Source of the DNA: Humibacter ginsenosidimutans
GTDB lineage: Bacteria; Actinomycetota; Actinomycetes; Actinomycetales; Microbacteriaceae
Assembly (NCBI RefSeq): GCF_007859675.1
Contig: NZ_CP042305.1
Coordinates: 496,001-560,000 of the forward strand
DNA: 64,000 bases
Reading direction: 5' to 3'
Shown here in pieces: positions 1 to 64,000 of the stretch. How positions within the stretch are numbered: the stretch's first letter is position 1; the number at the start of each line of letters is the position of its first letter. The notes under the pieces are model-generated. The model did not search any database and was not told the DNA's origin. It saw only the letters and a program-made list of their open reading frames with translations. The position numbers were made by a program, and so were the translations under genes.

Positions 1-1276
1 TCGCGGCGAACGGGGCGAGGATGCCCGTCACGGCCAGCCACATCAGCCATCGTGGTCTCGGCACGGTCCCCTTGCGTGTCAGCCACAGGGCGATCACCGA
101 GGCGAAGGCTGCCAGTGCGCCGAACAGGATCATGAGGCGGAAGCCCCAGTACGTGACGGCCATGATCGGCACGTAGTTGATCGCCTCGCCGGCCCTGGCG
201 CCGAGCTTCGGGTCGTCGGGCAGGTGCGTTCCGTACTTCTGCTGGTAGATCGGCACGAGCTCGTTGACGCCCTTCACCGGTTCGTTGAAGTCGCCGTTGG
301 CGAGAAAGCCGAGAACACCGGGGATCTCGATGACGTTGACGACGCCCTTGCAGTCCTTCGACCCGATGTCGCCGAACGCGAGCACCGAGAAGCTGGTGCC
401 GGTGTGGCAAGCAGCCTCGGCGGAGGCCATCTTCATGGGCTGCTGCACGAACATGAGCCGGGCCTGGGCGTCCCCGGTGATGGCGACTCCCGCGAAGGCG
501 ATGATGGCGGTGACCGCGCCGATGCGCAGCGACGTGAGCCACACCTTGTGGTCGGCCTTGTCGCGGCCGCGGACCTCCGGCGCCTCTCCCGCGATGACGC
601 GCCCGGTCGCGTCCACCGTGTCGATGCCGTCCTTGCGGCGCTGCCACAGGTGGTACCAGCCGACGCCGAGCAGGATCGAGCCGCCGACGGCGAACGCCCC
701 GAAGATGGTGTGCGTGAACGCCGCGACGGCGGTGTTGTTGCCGAGCACGGCCCAGATGTCGGTCATGATCGGGCGGCCGTGAACGAGCTTGACGCCCACC
801 GGGTGCTGCATCCACGAGTTCGCCGCGATGATGAAGTACGCCGAGACGACCGATCCGGCCACGGCGAGCCACAGGCAGGCGAGATGGATGCGCTTCGGCA
901 GTTTGCCCCACCCGAAGATCCACAGCCCGAGGAACGTCGACTCCACGAAGAACGCCAGCAGCGCCTCCATGGCCAGCGGTGCGCCGAACACGTCGCCGAC
1001 GAACCGGCTGTACTCGCTCCACGCGAGCCCGAACTGGAACTCCTGCACGATGCCGGTGGCGACACCCATGATGAAGTTGATCAGGTAGATCTTTCCCCAG
1101 AACTTCGTCATGCGGTAATAGCGCTCGTTGCCGGTGCGCATCCAGAGCGTCTGCATGAGCGCCACGAGCGGACCGAGCCCGATGGTGAGCGGGACCATCC
1201 AGAAGTGGTAGACGGTGACGATGCCGAACTGCCATCTGGCGATGAGCAGCGGGTCAAGGTCGGCGGCGATGTGCAC
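1..1276 (-). CDS. cydA: Cytochrome bd ubiquinol oxidase subunit I (partial, runs off the left edge)
   Basis: The first 425 codons are present; the C-terminus lies outside the window. The product is the heme-bearing, quinol-oxidising subunit of cytochrome bd, a membrane oxidase that reduces O2 with high affinity. Visible are hydrophobic helices, YHF with His24 (matching heme ligand His19 of E. coli CydA), FWGKIYLINF, QEFQFG, GDVFGAPLA, and a Q-loop region with QPMKMASAEA. The GTG start at 1276 has GAGGGA just upstream and fits the family N-terminus. cydB would be expected beyond the edge. The gene is divergent from a BlaI/M56 pair, and the shared intergenic region holds three BlaI-type operators, so repression by the neighbouring BlaI is inferred. 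Confidence 0.95.
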   Translation of the reverse strand, partial: MHIAADLDPLLIARWQFGIVTVYHFWMVPLTIGLGPLVALMQTLWMRTGNERYYRMTKFWGKIYLINFIMGVATGIVQEFQFGLAWSEYSRFVGDVFGAPLAMEALLAFFVESTFLGLWIFGWGKLPKRIHLACLWLAVAGSVVSAYFIIAANSWMQHPVGVKLVHGRPIMTDIWAVLGNNTAVAAFTHTIFGAFAVGGSILLGVGWYHLWQRRKDGIDTVDATGRVIAGEAPEVRGRDKADHKVWLTSLRIGAVTAIIAFAGVAITGDAQARLMFVQQPMKMASAEAACHTGTSFSVLAFGDIGSKDCKGVVNVIEIPGVLGFLANGDFNEPVKGVNELVPIYQQKYGTHLPDDPKLGARAGEAINYVPIMAVTYWGFRLMILFGALAAFASVIALWLTRKGTVPRPRWLMWLAVTGILAPFAA

Positions 1277-1297
1277 GTTCCCTCGCTTCGAGAAGTG

Positions 1298-1314
1298 TTC
1301 TACGCTCCGTAGAA
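1298..1314. promoter_or_regulatory. BlaI-type operator 1
   Basis: Perfect palindrome TTCTAC-GCTCC-GTAGAA. It directly abuts operator 2, so the two centres are 17 bp apart. A minus-strand TAGAAT (1314-1319) spanning the junction could be the -10 hexamer of cydA, which would give a leader of about 30 nt. Binding here should block cydA transcription (inference). Confidence 0.8.
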
Positions 1315-1331
1315 TTCTACGAGCTGTAGAA
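1315..1331. promoter_or_regulatory. BlaI-type operator 2
   Basis: Perfect palindrome TTCTAC-GAGCT-GTAGAA, contiguous with operator 1. A lone half-site TTCTAC follows at 1334-1339. The GTAGAA arms resemble the TACA/TGTA-type arms recognised by BlaI/MecI/CopY repressors. Confidence 0.8.
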
Positions 1332-1356
1332 TGTTCTACCACGGTCGCCGCAACTT

Positions 1357-1373
1357 TTCTACACGCGGTAGAA
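1357..1373. promoter_or_regulatory. BlaI-type operator 3 over the blaI -10 region
   Basis: Perfect palindrome TTCTAC-ACGCG-GTAGAA. Its right arm runs into TAGAAT (1369-1374), only 6 nt before the blaI ATG at 1381, so the likely blaI transcript is leaderless and the operator covers its -10 box. This predicts negative autoregulation. No convincing -35 box is visible. Confidence 0.75.
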
Positions 1374-1380
1374 TCAACTC

Positions 1381-1755
1381 ATGGCATCTCGCACAGTGGT
1401 CAAGCTCGGCGATCTCGAGCGCGCCGTCATGGACGTGGTGTGGGACTCGCCCACTCCGATCGCCGCGACCGATCTGCGCGAGGCGCTCAACGCATCCGGT
1501 GCGCACGACAAAGACCTCGCCATCACCACGGTGATGACCGTGCTCACCCGCCTGGAGGCCAAGGGCTTCGTCGTGCGCGACAGGGATGCCCGCCCCCACC
1601 TCTACCGCTCGGCCATGAGCCGCGAAGACCACGTCGCCGAACTCATGCACGAGGTGCTCGGATCGGCTGCCGACCGCGACGCCGTGCTCGCCCGCTTCGT
1701 CGGACAGGTCACCCCCCACGATGCGGAGCGGCTCCGAAAGCTGCTGGAGGCGTAG
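1381..1755 (+). CDS. BlaI/MecI/CopY-family transcriptional repressor
   Basis: 124 aa, the usual size of the family. The N-terminal winged helix includes LGDLERAVMDVVWD and AITTVMTVLTRLEAKGFV, followed by a short dimerisation helix region. These repressors bind palindromic operators as dimers and are released when a partner M56 peptidase cleaves them. The gene for such a peptidase starts 9 bp downstream, and three matching operators lie immediately upstream. The position next to cydA points to control of respiration rather than beta-lactamase (inference); no beta-lactamase gene is seen nearby. There is no Shine-Dalgarno sequence, consistent with leaderless translation. Confidence 0.9.
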   Translation: MASRTVVKLGDLERAVMDVVWDSPTPIAATDLREALNASGAHDKDLAITTVMTVLTRLEAKGFVVRDRDARPHLYRSAMSREDHVAELMHEVLGSAADRDAVLARFVGQVTPHDAERLRKLLEA

Positions 1756-1764
1756 GCACTCATC

Positions 1765-2721
1765 ATGCTCGCCGTCGCCATCGCATTGGCGGTCTTCGCC
1801 TTCGCACTCGCCTGGCCCGTTCCCGTCGTCCTGGCCACGGCGGCATGGCCGCGCCGCATGCCCGGAGCCGCCCTGGTGCTCTGGCAGGCGATAGCGCTCG
1901 CCGGAGGCCTGTCGATGATCGGCTCGCTGCTCGTGTTCGGACTCATCCCGTTCGGCGACGACCTGCCGCACGCCGCCGGCGCCTTCCTCGCCGACCTCGT
2001 CGCGGGACGACTGCCCGCCGACGCGAACTTCTTCGAGATGTTCGCGCTCGCCGGAGCCGTGCTGCTCGGCGCGCACCTGCTGCTCAACCTCGTGCGCACG
2101 AGCTGGCGGGCCGAGCGCCAGAGGCGGCATCACGTGCAGCTGCTGCGCCTGCTGTCGGATCCCCTGCCGGAACAGCCGGGAACGCGGGTCATCGACCACG
2201 CCACGCCCGTCGCGTACTGCCTCCCCGGTGCTCCCCGCGCCGTCACCGTGCTCTCTGCCGGCCTGCTCGAGCTGCTGCCAGACGAGGAGCTCGCCGCCGT
2301 CGTGGCCCACGAACGGGCGCACGTGACCCAGCACCATCACGTGCTGCAGGTGGCGTTCAGCGCGTGGCGCAGCGCGCTGCCGTGGTTCCCGATCGCGACG
2401 CGCGCACACGAAGCCGTCGGTCTGCTTATCGAGCTGCTCGCCGACGATCAGGCGAGGCGCACCGTCTCGGAGCGCAACCTGTCTCGCGCCGTCGCGCGCG
2501 TGGCGCTGGCCGCCAACGGCACCGGCGACGGCGCATCCTCGCCTGTCGGGCCGTTCTCCCCCGTTCCCGCCACGCCGGCCGAGTGGGCGGATGCCAGGGT
2601 CGCCCGCCTCACGGACGTCGCGTCGACGACGGCTCCCGCGCTCCGACTCTCCGTGCTCGCCTGTGCGGTCGCGCTCGTGCTGGTTCCCACGCTGATGCTG
2701 CTCGGCCCCGCCGTGCGCTGA
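1765..2721 (+). CDS. M56-family (BlaR1-like) membrane metallopeptidase
   Basis: 318 aa. Hydrophobic segments lie near residues 1-20, 35-60 and 90-115, with another at the C-terminus (about 292-315). The zinc site is VVAHERAH, i.e. His182-Glu183-x-x-His186, inside the usual LPDEELAAVVAHE context. The family senses an envelope signal and degrades a cognate BlaI-type repressor. It is co-transcribed with the upstream repressor. Unlike BlaR1 of staphylococci there is no penicillin-binding sensor domain, so the signal is unknown and is probably not a beta-lactam. Confidence 0.88.
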   Translation: MLAVAIALAVFAFALAWPVPVVLATAAWPRRMPGAALVLWQAIALAGGLSMIGSLLVFGLIPFGDDLPHAAGAFLADLVAGRLPADANFFEMFALAGAVLLGAHLLLNLVRTSWRAERQRRHHVQLLRLLSDPLPEQPGTRVIDHATPVAYCLPGAPRAVTVLSAGLLELLPDEELAAVVAHERAHVTQHHHVLQVAFSAWRSALPWFPIATRAHEAVGLLIELLADDQARRTVSERNLSRAVARVALAANGTGDGASSPVGPFSPVPATPAEWADARVARLTDVASTTAPALRLSVLACAVALVLVPTLMLLGPAVR

Positions 2722-2753
2722 GGTGTTCGACGGACACTGAGATACTTCTCTGC

Positions 2754-3122
2754 ATGCCAGCACCCTCCGGCGCAACCGATCTTCCCAGCCTCGACGAACG
2801 CGAGTTCGTCATGATCTCGTCGACCAACAGCGCGGTCGATCCCGACGCGCCGTCGCGCTTCCGTTATCACGAGCGCGACGGGGTGATCTGGGGCGAGTAC
2901 TGGGGCGACACCGTCACGTTCGGACGGTTCGTCGGCACCCGGCGTGCGCACGTGCTCGCCGTCACGTTCGCGCACGTGACGGTGACCGGCGGGTCGGTGG
3001 TGACAGGAGCATCCACCAGCACCGTCGAAGAAGGGGCGGACGGGCTTCGCCTGGTCGAGCGGTTCTCGATCGAGGGAGTCGACCACGAGAGCGTCTGCGT
3101 CGAGGTCGTTCCCGGGCTCTGA
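2754..3122 (+). CDS. Small conserved protein of unknown function
   Basis: 122 aa from the ATG at 2754; a second possible start is the ATG at 2811 (MISSTNSAVDPD). The sequence looks like a single beta-rich domain with FRYHERDGVIWGEYWGDTV, FGRFVGTR and RLVERFSIEG. It resembles, from memory, a family of about 110 residues sometimes labelled N-acetylglutamate synthase in databases, a label without clear functional support. No catalytic motif is visible. It stands alone between the M56 gene and convergent coaE. Confidence 0.6.
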   Translation: MPAPSGATDLPSLDEREFVMISSTNSAVDPDAPSRFRYHERDGVIWGEYWGDTVTFGRFVGTRRAHVLAVTFAHVTVTGGSVVTGASTSTVEEGADGLRLVERFSIEGVDHESVCVEVVPGL

Positions 3123-3137
3123 GCCCTGTGCGCGAAA

Positions 3138-3743
3138 TCAGAGCGAGCGCAGCTCGTTCCAGAGCGCGTCGACGCGTGCGAGGAGTGCGTCGCGATCCGC
3201 GTTGTTGTCGAGCACGACGTCGGCGACGGCCCTGCGCTGCGCGTCGTCGGCCTGGGAGGCGATGCGGCGCTGGGCATCCGTCTCGCTCATGCCGCGATCC
3301 TCGACGAGCCTGCGCATGCGTTCGTCGCGGTCGGCCTCGACGACCACCACGCGGTCGAAGTGCAGGGGACGATCCGCCGACGCTTCGACGAGCAGCGGCA
3401 CGTCGTAGACGACGATCGCCCTGGGATCGGATGCCTCGGCCTGCGCGAACCTGTCGGTGGCCGCCTGCCAGACGGCCGGGTGCGTGATCGCGTTGAGGTC
3501 TCTCAGCGCGTCGGGGTCGCCGAACACGATGGCGCCCAGCGCGGGGCGGTCCAACGATCCGTCGGCGGCGATCACCCCGTCACCGAACCGTTCCCGGATC
3601 GCGTTCAGCCCCACGGTGCCCGGTTCCACGACCTCGCGCGCCAGCTCGTCGGCGTCGACGATCACGGCGCCGTGCTCGGCGAGCCGCCTCGACACCGTCG
3701 ACTTTCCCGACGCGATTCCTCCGGTCAGAGCGATGATCAGCAC
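3138..3743 (-). CDS. coaE: Dephospho-CoA kinase
   Basis: 201 aa, full length. It phosphorylates the 3'-OH of dephospho-CoA, the last step of CoA synthesis in the cytosol. The P-loop GGIASGKST lies at residues 8-16, followed by VDADELAREV with the substrate aspartate, and later VVVEADRDERMRRLVEDRGMS. The start is GTG at 3743. rpsA-coaE proximity is conserved in Actinobacteria; here a MOSC gene sits between them, ending 35 bp upstream of coaE. CoaBC, another CoA enzyme, is encoded elsewhere in the window. Confidence 0.96.
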   Translation of the reverse strand: MLIIALTGGIASGKSTVSRRLAEHGAVIVDADELAREVVEPGTVGLNAIRERFGDGVIAADGSLDRPALGAIVFGDPDALRDLNAITHPAVWQAATDRFAQAEASDPRAIVVYDVPLLVEASADRPLHFDRVVVVEADRDERMRRLVEDRGMSETDAQRRIASQADDAQRRAVADVVLDNNADRDALLARVDALWNELRSL

Positions 3744-3778
3744 GGCCTCGATGCTATCCGCTCACCGTCGCGGAACGC

Positions 3779-4357
3779 CTACACGGGCTGCAACGCGACG
3801 GGTTCGCCGGCGGGAAGCTCGACGACGATCGCATCGCCGGGGCGTACGACGCCGCCCGCGATCACGATCGACATGACCCCCGCCTTGCGCACGACGGTGC
3901 CGTCCGCCGCGCGGCTCACCATCTCCTTCATCAGCCCGGGCGCGAGCCCGTTGATCTGATCGCACGGATTGCGCAGGCCCGTGAGCTCGACCTTCGCGGT
4001 GTCGCCCAGGTGCAGCACCGTGCCGACGGGCAGCGACAACAGGTCGAGTCCGGTCGTGGCGATGTTCTCGCCCATCTCCCCCGGCCGCACCGTGAACCCG
4101 TGGTCCGCTACCTCGCCGAAGAGCTCGGCATGGATGAGGTGCACCTGGCGCAGGTTCGGCTGGGACGGGTCGCGAGCCACGCGGGAACGGTGCTGCACCG
4201 TGGTGCCGGCGTGGGCATCCCCCTCCACGCCCCAGCCTGCGATCAGCCGGATCTCGGAGACGACGGGCTTGCCGAAGCGGTGACCGTCGTCGCGGCTGAC
4301 GGAGAGCACGCGCGGCGCGTCGTGATGGCGTAGATCTTCGGGGGTCACGCTCCCCAT
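3779..4357 (-). CDS. MOSC domain-containing protein
   Basis: 192 aa. The MOSC fold is indicated by GWGVEGDAHAG (about residues 41-51), RQVHLIHAELF, GEMGENIATTGLDL (93-106) and GLRNPCDQI, with the conserved cysteine at position 132. MOSC domains handle sulfur or molybdenum-cofactor-linked chemistry; YiiM-like stand-alone members reduce N-hydroxylated compounds. The substrate here is unknown. The gene lies between a strong hairpin downstream of rpsA and coaE, so it may be transcribed separately from rpsA. Confidence 0.88.
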   Translation of the reverse strand: MGSVTPEDLRHHDAPRVLSVSRDDGHRFGKPVVSEIRLIAGWGVEGDAHAGTTVQHRSRVARDPSQPNLRQVHLIHAELFGEVADHGFTVRPGEMGENIATTGLDLLSLPVGTVLHLGDTAKVELTGLRNPCDQINGLAPGLMKEMVSRAADGTVVRKAGVMSIVIAGGVVRPGDAIVVELPAGEPVALQPV

Positions 4358-4390
4358 TCTGCCCGGCCGGTGCGACCGCCCCTGACACGC

Positions 4391-4427
4391 CGAAGCGGCC
4401 GGGCCCCTGTGGGACCCGGCCGCTTCG
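4391..4427 (-). terminator. Hairpin terminator downstream of rpsA
   Basis: A 13-bp perfect stem (4391-4403 with 4415-4427) plus three more pairs inside and a 3-nt loop. There is no T run, which is usual in high-GC actinobacteria. It lies 87 bp beyond the rpsA stop and 34 bp before the MOSC start. Confidence 0.75.
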
Positions 4428-4465
4428 TGATCTCAGCTGTGTTCGCGGCTGCGCCGCTCGACAGC

Positions 4466-4517
4466 CTCAATCGCCTCGGCTGAGCGAGCGAGCTCGCTCA
4501 GCTCTCGGCTCAATCAG
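4466..4517 (+). repeat. 52-bp interspersed repeat, copy A
   Basis: Nine-base direct repeats (CTCAATCGC at 4466, CTCAATCAG at 4509) flank a 34-base core containing stem TGAGCGAG / CTCGCTCA with loop CGAG. The right end overlaps the rpsA stop codon (4514-4516). Four other copies in the window share the same 43-base offset between the flanking repeats. Confidence 0.75.
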
Positions 4518-5974
4518 CTGTTGCTGGACAGCTTCTCGCGCAGAGCCGCGAGCGAGGCGTCGTCGGCAAGCGTGCCGCCGTTGCCCGACTCGCTCGAGTA
4601 GGAAGCGCCGCCGCGCGACGAGGTCTCGGCAGCCTGAGCGGCCTCTTCCTCGATGCCCTTGGCCACCTGGCGCTTGTGCGCCTCCCAGCGGGCCTGAGCC
4701 TCGGCGTACTCCTGCTCCCACTTCTCGCGCTGAGCGTCGGAGCCTTCTGTCCACTCGCCGGTCTCGGCGTCGAAGCCCTCGGGGAACTTGTAGTTGCCCT
4801 GCTCGTCGTACTCCGTGAGCATGCCGTAGAGCGCCGGGTCGAACTCGGTGCCCTCGGGGTCGACGCCCTCGTTCGCCTGCTTCAGCGACAGCGAGATACG
4901 GCGACGCTCGAGGTCGATGTCGATGACCTTGACGAAGACCTCTTCGCCGACCGACACGACCTGCTCGGCGAGCTCGACGTGCTTGCCCGACAGCTCGGAG
5001 ATGTGCACGAGGCCTTCGATGCCGTCCGCGACGCGCACGAACGCACCGAACGGAACCAGCTTCGTGACCTTGCCGGGCGCGAACTGGCCGATGGCGTGCG
5101 TGCGGGCGAAGACCTGCCACGGGTCTTCCTGCGTCGCCTTGAGCGACAGCGAGACGCGCTCGCGGTCGAGCTCGACGGAGAGCACCTCGACGGTGACCTC
5201 CTGGCCGACCTCGACGACCTCGCTGGCGTGCTCGATGTGCTTCCAGGACAGTTCGGAGACGTGCACCAGACCGTCGACGCCGCCGAGGTCGACGAACGCG
5301 CCGAAGTTGACGATCGACGACACGACACCCTTGCGCACCTGGCCCGGGTGGAGGTTGGCGAGGAAGGTGGAGCGGCTCTCCGACTGCGTCTGCTCGAGCA
5401 GAGCGCGGCGGGACAGCACCACGTTGTTGCGGTTCTTGTCGAGCTCGAGGATCTTCGCCTCGATCTCCTGGCCGAGGTACGGCGTGAGGTCGCGCACACG
5501 GCGCAGCTCGATAAGGGATGCGGGCAGGAAGCCGCGCAGTCCGATGTCGACGATCAGGCCGCCCTTGACGACCTCGATGACCGAACCGGTCACGACGCCA
5601 TCGGCTTCCTTGATCTTCTCCACGTCGCCCCAGGCGCGCTCGTACTGTGCGCGCTTCTTGGACAGGATGAGGCGGCCTTCCTTGTCCTCCTTCTGGAGAA
5701 CGAGGGCCTCGACGGTGTCGCCGACGCCGACGACCTCGCTGGGGTCGACGTCGTGCTTGATGGAAAGCTCGCGGGAGGGGATCACGCCCTCGGTCTTGTA
5801 TCCGACGTCGAGGAGAACCTCGTCGCGGTCGATCTTCACCACGGTGCCTTCGATCAGGTCACCATCGTTGAAGAACTTCAGAGTCTTCTCGACCGCTGCA
5901 AGAAAGTCCTCGGCCGAGCCGATGTCGTTGATCGCGACCTGCTTGGCCTTCTTGTCGGTCGTTGCGGTTGTCAT
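4514..5974 (-). CDS. rpsA: 30S ribosomal protein S1
   Basis: 486 aa with four S1 RNA-binding domains at about residues 38-107, 125-191, 211-279 and 298-365, then an acidic, disordered tail. The third and fourth domains carry the clearest motifs (GAFVDLGGVDGLVHVSELSW; GAFVRVADGIEGLVHISELS). The protein helps 30S subunits bind mRNA. Four rather than six domains is the normal actinobacterial form. TGGAGT lies upstream of the ATG. A promoter candidate lies at 6080-6109. The gene ends inside a 52-bp repeat and is followed by a strong hairpin. Confidence 0.97.
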   Translation of the reverse strand: MTTATTDKKAKQVAINDIGSAEDFLAAVEKTLKFFNDGDLIEGTVVKIDRDEVLLDVGYKTEGVIPSRELSIKHDVDPSEVVGVGDTVEALVLQKEDKEGRLILSKKRAQYERAWGDVEKIKEADGVVTGSVIEVVKGGLIVDIGLRGFLPASLIELRRVRDLTPYLGQEIEAKILELDKNRNNVVLSRRALLEQTQSESRSTFLANLHPGQVRKGVVSSIVNFGAFVDLGGVDGLVHVSELSWKHIEHASEVVEVGQEVTVEVLSVELDRERVSLSLKATQEDPWQVFARTHAIGQFAPGKVTKLVPFGAFVRVADGIEGLVHISELSGKHVELAEQVVSVGEEVFVKVIDIDLERRRISLSLKQANEGVDPEGTEFDPALYGMLTEYDEQGNYKFPEGFDAETGEWTEGSDAQREKWEQEYAEAQARWEAHKRQVAKGIEEEAAQAAETSSRGGASYSSESGNGGTLADDASLAALREKLSSNS

Positions 5975-6060
5975 TGAGTGGGTACTCCAGTGTGGACATG
6001 AATCAGGCCCGGACGAATGACGTGTGTTTTGGATTGTCCGCCGGGCGGGCGAATAGAGAT

Positions 6061-6109
6061 GTCACAAAAGTGACTCTCCAGACTACCGTTTTGCGGCAGT
6101 CTCACGCAA
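6061..6109 (-). promoter_or_regulatory. rpsA: Candidate rpsA promoter with adjacent inverted repeat
   Basis: On the minus strand TTGCGT (6104-6109), an 18-base spacer and TAGTCT (6080-6085) form a plausible promoter about 105 bp before the ATG. Just downstream, around the expected transcription start, is the perfect inverted repeat GTCAC-AAAA-GTGAC (6061-6074). The -35 end overlaps the 3' end of the upstream mgtA-like gene. Confidence 0.45.
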
Positions 6110-8678
6110 CAACACCGGATGCCGCCCTGCTATTCCGCTCGGGCGCGGCGGCCATGCGCGGACGAATCCACCGGTAATAGACGTGTTTGACCACCTCGTT
6201 CGTCGCGATGTAGGCGATCGTGATGATCACGACGGCCACGATGAGCACCGGCGGGAGCGGCACGAATCCCATCGGTCGCGCGATGATCGGCACCGAGGGA
6301 AGGACGATCGCGATGAGGGCGACCGCGATGCCGAGCAGGAGCAGGGTCGTGGAGGGCCGGGAGCGGAACAGGAGACGCCGGGTGCGCTGCGACATCATGA
6401 CGAGGATCTCGGTCACCGCGGAGAGCACGAACCACCCGGTGTGGAACTCCGCCTCGCCCGCGTGGAGCCACCACACCAGCGCGGCGAACGTGATGAGATC
6501 GAACACCGTCGACAGCGAGCCGAAGATCACCATGAAGGTGCGGATCTCCCGCAGGCTCCAGGTGCCCGGCCGTTCCACCAGCTCGGGGTCGACGTGGTCG
6601 CCCGAGATGGCCATGGAGGGAAGATCGCCGAGGAAGTTCAGCAGCAGGATCTGCCGTGGCAGCATCGGCAGGAACGGCAGGAACAGGCTCGCCGCCGCCA
6701 TGGAGAGCACGTTGCCGAAGTTCGAGCTCGTGGTCACCCTGATGTACTTCAGGGTGTTGGCGAACGTCTCCCTTCCGAGCCGGATCCCGTCGCAGACGAC
6801 GCCGAGCCCCTTGTCCATGAGCACGACGCTGGAAGCCTCTTTCGCCACATCCACCGCGGTGTCCACCGAGATGCCCACGTCGGCGGCGTGCAGCGCGGGT
6901 GAGTCGTTGATGCCGTCGCCGAGGAACGCGACGCACTCCCCCGCCGCACGCAGTGCGACGACGATGCGGCGCTTGTGCGCCGGCTCCACCTCGGCGAACA
7001 CGTCGCACTCGGCGACGGTCGACGCGAGGGCGCCGTCGTCGAGCGCGTCGATCGCAGAGCCGGTGAGCACGGTGGCGGTGCGCAATCCGACGGCCGCGGC
7101 GGTCGAGGCCGCGGCGAGTCGGTTGTCGCCTGTGATCATGCGCACGCCGACGCCGAGAGTGGCGAGGTCGGCGATGGCATCCGTCGCGCTCTGCTTGGGA
7201 GGATCGAAGAACGTGAGGAGGCCGATCAGCGTGAGGCCGGTCTCATCGGCTGCGGCGATGTGCGTTGTGCTGGGTGGCATGCGCTTCATCGCGATACCGA
7301 CCACGCGGTAACCGTGCGAGCTCAGGTCGCGGAAGCGGGCCTGGATGCCGTCCACCGCCTGCTGCAGGGGGACGTCACGGCCACCCACGCGTGCCGAGGC
7401 GGAGACGGCGATGAGTCCGTCCAGTGCGCCCTTGGACACGAGCGTCGGCGCACCGTCGATGTCGGCGAGCACGGACAGCCGCTTGCGGCTGAAATCGTAG
7501 GGGCACTCGTCGATCGCCTTCGCGCCTGCGGGAGGCGTCGCGACCTTGAGGATGGCATCGTCGAGAGGATTCGCGAACGACGTCTGCAGGCCGGCGTTCA
7601 GCGCCGCGAGGCGGAGCACGGAATCGGATGGATCGCCGTCCAGGTCGAGGTGGCCGTCGAGGTCGGCGGCACCCTGGGTGAGCGTGCCCGTCTTGTCCGT
7701 GCACAGCACCGTGACGGCGCCGAGGTCCTCGATCGCGTTCAGCCGCTTCACGACGACCTTCTTCGCGGCCATCCGGCGTGCACCCGTCGCCAGCGAGAGC
7801 GAGACGATGGCCGGCAGCATCTGCGGGCTGATGCCGACGGCGAGCGAGAGCGCGAAGAGCAGCGAGTCCACCCAGTTGCGGCCGAACATCCAGTTGACGA
7901 TGAGCACGAACAGGGTGAGCACGAGCATGACCCAGACGAGCAGGCCGCCGAAGCGCGTGGTGCCGGCTTCGAAGGCGGTGGGCTTGGCCTTCTGCGCCAG
8001 CGACGTGGACACCCGTCCGAGCTCCGTGTCGCGACCCGCAGCGACGGCGACCGCGACTCCCGTTCCGCTGACGACGTGCGTGCCGAGATACACGGCGGTG
8101 CTCCGCGCCGACAGTGCGGCATCGGCGGCGAGTGTGGCCGTGGCATCCTTTTCGACCGGGAAGGACTCGCCGGTGAGCGCGGACTCGTCGACGAGCAGAT
8201 CGGCGCTCGACACCAGGCGGCAGTCTGCGGGAATCACGTTGCCGGCGGCCAACCTCACCACATCGCCCGTGACCACGTCGTCGACGGGCACGCTCATGTT
8301 CGCCCCGTCTCGCACGACCGTGACACTGACCCGCACGCTCGCCATCAGCGCGCGCACCGCGGTGTTCGCCCGGAACTCCTGCCAGAACCCGAGAATCCCG
8401 CTGGCGAGCAGGATGACGATGATGATTCCGCCGTCGACGAGATCGCCGAGCACCATGGACAGCACCGTGCCCACGACCAGGATGAGCAGGATCGGCGAGG
8501 TGAACTGCGCGAGCAGCAGCCGCGGCCAGCTCAGCGTGTGGCGCCTGTGACCTGTTGCCATCTGCTGGGTGTGCAGCCGGGCAGCGGCATCCTCGGACGT
8601 CAGCCCGGACATGCCGCTGCCGACGGCGTGCAGCACGTCGTCGGCAGCGGAGGCCCACCAGGAGGCGGGAGGCGTCAC
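6102..8678 (-). CDS. mgtA: Magnesium-translocating P-type ATPase
   Basis: 858 aa from GTG 8678. The open frame continues further upstream, but the N-terminus typical of MgtA/MgtB (SWW..ADDVLHAV..GLTSEDAAARL) begins here, 11 bp after the preceding gene's stop. Visible motifs are the cation-ATPase N-domain, the TGES actuator (ALTGESFPVEKD), the phosphorylation site DKTGTLT with Asp328, MITGDN, and GDGINDSPALHAADVGISVDTAVDVAKEA, which is characteristic of Mg2+ transporters. Ten membrane segments are expected. It would import Mg2+ across the plasma membrane. No Mg2+ leader element can be seen, as the gene directly follows the DUF885 gene. Confidence 0.93.
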   Translation of the reverse strand: MTPPASWWASAADDVLHAVGSGMSGLTSEDAAARLHTQQMATGHRRHTLSWPRLLLAQFTSPILLILVVGTVLSMVLGDLVDGGIIIVILLASGILGFWQEFRANTAVRALMASVRVSVTVVRDGANMSVPVDDVVTGDVVRLAAGNVIPADCRLVSSADLLVDESALTGESFPVEKDATATLAADAALSARSTAVYLGTHVVSGTGVAVAVAAGRDTELGRVSTSLAQKAKPTAFEAGTTRFGGLLVWVMLVLTLFVLIVNWMFGRNWVDSLLFALSLAVGISPQMLPAIVSLSLATGARRMAAKKVVVKRLNAIEDLGAVTVLCTDKTGTLTQGAADLDGHLDLDGDPSDSVLRLAALNAGLQTSFANPLDDAILKVATPPAGAKAIDECPYDFSRKRLSVLADIDGAPTLVSKGALDGLIAVSASARVGGRDVPLQQAVDGIQARFRDLSSHGYRVVGIAMKRMPPSTTHIAAADETGLTLIGLLTFFDPPKQSATDAIADLATLGVGVRMITGDNRLAAASTAAAVGLRTATVLTGSAIDALDDGALASTVAECDVFAEVEPAHKRRIVVALRAAGECVAFLGDGINDSPALHAADVGISVDTAVDVAKEASSVVLMDKGLGVVCDGIRLGRETFANTLKYIRVTTSSNFGNVLSMAAASLFLPFLPMLPRQILLLNFLGDLPSMAISGDHVDPELVERPGTWSLREIRTFMVIFGSLSTVFDLITFAALVWWLHAGEAEFHTGWFVLSAVTEILVMMSQRTRRLLFRSRPSTTLLLLGIAVALIAIVLPSVPIIARPMGFVPLPPVLIVAVVIITIAYIATNEVVKHVYYRWIRPRMAAAPERNSRAASGVVA

Positions 8679-8689
8679 GGTCGGGCCGC

Positions 8690-10366
8690 TCAGCCCAGCA
8701 GGGCGGTCTTCAGCGTGTCGAGTCCGACGCCACCGATGTCGAGCGCCTTCTTGTGGAAGGCCTTGATGTCGAACGCGGCGCCCTCGCGCTCCTTGTACTC
8801 GTCGCGGATCTGCTCCCAGATGCGCTGGCCGATCTTGTACGCGGGAGCCTGGCCGGGCCAGCCGAGGTAACGGTTCACCTCGAAGCGCACGAAGCCCTCG
8901 TTCATGTTCACGTTCTGGCCGAGGAACTCGAAGGCGTAGTCGCCCGTCCACACACCATGGCCGTCCGGTCGCTGCTTGCCGAGGTGCACGCCGATGTCGA
9001 GCACGACGCGGGCCGCGCGCATCCGCTGCCCGTCGAGCATCCCGAGCCGGTCAGCCGGGTCGTCGAGGTAGCCGAGCTGCTCCATGAGTCGCTCCGCGTA
9101 GAGCGCCCAGCCCTCGCCGTGGCCGGAGACGAACTGGTTGCGGCGCCACGTGTTCAGCTGCGCCGAGTTGTAGATGGCGACGCCGCACTGCAGGTGGTGG
9201 CCGGGAACGCCCTCGTGATACACGGTCGTCAACTCGCGCCAGGTGTCGAACTCCGTGACGCCCTCCGGCACGCTCCACCACATGCGACCCGGGCGCGAGA
9301 AGTCGTCGGTCGGCGGCGTGTAGTAGATGCCGCCTTCCTGGGTCGGCGCGATCATGCACTCGATGCGGCGCAGCGGCTCGGGAATGTCGAACTGGGTTCC
9401 GTTGAGCTCGGAGACGGCGCGGTTCGCCGTCTCCTGCATCCAGGCCTTCAGCGCATCGGTGCCCTGAAGCTTGCGGGATGCGTCGCCGTCGAGAAAAGCG
9501 ATGGCCTCCGCCACCGACGCGCCCGGCTTGATCTCTCTGGCGATCGCCTCCTGCTCCTCGACCATGCGGCGCAGCTCCTCGACGCCCCACTCGTACGTCT
9601 CGTCGAGGTCGACGGTGGCGCCGAGGAACCCGCGCGAGGCGATGGAGTAGATGTCGCGGCCCACGGCATCCTGCTCTGGCGCGTGCACCGCGAGCTCGTC
9701 CTCGAGAAAGACGGCGAGCTCTCCGTAGGCGGCGGCCGCCTCGGAGGCACCCTTGGCCAGGTCGCTCTTCAGCGAGTCGGGAAGGTCGGTGTCGCCCGCC
9801 CTCGCGTTCTGCGCGAGCGTGTAGAAGAAGCCGCTGGAGGCCACCTGCTTGTTCGCCTGCGCGATGCCCTCGTGCACCTGTCTGACGGCGGGAACGTTGC
9901 CGGCGTGGATGCCGCTGCGCAGCGTCTCGATGTAGCCCCGCATCGCTGTCGGAAGGTTGTGCAAGCGGGTGGCGATCGCCTCCCAGTCGGACGTTGTCGC
10001 CGTCGGCGCCAGGTCGAAGATGTCACGCAGTCCCTGCACGGGAGAGGCGATGACGTTGAGGTCGCGCTGCTCGAAACCCGCGTCGTGCTTCTCCACTTCG
10101 AGGCCCAGTTCGCGGGTGAGATCGAGCTTGGTCACCCGGTCGACGTCGTCGGCCGGCTCCGCTGCCTCGATGCGACGGAGAGCGGATGCCGCTGCCTCGG
10201 CGTATCGCGCGGCACCGTCGGGCGAGTAGTCCGCGTACTCGCCTTCACGGCCGGGGCGTCCGAGGTAGACGTGCATCTCGGGCATCAGCTCGAGCTGTGT
10301 GTCGACCCACTCCTCAGCGATCGTGTCGATCGGGGTGGGTGTTCTGGTCTGTTCCTGATCGGTCAT
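8690..10366 (-). CDS. DUF885 family metallopeptidase-like protein
   Basis: 558 aa, normal for the family. The putative zinc motif HEGVPGHH spans residues 384-391, in the context TTVYHEGVPGHHLQCG. Other family signatures are EGWALYAERLMEQLGY and PGQAPAYKIGQ. There is no signal peptide, so it is probably cytosolic. The family is thought to be made of metallopeptidases but its substrates are poorly known. The gene lies 11 bp upstream of mgtA in the same direction, so the two are likely co-transcribed. polA ends about 40 bp away, upstream. Confidence 0.88.
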   Translation of the reverse strand: MTDQEQTRTPTPIDTIAEEWVDTQLELMPEMHVYLGRPGREGEYADYSPDGAARYAEAAASALRRIEAAEPADDVDRVTKLDLTRELGLEVEKHDAGFEQRDLNVIASPVQGLRDIFDLAPTATTSDWEAIATRLHNLPTAMRGYIETLRSGIHAGNVPAVRQVHEGIAQANKQVASSGFFYTLAQNARAGDTDLPDSLKSDLAKGASEAAAAYGELAVFLEDELAVHAPEQDAVGRDIYSIASRGFLGATVDLDETYEWGVEELRRMVEEQEAIAREIKPGASVAEAIAFLDGDASRKLQGTDALKAWMQETANRAVSELNGTQFDIPEPLRRIECMIAPTQEGGIYYTPPTDDFSRPGRMWWSVPEGVTEFDTWRELTTVYHEGVPGHHLQCGVAIYNSAQLNTWRRNQFVSGHGEGWALYAERLMEQLGYLDDPADRLGMLDGQRMRAARVVLDIGVHLGKQRPDGHGVWTGDYAFEFLGQNVNMNEGFVRFEVNRYLGWPGQAPAYKIGQRIWEQIRDEYKEREGAAFDIKAFHKKALDIGGVGLDTLKTALLG

Positions 10367-10404
10367 CCAGCCAGCATATTGAGGCGGGTGTGTCGATGAG
10401 TGGG

Positions 10405-13074
10405 TCAGTGCGCGGCGGCATCCCAGTCGGGGCCGATACCCACCTGCACGGTGAGCGGGACGTCGAGCGTCGCCGCCGTCGACATGCGGCGGGTGACGAT
10501 CTCCTCGAGCTGCTTTCTCTCCCCCGGCGCCACCTCGAAGATGAGCTCGTCGTGCACCTGGAGGAGCATCCGGGAGCCCAGCCGAGCCTGCGCCATGTCG
10601 GCGGCGACGCCGAGCATGGCGATCTTCATGATGTCTGCCGCCGAGCCCTGGATGGGCGAGTTCAAAGCGGCACGCTCCGCGTTGTCGCGCAGCACGCGGT
10701 TCGGGCTGTTCAGGTCGGGGAACGGCCTGCGGCGCCCGAAGATCGTCTCGGTGTAGCCGTCGCTCTTGGCCTGCTGCACCACATCGCGCAGGTAGTCGCG
10801 CACACGGCCGAACCGCTCGAAGTAGTCGGTCATCAGCTGGCGCGCCTCCGCCTGCGTGATGCGCAACTGCTTGGCGAGGCCGAAAGGCCCAAGGCCGTAG
10901 GCGAGCCCGTACGACATGGCCTTGACCTTGTTGCGCATGGCGGGCGTGACGTCGCCGGGGGCCACGCCGAACACGTGGCTGCCGACGTAGCGGTGCAGAT
11001 CCTCGCCCTCCCGGAACGCCTCGATGAGGCCGGCGTCTCCCGAGAGGTGGGCCATGATGCGCATCTCGATCTGCGAGTAGTCGGCGGTGAGCAGCGACTC
11101 GAAGCCCTCCCCTGCGATGAAGGCGGAGCGGATGCGCCTGCCCTCCTCCGAGCGAACAGGGATGTTCTGCAGGTTGGGGTCGTTCGACGACATGCGGCCG
11201 GTCGCCGCGCCCACCTGGTCGTATGTCGTGTGGATGCGCCCGTCGGAACCGATCGACTTCTCCAGCGTCTCGATCATCTGCTTGAGCTTGGTGGCGTCGC
11301 GGTGACGCAGCAGCGACTGCAGGAAGATCGATCCCTCGTTCTCCTCCTCGATGCTTTCCAGCAGATCGGCGAGCGAGTCGGCGTCGGTCGAGTACCCGGT
11401 CTTGGTCTTGCGTGTGGGCGGCAGCTTCAGCTCGTCGAAGAGCACGGTCTGCAGCTGCTTCGGGCTCCCCAGGTTGACCTCGTGCCCGATCGCAGCGAAC
11501 GCCGCCGTGCGATACGTCTCCGCACCCTTTTCGAGCACCTCGCGCTGACCGGCGAGCACGCCGCGGTCGATGGCCACCCCGTCGAGTTCCATGCCGGCGA
11601 GCACGGGGATGAGCGGCAGCTCGATCTCGTCGTACACCCGCCTGGCGTTCGCGTTCACCTCGGTGGCGAGCGTGGCGTTCACGGCGTCGGCCACGCGCGC
11701 CACGTACCAGGCCTCCGTTGCAGGGCCGAGAGCCGGCACCTCGGGAACGAGCTGGTTGGGGTCGGAGACCGGCATGCTCTCCTCCAGCGCCCCGAGCACC
11801 TGATCGCCGAGCGTCGCGGGCACGCGGGTGGGGCTGAGGATGCCGCCCATCACCCGTGTGTCGTGCACGGCACCCCGAATCGTGAGGCCCGCGTGCTCGG
11901 CGTCTTCGAGTTGCCGCTTGGCGCCGAAGAACACCTTCGGTGCTGAGACGTCGGCGAGCCAGTCCCGCAGTCCGTCGAGGGCGGTCACGGGGACGTGGGC
12001 ACTCGCGGTCAGGCTCGACAGTCCCACCCCGGCGAACTCGCCACCCTCGACCTCGACGGAGACGGCGAGGCCGAGCGGGGCATCCTGCGCGGCGATCCAG
12101 GCCGCGACCTCGTCGGCGGCGAGCGTCCGCACTTCGGGCGCGGCGGACCGGGCGATCGCACCGGAGGTGGCCGCGGCATCCGTCTGCCCGAGCTTCAGCA
12201 CGCGGTCGAGCATGGTGCGCATCTGCAGTGCGCCGAGCACCTCGCGGACCGCGACCTCGTCGATCGGGCGACGCGCGAGGTCGACCGGACCGTACGGCAG
12301 ATCGAGGTCGCGCACGAGCGCGTTCAGTCTGCGGTTGCGCTCGGCGCGATCACGTTGCTCGCGAAGGTTGTTGCCCGCGACGCCCTTGATCTCGTCGGCG
12401 TGCGCCAGGATCTCGTCGACGGTGCCCCACTGCGCGATCCACTTGGCGGCGGTGACAGGTCCGACCTTGTCGATGCCGGGCAGGTTGTCGGCCTTCTCTC
12501 CTACGAGCGCCGCGAGTTCCGGGTACTGGTGCGGCCACACCTTGTACTTGTCGAAGACGGCCTGGGCGTCGTAGCGCTTGAGCTCGGTGACGCCCATGGC
12601 ACTCGGGTAGAGCACGGTGACGTCGTCGTCGATGAGCTGGAAGCTGTCGCGGTCACCGGAGACGACGAGCACTCGGAACCCCTGCTGCGCGCCCTGGGCC
12701 GCGAGCGTGGCGAGGATGTCGTCGGCCTCGTAGTCCTCTTTCGTGATCCACGTCACGTTCATGGCGGTGAGGGCATCCTGCAGCAGGCCGACCTGCCCGC
12801 TGAATTCGGGCGGGGTCTCTCCCCTGCCCTCTTTGTACTCGGCGTACTCGTCGGTGCGGAACGACTTGCGGGAGAGATCGAACGCCACCCCCAGGTGCGT
12901 CGGTTCTTCGTCTTTGAGCAGTCGCAGCATCATCGAGAGGAAGCCGTAGACGGCCTCGGTGTGCTGACCCTCGTCCGTGATGAAATTGCCGGTCTGCACG
13001 AGCGCGAAGAACGCTCTGAATGCCAGCGAATGGCCGTCGATGATCAGGAGGGTAGGCTTTTGCGGGTCCGACAC
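10405..13074 (-). CDS. polA: DNA polymerase I
   Basis: 889 aa from GTG 13074 (VSDPQKPTLLIIDGHSLAFRAFFAL); the open frame extends about 200 codons further upstream but the family N-terminus starts here. The 5'-3' exonuclease domain occupies about residues 1-300, with Asp-rich motifs such as KEDYEADD and VVSGDRDSFQL. The middle 3'-5' exonuclease domain is degenerate: the DxE metal site is replaced within LGLAVSVEVEGG. The polymerase domain holds DYSQIEMR (motif A, Asp665), the O-helix RNKVKAMSYGLAYG and VHDEL. Functions are repair synthesis and Okazaki fragment maturation. Confidence 0.97.
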   Translation of the reverse strand: MSDPQKPTLLIIDGHSLAFRAFFALVQTGNFITDEGQHTEAVYGFLSMMLRLLKDEEPTHLGVAFDLSRKSFRTDEYAEYKEGRGETPPEFSGQVGLLQDALTAMNVTWITKEDYEADDILATLAAQGAQQGFRVLVVSGDRDSFQLIDDDVTVLYPSAMGVTELKRYDAQAVFDKYKVWPHQYPELAALVGEKADNLPGIDKVGPVTAAKWIAQWGTVDEILAHADEIKGVAGNNLREQRDRAERNRRLNALVRDLDLPYGPVDLARRPIDEVAVREVLGALQMRTMLDRVLKLGQTDAAATSGAIARSAAPEVRTLAADEVAAWIAAQDAPLGLAVSVEVEGGEFAGVGLSSLTASAHVPVTALDGLRDWLADVSAPKVFFGAKRQLEDAEHAGLTIRGAVHDTRVMGGILSPTRVPATLGDQVLGALEESMPVSDPNQLVPEVPALGPATEAWYVARVADAVNATLATEVNANARRVYDEIELPLIPVLAGMELDGVAIDRGVLAGQREVLEKGAETYRTAAFAAIGHEVNLGSPKQLQTVLFDELKLPPTRKTKTGYSTDADSLADLLESIEEENEGSIFLQSLLRHRDATKLKQMIETLEKSIGSDGRIHTTYDQVGAATGRMSSNDPNLQNIPVRSEEGRRIRSAFIAGEGFESLLTADYSQIEMRIMAHLSGDAGLIEAFREGEDLHRYVGSHVFGVAPGDVTPAMRNKVKAMSYGLAYGLGPFGLAKQLRITQAEARQLMTDYFERFGRVRDYLRDVVQQAKSDGYTETIFGRRRPFPDLNSPNRVLRDNAERAALNSPIQGSAADIMKIAMLGVAADMAQARLGSRMLLQVHDELIFEVAPGERKQLEEIVTRRMSTAATLDVPLTVQVGIGPDWDAAAH

Positions 13075-13182
13075 GCCTGCCAGCCTACAAGCGACCTCGG
13101 ACAGTGAATCGAAGGTGCGCGGCGCAGCCGCGAGCACGTTCTTCGTGCCTCGAAGCCGGGGCCTCGCAACGACGGGAGAACC

Positions 13183-13614
13183 ATGTCCGACACCGGTGAC
13201 GCGACCTCGACGACGGATGCCCTGGCCTATGTCAGAGAGCGCGGAATGGGCGCCCTCGCGGCGAAGATGGGCATCGAGATGGTGGAGTTCACGCTCGACC
13301 GCGCCGTGGCCACGATGCCTGTCGACGGCAACACCCAGCCGGCCGGCCTGCTGCACGGCGGCGCGTACGTCGTGCTCGGTGAGAGCCTCGGATCGATGTC
13401 GGCCAACCTGTGGGCGGGTGAGGGTCGACTCGCCGTCGGCATCGAGATCAACGCCACGCATACCCGCTCGGCCACGAGCGGGATCGTCACGGGCGTGTGC
13501 ACGCCCGTTCACCTGGGACGCACGCTGACGACCCACGAGATCGCGATCACCGACGAGCAGGGCAGACGCTGCTCGACGATCCGCATCACGAACCTCATCA
13601 AGGACCGCGCGTAA
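13183..13614 (+). CDS. Hotdog-fold thioesterase (PaaI/MenI-like)
   Basis: 143 aa. The hotdog domain covers most of the protein, with the family motif QPAGLLHGGAYVVLGESLGSMSA, in which HGG and the following Glu form the usual catalytic area. Likely substrate is an aryl- or acyl-CoA ester; homologues act on phenylacetyl-CoA derivatives or on DHNA-CoA in menaquinone synthesis. Nothing nearby decides between these. GGGAGA precedes the ATG. It is divergent from polA and convergent with the ANTAR regulator. Confidence 0.88.
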   Translation: MSDTGDATSTTDALAYVRERGMGALAAKMGIEMVEFTLDRAVATMPVDGNTQPAGLLHGGAYVVLGESLGSMSANLWAGEGRLAVGIEINATHTRSATSGIVTGVCTPVHLGRTLTTHEIAITDEQGRRCSTIRITNLIKDRA

Positions 13615-13627
13615 CGCGGTCCGCCGG

Positions 13628-14230
13628 CTACTTCTTCGGCGCGAGCTGGTCGATGATCGCCTTCGCGACATCGTGCATGGTGAGGCGGCGGTCCATGGAT
13701 GCCTTCTGGATCCAGCGGAACGCCTCGGGCTCCGAGAGACCCATCTTCTCGTTCAGCAGGCCCTTGGCCCTGTCGACGAGCTTGCGCGTCTCGAAGCGCT
13801 CGTTGAGGTCGGCGACCTCGGCCTCGAGGGCGATGATCTGCTGGTAACGGGCCAGGGCGATCTCGATCGCGGGCAGCAGGTCGTTCGGCGTGAACGGCTT
13901 GACGACATAGGCGAGCGCGCCGGCGTCGCTCGCGCGGTCGACGAGCTCCTTCTGGCTGAACGCGGTGAGCAGCACGACGGGAGCGATGTGTCCGTCGGAG
14001 AGCCGCTTGGCGGCCTCGATGCCGTCGAGCTGCGGCATACGCACGTCCATGATGACGAGGTCGGGGCGCAGCTCGGTGGCGAGCGCGACGGCGGTCTCGC
14101 CGTCTCCGGCCTCACCGACGACCTCGAACCCGTTGTCGCGAAGGATCTCGACGATGTCGAGGCGGATCAGCGATTCGTCTTCCGCGACGACCACTCGACG
14201 GGGTGCAGCGGTGTTCTCAGTGTCGGTCAC
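13628..14230 (-). CDS. pdtaR: ANTAR-domain response regulator, PdtaR-like
   Basis: 200 aa from GTG 14230. Residues 11-125 form a receiver domain (VVVAEDES; phosphoacceptor Asp62 in IMDVRMPQLDG; Lys111 in VVKPF). Residues about 135-195 form the ANTAR RNA-binding domain (ETRKLVDRAKGLLNEKMGLSEPEAFRWIQ is the diagnostic region). ANTAR proteins bind paired hexaloop hairpins in nascent RNA and prevent termination. M. tuberculosis PdtaR (Rv1626) has the same architecture and also lies near polA. The partner sensor kinase PdtaS is not in the window. Confidence 0.92.
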   Translation of the reverse strand: MTDTENTAAPRRVVVAEDESLIRLDIVEILRDNGFEVVGEAGDGETAVALATELRPDLVIMDVRMPQLDGIEAAKRLSDGHIAPVVLLTAFSQKELVDRASDAGALAYVVKPFTPNDLLPAIEIALARYQQIIALEAEVADLNERFETRKLVDRAKGLLNEKMGLSEPEAFRWIQKASMDRRLTMHDVAKAIIDQLAPKK

Positions 14231-14299
14231 GAACGTCAAGCCTACGGTATGCGGGCCGGGCACACTGATTGCAGGAGGCGTGCCGCAGGCGCGATCTCT

Positions 14300-14351
14300 G
14301 CGATTGAGGTGAGAGCCGGCCGAGCTCGCTCGGGTGGCCGAACCGATTGAG
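14300..14351 (-). repeat. 52-bp interspersed repeat, copy B
   Basis: Read on the minus strand, CTCAATCGG and CTCAATCGC flank a 34-base core with stem CCGAG / CTCGG and loop CGAG. The offset between flanking repeats is 43 bases, as in the other copies. It lies between the regulator gene and the tRNA. Confidence 0.65.
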
Positions 14352-14397
14352 CCGATGAGCGCCACAGGCGCGATATGGTGGACCCCGGCGTTCGCAC

Positions 14398-14480
14398 GCC
14401 GGTGTGGCGGAATGGCAGACGCGGAGCACTCAAAATGCTTTGTCCGAAAGGGCGTGTGGGTTCGAGTCCCACCACCGGCA
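14398..14480 (+). tRNA. tRNA-Leu, anticodon CAA
   Basis: 83 nt. Acceptor arms GCCGGTG / CACCGGC with discriminator A, anticodon loop CTCAAAA giving CAA (reads UUG), a long variable arm as in class II tRNAs, and T-arm GTGGG-TTCGAGT-CCCAC. The 3' CCA is not encoded. A strong hairpin follows after 7 bp. Confidence 0.96.
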
Positions 14481-14487
14481 CCTGATC

Positions 14488-14530
14488 GAGGCCCGGCCGA
14501 CGAAGCGGGAAGCTTCGACGGCCGGGCCTC
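14488..14530 (+). terminator. Terminator of the tRNA-Leu gene
   Basis: Twelve perfect pairs (14488-14499 with 14519-14530) continue into an inner CGAAGC / GCTTCG stem with a 5-nt loop. A pyrimidine-rich tract follows, consistent with intrinsic termination. Confidence 0.85.
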
Positions 14531-14669
14531 TCTCCTTCTCTTCTGCGTGCCGTCGTGCTCGCATGAGCACATTGCCGCGTGCACTCTTACGTGCCTTCTG
14601 TGCCTCTCCTAAGTTGATTCTCGGTATCGACAACGGCCCCCGATCGGGGGTGGACGAGAGGTGGACGCG

Positions 14670-16367
14670 ATGATGCGACGTTCGACGTCGAAACAGCTCG
14701 AGACTCGTGGACCGGGTCGGCGCAGAGCCGTTGCCGCGCTCGGCGCGACGGCGGCACTGGCGGTCGGACTGACCCTCGTGGGCGCAACCGGCGCGCAGGC
14801 GTGGTCGGGTGGCCCGGGCGGCGGGAACGGGCATCCTGCACCGGCACAGCTGGCACCCCGCACCCAGTTCACGATGGCGCCCGACGGCTCGAGCGGACGC
14901 ACGCAGGGCGGTGACGGCATCCCGAACATCGACGTCGTCAAGAAGACGATCGCCACCTATTACGGCGACCCGGGAACAGGCATTGCGAACACGACGAGAT
15001 CGCCGTACATCAGCGAGATGACGTCGATCATCGCCAGGGCGACTCAGCAGCTGAAGCCGGCCTACGACAAGGCGATCAGACGGCACGAGAAGCCCGCGAT
15101 CGTGTTCGACGCCGATGACACCACGTTGTGGACCTATGACATGGAGGTCGGCGACATGCACTTCAACTACAACCCGACAGAGCAGGATGTCTGGGTGCAG
15201 GGTGAGAAGTTCCCCGCCGTCCCCGGCATGGTCGCCTTCGTCAACAAGGCCAAGGCCATCGGCTACACCGTCTTCGGGCTCACCGGCCGCAACGACGACC
15301 AGAAGTCCGCCACCCTCGGCAACCTCGCGAACGACGGATACACCGCGTTCACGGCGAACGACTTCTACACGAAGTGGACGGGCAAGGGCGCGTCGCAGCA
15401 GCCGTCGTACATCCGGTGCGCGACGAGCAGCTGCACCACCGTCGAGTTCAAGGCGCTCACCCGCAAGCACATCGAGAAAGACCTCGGATACACGATCACG
15501 CTCAACGTGGGCGACCAGTGGTCCGACCTGCAGGGCGGCTTCGCCGACAGCATCCTCAAGCTTCCCAACCCGACCTACTACCTGCCGTCGCCGGATCTTC
15601 CCGGCGTCTCCGAGCCGCGCTTGGCTCCGCGCACTCACTTCACGATGAAGGCGGACGGCTCGAGCGGTCTCACGCAGGGCGGTGAGGGCATCCCGAACAT
15701 CGACTCGGTGAAGAGCACGATCGCGACGTATTACGGCGATCCGGGCACCGGCATCGCGAACAAGACCAGCTCGCCGTACATCAGTGAGATGAACCGCATC
15801 GTCGCGCAGCAGGCCCGGTCGGTCGCCGCGACGTGCGCCGTGGAGAAGCGGCAGCACCGCAACCCCGCCGTCGTGTTCGATGCCGATGACACCACGTTGT
15901 GGACCTACGACATGGAGGTCGGCGACATGCACTTCAACTACAACCCGACAGAGCAGGATGTCTGGGTGCAGGGCGAGAAGTTCCCCGCCGTCCCCGGCAT
16001 GGTCGCCCTCGAAAAGGCGGTGAGGGCCGCCGGGTGCACGGTGATCGGGCTCACGGGTCGTAACGACGATCAGAAGGCCGCCACGCTGGGCAACCTGGCG
16101 AATGACGGCTACGTGGGCTTCACCTCCGCGATCTACTACACGAAGTGGACCGGAGTCGGTGCCTCGCAGCAGCCGTCGTACATCCGCTGCGCCGCTGCCA
16201 GCTGCACCACGATCGAGTACAAGTCGCAGACCAGGGCGCACATCGAGTCTGCCTCTGGTGGCCGCTATGACATCGTGGCGAACTTCGGCGACCAGTTCAG
16301 CGACTTGATCGGCGGCCACGCCGACCGTACGGTCAAGTTGCCGAACCCCACCTATTACCTGCCGTAG
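14670..16367 (+). CDS. Secreted HAD-family acid phosphatase with two tandem catalytic domains
   Basis: 565 aa from ATG 14670 (AGAGG upstream; GTG 14661 is the alternative). An Arg-rich N-terminus, a hydrophobic stretch and AQA-W at residues 42-45 make a signal peptide. Two homologous class-B-like acid phosphatase domains follow, about residues 60-305 and 315-565. Each has DADDTT (nucleophile Asp147 and Asp404), LTGRNDDQK, GDQWSD or GDQFSD, a CATSSC/CAAASC cysteine pair, and ends LPNPTYYLP. Most relatives have one domain. Both active sites look intact. It probably hydrolyses phosphomonoesters outside the cell. A 131-bp block is nearly identical between the repeats. Confidence 0.9.
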   Translation: MMRRSTSKQLETRGPGRRRAVAALGATAALAVGLTLVGATGAQAWSGGPGGGNGHPAPAQLAPRTQFTMAPDGSSGRTQGGDGIPNIDVVKKTIATYYGDPGTGIANTTRSPYISEMTSIIARATQQLKPAYDKAIRRHEKPAIVFDADDTTLWTYDMEVGDMHFNYNPTEQDVWVQGEKFPAVPGMVAFVNKAKAIGYTVFGLTGRNDDQKSATLGNLANDGYTAFTANDFYTKWTGKGASQQPSYIRCATSSCTTVEFKALTRKHIEKDLGYTITLNVGDQWSDLQGGFADSILKLPNPTYYLPSPDLPGVSEPRLAPRTHFTMKADGSSGLTQGGEGIPNIDSVKSTIATYYGDPGTGIANKTSSPYISEMNRIVAQQARSVAATCAVEKRQHRNPAVVFDADDTTLWTYDMEVGDMHFNYNPTEQDVWVQGEKFPAVPGMVALEKAVRAAGCTVIGLTGRNDDQKAATLGNLANDGYVGFTSAIYYTKWTGVGASQQPSYIRCAAASCTTIEYKSQTRAHIESASGGRYDIVANFGDQFSDLIGGHADRTVKLPNPTYYLP

Positions 16368-16377
16368 GCATTGGAGG

Positions 16378-16408
16378 GTGGCCCGGCGTCGTGTCGGCGC
16401 CGGGCCAC
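16378..16408 (+). terminator. Hairpin downstream of the acid phosphatase
   Basis: An 11-bp perfect stem (16378-16388 with 16398-16408) with a 9-nt loop, 10 bp after the stop codon. Its right arm overlaps the left arm of the next hairpin, so the two cannot form together. Confidence 0.6.
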
Positions 16409-16431
16409 TGCTGTGCTCCCGGCGCCGACAC
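16391..16431 (+). promoter_or_regulatory. Alternative hairpin directly before the next gene's ribosome binding site
   Basis: A 14-bp perfect stem (16391-16404 with 16418-16431) whose 3' arm ends just before AAGGAG and the ATG at 16444. It competes with the hairpin at 16378-16408. It may be an attenuator-like switch or simply a compound terminator. Confidence 0.4.
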
Positions 16432-16443
16432 GAAGGAGAACGC

Positions 16444-17082
16444 ATGGACTGGGCTGTCATCGCCGATTTCGGAACCGCCATCGGCACCCTCGTGCTGGCC
16501 ATCGCGACGTTCTCCGCGACGCGTTCCGCCACCAGGTCGGCGCGGTTCGCCGAGCGGGCGCTCATGGAGGGGCTCCGTCCGCTTCTGCTGCCGTCGAACT
16601 TCGGCGACGAGACACAGAAGGTGCACTTCATCGACGGCCGATGGCTGGTGGTCAAGGGTGGACGTGCGACCATGACGATCGACGAGCAGGCGGTCGCCCT
16701 CGTGCTCTCCGTGCGCAACGTCGGTTCCGGGCTGGCCGTGCTGCACGGGTGGAGCATCGCGGCCTCGCCGCGCGACGCGCCGGCCGCCCCCGAGGACTTC
16801 CATCGGCTCACCCGCGACATCTACGTCTCGACCAGCTACGTCGGGTTCGTGCAGGTGGCGATCCGCGATGCACAGTCCGACGCCTACCGAGAGGTCGTCG
16901 ACCACGTCGCCAACGGCGAGTACGTGCTCGTCGACGTGCTCTACGGCGACGCAGAGGGGTCGCAACGCGTGATCACGCGGTTCAGCGTGTCGAAGGGACC
17001 GGCCGAGCATCCGGGAGACGAGGAGCTCTTCATCAACGTGTCGCGCCACTGGAACATCGACCTGCCGGCGCCCCGACGATGA
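16444..17082 (+). CDS. Membrane-anchored protein of unknown function
   Basis: 212 aa; AAGGAG lies 5 nt before the ATG. One N-terminal membrane segment (about residues 5-25) is followed by a basic stretch and a soluble domain with no motif I recognise (LRPLLLPSNFGDETQKVHFIDG; LSVRNVGSGLAVLHGWSI; STSYVGFVQVAIRDAQ). The signal-anchor layout suggests attachment to the membrane with the soluble part probably inside. The stop codon overlaps the next start as ATGA, so the two proteins are translationally coupled and may act together. Confidence 0.7.
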   Translation: MDWAVIADFGTAIGTLVLAIATFSATRSATRSARFAERALMEGLRPLLLPSNFGDETQKVHFIDGRWLVVKGGRATMTIDEQAVALVLSVRNVGSGLAVLHGWSIAASPRDAPAAPEDFHRLTRDIYVSTSYVGFVQVAIRDAQSDAYREVVDHVANGEYVLVDVLYGDAEGSQRVITRFSVSKGPAEHPGDEELFINVSRHWNIDLPAPRR

Positions 17083-17651
17083 GCGATAGTCTGCACACCA
17101 TGTCAGAGGCCCCCACATCTGCGGCACCGGATGCCGCGCCCGTCGTCGCGCAGAAGCCGGCGAACCTGCCGCTCTCCAAGCGACCGTTCGACATCGTCTT
17201 CCTGGTGATCTTCGCGGTGTTCATCGTCACCTGCATCATCAGCGACTCGGTCGAGGGGCTCGGTCTCGATCAGGTGAAGGACTCCCCCAACCTCCTCGTG
17301 CAGTGGAACTACTGGTACGCGTCGAACTTCGACCCGCTGTACCAGTCGCATCCGGTGTGGCTGCGGTTCATCAGCGGCACGTCGGCTTTCGTCTACGTGG
17401 CGTTCTACGTGCTGCTCATCATCGCGATCCTGCGCAAATGGAACTGGATCCAGCTGCCCAGCGTCATCTACGCCACGATGATCATCTCGCTCACCGGCAT
17501 CCCGATCTTCGGCGTCGAGTTCTTCGGCTCGGCCGCCGAACGCACCCCGAATCCCGCCGTGTTCCTGGCCTTCAACCTGCCGTACATCGTGTTCCCGCTG
17601 CTGCTGCTCATCCGCATGCGCAAGCCGTTGCCCTTCACACGGAGGTTCTGA
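17079..17651 (+). CDS. EXPERA / emopamil-binding-like membrane protein
   Basis: 190 aa from ATG 17079, overlapping the previous gene by 4 nt; ATG 17100 is possible. Four membrane segments (about residues 43-63, 107-128, 133-158 and 164-183) with the spacing of the EXPERA domain, and charged or aromatic residues in the first two helices (DIVFLVIFAVFIVTCIISD; FDPLYQSHPVWLRF). In eukaryotes the fold includes sterol isomerases and sigma-2 receptor; bacterial roles are unknown. Its 3' end overlaps the convergent MFS frame by 184 bp. Confidence 0.72.
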   Translation: MSDSLHTMSEAPTSAAPDAAPVVAQKPANLPLSKRPFDIVFLVIFAVFIVTCIISDSVEGLGLDQVKDSPNLLVQWNYWYASNFDPLYQSHPVWLRFISGTSAFVYVAFYVLLIIAILRKWNWIQLPSVIYATMIISLTGIPIFGVEFFGSAAERTPNPAVFLAFNLPYIVFPLLLLIRMRKPLPFTRRF

Positions 17652-18976
17652 CCCCCGAGCCCTCGTCGTGTGCTTCCGGCCCCGACGGGAGTGTGCGCAT
17701 CCCCCCTCAGCGGCGAGAACACCACGATGGTGCAGTACGCGAGGCCGAGCACTCCGCCGATCCACATGGTGGCGGGGATGCCGATCAGCTGTCCCAGCGC
17801 CCCGGCCAGCAGCGCGCCGAGCGGCATCACGCCCCAGACGATGCAGCGGATGGAGGCGTTCATGCGGCCGAGCAGGCGTGGTGGGCACACCCGCTGCCGG
17901 AAGCTCACCTGAGCGATGTTGTAGACGAGGGCGGCGAACGTGTTCGCGAACTCGCCGACGATGAGCAACGGGATGGCCGCGCCTGGCAGCACCGACGCCA
18001 GCGGGATGAAGAGCCCCGCCACGCTGCCCACGACCGCCGCGACCGGAATGATCGTGCCCTCGCCGATGCGCCTGGTGAGCCACGGCGCGGCGACGGCCCC
18101 GAGGATGCCGCCGACCGACGCGCACGACATGAGAAGCCCGTACACCGCGGGCGTCAGCCCGAGACTGCGCAGCACGAGCACGGAGAGCAGCGTGACGGTG
18201 ATCGCCCCGGTGAAGTTCGCCGCGGCCGTGGTCATGGTGATGCGCCAGATGAGCCGCTGACCCCAGATGAAGCCGAGGCCCTCGCCGATCTCGCGCCACA
18301 GCGAGCGGCCCTCCGTGCGATCCGGCCTCGTCTCCCGGTCGGGCACGAAGAGCAGGCAGAGGAACGAGACGATGTAGCCGATCGCGGTGCACGCCAGCAC
18401 GAACGGCGCCGTGAGCAAGGCGAGCAGTCCACCGGCCGCTGCGGGCCCGGCCACCTGCGAGATCTGCGCCGTCGCCTGCAGCCTGGCGTTGGCACCGCCG
18501 ATCTGATCGGACCTCACGAGCACGGGCACGAAGCTCTGGTATCCGACGTCGAAGAACACCGTCGCTCCGCCCACCACCACGGCGATCACGTAGACGTGCC
18601 AGATCTGCAGGGCGCCGAGCATCCAGAGCGCGGGGATCAGCGCCAGCGCGACGGCGCGCACGAGGTCGGCGGCGATCATCACCCTGCGCTTGCGCATGCG
18701 GTCGACCCAGGCGCCGACAGGCAGACCGATGACGAGGAATGCCGCTTGCTGGGCGGCGTTCAGCACGCCGACCTGCCACTCGGTCGCGCCGAGCATCGTG
18801 ATCGCGAGCACGGGGATGGCCAGTCCGGAGAGCGTCGCTCCGAACTCGCTCACGGTCTCCCCCGCCCAGAGCGTGAGGAAGGCCGGGTACCGGTTCAGCG
18901 ACGGCGCGGCCACGAGGCTCTCTGCGGCCGGGGGCGCGGCATCGGAGGAGGCATCGGGCGTGCTCGGGCCGGTCAT
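17468..18976 (-). CDS. MFS exporter
   Basis: 502 aa from ATG 18976. Twelve membrane segments with the MFS loop GLPVGAWVDRMRKRRVMIAADLVRA; it resembles the MFS_3 group of actinobacterial drug exporters. The start is supported by TTGACG-17-CAGAAT ending 6 nt before the ATG, predicting a leaderless transcript. An in-frame GTG at 19015 would place the operator inside the gene. The last 70 or so residues (after VVFSPLRGD) are hydrophilic, unlike a transporter end, and run into the convergent EXPERA gene, so the native stop may have been lost. A divergent ArsR-like gene probably represses it. Confidence 0.85.
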   Translation of the reverse strand: MTGPSTPDASSDAAPPAAESLVAAPSLNRYPAFLTLWAGETVSEFGATLSGLAIPVLAITMLGATEWQVGVLNAAQQAAFLVIGLPVGAWVDRMRKRRVMIAADLVRAVALALIPALWMLGALQIWHVYVIAVVVGGATVFFDVGYQSFVPVLVRSDQIGGANARLQATAQISQVAGPAAAGGLLALLTAPFVLACTAIGYIVSFLCLLFVPDRETRPDRTEGRSLWREIGEGLGFIWGQRLIWRITMTTAAANFTGAITVTLLSVLVLRSLGLTPAVYGLLMSCASVGGILGAVAAPWLTRRIGEGTIIPVAAVVGSVAGLFIPLASVLPGAAIPLLIVGEFANTFAALVYNIAQVSFRQRVCPPRLLGRMNASIRCIVWGVMPLGALLAGALGQLIGIPATMWIGGVLGLAYCTIVVFSPLRGDAHTPVGAGSTRRGLGGQNLRVKGNGLRMRMSSSSGNTMYGRLKARNTAGFGVRSAAEPKNSTPKIGMPVSEMIIVA

Positions 18977-18982
18977 CCCCTC

Positions 18983-19016
18983 ATTCTGCGTCAGTGATTG
19001 GGAATCGTCAATCACT
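18983..19016 (-). promoter_or_regulatory. MFS promoter with ArsR-type operator
   Basis: On the minus strand: -35 TTGACG (19006-19011), 17-base spacer, -10 CAGAAT (18983-18988), ATG 6 nt later. Overlapping it is the perfect inverted repeat AGTGATTG-N8-CAATCACT (18993-19016). The likely binding protein is the divergent winged-helix regulator. Confidence 0.7.
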
Positions 19017-19071
19017 TAACCGCGACCCCGTTGACGCCGACGCGAATGGATGCCCCGACTACCGTGGGTGC

Positions 19072-19551
19072 ATGAGCATGACTGCCGAGGCGCGCGCCCT
19101 CGCCTCGCCGCTGAGACTGCGCATCCTGCGGATCTGCCTGCACGAGCCGCGCACCAACAAGGAGATCGCGCAGACTCTCGGCATGAACCCGGGCAGCACC
19201 CTGCACCACGTGCGCACCCTGGTGAACACGGGCTTCCTGGCGGCGCAGGCACCCCGCAAGGGCGCCCGCGGCGCCCGCGAGGTGCCCTATCTCGCCACGC
19301 AGCGGTCGTGGGACACGCCGGTGCCCGGGATCGGACCGATCCTCGTGCAGACGTTCCTCGACGAGGCGGCCGAGGTCGCCCCTGACGATCTGGGCATCAT
19401 CCGGCTCGGGCTCAAGGTCACGCAGGACGACGCGAAGGAACTGTTGCAGCGCCTGCAGGAGCTGCTCGTCGAGTTCAAGGACCGGCCGTCGTCGCCCGAT
19501 GGCGATGCGATCTCGGTCTTCGTGGCCGTCCACCCCGACCGCTCCGCCTGA
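19072..19551 (+). CDS. ArsR-like winged-helix transcriptional regulator
   Basis: 159 aa from ATG 19072 (ATG 19078 also possible). The N-terminal winged helix reads LASPLRLRILRICLHEPRTNKEIAQTLG, NPGSTLHHVRTLVNTGFL and a wing with APRKGARGAREVPYLAT. The C-terminal part is predicted helical, for dimerisation or ligand sensing. No metal-binding cysteines are seen, so the inducer is probably organic. It is divergent from the MFS gene with a palindromic operator between them, a typical repressor-exporter arrangement. Confidence 0.88.
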   Translation: MSMTAEARALASPLRLRILRICLHEPRTNKEIAQTLGMNPGSTLHHVRTLVNTGFLAAQAPRKGARGAREVPYLATQRSWDTPVPGIGPILVQTFLDEAAEVAPDDLGIIRLGLKVTQDDAKELLQRLQELLVEFKDRPSSPDGDAISVFVAVHPDRSA

Positions 19552-19565
19552 ACCCCGGACAGCAC

Positions 19566-19599
19566 GAACCCCGCGCGACCGAGGGGCGACGCGGGGTTC
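19566..19599. terminator. Bidirectional terminator
   Basis: A 10-bp perfect stem (GAACCCCGCG at 19566 with CGCGGGGTTC at 19590) between the convergent regulator and small membrane protein genes. Confidence 0.75.
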
Positions 19600-19611
19600 A
19601 GCCGATCGACG

Positions 19612-19986
19612 TCAGGCGAAGATCTTGACGCCGTTCACCAGCTTGAAGGTCGGTGCGATCACGATCGCGAAGAACGGCACGGCGATGCGCAGGAAGTACA
19701 CCAGCGGCACGAGGTGCGCGAAGTCGCCGAGAGCGAACCCGGCGACGGCGATGAGGCCGAACAACAACGCCAGGCCGAAGCCCTTGACCGTGGCGAGGAA
19801 GGGAGCGGCGAAACCGATGCTCGCGATCACGATTCCGACGTCGACGATGAACGGCTGCCATGCACCGGCATCGCCGAGCGCGACGCCCGCCACGATCCAG
19901 GCTGCGATGGCGACGAGCCAGAACAGCACGAACACGGCACCGGCGATGCGCTTGTCGAGTTCACCCTTCGGCGGCCGAGCGATCAT
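19612..19986 (-). CDS. Small four-helix membrane protein, unknown function
   Basis: 124 aa. A short basic N-terminus (MIARPPKGELDKR) precedes four hydrophobic segments at about residues 14-38, 44-66, 70-86 and 92-113. There are no catalytic or binding motifs. It is a stand-alone gene, divergent from the SGNH hydrolase, with a 146-bp shared upstream region that contains a 7-bp hairpin (20015-20033). I do not recognise the family. Confidence 0.65.
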   Translation of the reverse strand: MIARPPKGELDKRIAGAVFVLFWLVAIAAWIVAGVALGDAGAWQPFIVDVGIVIASIGFAAPFLATVKGFGLALLFGLIAVAGFALGDFAHLVPLVYFLRIAVPFFAIVIAPTFKLVNGVKIFA

Positions 19987-20132
19987 CGTGTAGTCCTTCC
20001 GACGGTGATGGTCCCTCCCGCGAACGGCGGGAGAGCGAGAAGCTGTGGGCCGATGGCCCTCTCGATGATATCGCCGCTTCGGGGGCCGCCGCGATCCGAC
20101 GCAGCCCGTACCGTACGGATACCGTTGGAGGC

Positions 20133-20903
20133 ATGTACACGAGCTACGTCGCCATCGGGGACAGCTTCACGGAGGGCGTCGGCGACGTTCTGCCCGACGG
20201 ACGGGTGCGCGGCTGGGCGGACCTCGTCGCAGCGGGGCTCGCGGCGGCGGCCGACGAGCCCGTGCTGTACGCCAACCTCGCGATCCGCGGCCGCAAGCTC
20301 GCCCCGATCGTCGGCGAGCAGCTGGATGCCGCGCTCACCCTGCACCCGCAGCTGCTGAGCATCAACGGAGGCGGCAACGACATCATGCGGCCGAAGGTCT
20401 CGATAGACGACGTCGCGGCGCAGACGTCGGTGGCGGTGTCGAAGGCGGTGGATGCGGGCATCCACGTTCTGCTGCTCAGCGGCGCGAACCCGAGCGACAA
20501 CCTCCCTGGCGGCCGCACGATGCAGCGCAGAGGCGACGAACTCGCCGACCGGGTGCGTGCGACCATCCCGGAGCACGGAGTGACCTTCGTGGACAACTTC
20601 GCCGACGCGGGCCTGCGCGACCTGCGCTACTGGTCGGTCGACCGCCTGCATCTCAACGCGTTCGGTCACGCTCGTGTGGCCTCGAACGTGCTGACCGCGC
20701 TGGGCGTGCCCGTGCCCGTCGCGTGGCAGGTGGACGAGGTCGCGGCCCAGAGCCCGCTCGGCCGACGGGCGCCGTCGCCGGCCTACTACCGGGAGTACGT
20801 TCTGCCGTGGATCGGCCGACGTCTCACCGGGCGCTCGTCGGGAGACGGACGCGTCGCCAAGCTCGCCGAGCTCACACCCGTGGATCCCCAGATCGTGTTC
20901 TAG
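20133..20903 (+). CDS. SGNH/GDSL-family hydrolase
   Basis: 256 aa. Block I GDSFTEG with nucleophile Ser11, block III GGGND, and block V DRLHLNAFGH providing the Asp-His pair: a complete SGNH active site. There is no signal peptide, so it is probably a cytosolic esterase or lipase. TTGGAGG lies just before the ATG. The next gene starts 2 bp after its stop, so they form an operon. Confidence 0.9.
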   Translation: MYTSYVAIGDSFTEGVGDVLPDGRVRGWADLVAAGLAAAADEPVLYANLAIRGRKLAPIVGEQLDAALTLHPQLLSINGGGNDIMRPKVSIDDVAAQTSVAVSKAVDAGIHVLLLSGANPSDNLPGGRTMQRRGDELADRVRATIPEHGVTFVDNFADAGLRDLRYWSVDRLHLNAFGHARVASNVLTALGVPVPVAWQVDEVAAQSPLGRRAPSPAYYREYVLPWIGRRLTGRSSGDGRVAKLAELTPVDPQIVF

Positions 20904-20905
20904 CC

Positions 20906-21544
20906 ATGATCTTCGAGGACCGAGCGGATGCCGGCCGCCGACTCGCCGCCGACTGCCTGCCGCGTCGAGACGGCTGGCACTCCCCCATCGTCCTCGGTGT
21001 TCCGCGGGGCGGCGTACCCGTCGCGCACCCCGTCGCGCAGTCGCTCGGCGCCCGGTTGGACGTGATCCTCGTGCGCAAACTGGGGCTGCCGCGCAACGAG
21101 GAGGTCGCGATGGGTGCGATCGGCGAGGGCGTGCGGGTGCTCGACGACGGCATGATCCGCGCGATGGGCGTGACGGCCGACGACCTCGAGAGGATCGAGG
21201 CGCGCGAGCAGCGCGAGCTCGAACGCCGGGTGCGCACGTACCGGCAGGGTCGCGCGCCCCTTTCCTTGGCGGGGAGAACGGCCGTCATCGTGGACGACGG
21301 CCTGGCGACGGGAGCGACGGCGCGCGCCGCGTGCGCCGTCGCGCGTGCGGAGGGTGCGGCATCCGTCGTGCTCGCGGTGCCGGTCGCACCGCCGGACTGG
21401 GAACCGCAGCCCGGCGTCGACGCCGACGAGTTCGTGTGCGTCGCACGCCCGCGCGGCTTCTTCGCGATCGGCCAGTGGTACCACGATTTCACGCAGACCA
21501 CAGACGACGAAGTCCGGCGACTCCTCACGGAATCGCCGGACTGA
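20906..21544 (+). CDS. Phosphoribosyltransferase-family protein
   Basis: 212 aa. The PRPP loop is VIVDDGLATGATARAA, preceded by the N-terminal VLGVPRGGVPVA and VRKLGLPRNEEVAMGAIGEG segments typical of stand-alone predicted phosphoribosyltransferases (COG1926 type). The acceptor base is unknown and the fold is also used by non-enzymatic regulators. It is co-transcribed with the SGNH hydrolase and convergent with pyk, separated by 12 bp. Confidence 0.87.
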   Translation: MIFEDRADAGRRLAADCLPRRDGWHSPIVLGVPRGGVPVAHPVAQSLGARLDVILVRKLGLPRNEEVAMGAIGEGVRVLDDGMIRAMGVTADDLERIEAREQRELERRVRTYRQGRAPLSLAGRTAVIVDDGLATGATARAACAVARAEGAASVVLAVPVAPPDWEPQPGVDADEFVCVARPRGFFAIGQWYHDFTQTTDDEVRRLLTESPD

Positions 21545-21556
21545 CGACGGGGTCGG

Positions 21557-23005
21557 CTACTTCAACGCCGCGTAAGCGGGAGCCGCCTCGTTGTGCACAT
21601 CGCCGACGACGTGCACGCGCACGTCGTTGGTCGAGCCGGAGATTCCGGGAGGGGAACCGGAGATCACGACGACCTTGTCGCCGACCTCTGCGAGGCCCTG
21701 GCCGATCAGCACGTCGTCCACCTGGCCCATCATCTGGTCGGTGTGCGTGACGCGGTCGACGAGGAACGCCTCGATGCCCCAGGTGAGCGACAGGCGACGG
21801 CGGATGCCCTCACTGGTCGTGAATGCCTTCATGGGGATCTTCGAGCGCAGACGCGACATGCGCCTGGCGGAGTCACCCGACTCGGTGAACACGCAGAGGT
21901 ACTTCGCGTCGACGAAGTCGGCGATCTCGGCCGCGGCGAGCGTGATCGCGCCGCCCTGGGTGCGGGGCTTGGTGCCCAGCGGCTGGATGCGGTCGAGGCC
22001 GTGCTCCTCGGTGGAGTCGATGATGCGGGCCATCGTCTGCACCGTCACCACCGGGAACTCGCCGACGCTGGTCTCGCCGGAGAGCATGACGGCGTCGGTG
22101 CCGTCGAGCACGGCGTTGGCGCAGTCGGACGCCTCCGCGCGCGTCGGCCGCGGGCTCGTGATCATCGACTCGAGCACCTGGGTCGCCACGATGACGGGCT
22201 TGGCCATGCGGCGGGCGATCTCCACGGCGCGCTTCTGCACGATGGGCACCGCCTCGAGAGGCAGCTCGACGCCGAGGTCGCCGCGGGCCACCATGATGGC
22301 GTCGAACGCGTCGACGATCTCCTCGAGCGAGTCGACCGCCTGCGGCTTCTCGATCTTGGCGATGACGGGAACGCGGCGGCCCTCCTCGTCCATGATCTCG
22401 TGCACGCGATCGATGTCCGAGGCGTTGCGCACGAACGACAGCGCGATGTAGTCGGCGCCGAGCTTGAGGCCCCAGCGCAGGTCGGCCTCGTCCTTCTCGC
22501 TGAGCGCTGGCACGTTGACGGCGACACCCGGCAGGTTGATGCCCTTGTTGTTCGAGACCGGGCCAGGCACGACCACCTGGGTCTTCACGCGCGGACCGTC
22601 GACCTCGAGCACGCGCAGCGTGACCTTGCCGTCGTCGATCAGCAGCGGGTCGCCCGCCTTCACATCCTGCGGGAGCCCCTTGAACGTGGTCGAGGAGATC
22701 TCCTTGGTGCCGAGGATGTCCTCGGTCGTGATGGTGAAGATGTCGCCCTCGGCGAGATCGTACGGTCCGCCCTCGAACTTGCCGAGGCGGATCTTGGGAC
22801 CCTGCAGGTCGACCATGACGGCGACGGCCCGGCCCGAGTCATCCGCAGCGCGACGCACGTTGGCGTAGACCGCCTCGTGCACGTCGTAGCTGCCGTGGCT
22901 GAGGTTCATGCGGGCGACGTCGACGCCGGCATCGATGATGGCGCGGATGTTCTCATAGCTGGACGTTGCGGGGCCCAGCGTGGCGACGATCTTGGCTCGT
23001 CTCAT
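21557..23005 (-). CDS. pyk: Pyruvate kinase
   Basis: 482 aa, full length. It converts phosphoenolpyruvate and ADP to pyruvate and ATP. Visible are RRAKIVATLGPAT at the N-terminus, MNLSHG, the catalytic segment VIAKIEKPQAVDSLEEIVDAFDAIMVARGDLGVE, MLSGETSVGEFPV and a C-terminal allosteric domain (residues about 350-480). It stands downstream of gltD in the same direction but after a hairpin, so it probably has its own promoter. Confidence 0.97.
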   Translation of the reverse strand: MRRAKIVATLGPATSSYENIRAIIDAGVDVARMNLSHGSYDVHEAVYANVRRAADDSGRAVAVMVDLQGPKIRLGKFEGGPYDLAEGDIFTITTEDILGTKEISSTTFKGLPQDVKAGDPLLIDDGKVTLRVLEVDGPRVKTQVVVPGPVSNNKGINLPGVAVNVPALSEKDEADLRWGLKLGADYIALSFVRNASDIDRVHEIMDEEGRRVPVIAKIEKPQAVDSLEEIVDAFDAIMVARGDLGVELPLEAVPIVQKRAVEIARRMAKPVIVATQVLESMITSPRPTRAEASDCANAVLDGTDAVMLSGETSVGEFPVVTVQTMARIIDSTEEHGLDRIQPLGTKPRTQGGAITLAAAEIADFVDAKYLCVFTESGDSARRMSRLRSKIPMKAFTTSEGIRRRLSLTWGIEAFLVDRVTHTDQMMGQVDDVLIGQGLAEVGDKVVVISGSPPGISGSTNDVRVHVVGDVHNEAAPAYAALK

Positions 23006-23048
23006 GCTTTTCTTCGTACTCCTGGGTTTGTGCGCGCACGTGTCCGAT

Positions 23049-23064
23049 CGGGCCGTACGGCCCG
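23049..23064 (-). terminator. Hairpin downstream of gltD
   Basis: Perfect 16-bp palindrome folding as CGGGCC-GTAC-GGCCCG, 13 bp after the gltD stop and before pyk. There is no T run. Confidence 0.55.
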
Positions 23065-23077
23065 GGGCTCACGGGTG

Positions 23078-24535
23078 CTAGATCGAGATCCCGCGATCGG
23101 TCGGCCGTACGGGCGACGGGAGCTGGGTCTCTCCTTCAAGATACCGGTCGACGGCCGCCGCTGCAGCCCTGCCCTCTGCGATGGCCCAGACGATGAGCGA
23201 TTGGCCGCGACCGGCGTCGCCTGCCACGAACACGCCGGGCTCCTCCGTCTGGTAGTCGCCGTCTCGCGAGACGTTGCCGCGCTCGTCGAACGCAAGGCCG
23301 AACTGCGGTGCCAGCGTGTCCTGCTCGGCGCCGGTGAAGCCCAACGCCAGAAGAACGAGGTCGGCAGGGATCTCTCGCTCGGTGCCCGCCATCGGCACGC
23401 GGCGTCCGTCGAGGTATTCCGTCTCCGCCACGCGCAACGCGACGACCTCGCCCACCTCGTTGCCGACGAACTCGACGGTGGAAGCGAGGAACTCCCGCTT
23501 GCCGCCCTCCTCGTGCGAGGTCTGCACCTCGAACAGCGTCGGGGTGGTGGGCCACGGCTGATGCTCGGGACGCTCCCCCGGTGGGCGGCGGCCGATCGCG
23601 AGGTTGGTCACGGATGCCGCGCGCTGCCTGTGCGCCGTGCCGATGCAGTCGGCGCCGGTGTCGCCGCCGCCGAGCACCACGACGTGCTTGCCCTCCGCGG
23701 AGATCTGGGTGGGCACCGAGTCGCCTGCGCCGACGCGGTTCTGCTCGACGAGGTACTCCATGGCGTGGTGCACGCCCGCGAGATCCCGGCCGGGGATGGG
23801 CAGGTCGCGGGGCACCATGGCGCCGGTCGCGATGATCACCGCGTCGTAGCGTGCCCGAAGGTCCGCCCAGCTGATGTCGACTCCGATGTTCACGCCGGCG
23901 CGGAACCGGGTGCCCTCCGCCGTCATCTGCGCGAGTCGGGACTCGATGGTCTTCTTCTCGAGCTTGAAGTCGGGGATGCCGTAGCGCAGCAGACCGCCGA
24001 TGCGATCGTCGCGCTCGTACACGGCCACCGTGTGACCGGCGCGAGTGAGCTGCTGCGCGGCCGCGAGACCTGCAGGTCCCGAGCCGACGACGGCGACCGT
24101 CTTGCCGGTAAGGCGCTGCGGCGGGTGCGGCTGCACCCAGCCGTTCGCCCACGCCTGGTCGATGATGTCGTGCTCGATCTGCTTGATCGTGACGGGAGGC
24201 TGGCTGATGCCGAGCACGCACGAGTCCTCGCACGGCGCCGGGCACAGCCGCCCGGTGAACTCCGGGAAGTTGTTCGTGGCGTGCAAGCGCTCGATGGCCT
24301 GTCGGCCTTCGCCGCGCCACATGAGGTCGTTCCACTCCGGAATGAGGTTGCCCAGCGGGCATCCCTGGTGACAGAACGGAACGCCGCAGTCCATGCAGCG
24401 CCCGGCCTGCCGTCGAAGCTGGGCGGGGTCGCCGGCTTCGTAGACCTCTTTCCAGTCCATCAGACGCACGGACACCGGCCGCCGCTTGGGCAGCTCGCGC
24501 TCCGTGACCTTCAGAAAGCCCTTCGGGTCAGCCAC
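23078..24535 (-). CDS. gltD: Glutamate synthase (NADPH) small subunit
   Basis: 485 aa from GTG 24535 with AGGAGTG upstream. The N-terminal domain carries two cysteine clusters (RCMDCGVPFCHQGCP and LCPAPCEDSCV) for [4Fe-4S] centres. Two nucleotide-binding motifs follow: VAVVGSGPAGLAAAQ for FAD and VVVLGGGDTGADCIG for NADPH. GFTGAEQD and GVFVAGDAGRGQSLIVWAI complete the FAD domain. It feeds electrons to GltB for glutamine plus 2-oxoglutarate to glutamate. It follows gltB by 48 bp. Confidence 0.96.
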   Translation of the reverse strand: MADPKGFLKVTERELPKRRPVSVRLMDWKEVYEAGDPAQLRRQAGRCMDCGVPFCHQGCPLGNLIPEWNDLMWRGEGRQAIERLHATNNFPEFTGRLCPAPCEDSCVLGISQPPVTIKQIEHDIIDQAWANGWVQPHPPQRLTGKTVAVVGSGPAGLAAAQQLTRAGHTVAVYERDDRIGGLLRYGIPDFKLEKKTIESRLAQMTAEGTRFRAGVNIGVDISWADLRARYDAVIIATGAMVPRDLPIPGRDLAGVHHAMEYLVEQNRVGAGDSVPTQISAEGKHVVVLGGGDTGADCIGTAHRQRAASVTNLAIGRRPPGERPEHQPWPTTPTLFEVQTSHEEGGKREFLASTVEFVGNEVGEVVALRVAETEYLDGRRVPMAGTEREIPADLVLLALGFTGAEQDTLAPQFGLAFDERGNVSRDGDYQTEEPGVFVAGDAGRGQSLIVWAIAEGRAAAAAVDRYLEGETQLPSPVRPTDRGISI

Positions 24536-24583
24536 GAGACACTCCTCTGTGATGGGCGGGGAAGCCCTTCGGGTCAGACAGCT

Positions 24584-29161
<4,578 letters not shown>

Positions 29162-29281
29162 GGATACCGTCCTCACATCAAGGGGTGCGGGACGACATCG
29201 GCCCGTGGGCGGGGTAGGTTCGCGTGCGACACGCCTCGTGGCGGGACTCACACGCGAGTGCGTGTTACCGGGTTCGTCGTA

Positions 29282-30283
29282 CTACCGGGACTCGGCCGCA
29301 GAGCTTGTGGCTGCCGCATCGGCCTGTGTCGATTCGAGAGTCTCCGAGGCGTCGTCTTCGTCGTTGTCCTCGTCATCGGAATCGGTGTCGAACGAGTCTA
29401 CCGCAGGCTCGGACCGGTTCCATTCGCGGCCGGGCAGGTACACGCTGAGCTCGAGCCCCGGGTGCCTGCGGGACTGCACGATGAAGAGCACGAGCCCCAG
29501 CACGAACGCGAGGATCGCCGCCCAGACGTTGAACGGGATGCCGAGGAAGGAGTACTCGCTCGGGTCGATGCGGATGGACTCCAGATAGCTTCGGCCGAGG
29601 CCGTACCACATGAGGTAGCCGGCGAACATCTTGCCCCAGCGCCAGTGCAGCTTCTTCTCCAGGGCGAGCAGCACGATGACGCCGACGACGTTCCAGATGA
29701 TCTCGTAGAGGAACAGCGGCTGGAACAGCGTGCCCGAGGGCAGACCCGTCGGGTAGGCGGTGTTCGTGCTCTCGATCTGCAGTCCCCACGGCAGATTGGT
29801 CGGCAGACCGTAGAGCTCGTGGTTCACGTAGTTGCCGAGACGGCCGATCGCCTGCGCGAGCAGGAGGCCGGGGGCCACGGCATCCGCGAAGGAGAGGAAC
29901 CGCACACCGGTCTGCTTGCTCGCGATGAACACGCCGAGCGCGCCGCCCAGGAGCGAGCCGAAGATGGCGTTGCCGCCCTCCCAGATCGCGAACACATTCC
30001 AGAGGTTCGCGCCAGGGTAGAAGTAGTCGTGCGGGTGCGTGAAGACGTGGTAGAGGCGCGCGCCGATCAGGCCGAGCACGACGGCCCAGATCAGGAAGTC
30101 GATGACGACGCCGGGCTCTCCGCCGCGCTTGGTGAGGCGCCTCGAGGTCCAGATCGTGCAGATGATGATGCCGACCAGGATGATCAGGGCGTAGGTGCGG
30201 ATGTCCCAATGCAACCCGAACAGGTCGATCGGGATCGACTGCCAGGACAGCGGCGGGCTCGGAATGCTGAGCGGTGCGATCAC
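29282..30283 (-). CDS. lgt: Phosphatidylglycerol-prolipoprotein diacylglyceryl transferase
   Basis: 333 aa from GTG 30283. A seven-helix membrane enzyme that attaches diacylglycerol to the lipobox cysteine of prolipoproteins. The Lgt signature GRLGNYVNHELYG and EGGNAIFGSLLGG are visible. The last 50 or so residues form an acidic, low-complexity tail (DTDSDDEDNDEDD), longer than in E. coli Lgt and common in actinobacteria. It lies between trpA and gltB. A DsbA-like lipoprotein near 58 kb is one likely substrate. Confidence 0.96.
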   Translation of the reverse strand: MIAPLSIPSPPLSWQSIPIDLFGLHWDIRTYALIILVGIIICTIWTSRRLTKRGGEPGVVIDFLIWAVVLGLIGARLYHVFTHPHDYFYPGANLWNVFAIWEGGNAIFGSLLGGALGVFIASKQTGVRFLSFADAVAPGLLLAQAIGRLGNYVNHELYGLPTNLPWGLQIESTNTAYPTGLPSGTLFQPLFLYEIIWNVVGVIVLLALEKKLHWRWGKMFAGYLMWYGLGRSYLESIRIDPSEYSFLGIPFNVWAAILAFVLGLVLFIVQSRRHPGLELSVYLPGREWNRSEPAVDSFDTDSDDEDNDEDDASETLESTQADAAATSSAAESR

Positions 30284-30390
30284 CTGTCGGGTTCCCTTTC
30301 GTTCGGACGGCGAGCGCCATCCGTCTTACATGCCTGATGGGGGCGGCGCCTCGGCCACCCTAGTTTAGGAGGTCCGCCGTGCGCTGAACG

Positions 30391-31191
30391 TCACTTCGCG
30401 GTGCCGGAGGCCAGCGCGGATGCCGTCGCGGCGACGCCCGCCACTCCCCCGTCGGCCAGCGCGTGCACGAGTGCCGACCCGACGATCGCGCCGTCCGCGT
30501 AGTCGAGCACCTCCCGCACCTGGTCTCCCGTGGAGATGCCGATGCCGACGCACACCGTCTGCGCTCCGGCGTCTCTGAGCCGGGGAACGAGGGTGCGGGC
30601 CGCGGCATCCACGTCTTTGCGCTCGCCCGTGATGCCCATGGTGGATACCGCGTACACGAACCCGCGCGACGACTCTGCCGCCATGCGCAGCCGCTCGTCG
30701 CTCGAGGTCGGTGCGGCGAGGAACACCCGGTCGAGGCCGGAGCGATCGCTCGCCGTGATCCACTCGGCCGCCGAATCCGGAGTGATGTCGGGGGTGATGA
30801 GACCCGACCCGCCCGCTGCGGCGAGCTCGTCGGCGAACCTGTCGACTCCGAACTGCACGATGGGGTTCCAGTACGTCATCACGAGCGCGGGCACGTCGAC
30901 CCGGGCGCGGATCTCGCGCACCGCGGTGAAGACGTCGCGAACGCGGAAGCCCTCCTGAAGCGCTCGCTGTGTCGCGGCCTGGATGACGGGGCCGTCCATG
31001 ACCGGGTCGGAGTACGGCAGGCCGAGCTCGAGCACGTCTGCGCCGTTCTCCGCCAGTGCGACAGCGGCGTCGATGCTCGTCTTCAGGTCGGGGAACCCGA
31101 CGGGCAGATAGCCGACGAGGGCGCCGCGACGCCGTTCGCCCGCCTCGGCGATCCTGGCGTCGACGTGGGCGATGGCCGTGGTTCCGCTCAT
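30391..31191 (-). CDS. trpA: Tryptophan synthase alpha chain
   Basis: 266 aa; the open frame runs upstream but the ATG at 31191 overlaps the trpB stop as ATGA. It cleaves indole-3-glycerol phosphate to indole and glyceraldehyde 3-phosphate. Catalytic Glu55 and Asp66 lie in [16 protein letters not shown], with the phosphate-binding VGIGIST and GAIVGSALV loops near the C-terminus. Last gene of the his-trp operon; lgt starts 107 bp further on. Confidence 0.97.
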
Positions 31192-32408
31192 GCGCCGGCT
31201 CCGTTCTGCGACTCGTCGCCGAGCAGGCCGAAGTAGGCTCCTGCGGTCTCGACGTCTTTGTCGCCGCGCCCCGAGAGGTTCACCAGGATGACGGCATCCG
31301 GCCCCAGCTCCTTGCCGAGCTTGATGGCGCCGGCGAGGGCGTGCGACGACTCGATGGCGGGCAGGATGCCCTCGGTGCGGCAGAGCAGCCGGAACGCCTG
31401 CATCGCCTCGTCGTCGGTGATCGGCTGGTAGCTCGCCCGGCCGATGTCGCGCAGCCAGGCGTGCTCGGGTCCGACGCCCGGGTAGTCGAGCCCGGCGGAG
31501 ATGGAGTGCGACTCCATGGTCTGCCCGTCTTCGTCTTGCAGCACGTAGGTCTTGGTGCCGTGCAGGATGCCGGGGGTGCCCTCGCTGAGGGTCGCGCCGT
31601 GCTTGCCGCTGGCGATGCCGTGGCCGCCGGGTTCGAAGCCGTACAGCTTCACGTCGGCGTCGTCGAGGAACGCGTGGAAGATGCCGATCGCGTTGGATCC
31701 GCCGCCGACGCAGGCCGCGACGGCATCCGGGAGCCGGCCGGTGAGCTCGAGGACCTGTTGCCGTGCCTCTTCTCCGATCACCTTGTGGAAGTTGCGCACC
31801 ATCGTGGGGAACGGGTGCGGTCCGTTGACGGTGCCGAGCAGGTAGTGCGTGGTGTCGGCGTTGGCGACCCAGTCTCTGAAGGCCTCGTTGATGGCATCCT
31901 TCAGCGTGCGCGACCCGGTCTTCACGGGGATGACCTCGGCGCCCAGCAGGCGCATGCGTGCCACGTTGAGCGCCTGGCGCTTGGTGTCGACCTCGCCCAT
32001 GTAGATGGTGCACGACATGCCGAACAGTGCGGCGGCTGTCGCCGTGGCGACGCCGTGCTGGCCCGCCCCGGTCTCGGCGATCAGCCGCGTCTTGCCCAGG
32101 CGCTTCACGAGCAGCGCCTGCCCGAGCACGTTGTTGATCTTGTGCGAACCGGTGTGATTGAGGTCTTCGCGCTTGAGGATGATGCGCGCGCCGCCCGCGT
32201 GCTCGGCGAACCGCGGCACCTCGGTGACGATCGAGGGACGCCCGGTGTACGTGGCGTGCAGTCGGGCGAGCTCGGCGGCGAAGGAGGGGTCCTGCTGAGC
32301 CGCCTCGTATTCGGCCGACAGCTCGTCGAGCGTGGCGATGAGCGACTCGGGCATGTATCTGCCGCCGTAGTCGCCGAAGTCGGGGCCGATCTGGTCTCGT
32401 AGGGCCAT
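31188..32408 (-). CDS. trpB: Tryptophan synthase beta chain
   Basis: 406 aa from ATG 32408. PLP enzyme joining indole and serine. The PLP lysine is Lys90 in [37 protein letters not shown] and ESSHALAGA are the other signatures. trpB and trpA overlap by 4 nt, fitting equimolar production of the alpha2-beta2 complex. It begins 37 bp after trpC. Confidence 0.97.
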
Positions 32409-32445
32409 GGTCACTTCCCTGGGGTGATGGAAGGCGTTGATGGAA

Positions 32446-33219
32446 TCAGACGGAGAGGAACTCTGCGAGCCTGGCCGTCGGGTCTGACGTGACGAGCGCC
32501 TCGCCGACGAGCACGACGTCGGCGCCTGAGGCACGGTAGTGGGCGACGTCGTCGGGGCCGAGCACTGCGGATTCCGCGACACGGATGACGCCGGTCGGAA
32601 TGCGGTCCGCCAGCGTGCCGAAGAGGTCGCGGTCGAGCTCGAACGTGTCGAGGTTGCGCGCGTTGACGCCGATGAGCGCAGCACCGGCGTCGACGGCCCG
32701 AGCGACCTCGTCTGCCGAGTGGGTCTCGACGAGCGCCGTCATGCCGAGTGAGAGCGTGAGGGCGTGCAGTGACTCGAGCGTCGGCTGGTCGAGCGCAGCG
32801 ACGATGAGCAGCACGATGTCGGCTCCCGCCGCCCTGGCCTCGTACACCTGGTACGGCTGCGCGATGAAGTCCTTGCGCAGAACCGGGATGCCGACGGCGG
32901 CGCGCACGGCGCGCAGATCGTCGAGCGATCCGAGGAAGCGCCGTTGCTCGGTCAGCACGCTGATCGCGCTGGCGCCGCCGGCCTCGTAGAGGGATGCCAG
33001 CGCCGCCGGATCGGGGATGTCCGCGAGTCGGCCGCGCGACGGACTCGCCCGCTTCACCTCCGCGATCACCTTGACGCGATCTGCAGGGGCGAGCGCACGC
33101 AACGCGTCGAGCGCCGGCGGCGCGTCGGCGGCAGCCGCGATCACGGCGTCGAGCGGAAGCTCGGCGGCGCGGGCGTCGGCATCGGCAACGGCCCCGCCGA
33201 CGAGTTCAGCGAGCAGCAA
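32446..33219 (-). CDS. trpC: Indole-3-glycerol phosphate synthase
   Basis: 257 aa from an unusual TTG start at 33219, supported by TGAGG upstream and only 3 nt after the preceding stop. A TIM barrel with [33 protein letters not shown] and VAESAV. It closes the ring of CdRP to form indole glycerol phosphate. A monofunctional form without TrpF, as usual in Actinobacteria. Confidence 0.96.
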
Positions 33220-33222
33220 GCC

Positions 33223-33453
33223 TCAGTGACCCTTCGGCTGGTACTTGGGGCCGTTGACCCCGTAGCCCGCCTTCGCCATGATCGCGCCGACGATCGGGCC
33301 GATCACGACGACCACGCCGCAAGCGACGACGATCCACGGCTGCTCGAACCAGAACGCGATCGTGCCTGCGATGACGCCGATCAGCATGATGACGACGGCC
33401 GTCCATGCCGCCGGCGAGTGACCGTGGCCCGGGTCCGAGGATTCAGCGCTCAT
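33223..33453 (-). CDS. HGxxPAAW-motif small membrane protein of the trp operon
   Basis: 76 aa. The N-terminus has HGHSPAAW at residues 10-17, the motif naming the family; two membrane helices follow (about 17-35 and 40-62), then YGVNGPKYQPKGH. It is found in actinobacterial trp operons just before trpC; its function is unknown. A minus-strand TAGAAT (33489-33494) could be the -10 of an internal promoter starting here. Confidence 0.85.
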   Translation of the reverse strand: MSAESSDPGHGHSPAAWTAVVIMLIGVIAGTIAFWFEQPWIVVACGVVVVIGPIVGAIMAKAGYGVNGPKYQPKGH

Positions 33454-33519
33454 GACTCTCTTTCGGTGTGGTGGTCGGGATGGTGATCATTCTATCGCCG
33501 CCTGGCGGCGGCTCAGACG

Positions 33520-33571
33520 CTCGGTCGCCTCGGCCATGCGAGTGGACTCGCGCGGCGCTCGGCTCGGTCGC
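33520..33571 (+). repeat. 52-bp interspersed repeat, copy C
   Basis: Identical 9-base direct repeats CTCGGTCGC at 33520 and 33563 flank a 34-base core with stem GCGAG / CTCGC and loop TGGA. It lies 8 bp beyond the stop codon of the Trp-associated membrane protein gene. A separate short hairpin (CGCCG-N5-CGGCG, 33496-33510) follows. Confidence 0.7.
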
Positions 33572-33579
33572 GGGTCGCA

Positions 33580-34272
33580 CTACGCGTCGTCGTCGGACTC
33601 GGCAGCCGTGGGGTCGTCTCCACGGCTCAACTCGTCCCAGTCCCCGATGGCCGCGTCACGGGCACGGGCGCGCTGGTCGGCCGCCGAAAGGTGCTCGTCG
33701 TCGTCGTCGGAGGGTTCTGCGTGCTTGTCGGACGAGGCATCCTCTGTCGCGCCGTAGCGCCGGGAGGAGACCGGCCACAGATGTCCTGTCGCGACGACGA
33801 GCACCGTGGCGAGGAGCAGTGCGATGCCGCCGGCGAGGGCGAGCGCCGGCCAGGCCGTCGCGTCGGCACGGGCGATGATGGCCCGCACGCTGGCATCCCC
33901 CGCCACGCCCGTTGCGTTCGTGACGACGGTGATGCCCGAGCCGATCGGGTCGCCGATGGCCGAGGCCGTCGACCCGATGATGCTCGCGCTCAGCACGAGG
34001 CCGAGCACGGCGAGCACGTAGCGCAGGATGCGTCCGGCCAGCGCGAGGGCCGCGCCGAACGCGACGCCTGCGAGCGACAGCGCAGCGACAGCGGGTGCCG
34101 CCGCCGATCCGGCGACGGTGAGAGTGCCTGCGTGGCCCGACGTCGCCGTGAGGTGCAACGTGTACCAGGTCTGCGTGGATGCCGTGAGCACGAGCGCGCT
34201 CGCGATCACGGCGAGCAGGATGGCGCCGTACTTGAGCCGGCGGGAGGTTTCTGAGGAGACTTTCACTGTCAC
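33580..34272 (-). CDS. Trp biosynthesis-associated membrane protein
   Basis: 230 aa from GTG 34272, overlapping the trpE stop as GTGA; GTG 34266 is possible. Four membrane segments (about residues 14-32, 53-75, 80-100 and 137-160) and an extracytoplasmic loop after the first helix (STQTWYTLHLT). The C-terminal 65 residues are acidic and charged. It belongs to the family found between trpE and trpC in Actinobacteria; its role is unknown and may be in regulation or transport of aromatic amino acids. Confidence 0.87.
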   Translation of the reverse strand: MTVKVSSETSRRLKYGAILLAVIASALVLTASTQTWYTLHLTATSGHAGTLTVAGSAAAPAVAALSLAGVAFGAALALAGRILRYVLAVLGLVLSASIIGSTASAIGDPIGSGITVVTNATGVAGDASVRAIIARADATAWPALALAGGIALLLATVLVVATGHLWPVSSRRYGATEDASSDKHAEPSDDDDEHLSAADQRARARDAAIGDWDELSRGDDPTAAESDDDA

Positions 34273-35804
34273 ACCACGCGTTCCATGGCCTCGGCGATGG
34301 CCACGGCGCGCAACGGCGCGGCGGCCTTGTTCTGCGATTCGATGAACTCGCCCACCGGAACCGAGTCGGCGACGAGACCGCCGCCGGCCTGCACTCTGGC
34401 GACGCCGTCCATGATCGTTGCGGTGCGGATGGCGATGGCCAGGTCGGCGTCGCCCCCGAAGCCGAAGTAGCCGACCACTCCCCCGTAGACACCGCGCTGG
34501 GCGGGCTCGAGCTCGTCGATGATCTCCAGCGCGCGCGGCTTCGGCGCTCCGGAGAGCGTGCCGGCCGGGAACGTGGAGCGGAAGACGTCGATCGCTGTCG
34601 CGTCGTCGCGCAGGTCGCCCTCGACCGACGAGACGATGTGCATGATGTGGCTGAAGCGCTCGACGCGCATGAACTCGGTCACCTCGACCGAACCGGCGAC
34701 GCAGACCCGCGAGAGATCGTTGCGGGCGAGATCGACGAGCATGAGGTGCTCCGCGCGTTCCTTCGCGTCGGCGAGCAGCTCCGACTCGAGCTCTGCGTCT
34801 TCTTCCGGCGTGGCGCCCCTCGGCCGGGAGCCCGCGATCGGATGCGTGTACGCGCGCCGCTCCTGCACCTTCACGAGCGCCTCCGGCGAGGATCCGACGA
34901 CGGTGTACGGCTCGCCGTTCGCCCGCTCGAGCTGCAACAGGTACATGTACGGGCTGGGGTTCAGGCTGCGCAGCACGCGGTACACGTCGAGCGGGTCGGC
35001 CGTGGTCGGCAGCTCGAAGCGCTGCGAGATGACGACCTGGAAGATGTCGCCCGCCCTGATGCGCTCCTTGGCGACGTCGACGGACTTCAGGAAGTCCTCG
35101 CGCTTCGTGCGGGAGACCGCGGCGGGCGCGACGGTGAAGTCGGCCAGCGCAAGATGGGCGTCGGCGGGGCGGGACAGGCCGTCCTGCATGTTGTCGAGCC
35201 GCGTCTGGGCGGCGGTCCACAGCGCCTCGGTGTCGTCGGTTCCGTCGGCGAGCACGTTCGCGATGAGCTGCACGGTGCCGAAACGGTGATCGACAGCCAC
35301 CAGGTCGGAGACGAAGCACAGCGCCTGGTCGGGAACATCGAATTCGGCCGGCGGCTGGTCGGGCAGCCGCTCCAGCTGGCGAACGGCCTCCCAGCCGATG
35401 AACCCGACGAGCCCACCGGTCAGCGGGGGAAGACCTGGCACGGGTTCGGAACGCCAGCGCTCGTAGAGACGCGCGAGAAGCTCGAGGGAGGGGGTCTCGT
35501 CGAGGCGGGCCGCGGCATCCTCGCCGAACGCCCGCTGTGCGTCGACGCCGTAGTCGAGCCAGACGGAGTCGTCGCCGCGCTGGGTGAGCACGCCGAAGGC
35601 CGCGATGCCCACGAACGAGTAGCGCGAGAAGATGCCGCCCTGCTCCGCGGACTCGAGAAGGAAGGTTCCAGGGGCTCCGTTCGCCAGCTTGCGGTAGATG
35701 CCGACGGGAGTCTCACCGTCGGCGAAGAGCTCGCGCACGACCGGGATGACCCGTCTCGTCTCCAGCAGCTCGTCGAACTGAGCCCTGGTCGTCGAGGCGC
35801 TCAC
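34269..35804 (-). CDS. trpE: Anthranilate synthase component I
   Basis: 511 aa from GTG 35804, overlapping hisI by 4 nt. It makes anthranilate from chorismate with ammonia from TrpG. LLES at the N-terminus belongs to the tryptophan feedback site. The catalytic chorismate-binding part has NPSPYMYLL, GSSPEALV, PIAGSRPRG, DLARNDLSRVC, FPAGTLSGAPKPRA and GGVVGYFGFGGD. No trpG or trpD is in the window. No leader-peptide attenuator is possible here because the gene is fused to the his operon. Confidence 0.96.
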   Translation of the reverse strand: MSASTTRAQFDELLETRRVIPVVRELFADGETPVGIYRKLANGAPGTFLLESAEQGGIFSRYSFVGIAAFGVLTQRGDDSVWLDYGVDAQRAFGEDAAARLDETPSLELLARLYERWRSEPVPGLPPLTGGLVGFIGWEAVRQLERLPDQPPAEFDVPDQALCFVSDLVAVDHRFGTVQLIANVLADGTDDTEALWTAAQTRLDNMQDGLSRPADAHLALADFTVAPAAVSRTKREDFLKSVDVAKERIRAGDIFQVVISQRFELPTTADPLDVYRVLRSLNPSPYMYLLQLERANGEPYTVVGSSPEALVKVQERRAYTHPIAGSRPRGATPEEDAELESELLADAKERAEHLMLVDLARNDLSRVCVAGSVEVTEFMRVERFSHIMHIVSSVEGDLRDDATAIDVFRSTFPAGTLSGAPKPRALEIIDELEPAQRGVYGGVVGYFGFGGDADLAIAIRTATIMDGVARVQAGGGLVADSVPVGEFIESQNKAAAPLRAVAIAEAMERVV

Positions 35805-36211
35805 GAGCGCTCCGCCAGGTCGATCACGACGGGGTCGAGCCGGTCGGTGTCGAAGCAGGTGCGGGTGCCGGTGTGACAGGCGGCGCCGATCTGCTCCACC
35901 CTGATCAGCAGGGTGTCGCCGTCGCAGTCCAGCGCCGCTCCGCGCACGTACTGCACGTGGCCCGACGTGTCGCCCTTGCGCCAGTACTCCTGACGCGACC
36001 GCGACCAGAAGGTCACGCGGCCCTCCGTCATGGTGCGCAGGAACGCCTCACGGTCCATCCAGCCCACCATGAGCACCTCTTTGCTGTCCCACTGCTGGAC
36101 GACCGTGGTGAGCAGACCCTTCTCATCGAAGCGAACCCGCTCGAGGATGCCCGCCGCAGCCTCGCGCGTCAGCCCGCCCGCGCGCGCCACGGCCTCGTCA
36201 TCGCCGCTCAC
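35801..36211 (-). CDS. hisI: Phosphoribosyl-AMP cyclohydrolase
   Basis: 136 aa from GTG 36211. It hydrolyses the purine ring of PR-AMP, the third step of histidine synthesis. [30 protein letters not shown] and the metal-site region [16 protein letters not shown] are visible. It is the stand-alone form, with the pyrophosphohydrolase HisE encoded separately upstream. It overlaps hisF and trpE by 4 nt each. Confidence 0.96.
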
Positions 36212-36972
36212 CTTCGCACCTCCACCCCGGTGTCGGCCAGCGCCTGCTTGACCTCGCCGATCGTCATCAGTCCATCGTGGAACACACTCGCCGCGAGCAC
36301 CGCGTCGGCGCCGGCCGCCACGGCGGGCGTGAAGTCGCCGACGGCGCCAGCTCCCCCGGAGGCGATCACGGGAACCGTGCTGTTCTCGCGCATCAGACGC
36401 ACGAGCTCGAGGTCGAAGCCCTGCTTCGTGCCGTCGGCGTCGATCGAGTTGACGAGCAGTTCGCCTGCACCGAGCTCGACGGCGCGACGGGCCCAGGCGA
36501 CGGCATCCAGGTCGGTCTCCGTGCGGCCGCCGTGCGTCGTCACCACGAAGCCGGACTCGGTGCGCGGCGAGCGCTTGACGTCGAGCGAGAGCACGAGCAC
36601 CTGGGCGCCGAATCTGTCGGCGATCTCGGCGATGAGCTCGGGCCGGGCGATCGCCGCGCTGTTCACGCCGACCTTGTCCGCGCCGCTGCCGAGCAGCCGG
36701 GCCACATCGTCGGTGGAGCGCACCCCGCCGCCGACGGTGAGCGGGATGAACACCTGCTCGGCGGTGCGGCGCACCACGTCGTACGTGGTGGCGCGCTCCT
36801 CCACGGTGGCGGTGACGTCGAGGAACGTGAGCTCGTCAGCGCCCTGCTCGTAGTAGCGCGCGGCGAGCTCGACCGGGTCGCCGGCATCACGCAGGTTCAG
36901 GAAGTTGACGCCCTTGACGACGCGGCCGCCTGCCACGTCGAGACACGGGATGACCCTCACCGCGAGCGACAC
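36208..36972 (-). CDS. hisF: Imidazole glycerol phosphate synthase subunit HisF
   Basis: 254 aa from GTG 36972. A TIM barrel with [18 protein letters not shown] (the catalytic Asp), [15 protein letters not shown], the second catalytic aspartate in VLSLDVKRS, and [11 protein letters not shown]. It works with the glutaminase HisH, which is not encoded in this window. It is separated from hisG by 1 nt. Confidence 0.97.
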
Positions 36973-36973
36973 G

Positions 36974-37816
36974 TCAGAGCCTCGCAGCGTGGATCGGAGT
37001 GACCAGGATGGCTCGCGCGCCCAGTTCGTACAGGTCGTCCATGATGCGGTTGGTGCTCGTCTTCGGCACCATCGCCCGCACGGCCACCCAGCCCGTGTCG
37101 CGCAGCGGCGAGATGGTCGGAGACTCGACGCCCGGCGTGAGCGCCACGGCCTTCTCGATGAGGTGCGACGGCAGGTCGTAGTCGATGAGCACGTACCGCC
37201 TGGCGACCATCACGCCCTGCAGGCGCCGCTGCAGCGTGGCCAGCCCCGGTGCCGGATCGCCCGGCGCGCCGATGAGCACGGCCTGCGACTGCAGGATGAC
37301 GGGTCCGAAGATCTCGAGGCCCTGCTTGCGCAGCGTGGAGCCGGTCTCGACGACGTCGGCGACGGCATCCGCGACACCGAGTCGCACCGCGGACTCCACC
37401 GCGCCGTCGAGCCGAACGAGCGTGACGGAGACACCGGCCTCGCGCAGGTAGTCGCCGACGAGCCCGTCGTAGCTCGTGGCGACGCGAAGCCCCTCGAGCT
37501 CTTTCAGCTCGGAGAACCGGCCTGCCGGTCCGGCGAAGCGGAAGGTGGATGCCGCGAACCCGAGCTCGTCGATCTCGCCGGCTTCAGAGCCGGAGTCGAG
37601 GAGCAGGTCACGGCCGGTGACTCCCACGTCGAGAGCGCCACTGCCCACGTAGGTGGCGATGTCGCGCGGGCGCAGGTAGAAGAACTCGACGTCGTTCGCG
37701 TGGTCGGCGACGATGAGCTCTTTGGGGTCTTTGCGGCCGTTGTAGCCCGCCTCGGCGAGCATCTGGGCGGCGGTCTCGGAGAGCGAGCCCTTGTTGGGCA
37801 CGGCGATCTTCAGCAT
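36974..37816 (-). CDS. hisG: ATP phosphoribosyltransferase (long form)
   Basis: 280 aa from ATG 37816 ([14 protein letters not shown]), the recognisable family start; the frame opens 11 codons earlier. First enzyme of histidine synthesis, joining ATP and [23 protein letters not shown] and [14 protein letters not shown] are visible. The length and the C-terminal about 75 residues are those of the long form, which has a histidine-sensing ACT-like domain and needs no HisZ. Confidence 0.96.
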
Positions 37817-37885
37817 GGTGTGCTGGTCTTTCTTGTCGTCTACGAACATGCGGGTCGGGTGGCGCCGGTCACGGCAGCTGACGCA

Positions 37886-38149
37886 TCACAGATGTCGGTA
37901 GACGTCCTGCGGGGTGAGGCCCTTGGCGAGCATCATCACCTGCAGGTGGTAGAGCAGCTGCGAGATCTCCTCCGCGGCTTCGTCGTCGCTCTGGAACTCG
38001 GCCGCCATCCACACCTCGGCGGCCTCTTCGACGATCTTCTTGCCGATGGCATGGATGCCGGCATCGAGTTCGCGCACGGTGCCGGACCCTTCAGGGCGGG
38101 TCTCGGCCTTGTCGGTCAACTCGGCGAACAGCTCGTCGAACGTTTTCAC
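37886..38149 (-). CDS. hisE: Phosphoribosyl-ATP pyrophosphohydrolase
   Basis: 87 aa. A MazG-like all-alpha enzyme: [16 protein letters not shown] and [14 protein letters not shown] hold the acidic metal ligands. It converts PR-ATP to PR-AMP. First gene of the his-trp operon as seen here, starting next to a tandem pair of 52-bp repeats; the upstream promoter must lie in or beyond these repeats. 69 bp separate it from hisG. Confidence 0.95.
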
Positions 38150-38184
38150 GGTCTCAGGCTATCGGAGCTTGCGCTCCTCAAATG

Positions 38185-38236
38185 CTCAATCGCCTCGGCG
38201 GTGGACGCGAGCGTCCGTCGCTCTCGGCTCAATCGC
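38185..38236 (+). repeat. 52-bp interspersed repeat, copy D
   Basis: CTCAATCGC at 38185 and 38228 flank a 34-base core with stem GGACG / CGTCC and loop CGAG. The stem sequence differs from copies A to C but pairing is kept. Confidence 0.75.
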
Positions 38237-38264
38237 ATCTATCGGAGCTTGCGCTCCTCAAATG

Positions 38265-38316
38265 CTCAATCGCCTCGGCGGTGGACGCGAGCGTCCGTCG
38301 CTCTCGGCTCAATCGC
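38265..38316 (+). repeat. 52-bp interspersed repeat, copy E
   Basis: Same sequence as copy D, 80 bp downstream, as part of the tandem duplication. Its right end lies 2 bp from the rpe stop codon. Confidence 0.75.
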
Positions 38317-38318
38317 AT

Positions 38319-38987
38319 CTATCGCAGCTTGCGGGTGTGCTTCGCCGCCGTCTCGCGCAGCAGGGCGATCTGGGCGGCGGGATCGGCGGCGCGGAACACG
38401 CTGGACCCCGCAACGAACGTGTCGGCTCCGGCCTCCGCTGCGGTGACGATGGTCTGCTCCGTGATGCCGCCGTCCACCTGAAGCCACACGTCGAGCCCGG
38501 CGGCGTCGACGGCCTCCCGCAGCGTGCGCAGCTTCGGCATGGTCTCCGTCATGAAGCTCTGACCGCCGAACCCGGGCTCGACGGTCATGACCAGCACCTG
38601 GTCGAACTCCGGGAGGAGCTCGAGGCAGGCCTCCACCGGTGTTCCCGGCTTGAGCGCGATGCCGGCGCGGGCGCCGAGCTCGCGGAGCCTGCGTGCCAGC
38701 GCCACCGGGTCGTGCGCAGCCTCGGCGTGGAACGTCACGGAGTAGGCGCCGAGCTCGGCATAGCCGGGCGCCCAACGATCAGGATCGTCGATCATGAGGT
38801 GCACGTCGAGCGGAATCCGCGCCACGTCCTGGATGCGCCCCACCATCTGGGGCCCGAACGTGAGGTTCGGCACGAAGTGGTTGTCCATCACGTCGACGTG
38901 CACGAGGTCGGCGGTCGCGATGCGGTCCAGCTCGCTCTGCATGTTGACGAAGTCGGCGGCGAGGATGCTCGGGTTGATGCGCGGCAT
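38319..38987 (-). CDS. rpe: Ribulose-phosphate 3-epimerase
   Basis: 222 aa from ATG 38987 (MPRINPSILAADF). A TIM barrel that interconverts ribulose 5-phosphate and xylulose 5-phosphate. HVDVMDNHFVPNLTFGP, DVHLMIDDPDR, VMTVEPGFGGQSF and QVDGGI give the metal ligands (two His, two Asp). No good ribosome binding site is seen. It is 25 bp downstream of rsmB and ends against the 52-bp repeat. Confidence 0.96.
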   Translation of the reverse strand: MPRINPSILAADFVNMQSELDRIATADLVHVDVMDNHFVPNLTFGPQMVGRIQDVARIPLDVHLMIDDPDRWAPGYAELGAYSVTFHAEAAHDPVALARRLRELGARAGIALKPGTPVEACLELLPEFDQVLVMTVEPGFGGQSFMTETMPKLRTLREAVDAAGLDVWLQVDGGITEQTIVTAAEAGADTFVAGSSVFRAADPAAQIALLRETAAKHTRKLR

Positions 38988-39012
38988 GCTGATCAGGCTA
39001 GAGCGTCTCGGT

Positions 39013-40371
39013 TCACATCTTCTCGAACAGCGCGACGAACATCGCGTCGGTGCCGTGACGGTGCGGCCACAGCTGAACCTGCGCGGGGTCGCCTGCCAGG
39101 TCGAGCGGATGCTCGGCGAACGACTGCACGACGTCCTGCGTCGGCAGCTCCCGCAGCTGAAGCGGATGCCGTCTGAGCGCGTCGCTGACCTGCACCCTGG
39201 TCTCCGCGAGGTGCGGGGAGCACGTGACATAGCAGAGGATCCCGCCTGGTCGCAGGGCCGCCACCGCGGAATCGATCAGCGAGGCCTGCAGCCGGGTGAG
39301 CTCCGGCACGTCGCCGGGCGCCTTGCGCCAGCGTGCCTCCGGGCGGCGGCGCAGCGCGCCGAGCCCGGTGCAGGGCGCGTCGAGCAGCACCCGATCGTAA
39401 CCGGCGGCCTCCTCGGCTCCGATCACGGTGCCGTCCCGCTCCGTCAGCTCCACCACGGTGCCCACCGGCGCGACGGCGCGGCGTACGAGCTCGAGCCTGG
39501 CCGGCACGATCTCGTTGGCGACCAGCCGCACATCGAAGGCTGCCGCGGCGGAAGCGAGCACGGCCGCCTTGCCTCCCGGTCCGGCGCACAGGTCGAGCCA
39601 GCGCTCTCCCGCAGCAGGCGGGCGGGCCGCGACGAGGATCTGCGCCGCCAGCTGCGAGCCCTCGTCCTGTACCCGGATCGCGCCGCCGGTGGCCTCCACG
39701 ATCGCGGCGGGATCGCCGCCCGGCCAGACGAAGCCGATCGGCGAGTAGCGGTCGGGCTCCGAATCCTCCGGCCGCACGGCGACTCCGGGCAGAGCCGCGA
39801 GATTCACCCGGGGCGCGGCGTTGTCGGCCTCGAGAAGGGCCTCGAGCTCGTCTTCTCTGTGCTCTGCCGCCAGCGCATGGCGAAGCGCGCGCACGATCCA
39901 GGTGGGATGCGAATGGAGGGAGGCGAGCAGATCGTCGTCGTCACGCGCCGCGTCGGCGACGCGCTGGCGCCAGACCTCGGGTCTGGCACGGGCGATGGTG
40001 CGCAGCACGCCGTTGGCGAATCCGACGGCGGAGCGGGACGCCGCGGATCGCACGAGCTCCACCGACTCGTTCACCGCCGCGTGGCTCGGGGTGCGCAGGG
40101 TGAGCAGCTGGTGACAGCCGAGACGCAGCGCGTCGAGCACGGGCTCGTCGATGCGGCTCACCGGGCGTCGTGCCGCCAGCTCGATCACGCGGTCGTAGTA
40201 CCCGCGGCGGCGCAGCGTGCCGTACGTGAGCTCCGTGGCGAGACCGGCGTCGGCAGACGAGAGTCGCGCTCGCTCGAGCCGCGCGGGCAGCAGCAGGTTG
40301 GCGTAGGCATCCGACTCGTCCACGGCGCGCAGCACGTCGAAGGCCACCGTGCGCGCGGATGCGCCGCTCAC
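39013..40371 (-). CDS. rsmB: 16S rRNA (cytosine-967-C5)-methyltransferase
   Basis: 452 aa from GTG 40371, overlapping the fmt stop as GTGA. An N-terminal NusB-like RNA-binding domain (residues 1-140) and a C-terminal SAM-dependent methyltransferase with WLDLCAGPGGKAAVLA, LLDAPCTGLGALRRRPEARW and the second cysteine motif YVTCSPH. It methylates C967 in the small-subunit rRNA. fmt-rsmB pairing is widely conserved. Confidence 0.95.
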   Translation of the reverse strand: MSGASARTVAFDVLRAVDESDAYANLLLPARLERARLSSADAGLATELTYGTLRRRGYYDRVIELAARRPVSRIDEPVLDALRLGCHQLLTLRTPSHAAVNESVELVRSAASRSAVGFANGVLRTIARARPEVWRQRVADAARDDDDLLASLHSHPTWIVRALRHALAAEHREDELEALLEADNAAPRVNLAALPGVAVRPEDSEPDRYSPIGFVWPGGDPAAIVEATGGAIRVQDEGSQLAAQILVAARPPAAGERWLDLCAGPGGKAAVLASAAAAFDVRLVANEIVPARLELVRRAVAPVGTVVELTERDGTVIGAEEAAGYDRVLLDAPCTGLGALRRRPEARWRKAPGDVPELTRLQASLIDSAVAALRPGGILCYVTCSPHLAETRVQVSDALRRHPLQLRELPTQDVVQSFAEHPLDLAGDPAQVQLWPHRHGTDAMFVALFEKM

Positions 40372-41288
40372 GCCGCCACCTCCGCCGTCGCGCGGGCCGG
40401 CAGGCCGCGCAGCCAGTCGGCACCCGGCATCGGCCGCTTGCCCGCCGGCTGCACGGTGATGAGGTGCAGCGGGGTGGTCGCCGTGCCGATCAGGGCTTTC
40501 ACGCCGACGAGCTGCAACTGCCCGGGAACGAGCGGAGCAGCCCCCGAACGCGCCGCTGCGAGCACCTTCACCCGGGTGCCTGCGACGGTGACGAAGGCGC
40601 CGGGCTCGGGGGTCACCCCGCGCAGCCTGGCGTAGACGGCAGCGGCGTCGCGCGTCAGGTCCAGCCGCGCGTCGTCGAGGCCGAGTTTGGGCGCGAGCGT
40701 CGGTTCGCCCTCTTGGGCCACGGCAACCGCTGAGCCCGTCGCGATCGAGTCCACCACCCTGGCCACCAGCTCCGCGCCTTCGACCGCGAGCGCATCCAGC
40801 AGCTCACCCGCCGTGTCGTCGGGTCCGATCGGATGCTCGACCATGTCGTACACGTCGCCAGCATCGAGCTCGGGCACCAGGCGGAACACGGCGGCGCCGG
40901 TGATCTGGTCGCCGGCGATCAGCGCACGCTGAACGGGAGCCGCCCCGCGCCAGCGCGGCAGCAGGGAGAAGTGCAGATTGATCCAGCCGTGCTCGGGAGC
41001 CGAGAGCAGAGGCTCGCGCACGAGTCCGCCGTACGCGACGACGACGCCGAGCTCGGGGCGGGCGTCGAGGATGCTCGCGGTCGCCTCCTCGTCGAGCCGT
41101 CGCGCCTTCACCACAGGCAACCCCAGCTGCGCGGCCGCGATGGCGACCGGAGACGGGGTGAGCACGCGCTTGCGGCCGAGCGGGGCATCCGGACGCGTCA
41201 CGACGGTGACGATCTCGTGCGGACCGGCGGCGAGTGCCCGCAACGTCGGCACTGCCGCCTGCGGCGTTCCGGCGAACGCGATTCTCAT
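40368..41288 (-). CDS. fmt: Methionyl-tRNA formyltransferase
   Basis: 306 aa from ATG 41288. It formylates initiator Met-tRNA using 10-formyl-THF. The FAGTPQAAVPTL start, INLHFSLLPRWRGAAPVQ (catalytic Asn-x-His, with Phe in place of the usual Pro) and the aspartate in ELDAGDV are visible; a C-terminal OB-like domain follows (residues about 205-306). It lies 13 bp after priA. Confidence 0.95.
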   Translation of the reverse strand: MRIAFAGTPQAAVPTLRALAAGPHEIVTVVTRPDAPLGRKRVLTPSPVAIAAAQLGLPVVKARRLDEEATASILDARPELGVVVAYGGLVREPLLSAPEHGWINLHFSLLPRWRGAAPVQRALIAGDQITGAAVFRLVPELDAGDVYDMVEHPIGPDDTAGELLDALAVEGAELVARVVDSIATGSAVAVAQEGEPTLAPKLGLDDARLDLTRDAAAVYARLRGVTPEPGAFVTVAGTRVKVLAAARSGAAPLVPGQLQLVGVKALIGTATTPLHLITVQPAGKRPMPGADWLRGLPARATAEVAA

Positions 41289-41301
41289 CGAGTGAGCTCC
41301 T

Positions 41302-43293
41302 TCACGAGATCTCGGGGTCGTCGAGCCTGACTCTGAGTGTAGGCGGGGGCCGGTAGCCGCGATCGCCGCGCGGCTTTCTGCCCTTCGCCGCCGCCTTGAC
41401 CACGGCCGATCGCAGAGCGGAGGCCACGGCGGCCCCGTGCGCGTAGTCGAATCGCACGATCGCACGGACGGCATCCGGATGCCCGCTCCCCTGCCGCCCG
41501 GCGCCGCGCGTCTCGACGGGCGTGGGACCCAGCACGTCGATGAAGGTGCCTGCCACGAGTGCCGCGACGGCGTCGCCCACGGCCTTGGGCGTTCCGGTGA
41601 CCGACGCCAGCCGCACGGCGGGCGGGAATTTCAGTGCACGTCGGTCGGCCAGCTGGGTGCTCGCGTAGGCAGGCTGCCGCCAGGTCGCCAGCGCCTGAGC
41701 GAGCGGTCCTGCGACCCCCACGAGCACCACGGGGGCGCCGGGCGCCGCCAGCGAGGCGGCGTTCGACCACCAGCGCAGGCAATCCTCTGCGACGTTGAGA
41801 GACTCGCGAGCGAGCATGCGGTCGCCGTCCAGGAGCAGCACGGCGCGGTATCCGCCGGGCGTGATCGGCTCGGCGCCCCTGGTGGCGACCACGAGGGCGG
41901 GCCGCTCGTCGATCGTCGTGACACGACGTTCTCCGTCGGAGACGATGACGCGCGAGCCGGGGAACGCCCTGCCCAGCTCTTCCGCCGTGCGTGCGCTGCC
42001 CCGCGTGACCAGGCGCACCGCGGTGCCTCCGCAGTGCGAGCACTCCCACCCGGTGGCGATGGCACCGCACCAGCGGCACGACGGCGGCGCCCCGGCTCGG
42101 TCGAGTCCGAGCGGCCCCTGGCACTTCGCGCAGCGCGCGGCCTGGCGACAGGTCGCGCACGCGAGCACGGGAGCGTATCCGGGGCGGGCGACCTGCACGA
42201 GCACGGGACCGTGCGCGATGCCGTCCTTGGCCGCGCGCCATGCGCCGTCCGGAACTCGCGACGGTCCCTGTTCGCCGGACTGCGCGGCGGTCACGACGAC
42301 GCGCGGCGTCACGGCCGGCTCAGGCGAATGCGCTGTGAGCCAGCCCAGCTCGACGAGACGCTGCACCTCGATGCTGCGCGTGTGCGAGACGAAGGCGAGG
42401 GCGCAGCCCTCGTCTTCCGCCCGCACCAGGGCCACATCCCTGGCGTGTGCATAGGGGGCGAGCGGCTCGGCGTGCAGCGGGTCGGAATCGTCCCAGAGCG
42501 CGATGAGGCCCAGCCGGTGGGCCGGTGAGTACACCGCCGACCGGTTGCCGATCACGACGACCGGGCTCGGCTCGAGGCAACGCAAGAACGCTCGGTAGCG
42601 GTCCTGGTTGGATTGGCCGGCATCCACCCTGGCGAGCACGTGATCGGGTACCGCGTCGCGCAGTGCCGCCTGGAGCTGGTCGAGGTCGCGATAGTCGGGC
42701 ACCGCGATGACGGCGCTGCGACCGGATGCCACGCAACGCGCCGCGAGTTCGGCGAGCGTGATCGCCCACGCGCCCACCCACTCGCCGGCCGTGGTGCGGG
42801 CGAGCCGGGGCACGGCATCCACCGCGACGCGGCCCGCCGTGTCGATCGCCTCGGCGAGGGCGGAGCGATACCCTCGCACTCCGCGAACCGGAACCTCTTC
42901 AGGGGCAGCCGGATGCTCCGCCGCCAGCCATGCCTTCTCCACCCGCACCATGCGCGGCGGCACCGCCAGGCGCAGCACGTCGTTCGCGCTGCCTGCCGAA
43001 CGGTCGGCGATGCGCCGCGCGAGCCGAGCGATCTCAGGGGTGAGCACCTTCGCTGCCGACACGACGGAATCGAGCTCGCTGAGCTCGCCGTCGAACGACG
43101 CATCGTCGGCCACCTCGACGAGGTAGCCGTCGGCGATGCGTCCCGCGGAACGCAACGGAACCGTCACCCGCACGCCTGGCACGGCCTGCTCACGCAGCCG
43201 CTCGGGGATCGCGTAGTCGAACAGCCGATCGAGCTGCGGGAGGGGCGTGTCGACGATCACGCGCGCGACGCGCGGGCCTCGCGCCTCGGGCAT
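41302..43293 (-). CDS. priA: Primosomal protein N' (PriA), helicase-inactive actinobacterial form
   Basis: 663 aa from ATG 43293; the metK stop overlaps this start by 1 nt (TGATG). The N-terminal DNA-binding domain (VARVIVDTPLPQLDRLFDYAIPERL) and zinc-binding cysteines (CATCRQAARCAKC; CRWCG; CSHCGG) are conserved. The helicase domain lacks a Walker A GKT: the region GEWVGAWAITLAELAARCVA has no P-loop, and the DEAH box is also absent. It likely acts as a structural replication-restart factor rather than a helicase; such forms are known in Actinobacteria. Confidence 0.92.
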   Translation of the reverse strand: MPEARGPRVARVIVDTPLPQLDRLFDYAIPERLREQAVPGVRVTVPLRSAGRIADGYLVEVADDASFDGELSELDSVVSAAKVLTPEIARLARRIADRSAGSANDVLRLAVPPRMVRVEKAWLAAEHPAAPEEVPVRGVRGYRSALAEAIDTAGRVAVDAVPRLARTTAGEWVGAWAITLAELAARCVASGRSAVIAVPDYRDLDQLQAALRDAVPDHVLARVDAGQSNQDRYRAFLRCLEPSPVVVIGNRSAVYSPAHRLGLIALWDDSDPLHAEPLAPYAHARDVALVRAEDEGCALAFVSHTRSIEVQRLVELGWLTAHSPEPAVTPRVVVTAAQSGEQGPSRVPDGAWRAAKDGIAHGPVLVQVARPGYAPVLACATCRQAARCAKCQGPLGLDRAGAPPSCRWCGAIATGWECSHCGGTAVRLVTRGSARTAEELGRAFPGSRVIVSDGERRVTTIDERPALVVATRGAEPITPGGYRAVLLLDGDRMLARESLNVAEDCLRWWSNAASLAAPGAPVVLVGVAGPLAQALATWRQPAYASTQLADRRALKFPPAVRLASVTGTPKAVGDAVAALVAGTFIDVLGPTPVETRGAGRQGSGHPDAVRAIVRFDYAHGAAVASALRSAVVKAAAKGRKPRGDRGYRPPPTLRVRLDDPEIS

Positions 43294-44486
43294 CAGAGGC
43301 CGGCGGCCGACCGCAGGTCGTCGACGCGGTCGGGTCGCTCCCAGGTGAACTCCGGCAGTTCGCGGCCGAAGTGGCCGTAGGTGGCCGTCTTGGCGTAGAT
43401 GGGTCTGAGCAGGTCGAGATCGCGGATGATGGCCGCCGGTCGCAGGTCGAACACCTCGCGGATGGCGGCGGTGATGCGGTCGTCGGGCAGGTGACCCGTT
43501 CCGAACGTCTCGACATAGAGTCCGACCGGCGAAGCCGTGCCGATCGCGTACGCCACCTGCACCTCGAGCCGGTCGGCGAGCCCGGCGGCGACGGCGTTCT
43601 TCGCCACCCAGCGCAGGGCGTACGCGGCGGAGCGGTCCACCTTCGACGGGTCCTTTCCGCTGAACGCGCCGCCGCCGTGTCTGGATGCCCCGCCGTACGT
43701 GTCGATGATGATCTTGCGTCCGGTGAGCCCGGCGTCCCCCTGCGGGCCGCCGATCTCGAATCGACCGGTCGGGTTGATCAGAGTGGTGAGGTCGCCGGAG
43801 TCGAGCTCGACGCGCTCCAGCACGGGTCTGATGATGTGCTCGGCGACCTCGGTGCGCAGCTGGGCCGTGGACACCGCCGGAGAGTGCTGCGTGGAGAGCA
43901 CGACGGTCTCCACCGTGCGCGGGGTGATGCCGTCGTAGCCGACGGTGACCTGGGTCTTGCCGTCGGGGCGCAGGTAGTCGAGTTCCCCGCTCTTGCGCAC
44001 TTCGGCCAGCCGCTCCGCCATGCGGTGCGCGATCCAGATCGGCACGGGCATCAGCTCGGGCGTCTCCGTGGTGGCGTAGCCGAACATGATGCCCTGATCG
44101 CCGGCGCCCTGGCGGTCGAGCTCGTCGAGGGATGCCTCCTCGCGCGTCTCGTATGCGGCGTCCACACCCTGCGCGATGTCGGGCGATTGTCCGCCGATCG
44201 AGACCGAGACGCCGCAGGAACGGCCATCGAACCACACGTCGGAGGAGGTGTACCCGATCGCGGTGATCGTCTCGCGCACGATGGCCGGGATCTCCACGTA
44301 GCCGTTCGTGGTCACCTCACCGGCGACGTGCACGAGACCGGTCGTGACGAGCGTCTCGACCGCGACCCGGCTGTGCGGATCGACGCGAAGCAGGGCGTCG
44401 AGGATGCCGTCGGAGACCTGGTCGCAGATCTTGTCCGGATGTCCTTCCGTGACGGATTCGGACGTGAAAAGGCGCAGAGAAGTCAT
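43293..44486 (-). CDS. metK: S-adenosylmethionine synthetase
   Basis: 397 aa. It makes SAM from methionine and [15 protein letters not shown] near the N-terminus, [12 protein letters not shown], the flexible loop region PDGKTQVTV, and [20 protein letters not shown] are conserved. It lies 46 bp after coaBC. No SAM-responsive leader is apparent in the short upstream gap. Confidence 0.97.
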
Positions 44487-44532
44487 GAGTGCTCCAGCTG
44501 GATCCGGGCCCCATCCACGTTCTGGTCGCGGG

Positions 44533-45810
44533 TCAGGCGGAGGTGATGACGTCGAGAATACGATCGGCCACCGACGCTTTGCTGCCGGAGGCCTCCATCA
44601 CTATACGCCCGCGCGAATCGAGCACGACGACCTCGTTCTCGTCGGTGGAGAACCCGGTCTTCCATCCCACGTTGTTGATCACGAGGTAGTCGCAGCCCTT
44701 GCGTTCCAGCTTGCGTCTGCCCAGCTCGAGCAGTGCCTGCGGGTCGCTCTCGGTCTCGGCGGCGAAGCCGACGACGACCTGGTCCGCCCGCTTGCCGGCG
44801 GAGAGCTCGGCGAGGATGTCCGGGTTGGCCACCAGAGAGAGTTGGTAGCTGTCGCCGACCTTCTCCTTCTTGATCTTCGAGGTGCTCGTCGACGCCGGAC
44901 GGAAGTCGGCGACGGCGGCGGTCATCACCACGATGTCGGCCGTGGCCGCCTCCTCGGTGACGGCACGTTGCAGCTCGCGGGCCGTCGAGACGGACCGCAC
45001 CTCGACGTCGTCGGGGGCCGGGATGTCGAGGTGGGCGGCGATGAGAACCACCTCGGCGCCGCGCTGCCTCGCGGCCTGGGCGACGGCCACGCCCTGCTTG
45101 CCGCTGGAGCGGTTGCCGAGGTAGCGCACGGGGTCGAGGGGCTCGCGGGTGCCGCCGGCCGTGACCACGATGTGCTTGCCTGCCAGGTCGCGGCGCTCTG
45201 CGCGGGTCGCCTCGGACTCCGACGACCTGCGGGGCCGATGTGGCGTGGCAGGACGCGTGGCCAGCGCCGTGGCGGCCTCGACGATCTCCTCGGGTTCCGC
45301 CATGCGGCCGGGGCCGGAGTCGGAGCCGGTGAGACGGCCCTCTCCCGGACCGACGATGGCCACGCCGCGATCGCGGAGGGTCTTCACGTTCGCCTGCGTC
45401 GCCTGGTTCTGCCACATCTCGGTGTGCATCGCGGGTGCGACGAGCACGGGCGCGCTGGTGGCGAGCACGGTGTTCGTGAGCAGGTCGTCCGCCAGTCCCC
45501 CGGCGAGCTTCGCCAGCGTGTTGGCCGTGGCGGGAGCGATCACGACGAGGTCGGCCCGACGTCCGATGTCGACGTGCCGCACTTCGGAGACGCCCTCGTA
45601 GAGGTCGGTGTTCAGCGGGTTGCGGCTGATCGCCTCGAACGTCGGGGCGCCGACGAACTTGAGCGCGGCATCCGTCGCGATGACGTGCACGTCGTGTCCG
45701 AGCAGCACGAACGAGCGGATGACCGAGACGGCCTTGTATGCAGCGATGCCGCCGGTCACGCCGACGACGATGGTCAGGGGCGTGCTCACGGCGGCACCGG
45801 CGCTCGTCAT
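44533..45810 (-). CDS. coaBC: Bifunctional phosphopantothenoylcysteine decarboxylase / phosphopantothenate-cysteine ligase
   Basis: 425 aa. The N-terminal CoaC flavoprotein domain (residues 1-190) has [10 protein letters not shown], the catalytic histidine in [24 protein letters not shown], and APAMHTEMW. The C-terminal CoaB domain has [34 protein letters not shown] and KIKKE. Together they perform the second and third steps of CoA synthesis from pantothenate; coaE in this window does the last. The start lies 1 nt after the rpoZ stop. Confidence 0.96.
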
Positions 45811-45811
45811 G

Positions 45812-46068
45812 TCACTCGTCGAGCGGACGGGCGACGAGCTTGTCTTCGTTGATCTCGTGGAGGGCGACCGAGAGGGGCTTGTCGTCGATCGTGGAGTCGA
45901 CCAGCGGCCCCACGTTGTCGAACAGGCTTCCCTCGTGCAGGTCGGCGTAGTAGTCGTTGATCTGGCGTGCGCGCTTCGAGGCGAAGATCACGAGCGCGTA
46001 CTTCGACTCGACGCGGGAGAGCAGCTCATCGATCGGGGGTCGATGATGCCCTTGGCTGCAGTTGACAT
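45812..46068 (-). pseudogene. rpoZ: RNA polymerase omega subunit, frameshifted
   Basis: An intact gene would encode about 85 aa. AAGGAG precedes the ATG at 46068, and translation gives [11 protein letters not shown] before breaking. One extra G in the run of five at 46035-46039 restores the frame to [23 protein letters not shown] followed by [10 protein letters not shown] and a normal end at 45812. The 257-nt length is one short of a multiple of three. Omega stabilises the beta' subunit. The location between gmk and coaBC is conserved, so a sequencing error in a homopolymer is the simplest explanation. Confidence 0.88.
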
Positions 46069-46117
46069 GGATGCTCCTTCGATAGCGGCCGCCGACGGAA
46101 CCTTCGGACTTCGACGT

Positions 46118-47074
46118 TCAGCGACCGGATGACGTTGCGGCGCGACGCGGTCGGCGCGCGCGTACCTGCATCAATTCTACGACCTCGCGCGCGGCCTCGG
46201 CCACGGTCCCGTTCACGACGCGCGCGTCGAACTCGTCTTGGGAGGCCAGTTCCACCTTCGCCGTGGCGAGCCTGCGATGCTGCTCCTCCTGCGATTCGGT
46301 CCCCCGACCGATGAGTCGGCGCACGAGTTCGTCCCAGCTGGGGGGCGCGAGGAAGACCAGCACGGCCTCCGGCATGGCGGCGCGCACCTGGCGCGCGCCC
46401 TGCAGATCGATCTCAAGGAGCACGCTGCGGCCGTCGGCCAGAGCACGCTCGATCGGTCCGCGCGGTGTGCCGTAGCGGTGGCTGTTGTGCACCTTGGCCC
46501 ACTCGAGCAGCTCGTGCTCCGCGATGAGGCGATCGAACTCCGCGTCCTCGACGAAGTAGTAGTCGACGCCGTCGATCTCGCCGGGGCGGGGCGCCCTGGT
46601 GGTCGCCGACACGGAGAGCAGCACGTCGGGGTAGTTCTCCCTGATGTGCCGTGCCACGGTGCCCTTGCCGACGGCGGTCGGCCCGGCGAGCACCGTGAGC
46701 CGTGCCCGCTTGCGGCCCGGCGCCGTGCCCGAGCGTTCGATGAGGAACTCCCTCAGCCGAGCCCGCTGGTGTTTGCCGAGGCCTCCGAGCCGCTTCACGG
46801 GCGAGATCTCGAGGCGCTGCAGGATCTCCGCGGACTTCGTGGCTCCGATCGCTTTGAGGCTGGTCAGGAAGTCGGGGACGCGCAGTGTGCCTTCCGGGCC
46901 AGACGGGTCGGAGCCGGCGGCATCCAGCACCTCGATCGGCGACCTGGTGCCCGACGCGATCTGCGACTTCACGGCCGCGCGCGCGCGTCGGGCCGCGACG
47001 GCGGCTCTCGACGCGGCCGCGCGATCGACCTCGGGGGGCTGGGGACGATGAGAGGGTGCTGAGGTATCGGGCAT
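46118..47074 (-). CDS. gmk: Guanylate kinase with N-terminal mIHF domain
   Basis: 318 aa from ATG 47074; an upstream in-frame TTG at 47122 would give 334 aa and overlap pyrF by 8 nt. Residues about 20-112 match the actinobacterial integration host factor ([15 protein letters not shown]..; [31 protein letters not shown]). Residues about 125-310 are guanylate kinase with P-loop GPTAVGKG (131-138), [19 protein letters not shown] and [12 protein letters not shown]. In mycobacteria mihF and gmk are separate adjacent genes. The product could phosphorylate GMP and also bind DNA. Confidence 0.9.
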
Positions 47075-47114
47075 CAGTGGTGGTGTCGTGCCGACGCTCT
47101 CGAGCGTCGGGGTG

Positions 47115-47971
47115 TCAGTCAAGGGAGGAGCGCACCTCGTCGGCGCGGCGGGAGATGGTGTCGGCGATGCGGTCGGGACCCGCGGTCAGGATGCTGCGGG
47201 ACTCGCTGACGACGAGCAGCTCGGCGAACGAGCCGTAGATGTCGCGTGCGTTCTTCAGCGCAGCACCCTGGTGTCCGAACCCCGGCGCGAGCACGGGCAG
47301 TGCAGGAGTGATGGGCTTCGCGACGTCGATGCCGAACTCGGAGAGCTCGAGCGTGGCGCCCAGCACGACGCCGATCGAGCCGAGCTCGTTGCCGATCGCC
47401 TGGTTCGCCTGCGTCACACCATCGATGATGGCACGAGCCACCGTGCGTCCAGAACCGGGATCGACGGAGCGCTGGATGCCGGCGGCCTCCGGATTGCTCG
47501 TCGCCGCCAGCACGAACAGGCCCTTCCCCGTCTCCGCGGCGAGCCCGATCGGCGCCGCGAGAGAGCCGACGCCCTGGAAGGCCGAGATCGTCATCGCGTC
47601 GGCCTCCAGCGGCGATCCCGGTGTGAGCCATGCCTCGCCGTACGCCTCGACGCTGGTGCCGAGATCACCCCGTTTCACGTCGGCGATCACGATCAGTCCC
47701 GCGGCGCGTGCCGCGGCCAGAACCTCTTCGAGTGCGGAGTACCCGCGAGCGCCGAACTTCTCGAAGAACGCGATCTGCGGCTTCACGATGCCTGCCCGGC
47801 CCGCGACAGCGTCGACGACGCGGAGACCGAACTCGCGCACTCCCTGCGCATCGTTCGAGAGATCCCATTCGCGCAGCAGGTAGGCGTGCGGGTCGATCCC
47901 GACGCAGAGGGCGCCGTCGCGCACGATGACGGTGCCGAGCCGTTCACCGAAGCCGGACGGCGTCGATCCGC

Positions 47972-47975
<4 letters not shown>
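47115..47975 (-). CDS. pyrF: Orotidine 5'-phosphate decarboxylase (type 2)
   Basis: 286 aa from GTG 47975, overlapping the carB stop as GTGA. It converts OMP to [33 protein letters not shown] and the catalytic [15 protein letters not shown] are visible. The length and sequence are those of the long actinobacterial type. Confidence 0.96.
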
Positions 47976-51259
<3,284 letters not shown>

Positions 51260-51262
51260 GGG

Positions 51263-52555
51263 TCAGGCTTCTCCGCTCTCATCGTTCGTGGTCGTCTCGG
51301 GGGTGCGCGAGGCGAGCACCATGTCTCTGAACCTGTCGAACAGGTAGTTCGCGTCGTGCGGACCCGCCGCCGACTCGGGGTGGTACTGCACACTGAACGC
51401 GGGGATGTCGAGGCAGTTCAGCCCCTCGACGACGTTGTCGTTGAGGTCGTAGTGGCTCACCTCGACGCGGCCGAAGCCCTCGGCCGACTCGCTCACCTCA
51501 TCGAGAGGGGCGTCGACCGCGAAGCCGTGGTTGTGCGCGGTGATCTCCACGCGGCCCGTCGCGCGGTCGAGCACGGGCTGATTGATGCCGCGGTGGCCGA
51601 ACGGCAGCTTGTACGTGCCGAAGCCGAGCGCGCGGCCGAGCAGCTGGTTGCCGAAGCAGATGCCGAAGTACGGGATGCCGTCGCGCAGCACCGTGCGCAG
51701 CAGCTCGACGTGCTGGTCGGAGGCCGCCGGGTCTCCAGGGCCGTTCGAGTAGAAGAGCGCGCTGGGCGCGATGGCCTTCAGCTCCTCCACGGTCGTCGAC
51801 TGCGGGAGCACGACCACGTCGAATCCGCGGTCGGCCAGATAGCCGAGCGTGCTCGCCTTCACCCCGAGGTCGAGCACCGCGACGGAGCCGATGCGCTCGC
51901 CGCGCGCCGGAATCGTGTAGGGCTGCGGGGTGGAGACGATCGCGGAGAGATTCAGTCCGCGCATGTCGGCGCCCGAGCGCACCATGTCGAGCTGCTCCGC
52001 GGGGGTGAGCAGGGCATCCTGACCGGAGAAGATGCCTGCGCGCATCGCGCCGGCCGAGCGCAGGTGCCGGGTGACGGCGCGGGTGTCGATGCCGCTGATG
52101 CCGACGACCGAGCTGGATGCCAGGTCGTCGTCGAGGCTGCGCTGCGACCTGAAGTTGGAGACGATGCGGGCGGGCTCGCGCACGGCGAAGCCGGCGACCC
52201 AGACCCGCGCCGACTCGCCGTCGACGTCGTTCATGCCCGTGTTGCCGATGTGCGGCGCCGTCATCACGACGATCTGGCCGGCGTACGACGGGTCGGTGAG
52301 CGTCTCCTGGTAGCCGGTCATGCCGGTCGCGAAGACGGCCTCGCCGAGGGTGCGTCCGATCGCGCCGTAGCCGCGTCCCTCGTAACGCGTGCCGTCCTCG
52401 AGCACGAGCACGGCAGGCTGTGCGCGAGAGGCGACGGCCGCCGTGGTGGGCAGGCCGATCTCGACGAAGGGCGCGGTGGTCGTGTCGTCTTCTGTGCCGT
52501 TCGTCTGCTGCCCCTCGTCGTGCTCGTTGTCGTGTTCGCGGTTCTTCTTCGCCAT
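51263..52555 (-). CDS. carA: Carbamoyl phosphate synthase small subunit
   Basis: 430 aa. The catalytic class I glutaminase domain has the nucleophile cysteine in [23 protein letters not shown], and His-Glu in [10 protein letters not shown]. The N-terminal small-subunit domain starts at about residue 47 ([19 protein letters not shown]). The first 45 residues form an unusual hydrophilic extension rich in N, E, D and T, which has no counterpart in typical CarA. ATG 52555 was kept because it starts 1 nt after the preceding stop with a GAGG upstream. Confidence 0.95.
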
Positions 52556-52556
52556 G

Positions 52557-53123
52557 TCAGGCCTCGTCTCCGGTGGTCGTGTCGTGGGCGACGTCGTCGG
52601 CGCCAGATGTGCTGAGGCGCTCGTCGGTGTCGGCGAGCGAGTGGATGCCGTCGAGCAGCGCGCGCTGCTGCCCCGGCTCGGCGACGCGCAGATACGTGTC
52701 CAGCACCTGCTCGTCGCCGTCGGTTCGTCGTGCGCGCCAGGCGACCAGCACGAGTCCGCCCTGCTCGACCGAGCGGTCGATGGTCCAGGTGGCGGTGCCC
52801 CCGCCGACGATCGACGCCGCGTCGATCGCCACGACGGGTTCGCCGGGCGCGGCGACGGTCACGCCTCCCGTCGAGACCGTGACCCTCGCCGTGGCGCGGA
52901 ACGCGAGCCCGGGGACCGCGACGCGGTCGAGCGGCTGATCGTGCCGGGTGGTCGCCACGTGCAGTGCGCTGACGGCGACGATCGTGTCCCCCTGCGACTG
53001 GAGCGCGGAAGGCACGACGAGGACGGCGTCGCGGCGCCGGATGCGCCGCCAGCCCGCCCACATGCCCACGAACACGAGGGCCACGACGACGAGGATCAGC
53101 AGGGTGGGCCAGAGCTTGTCCAT
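52557..53123 (-). CDS. PH-like-domain membrane protein of the pyr operon
   Basis: 188 aa. One N-terminal membrane helix (residues 4-24: [21 protein letters not shown]), a basic stop-transfer stretch, then a beta-rich domain (about 30-150) resembling the PH-like fold reported for this operon-linked family. The acidic C-terminal tail is low complexity. Actinobacterial pyr operons carry this gene between pyrC and carA (Rv1382 in M. tuberculosis); its function is unknown. It overlaps pyrC by 1 nt. Confidence 0.82.
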
Positions 53124-54454
53124 CAGGCAGCCTTTCCGGCCAGGGCGGCCGCGTCGTCCGGTTCGATGAGTGCGCCGTCGCGCAGCGTCGCCGTGCCGCC
53201 GTGGAAGGTCCAGAGCACGCGCCCGGGCAGCTCACGTCCGAGGTAGGGCGAGTTGACGCCCTTGCCGGCGAGCCGTCCGGTGTCGAACACGGCGGAGGCG
53301 CTCGCGTCATAGAGCGTCAGGTCGGCGCGGGAGCCGGATGCCACGGGCATCCCTCGCCCCACTCGACCGATGCGTGCCGGTGTCGCCGACATGACGCGGG
53401 CGACGCCGGACCAGTCCAGCAGTCCGGTGCTCACCATCGCCTCGTGCACGACGCTCAGCGCGGACTCGAGTCCGACCATGCCGTTCGCCGCCGCTCCCCA
53501 CTCGCAGGTCTTGGACTCGAGAGGGTGGGGGGCGTGGTCGGTGGCGACGATGTCGATCGTGCCGTCGGCGAGGGCCTCGCGCAGCGCGAGCACGTCTTCT
53601 TTGCGGCGCAGCGGCGGATTCACCTTGAAACGGGCGTCGCGGTCGGCCACGAGTTCCTCGTCGAGCAGCAGGTGGTGGGGCGTCACCTCGGCGGTGACGT
53701 CGATGCCGCGCCGCTTCGCCCAGCGCACGATCTCGACGGAACCCGCTGTGGAGAGGTGGCAGACGTGCAGCCTGCTGCCCACGTACTCGGCCAGGAGCAC
53801 GTCGCGGGCGATGATCGACTCCTCGGCGACGGCCGGCCAGCCGGTGAGCCCGAGCCTGGCGGAGAGAGCGCCCTCGTTCATCTGTGCACCTTCCGTGAGG
53901 CGCGGCTCCTGTGCGTGCTGTGCGACCACGCCGTCGAACGCCTTGACCTGCTCCAGCGCCCTGCGCATGAGCAGCGGATCGGAGACGCACACGCCGTCGT
54001 CGGAGAAGACCCGGACCTTCGCGCGCGAGGCCGCCATGGCGCCGAGCGCGGACAGCCTCTCCCCCGCGAGCCCCACGGTGACGGCGCCGATCGGCTGCAC
54101 CGTGGCGTAGCCCGCAGCGTGGCCCAGGTCGAGCTCCTGCTCGACAACCCCTGGAGTGTCGGCGACCGGCGAGGTGTTCGCCATCGCGAACACCGTCGTG
54201 TATCCGCCGGCGGCGGCGGCACGCGTGCCGGTCAGCACCGTCTCGCTCTGCACGAAGCCGGGTTCGCGAAGGTGGGTGTGCAGGTCGACGAGTCCCGGCA
54301 GAGCGAGGAGGCCGGTCGCATCCACGTGCGTGGCGTCCTGGGAGCCGGCACGGGCATCCGCTCCGACCGTCAGCGTGCCGCCCGCGACGAGGATGTCCGT
54401 GCTCGAGCCGTCGACGAGCGTCGCGTTCTCGATGAAGAACCGTTCGCGTGACAC
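53123..54454 (-). CDS. pyrC: Dihydroorotase
   Basis: 443 aa from GTG 54454. The amidohydrolase metal site is seen in DLHTHLREPG, CHLSTAGS, VTPHHLLL and ATDHAPH. It cyclises carbamoyl aspartate to dihydroorotate. The start overlaps the stop of the pyrB remnant by 1 nt (TAGTG), so translation could still be coupled to that short frame. Confidence 0.96.
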   Translation of the reverse strand: MSRERFFIENATLVDGSSTDILVAGGTLTVGADARAGSQDATHVDATGLLALPGLVDLHTHLREPGFVQSETVLTGTRAAAAGGYTTVFAMANTSPVADTPGVVEQELDLGHAAGYATVQPIGAVTVGLAGERLSALGAMAASRAKVRVFSDDGVCVSDPLLMRRALEQVKAFDGVVAQHAQEPRLTEGAQMNEGALSARLGLTGWPAVAEESIIARDVLLAEYVGSRLHVCHLSTAGSVEIVRWAKRRGIDVTAEVTPHHLLLDEELVADRDARFKVNPPLRRKEDVLALREALADGTIDIVATDHAPHPLESKTCEWGAAANGMVGLESALSVVHEAMVSTGLLDWSGVARVMSATPARIGRVGRGMPVASGSRADLTLYDASASAVFDTGRLAGKGVNSPYLGRELPGRVLWTFHGGTATLRDGALIEPDDAAALAGKAA

Positions 54455-54645
54455 TAGTTGACCTCCCGATCGTCGGACAGCAGTGGAAAGAGCGCGGCCA
54501 TGCGCTTCGAGACACCGCCGGCGACCTGATCGTGCGCGAGCGACTGCGGTGAGTCCGCGGCTTCGGCAGAGATCTCCAGCCCCCTGATGATGGGCCCTGG
54601 ATGCATCACCATGGTATCCGCCCACGGCCCGGCAGCTGCCGGCAT
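54454..54645 (-). pseudogene. pyrB: Aspartate carbamoyltransferase remnant (C-terminal 63 codons only)
   Basis: The frame encodes [18 protein letters not shown] and [19 protein letters not shown], then a normal C-terminus. The MHPGP-x-x-RGLEIS block is diagnostic of PyrB, but about 250 residues, including the carbamoyl phosphate and aspartate sites, are absent. The preceding pyrR stop overlaps the ATG as TGATG, so the deletion join is at or near the pyrR end. The fragment cannot be an active enzyme. Either the gene has been deleted or the assembly has lost about 750 bp. Confidence 0.88.
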
Positions 54646-55199
54646 CAGTGCTGCTCTCCTTCGTCGTCTCTCGTGCCGATGGCGACCGAGTCCTCTCCGT
54701 CGACCTCCGTGAGACGCACATTGATGCGCTCCCTCGTGGAGCTGGGCAGGTTCTTGCCGACGAAGTCGGCCCGGATGGGAAACTCGCGGTGGCCGCGGTC
54801 CACGAGCACCGCGAGTCGAACGGCCTTCGGGCGACCGAGTCCGCTGAGCGCGTCGAGCGCCGCACGAATGGTGCGCCCCGAAAAGAGCACGTCGTCGACC
54901 AGCACCACCGTCGCGCCGTCGATCGAGCCGGGAACGCTCGTGGGCGACGGCGTTCGGGTCGGATGCTCCGCCAGATCGTCGCGATACATCGTCACGTCGA
55001 GCGCTCCCACAGCCGGCGGCGCTCCGTCTTCGATGCGGGCGATGCTGGCGCCGATGCGCTCGGCGAGTGCGACGCCGCGCGTCGGGATGCCGAGGAGCAT
55101 GAGATCGCGGGATCCCCGGTTGGACTCCAGGATCTCGTGTGCGATCCGAGTCAACGCCCGGGCGATGTCAGCCTGCTGCAGCACGGTACGTGCTGTCAT
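54645..55199 (-). CDS. pyrR: Pyr operon regulator / uracil phosphoribosyltransferase PyrR
   Basis: 184 aa. PRPP loop [21 protein letters not shown] and N-terminal [13 protein letters not shown] are typical. PyrR binds pyr mRNA when UMP is high and also has uracil phosphoribosyltransferase activity. A PyrR-binding-like RNA motif covers its own ribosome binding site. First gene of the pyr operon. Confidence 0.95.
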
Positions 55200-55202
55200 G
55201 CC

Positions 55203-55225
55203 GACCCCCTTCCCCGCCTCACAGG
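55203..55225 (-). promoter_or_regulatory. pyrR: PyrR-binding-like element overlapping the pyrR ribosome binding site
   Basis: The minus-strand leader reads TCCTGTGAGG-CGGGGAAGG (55207-55225), matching from memory the PyrR anti-antiterminator pattern with UCC, GAGG and AAGG blocks. It ends in the Shine-Dalgarno AAGGGGG, 4-5 nt before the ATG region. In mycobacteria PyrR represses translation at such a site; the same is inferred here. No terminator is seen in the leader. Confidence 0.65.
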
Positions 55226-55462
55226 ACGGCTCTTAAAGGTTGCCAAACTCGCACAAGCCTATCAGTGCTCGTCACCATCCGCTAAACGGCGATACGTCTC
55301 ACGGGATGGACCGTCGATCACTGGCGCACATTCGACAGCCCAGCAGGACACGCGGTCTGCACGCGTCAGTCGCGACGAAGGAACAGATGCTTCCACATCG
55401 CTCACTTCGAGCGGATCTCTCTTCGATCAGGAATGTCGGCGGGTGATCATAGCATCGTAGAC

Positions 55463-56752
55463 ATGAACGATATGACGATGACGGATGAGGACTCCGTGAT
55501 GGTCACCGTCGTCGACGAGACGGGCCTCTTCGACGATGGGCCGGACTTCGACGTCGACCTGGCCGAGCTGCCTGTGCGGCACCCAACGGCCGAGCAAGTG
55601 CTGGGATTCGCCTTCGACGATGCAGAGTGTTCGCAGCTCATGGTGAACCGGCAGGCGGCACGTCAGCTTCTCGCCATCGGCGAGGCGTTCGAGATCGCAC
55701 GGGCGAACCCGCGCATCTATGTGCCGGTGGGAGCGGCTGATCGCACTCCCGGTATCGACGATCTCGACTTCGCCGAACGCTCCGTCGCCTTCGATCTGGC
55801 ACATCGGCTGAATCTCTCGGAGAACCTGGTGCGTTCTCTCGCGCACCAGGCCGAGACGCTGACTGCCTCGCTGCCCCGTCTCCGTGACCTGTTCGTCGAG
55901 GGTTCGATCAGCGCGCAGCGCGTGCGGGCTGCCGTCGAATCCGTCGACGGCGTTCCTGACGCCGTCGTGGGTCGGTATGACGAGCGACTCAGCCGGGTCG
56001 CGGCGAGTCTGCGTGCCGGGGTGTTCGCCCGCCGTTGCCGGATCTTGCGTGAACGCCTCTGTGCCGACACTCTGCAGGAGCGGCATGACGTTGCACGGCA
56101 GCGTCGGCGGGTCTGCTTCGAGCCCGCGGAAGACGGCATGGCATGGGTGTCCGCGTTCATCCCCGCCGTGGACGTCGCCCGCATCGAGGCGCGCCTCACC
56201 GGTGTAGCAGCTCGGCTGCGCCGCGTCGACGGCGAGACCCGCAACCGCGACCAGCTTCGAGCCGATCTGCTCGTGGAATGGCTCGCCGGCGACGGAACGC
56301 CGTCAGCCGCCACCGCACAGCCGCACATTCTGATCGACGGCGACGGCCGTTTCGCGGAACTGCTCGGCTACGGTCCGATCGATCCGGTCAGCGCCGCACG
56401 AGCCCTTCGAAAGGCACCCTCCTTCCGGCGCGTCTTCGATGACCCCGTGACGCCGACGCGGCTGGTGCTCGACTCCGGTCAGTACCGGCCGTCGGCCGAG
56501 CAGCGGCACTGGCTGCGGCTGAACTACGGGTTCGACGAGTCGGCTGCGCCGTACCTGTCGCTCGGCTCGGAGGTCGACCACGTCGTCGAGTGGCAGCACG
56601 GTGGTACGACGGATGTCACGAACCTCGTTCCGCTGAAACCTCGCCTGCATCGGCTCAAGTCGGTCACGCGCATCCGTCTTGACCCCAAGCCCGACGGCGG
56701 CATCCGCGTGCGCACGCCCACCGGATATGACAGCGATCCGCCGCCGTTCTAG
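55463..56752 (+). CDS. DUF222 / HNH endonuclease-domain protein
   Basis: 429 aa from ATG 55463; ATG 55433 is also in frame. TAGCAT (55450-55455) lies 7 nt before the chosen ATG, suggesting a leaderless transcript. The N-terminal two-thirds form a helical DUF222 (13E12-repeat-like) region (LSENLVRSLAHQAETL; LRDLFVEGSISAQRVRA). The C-terminal HNH nuclease motif is VDHVVEWQHGGTTDVTNLVPL with Asp372-His373, Asn and a later His. Such proteins are multicopy in actinobacterial genomes and often mobile; their function is unclear. Confidence 0.85.
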   Translation: MNDMTMTDEDSVMVTVVDETGLFDDGPDFDVDLAELPVRHPTAEQVLGFAFDDAECSQLMVNRQAARQLLAIGEAFEIARANPRIYVPVGAADRTPGIDDLDFAERSVAFDLAHRLNLSENLVRSLAHQAETLTASLPRLRDLFVEGSISAQRVRAAVESVDGVPDAVVGRYDERLSRVAASLRAGVFARRCRILRERLCADTLQERHDVARQRRRVCFEPAEDGMAWVSAFIPAVDVARIEARLTGVAARLRRVDGETRNRDQLRADLLVEWLAGDGTPSAATAQPHILIDGDGRFAELLGYGPIDPVSAARALRKAPSFRRVFDDPVTPTRLVLDSGQYRPSAEQRHWLRLNYGFDESAAPYLSLGSEVDHVVEWQHGGTTDVTNLVPLKPRLHRLKSVTRIRLDPKPDGGIRVRTPTGYDSDPPPF

Positions 56753-56762
56753 GCTTCCCGGC

Positions 56763-57221
56763 GTGAGCGTGACCGTCGAGATCGCGACCGAGAGCGATCG
56801 AACGCTGCTCGATCGGCTGATGCAGCTGTATCTGTACGACTTCTCGGAGTTCGACGGCCGCGAGTTGGACGACGAGGGTCGCTACGAATACATCTGGCTC
56901 GACGCCTACTGGACGGATGACGACCGTCGCGCCTATCTGATCCGTTCGGACGGCAGACCCGTGGGGTTCGCGCTCGTGCGTCTCACCGACCCGGTCGAGA
57001 TGGCGGAGTTCTTCGTGATGCGTCCGTTCCGCTCTCACGGGATCGGCCGGCGAGCCGCACAGCAGATCCTCGCACTTCACGTCGGCGACTGGCGCATCAG
57101 CGAAGTCAAGGGCAACGATGCGGCCGTCGGCTTCTGGCGGGTGGTGATTCCCGTCGCGTTCTCGGAGCACATGCTGGCGGACGGGACTCGCGAGCAGCGG
57201 TTCCGGGTTGCCTTGCCATAG
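56763..57221 (+). CDS. GNAT-family N-acetyltransferase
   Basis: 152 aa from GTG 56763 (GTG 56769 possible), 10 bp after the HNH gene. GNAT motif A is FFVMRPFRSHGIGRRAAQQIL; DAYWTDDDRRAYLIRSDGRPVGFALV precedes it. The N-terminus IATESDRTLLDRLMQLYLYDFSEFDG resembles acetyltransferases annotated as acting on small molecules, but the substrate is unknown. Convergent with the DinB-like gene. Confidence 0.83.
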   Translation: MSVTVEIATESDRTLLDRLMQLYLYDFSEFDGRELDDEGRYEYIWLDAYWTDDDRRAYLIRSDGRPVGFALVRLTDPVEMAEFFVMRPFRSHGIGRRAAQQILALHVGDWRISEVKGNDAAVGFWRVVIPVAFSEHMLADGTREQRFRVALP

Positions 57222-57232
57222 CAGAGGTCCGC

Positions 57233-57826
57233 TCAGTCGCCGAACCCATCGGCCACCTCCTGCAGCCGCGCGCGGTATCGCTCCCACCACTGCTCGTCGT
57301 GTTCGGGCAGCCCCGCCCCCTTTGCTCCGATGCCCGCTGCGCCGTCGATGAGTTCGCGCACGATGTCTGCGTGCCCTGCGTGCCGTGCCGCTTCGTTGAT
57401 CATGTGCACGAGGATCTGGCGCAGCGTCACGTTCCTGCGTTCCTCCGGCCACCACGGCACGACACCGCGGGCGTCGAGATCGAGTTCGTCGACGACCTGT
57501 TCCGTGTTCGCCTGGGCGCGATGCGCGAACGCGGTCACCCACTCGATCGACTGATCGGAGGTCGCCCACATGTCGGCGTTGTCCTCCGTTTCATCCTCCG
57601 CCCACGGCATCCGCTCCGGCGCCGGTCTGCCGAAGACCTCGGTGAAGTACCCGTACTCCGTGGTGGCGACGTGCTTGACGAGCCCCAGCAGGTTCGTGCC
57701 GGTGCGGGTCATGGGCAGGCGAGCCTGCTGCTCGCTCAACCCGTCGAGCTTCCACAGCAGGGCGTCGCGCGAGCGTTGCAGAGCGCGCAGGAGCATGGCC
57801 TTCTCGGCGTCTTTGTCGTCAGTCAT
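57233..57826 (-). CDS. DinB-family / DUF664 protein, probable mycothiol-dependent transferase
   Basis: 197 aa four-helix bundle. The three metal-binding histidines are represented by KHVATTEYGYF (first His) and HMINEAARHAGHADI (others). LLWKLDGLSEQQARLPM and TGTNLLGLVKHV are typical of the DUF664 branch, whose members use mycothiol in actinobacteria. The substrate is unknown. It is a single gene between the GNAT and the DsbA-like gene. Confidence 0.85.
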   Translation of the reverse strand: MTDDKDAEKAMLLRALQRSRDALLWKLDGLSEQQARLPMTRTGTNLLGLVKHVATTEYGYFTEVFGRPAPERMPWAEDETEDNADMWATSDQSIEWVTAFAHRAQANTEQVVDELDLDARGVVPWWPEERRNVTLRQILVHMINEAARHAGHADIVRELIDGAAGIGAKGAGLPEHDEQWWERYRARLQEVADGFGD

Positions 57827-57857
57827 GCGATCGACCGTACGCCGAATGTCGCCTCTG

Positions 57858-58571
57858 CTACTTGCCGCCCGCCGCGATGAACTTCGTGAGCGCCTTCGTG
57901 TCGGTGATCCCGCCTGTGTAGGCGTGTCCGTTCACAAGCACGGTCGGCGTCGCGGTGATCGACGTGATATCGGCGCCAGGCAGAGGCCCGTTCAGTGCCT
58001 TCTGCGTCAGATTCGAGATCCAGGTGACGTACTTGTTCGCGGCGATGCAGGCATCCACATCGGTTGCGCCGACGTCGTGGGCGAGCGAGGTCAGCTTCGC
58101 GTCGGTGAGACCCGATGAGCCTTCCTCCGGCTGGTTCTCGTAGAGCTGCGAGAGGAAGGTGAGCGTTGCCTTCGGGTCGGATGCCGCCACGCACGTGAGT
58201 GCGCTCCCCGCGCGCGAGGAGTACATGGTGCCCTGGGAACTGCGGTCCAAGAAGTCGAGCGGGTGCACGCGCAGTGTGATCTCGTCACTGTTCACGAGCT
58301 CGGCGAGCGTGCGACCGTTGACCTTCTCGAACTCACCGCAGAACGGGCACATCGGGTCGACGTAGGTGTCGACCGTCGTCTTGCCGGTGCCGACGGCGAG
58401 GTAGTCGTCATCGAAGTGCGCGGCACCCGTCGTGCCGGTCGGCAGCGCCGCGGCAGACTTCGTCGCGCTCGGCGTCGAGTCCGGCGTGGATGACGAACAC
58501 GCGGCAAGGCCTGCGGTGAGCGCCAGCGCGGCGAAGACGACGGCGGCGCGGCGGAGAAGTGCTGCTCTCAT
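57858..58571 (-). CDS. DsbA-like thioredoxin-fold lipoprotein
   Basis: 237 aa from ATG 58571. A signal peptide with lipobox LAAC (Cys25) makes it a membrane-anchored lipoprotein, modified first by Lgt. A Ser/Thr-rich linker leads to a DsbA-type thioredoxin domain with active site CPFC (Cys75, Cys78) in VDPMCPFCGEF, and the cis-proline region TPTVLVNG. Two further cysteines (VAASD context Cys and DACIAANK) are present. The role is probably disulfide formation or isomerisation outside the membrane. It starts 53 bp after nusB. Confidence 0.9.
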   Translation of the reverse strand: MRAALLRRAAVVFAALALTAGLAACSSSTPDSTPSATKSAAALPTGTTGAAHFDDDYLAVGTGKTTVDTYVDPMCPFCGEFEKVNGRTLAELVNSDEITLRVHPLDFLDRSSQGTMYSSRAGSALTCVAASDPKATLTFLSQLYENQPEEGSSGLTDAKLTSLAHDVGATDVDACIAANKYVTWISNLTQKALNGPLPGADITSITATPTVLVNGHAYTGGITDTKALTKFIAAGGK

Positions 58572-58624
58572 CGGGAACCTCGGGCTCGATCGTGCGTGTG
58601 TTCGGCGAATGGTCGACGCAGCGC

Positions 58625-59041
58625 TCAGTGCGTGACCGCGGCGCCGATCTTGGCGAGCAGCCCGTTGACGAACTTCGCAGAGTCGTCCGTCGACAGCAGC
58701 GTGGCCTGCTCGACGGCCTCCGAGATGGCGACGCCGTCGGGCACTGCAGGGTTGTACAGCATCTCCCACGCACTCATCCGCAGAATGGCGCGGTCGACAG
58801 CGGGCATCCGCTCGAGGGTCCAGCCCTGGGCGTACGTCTCGATCAACTCGTCGATCTCGTCGCTGTGGTCGATCACGCCGTCGACGATCTCGCGTGCGTA
58901 GAGCCAGGACGCTTCACGAGCCGGCTCGTTCGCCGCGCGCTGCGCCTCGTCGGCCAGGGCCTTGGCGAACGGGATGCCGCGCACGTCGGCGCTGTAGAGA
59001 ATGTCGATGGCGCGTTTGCGCGCCTTGCTGCGGGCGCTCAT
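58625..59041 (-). CDS. nusB: Transcription antitermination factor NusB
   Basis: 138 aa, all alpha. SKARKRAIDILYSADVRG at the N-terminus (RNA and NusE contact), MPAVDRAILRMSAWEML and VAISEAVEQATLLSTDDSAKFVNGLL are the family blocks. It supports rRNA antitermination with NusE. It lies 15 bp after efp, a conserved actinobacterial pairing. Confidence 0.96.
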   Translation of the reverse strand: MSARSKARKRAIDILYSADVRGIPFAKALADEAQRAANEPAREASWLYAREIVDGVIDHSDEIDELIETYAQGWTLERMPAVDRAILRMSAWEMLYNPAVPDGVAISEAVEQATLLSTDDSAKFVNGLLAKIGAAVTH

Positions 59042-59056
59042 GCGGTCTGTCGGCGC

Positions 59057-59623
59057 CTAGTCGTTGACGCGGCCGAGGTAGTCGCCCGTGCGGGTGTCGA
59101 CCTTGACCTTGGTGCCGGTCTCGAGGAACAGCGGAACCTGGATCTGGTATCCGGTCTCGACGGTGGCGGGCTTGGTGCCGCCGGTCGAGCGGTCGCCCTG
59201 CAGGCCCGGCTCGGTGTAGGTGATCTCGAGCACGACGGATGCCGGCAGCTCGACGTAGAGCGGGTTGCCGTTGTTCATCGCGATGGTCACGTTCTGGTTC
59301 TCGAGCATGAAGTTCGCGGCGTCGCCGACGATCGAGGAGGGAACCGTGAACTGGTCGTAGTCGCTCGTGTCCATGAACACGAAGCCGTCGCCATCGCTGT
59401 ACAGGTACTGATAGTCGCGGCGGTCGACATTCTCGAACTCGAGCTTCGTGCCGGCGTTGTACGTGCGATCGACGACCTTGCCGCTGACCACGTTCTTGAG
59501 CTTGGTGCGCACGAACGCGCCGCCCTTGCCCGGCTTGACGTGCTGGAACTCGATCACGGTCCAGAGCTGGCCGTCGATGTTGAGAACGGCGCCGTTGCGA
59601 ATGTCAGCGGTATCGGATGCCAT
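59057..59623 (-). CDS. efp: Elongation factor P
   Basis: 188 aa from ATG 59623. Three beta-barrel domains: KOW-like N-terminus ([17 protein letters not shown]), an OB domain ([20 protein letters not shown]) and a C-terminal OB domain with the signature [31 protein letters not shown]. The tip loop VKPGKGGAF has Lys33 at the modifiable position. EF-P relieves stalling at proline runs. Its leader separates it from aroQ by about 110 bp. Confidence 0.97.
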
Positions 59624-59732
59624 GCGTGTAGATCCTTCGATAACGAGAGAAGTCGGACGGTCAAGGCGCGTCAGTAGCGCCGACCACCTGGTGATTCTAC
59701 CGGGTGCCGGCCGGGAATCCGCTTGACGGAGG

Positions 59733-60194
59733 TCAGCCCTCCCCGAGGCCCGCGATCGCCTCGATGAGCTTCGTCGTCGCGGTGGCATAGCCGGCGACGC
59801 CTTCGCCGACGACGTGCACGGCGGCGATGTCGCGCACATAGGAGAAGCGACGGAACTCCTCCCTGGCGTTGACGTCGGAGATGTGCACCTCGGCGACGGG
59901 CAGCGCGACGCCGGTGAGGGCATCCCGCAGCACCACGGATGTGTGGGTGAGTCCGCCGGGATTGATGACGATGCCGGCGCAGTCCTCGCGTGACGCGTGG
60001 ATGGCGTCGATCAGCACGCCCTCGTGGTTGCTCTGCACGGCGCGCACCTGAAATCCGAGACCGGCGGCGGTGTTCGTCACGAGCGTCTCGATGTCGGCCA
60101 GCGTCTCCGTGCCGTAGATGCCTGGCTCGCGAACGCCGAGCAGGTTGAGGTTGGGCCCGTTGACGAGCAGGAGTCGGCGAGGGGTGTCGGTCAC
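59733..60194 (-). CDS. aroQ: 3-Dehydroquinate dehydratase, type II
   Basis: 153 aa from GTG 60194. [21 protein letters not shown] contains the active-site loop with catalytic Arg and Tyr; [32 protein letters not shown] with the catalytic His are seen. It dehydrates 3-dehydroquinate in the shikimate pathway. About 90 bp separate it from the GNAT gene of the upstream aro operon. Confidence 0.97.
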
Positions 60195-60284
60195 GTCGGA
60201 ACCCTATCAACCGCGGGGTCTCGTCGATCGTGCGCATCCGATCATCGGCAGCACGAGACGGGGCGCGAATCGGGTGCCGCGCTA

Positions 60285-60815
60285 TCACTCCCGGCCGACA
60301 GGCCGTGCCATCACGATCTCCGGCCCGATCGGCCCGGCGATCGTCTCGCCCGTCGGCGTGAAGCCGTTGCGGAGGTACGCGGCTCGGGCTCGGGCGTTCT
60401 CCTCGTGCACGTCGAGCGTCATGACGATCGCTCCGACGTCGCCGGCCCACGTGGCCGCGGCGTCGAACAGGGCATCGATCGTGCCGTCGCCGCGATGCGA
60501 GGGCCGCACGAACACGCCCACGACATCCGCTCTGGCATCGTCGACGGCACGGTCGAGATGATCGATCGCGCCTGCTTCCCGAATCAGCACCGTGACCGTC
60601 CCGACCAAGGCGCCGTCGTGCTCCGCGACGAACTGTGCGGCGCCGGCGCCCTCGGACGCGTTCGCAGTGCGCTCTGCCCAGAACTCGTCAGACTGCGTCG
60701 ATGCGCGCTCATACGTGTCGAGGAACGCGATGGCGGCGTCCGGATCTCGCAGCGCGTCCAGCCGGAGGTCGCGTGACTGCCGCCACTCGTCCTGCCGCAC
60801 GCGCCGCACGATCAC
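60285..60815 (-). CDS. GNAT-family N-acetyltransferase in the aro operon
   Basis: 176 aa from GTG 60815, overlapping the aroB stop as GTGA. GNAT motif A is VVGVFVRPSHRGDGTIDALFDAAATWA, followed by LDVHEENARARAAYLRNGF typical of motif B. The substrate is unknown; co-translation with aroB is the only context. It may simply be a passenger gene. Confidence 0.85.
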   Translation of the reverse strand: MIVRRVRQDEWRQSRDLRLDALRDPDAAIAFLDTYERASTQSDEFWAERTANASEGAGAAQFVAEHDGALVGTVTVLIREAGAIDHLDRAVDDARADVVGVFVRPSHRGDGTIDALFDAAATWAGDVGAIVMTLDVHEENARARAAYLRNGFTPTGETIAGPIGPEIVMARPVGRE

Positions 60816-61891
60816 GACGCGATCTCTTGGTAGGCAGCGAACATCAGGCTCGGGTCCGGCGCCTGCATCACGGTCGGCCGTGCGAGGTCGTCGAGCACGA
60901 TGAAGCGCAGCGTGCCGCCACGCGCCTTCTTGTCGCGCTGCATGGTCGCCAGCAGGGTCTGCCAGCGCCCGGCCGGGTAGCTCACCGGCAGCGTGAGCGA
61001 CTCGAGGATGCTCCGGTGCCGGTCCGCCACGGCATCCGACAGCCGCCCGCTCAGTCGCGCCAGTTCCGCGGCGTAGACCATTCCGATGGCGACGGCCGCC
61101 CCGTGCCGCCACTGGTACCGCTCGGCGTGCTCGATGGCGTGCCCGAGCGTGTGGCCGTAGTTGAGGATCTCGCGCAAGCCGGCCTCGCGGAAGTCCTCGC
61201 TGACGACCTTCGCCTTCATGTCGATCGCGAGCTCGAGGTTGCGGCGGAACACGTCGCTGTGCGGATCAACAGCGGTCTCGAGGTCGGCCTCGATGTTGTC
61301 GAGGATCTCCGGCGCCCAGATGAATCCGGCCTTCACGATCTCGGCGTATCCGGCCAGCACGTCGTTGCGGGGCAGCGCGTCGAGCGTGTCGAGGTCGCAC
61401 AGCACGCTGGCCGGTGCGTAGAAGGCGCCGACGAGGTTCTTGCCCTCCGCGGTGTTGATACCGGTCTTGCCGCCGATCGCGGCATCCACCATGCCCAGCA
61501 CCGTCGTGGGGATCTGTACGAGCTTCACGCCACGCAGCCAGGTGGCGGCGACGAAGCCGGCGAGATCGGTCGCCGCTCCCCCGCCGAAGCCGATGACGGC
61601 GTCGGTGCGGGTGAAGTCGGCCTGACCCATGATCTGCCAGCAGAACGCGGCGACCTCGACGCGCTTGGCGGCCTCGGCGTCCGGAATCTCGGCGAGCAGC
61701 ACCTCGTAGGTGTCGGCGAGCGACGCGCGCAGCTCGGACGCCGCGGCGGCGAGCGTGGGCTGGTGCACCACGAGCACCTTGCGTACGCCGGGGCCGAGCA
61801 GTTCGGCGGCGCCGAAGCGGATGCCCCGACCCACCGTGATCGCGTACTCGTTCGCTCCGGTCACCCGCAGCTGCGTGCTCTGTTCGGTCAT
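60812..61891 (-). CDS. aroB: 3-Dehydroquinate synthase
   Basis: 359 aa from ATG 61891, overlapping aroK as ATGA. GFGGGAATDLAGFVAATWLRG binds NAD; IPTTVLGMVDAAIGGKTGIN and the zinc ligands in YGHTLGHAIE are present. It forms 3-dehydroquinate from DAHP. Confidence 0.97.
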   Translation of the reverse strand: MTEQSTQLRVTGANEYAITVGRGIRFGAAELLGPGVRKVLVVHQPTLAAAASELRASLADTYEVLLAEIPDAEAAKRVEVAAFCWQIMGQADFTRTDAVIGFGGGAATDLAGFVAATWLRGVKLVQIPTTVLGMVDAAIGGKTGINTAEGKNLVGAFYAPASVLCDLDTLDALPRNDVLAGYAEIVKAGFIWAPEILDNIEADLETAVDPHSDVFRRNLELAIDMKAKVVSEDFREAGLREILNYGHTLGHAIEHAERYQWRHGAAVAIGMVYAAELARLSGRLSDAVADRHRSILESLTLPVSYPAGRWQTLLATMQRDKKARGGTLRFIVLDDLARPTVMQAPDPSLMFAAYQEIAS

Positions 61892-62388
61892 GCTTGCGTC
61901 CGCTCCTGTTCCTGCACCCACTCGGCGATCTCGTCGACGATGGTCGTGATCGGCCGCCGTGACGTGTCGGCGCGATAGTCCGCGAGCGACTCGTACAGCG
62001 GCATCCGTTTCTCCACGAGCGCCCGCCACGACTCCACGCTCTGCACGAGCGGTCGTTTGCCGTCGTTGATGCGCGCGGCGATGACCTCCGGCGACACCGT
62101 GAGCAGCACGACCTTCGCTGCGGCGAGGTCGGCCTGGGTGCGCGGATCGAGCACCGCTCCCCCGCCGAACGAGACCACGCCGCCGAGCGCCAGCGCCTCC
62201 GCTACCACGTCGCGCTCGATGGCGCGGAACGCCTCTTCGCCGCGCTCGGCGAAGATCCCGGAGATCGGTCCGTACTTGGCGACGATCACGGCATCCGTGT
62301 CGATGAACGTCTCGCCGAGGCTTCTGGCCAGACGCTTGCCGACCCGTGTCTTGCCTGCCGCTGGCGGGCCGATCAGCACGACGGTCAC
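61888..62388 (-). CDS. aroK: Shikimate kinase
   Basis: 166 aa from GTG 62388, overlapping the aroC stop as GTGA. The Walker A motif is GPPAAGKT (residues 7-14), with [28 protein letters not shown] for shikimate binding and [10 protein letters not shown]. The frame upstream belongs to another reading of aroC. It phosphorylates shikimate at O3. Confidence 0.96.
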
Positions 62389-63584
62389 GCGCGCACGGTC
62401 TCCGTGTGCAGTGCGGCAGGGATGCTCTCGAGGTAGCCGCTGAGGTTGCGGCGGGTCTCTGCGACCGAATCCCCGCCGAACTTCTCGAGCACGGCGTCCG
62501 CGAGCACGAGCGCCACCATCGCCTCGGCCACCACACCGGCCGCCGGAACGGCGCAGACGTCGGAACGCTGGTGGTGGGCGGGGGCCGCATCGCCGGTGGC
62601 GATGTCGACGGTGCGCAGAGCGTGCGGAATCGTGGCGATGGGCTTCATGCCCGCGCGCACCCGCAGCACGGTGCCGGTCGTCATGCCGCCCTCTGTGCCG
62701 CCGGCCTTGCCGCTCGTGCGCGAGATGGTGTCGCCGTCGGTGACGAGCTCGTCGTGCGCCGCCGAGCCGCGTCGCCTCGTGGTCTCGAAGCCGTCGCCGA
62801 CCTCGACGCCCTTGATGGCCTGGATGCTCATGAGCGCCTGTGCGAGGCGCCCGTCGATCTTGCGGTCCCACTGCACGTGCGAGCCGAGGCCGACCGGAAC
62901 GCCGTAGGCGAGCACCTCGACGACGCCGCCGAGCGTGTCACCGTCTTTGTGCGCGGCATCCACCTCGGCGACCATGGCTTCCGAGGTCGCGGGATCGAAG
63001 CAGCGCAGCGGATCGGCGTCGAGAGTGTCGACGTCGTCGGGACCGGGCACCGCCGAGCCCTCGGGAACGCGCACCGGTCCGATCGACAGCGTGTGGCTCA
63101 CGAGGCGCACGCCGAGTTCGGCGAGGAACGCCTTGGCGATCGCGCCGAGCGCGACGCGTGCTGCGGTCTCTCTGGCGCTCGCACGCTCGAGCACGGGACG
63201 TGCTTCGTCGAAGCCGTACTTCTGCATGCCGACCAGGTCGGCGTGCCCCGGACGAGGGCGCGTCAGGGCTGCGCCGCGGCCGGTGGCGAGCTTCTCGGCG
63301 TCGACCGGCTCCGGGCTCATCACGTCGACCCACTTGGGCCACTCCGTGTTGCCGATGCGCAGCGCGATCGGGCTGCCCATGCTGAGACCGTGCCGCACGC
63401 CGCCGGAGAAGGCCAGCGCGTCCTGCTCGAACTTCATGCGCGCGCCGCGGCCATAGCCGAGCTTGCGGCGCGCGAGATCGGCGCGCACGGCATCCATCGA
63501 GACGGGCACCCCTGCGGGAAGCCCCTCGAGAACGGCGACGAGTTCGGGGCCGTGGGATTCCCCTGCGGTGAGCCAGCGAAGCAT
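62385..63584 (-). CDS. aroC: Chorismate synthase
   Basis: 399 aa from ATG 63584 ([12 protein letters not shown]); GTG 63590 two codons upstream is the alternative. It converts EPSP to chorismate using reduced [55 protein letters not shown] and [14 protein letters not shown] are conserved. It precedes aroK with a 4-nt overlap. Chorismate feeds the TrpE step in this window. Confidence 0.97.
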
Positions 63585-63636
63585 GGTCACAATTCTGGCA
63601 TGCGGGCGCGGTGCGCCTGGCCAGGAGAGGCAGCGC

Positions 63637-64000
63637 TCAGAGAGGACGACCCGACGCGTCGAGACCCACGGCGGTGAGCATGGCCGCCAGCACGGATGCC
63701 TCGCGCGGCAACGGAATCTCCGGATCCCCCGTCACGAAGATGCGAACCTGCAACAGCGCCTGGTGCACGAGCATCGCCAGGCCGGAGAGCACGTTCGCGT
63801 GCCCGTTCCCCGCCTTGCCCGACAGGCTCCACGCCTTCACGATGTCCGTCGGCCACGGATCGTAGGCGACGTCGAGCAGGAGGACGCCGTCCGCCGCGGC
63901 CCGTGCCACCTCTTCGCCTCGCACGACAGACCCCGCTGCGCCGTCCGAACCCGCCGAACCCGGGAGCGTGCTGATCACGAGGTCGGGACGAGTGGCTGGC
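63637..64000 (-). CDS. aroE: Shikimate dehydrogenase (partial, 3' part)
   Basis: The last 120 or so residues are in the window; the N-terminus lies beyond the right edge. The C-terminal signature [11 protein letters not shown] and [20 protein letters not shown] identify AroE. It reduces 3-dehydroshikimate with NADPH and is the first aro gene seen in this operon, ending about 50 bp before aroC. Confidence 0.92.

Follow-up and report, generated by a model that had tools for sequence, protein, structure and literature searches.

A BlaI-type repressor and a sensor-less membrane protease as a probable dedicated switch for cytochrome bd oxidase in actinobacteria

Our analysis points to a dedicated, self-controlling switch – a BlaI-type repressor paired with a membrane protease – that probably represses both the cytochrome bd oxidase of Humibacter ginsenosidimutans and its own operon, that would be relieved by proteolysis, and for which failure of a copper-dependent oxidase is the favoured trigger. 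The genes lie at one end of the 64,000-nucleotide stretch of contig NZ_CP042305.1 analysed here (the window). That such a pair is wired to the bd oxidase had been suggested by the initial annotation of this DNA, and the suggestion is supported by a divergent gene order and a set of operators that are conserved in several actinobacterial families.

The part of cydA that falls inside the window (positions 1–1276, minus strand, GTG start at 1276) encodes cytochrome bd oxidase subunit I and matches the CydA family at 417.9 bits (PF01654, cut-off 26.2). The gene extends past the window edge; at full length (locus L013, 7749–9277) it is followed downstream by cydB and then by a long ABC-transporter-type frame which, judged by eye, is a fused cydDC. 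Divergent from cydA stand a blaI-like repressor gene (1381–1755, plus strand, ATG at 1381, 124 aa) and, after a gap of 9 bp, a gene for a BlaR1-like membrane zinc protease of 318 aa (1765–2721, plus strand), assigned from its motif and from models. The 104 bp between cydA and blaI hold three perfect TTCTAC-N5-GTAGAA dyads – operator 1 at 1298–1314, operator 2 at 1315–1331 and operator 3, directly 5′ of blaI, at 1357–1373 – together with a TTCTAC half-site at 1334–1339. Coordinates and a pattern scan thus bear out the initial annotation, both on the number of palindromes and on the abutment of operators 1 and 2. The TAGAAT sequences that it had read as promoter elements are also present: one on the minus strand at the junction of operators 1 and 2 (1314–1319), 37 nt ahead of the cydA GTG, the other arising from operator 3 on the plus strand (1369–1374), 6 nt ahead of the blaI ATG, where it would specify a nearly leaderless transcript. 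Both are candidate −10 boxes, and no good −35 box was seen by eye for either. That operator arms should create TAGAAT is not a conserved rule: in the 66 named loci described below such a box beside the operator faces cydA in 35 and blaI in 35.

When up to two mismatches are allowed, the window contains four matches to the operator against 0.08 expected, a count reached in none of 100 shuffles. Far from recurring at many unrelated loci, perfect copies in the whole 4.18-Mb single-contig genome number exactly three, all of them in the cydA–blaI gap; the pattern read backwards has no perfect copy, and base composition predicts about 0.02. With up to two mismatches the genome holds 92 operator sites compared with 157 for the backwards control, and since they are rarer than the control we treat these imperfect sites collectively as background and reject them as further targets. 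One-mismatch sites occur at six places, five of which (L005–L009) are inside predicted genes. The sixth (217,586; L004) lies in a copper cluster, 165 bp before the called start of a CtaG-type gene, and is also covered by a doubtful 114-aa frame from a simple gene caller; it is not counted as a target of the cyd-linked BlaI, the relatives of this CtaG protein in the two genus-mates searched being only 31% identical and too distant for conservation to be judged. A separate palindrome, TTCTAAC-N3-GTTAGAA, occurs twice, 20 bp apart, at 439798–439834 (L014 2799–2835), just upstream of a minus-strand gene (L014 2212–2775) that by eye is TetR-like; the two copies are probably that gene's own operators and unrelated to BlaI.

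The arrangement recurs well beyond this genome. Judged by BlaI identity and by one set of operators in common, Humibacter is the closest named genus. From a scan of named genomes with BlaI we read the best 80 of 430 loci, a sample picked by BlaI similarity; in this and the other locus counts the rows are mutually related, and some loci show the same site twice. A protease match lies near blaI in 80 of 80, and a divergent cydA within 700 bp of blaI in 66, among them L127, whose CydA match is only 29%. L065 has a divergent cydA by locus reading, though it is labelled 'other' on our tree. All 66 carry a perfect operator in the gap (one in 6, two in 53, three in 7), and record titles and tree labels place them in the Microbacteriaceae, Micrococcaceae, Brevibacteriaceae and Geodermatophilaceae, with one Pseudonocardiaceae record. 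The remaining 14 are eleven Pseudonocardia loci, none with a CydA match in the locus, together with L074, L098, in which blaI is near a contig end, and L113, in which cydAB lies upstream on the same strand. Ten of the Pseudonocardia loci (L116–L124, L126) show the blaI/protease pair with one perfect operator 9–10 bp before blaI. Two single records stand apart. In a Microbacterium halophytorum record (L067 6598–7248) the protease match is on the strand opposite blaI, so that the pair there is not one transcript; and a record titled Sporosarcina (L069, NZ_JADHDY010000017.1) contains an Arthrobacter-like cyd/blaI locus (CydA 74%, BlaI 58%) and is possibly a mislabelled or mixed assembly.

Because this sample was picked by BlaI, the arrangement was checked from two other sides. 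Perfect operators are found in 67 of 150 genomes of the family, lying no more than 400 bp from the cydA start in 57 of these 67, and 54 of the 57 have blaI and protease matches in the same locus. Conservation of the operators upstream of cydA in related genera is seen both in the named loci (66 of 66) and in the operator-bearing family genomes (57 of 67). Two family genomes, G072 (L072) and G135 (L027, L028), have perfect operators at cydA, yet the 3 kb read at each locus gave no match to BlaI or the protease; there the repressor would have to act from elsewhere. From the other side, a class-wide search with CydA gave matches in 71 of 98 genomes, and among the best 30 of these loci a divergent blaI with a protease gene is present in 12 (this genome included) and absent in 18, one of which (L173) has an operator with a single mismatch ahead of cydA.

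Nine of the 12 class-wide loci lack TTCTAC dyads and have TACTAC half-sites in the gap instead, two of the nine with an exact TACTAC-N5-GTAGTA dyad. The change in the operator is accompanied by a change in the repressor: residue 48 of BlaI (window numbering, immediately ahead of TTV) is Tyr in every one of the nine TACTAC loci and in 0 of 108 BlaIs from TTCTAC loci, a comparison in which 118 of 121 rows could be aligned and one row has neither operator. Residue 48 is accordingly listed by us as a candidate specificity residue, a reading from aligned sequences in which the nine Tyr rows are mutually related. CydA comes in two types, with identities to the CydA of the window near 70% and near 45%, and both have this wiring. 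On a quick BlaI tree several changes between these types are needed, but the tree is poorly resolved and CydA type was set by identity to the window's CydA alone.

The repressor belongs to the BlaI/MecI family (PF03965, 82.2 bits, cut-off 22.6), and its nearest solved chain – the only solved match – is 2g9w_A (E 6.4e-18), which we take to be M. tuberculosis Rv1846c. The dyads, which we predict to be the BlaI operators, are conserved in both promoters, blaI's own and that of cydA. A marginal PF03965 match is found elsewhere in the genome at 1,560,075 (22.3 bits). The protease had been labelled an M56 sensor, and this label needs correcting: the Pfam M56 model is missed (PF05569, 20.6 bits, below the cut-off of 31) and M48 fits better (40 bits, above 20.3), but the zinc-protease motif is there (H182-E183-x-x-H186 with E223/D227, invariant in 45 of 45 aligned proteins) and structural alignment recovers the BlaR1 membrane-protease core fold. 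The Foldseek E-values are weak, at best 8.6e-3, and for this reason the reading of the fold leans on structural alignment and motif. The protein has no penicillin-binding sensor domain, as the initial annotation had claimed: by length and model its 318 residues end with a helix (291–317) after the protease domain, and no Pfam match to such a domain was found.

A second BlaI/protease pair is encoded outside the window at approximately 208.4–209.8 kb (L015 1920–2333 and 852–1691). It was missed by genome searches with PF03965 and PF05569 and came to light through reading of the locus. The pair is divergent, has the dyads TTCCAC-N5-GTGGAA and TTACAC-N5-GTAGAA nearby, and belongs to a copper cluster (about 208.3–217.4 kb; L015 852–9922) that also includes DUF5134 and DUF1775 genes, CopC–CopD, a heavy-metal ATPase and CtaG. 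Relatives of this second BlaI cluster separately from the cyd-type BlaIs (SH-aLRT 99). Among 17 loci of this copper branch, 16 kb each, 12 contain matches to CopA, CtaG or PCu(A)C and five (L270, L271, L272, L275, L282) show none of them.

In the family genomes perfect operators also precede other genes. Here the record is mixed: several of the extra sites precede respiratory or copper genes, while others may be chance. Genes with such a site ahead of them are atpB (a Pfam match in L151, a similarity match in L134 and L128), ctaC of cytochrome c oxidase (L136, L150, L160), pta in one genus (Pfam in L155, similarity in L142 and L144), flavohaemoglobin in one genus (L227, L228), a gene of ferric-reductase type (Pfam in L030, similarity in L034 and L143) and an ABC gene resembling cydDC (L207). 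Further sites precede a lipoamide-dehydrogenase-like gene (L031), PPK2 (L230), an MFS transporter that is NarK-like by eye (L154) and a membrane protein with no Pfam match (L132/L133). Operators before the copper chaperone gene PCu(A)C occur in seven genomes from five genera (L024, L025, L026, L029, L162, L204, L220); in four of the seven (L024, L029, L162, L204) a BlaI/protease pair adjoins it, and five of the seven genomes have no CydA match. Ten of the 67 operator-bearing genomes have no operator at cydA, and eight of these ten (one of the ten is 75% complete) lack any CydA match. Sites before DUF1254, MarR, HTH_20, SOR/SNZ, TetR and other genes were not counted, since they may be chance or unrelated (L129, L135, L157, L159, L229, L145, L147, L148, L153, L165, L043, L035, L130, L198, L225, L226). 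In one genome (G069; L217 1–2949) a blaI/protease pair with a perfect operator is divergent not from cydA but from a single gene that combines cytochrome b561 and molybdopterin-oxidoreductase domains; no CydA match was found in that genome.

How might the switch work? To judge from the anatomy of the locus and its conservation, BlaI would bind the three operators, which overlap both likely promoters, and in doing so would shut down the cyd operon and blaI–protease together. The neighbouring membrane protease, with its BlaR1-like core and no penicillin sensor, would sense trouble in or at the membrane and would then, by the precedents of BlaR1–BlaI and PetP–PetR, cleave BlaI. Loss of BlaI would allow both the bd oxidase and the switch itself to come on.

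The nature of the signal is the least secure part of this scheme. Our first choice, although we would put it at somewhat below even chances, is that the copper-dependent cytochrome c oxidase fails, whether through copper shortage or blocked electron flow. The operators at PCu(A)C and ctaC, the copper-linked sister pair and the precedent of PetR/PetP are the grounds for this choice; the operators at atpB and flavohaemoglobin, and the lack of a CydA match in eight of the ten family genomes whose operator is away from cydA, count on the same side. The genome gives a single match to haem-copper oxidase subunit I, and for this reason the bd oxidase looks like the alternative oxidase. In a copper-starved M. 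tuberculosis sigC mutant, transcripts of cydABCD and rv1303–rv1305 are reported to be raised, although the same report names other regulators too (PMC7924339). Several points count against failure of the copper oxidase as the trigger. PetP is said to be active in the presence of copper (PMC12292863), and a switch of identical polarity would induce cyd when copper is there, not when it is lacking; the sigC-mutant report names other regulators of cyd, and beta-lactam treatment is reported to have raised blaI–blaR and cydAB in M. tuberculosis as well (PMC5473688). The five copper-branch loci that show no copper gene, and a cysteine that divides the two branches, are further points against.

That cysteine, C152, is found in every cyd-linked protease examined, 114 of 114 (113 by pattern, L211 by eye); the copper branch has a cysteine at this position in 0 of 16, and one residue earlier in 6 of 16. 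It adjoins the active-site region, and its strand presumably lines the active-site cleft, as in other zinc proteases. Since C152 is confined to the cyd-linked proteases the two branches may sense different things, and the alignment makes it a candidate site of redox or NO input. This feeds the best of the alternatives: the same switch answering to low oxygen, NO or an over-reduced quinone pool, perhaps via C152, for which we would allow something like one chance in four. The invariance of C152 fits such a signal, as do the operators before flavohaemoglobin and the NarK-like transporter; NO or hypoxia would not obviously be expected, however, to act on PCu(A)C, on ctaC or on the sister pair of the copper clusters, and C152 is placed at the cleft by analogy with other zinc proteases.

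A classical role, with beta-lactams or cell-wall damage as the signal and the bd oxidase as one target of the envelope-stress response, we regard as improbable. The protein families are those of BlaR1–BlaI, and amoxicillin–clavulanate is reported to have raised blaR–blaI and cydAB in M. tuberculosis, but in that same study the atp genes are reported to go down (PMC5473688); moreover, the protease here has no penicillin-binding domain, and no cell-wall or beta-lactamase family appears among the Pfam-scanned operator neighbours in the family genomes. Least probable of all is that BlaI senses a ligand or metal directly, in the manner of its relative CopY, a direct copper sensor by published description (PMC5772342), leaving the protease with another job or with slow removal of BlaI. 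In its favour BlaI gives a weak match to the CopY-family model (37.3 bits, cut-off 121.95); against it, the translated BlaI of the window has no cysteine, and a protease with invariant catalytic residues accompanies blaI in all 80 named loci.

Bacteria depend on bd oxidase to withstand low oxygen, NO and inhibitors of respiration, and for this reason a switch that acts directly on its transcription would interest a broad field. What the M. tuberculosis BlaR protease, itself without a penicillin sensor, responds to is described as an open question (PMC5473688), and the locus offers a testable proposal for what such sensor-less proteases sense; with a single clear output in the genome, the bd oxidase, and with close relatives among harmless soil bacteria, one reporter could answer it. 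A broader, and distinctly tentative, version of the copper-oxidase reading is that sensor-less BlaR-type proteases of actinobacteria watch the copper terminal oxidase and, on failure of copper or electron flow, destroy BlaI to release the bd oxidase, or PCu(A)C where there is no bd oxidase.

Comparison with known systems places these proposals in context. The remark in the initial annotation that M. tuberculosis BlaI acts on ATP synthase genes is borne out in print for the ATP-synthase operon (PMC12565901, PMC5874750), and binding to both cytochrome bd and ATP-synthase promoters is likewise described (PMC5473688, citing Sala 2009). No dedicated divergent blaI/protease–cyd cassette in actinobacteria was found in the literature searched, a weak negative given that few subscription papers were covered. 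The M. tuberculosis BlaI/BlaR pair (Rv1846c/Rv1845c) resembles the one described here in its BlaI family, in a protease without a sensor domain (PMC5473688) and in reported targets that include the ATP synthase and cytochrome bd promoters; it differs in that the present pair is divergent from cydA, with private TTCTAC-N5-GTAGAA operators and no perfect operator elsewhere in the genome. In contrast to BlaR1–BlaI of S. aureus, the protease lacks a penicillin-binding domain and the target is a bd oxidase. The CopY copper repressors belong to the same repressor superfamily, as the weak match indicates, whereas the BlaI here is without cysteine and has a protease partner. PetR/PetP of Synechocystis also combines a BlaI-type regulator with a BlaR1-type protease and is described as deciding, through a very small regulon, whether a copper or a haem protein serves as electron carrier (PMC7896320). 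The pair here similarly adjoins the electron-transport gene it would control, the divergent cydA, although it would act on a terminal oxidase, and PetR is an activator as well as a repressor; the comparison is one of published descriptions. If the broader proposal is true, the actinobacterial switch would be a respiratory counterpart of cyanobacterial PetR/PetP that has diverged in evolution into one branch for the bd oxidase and another for copper handling.
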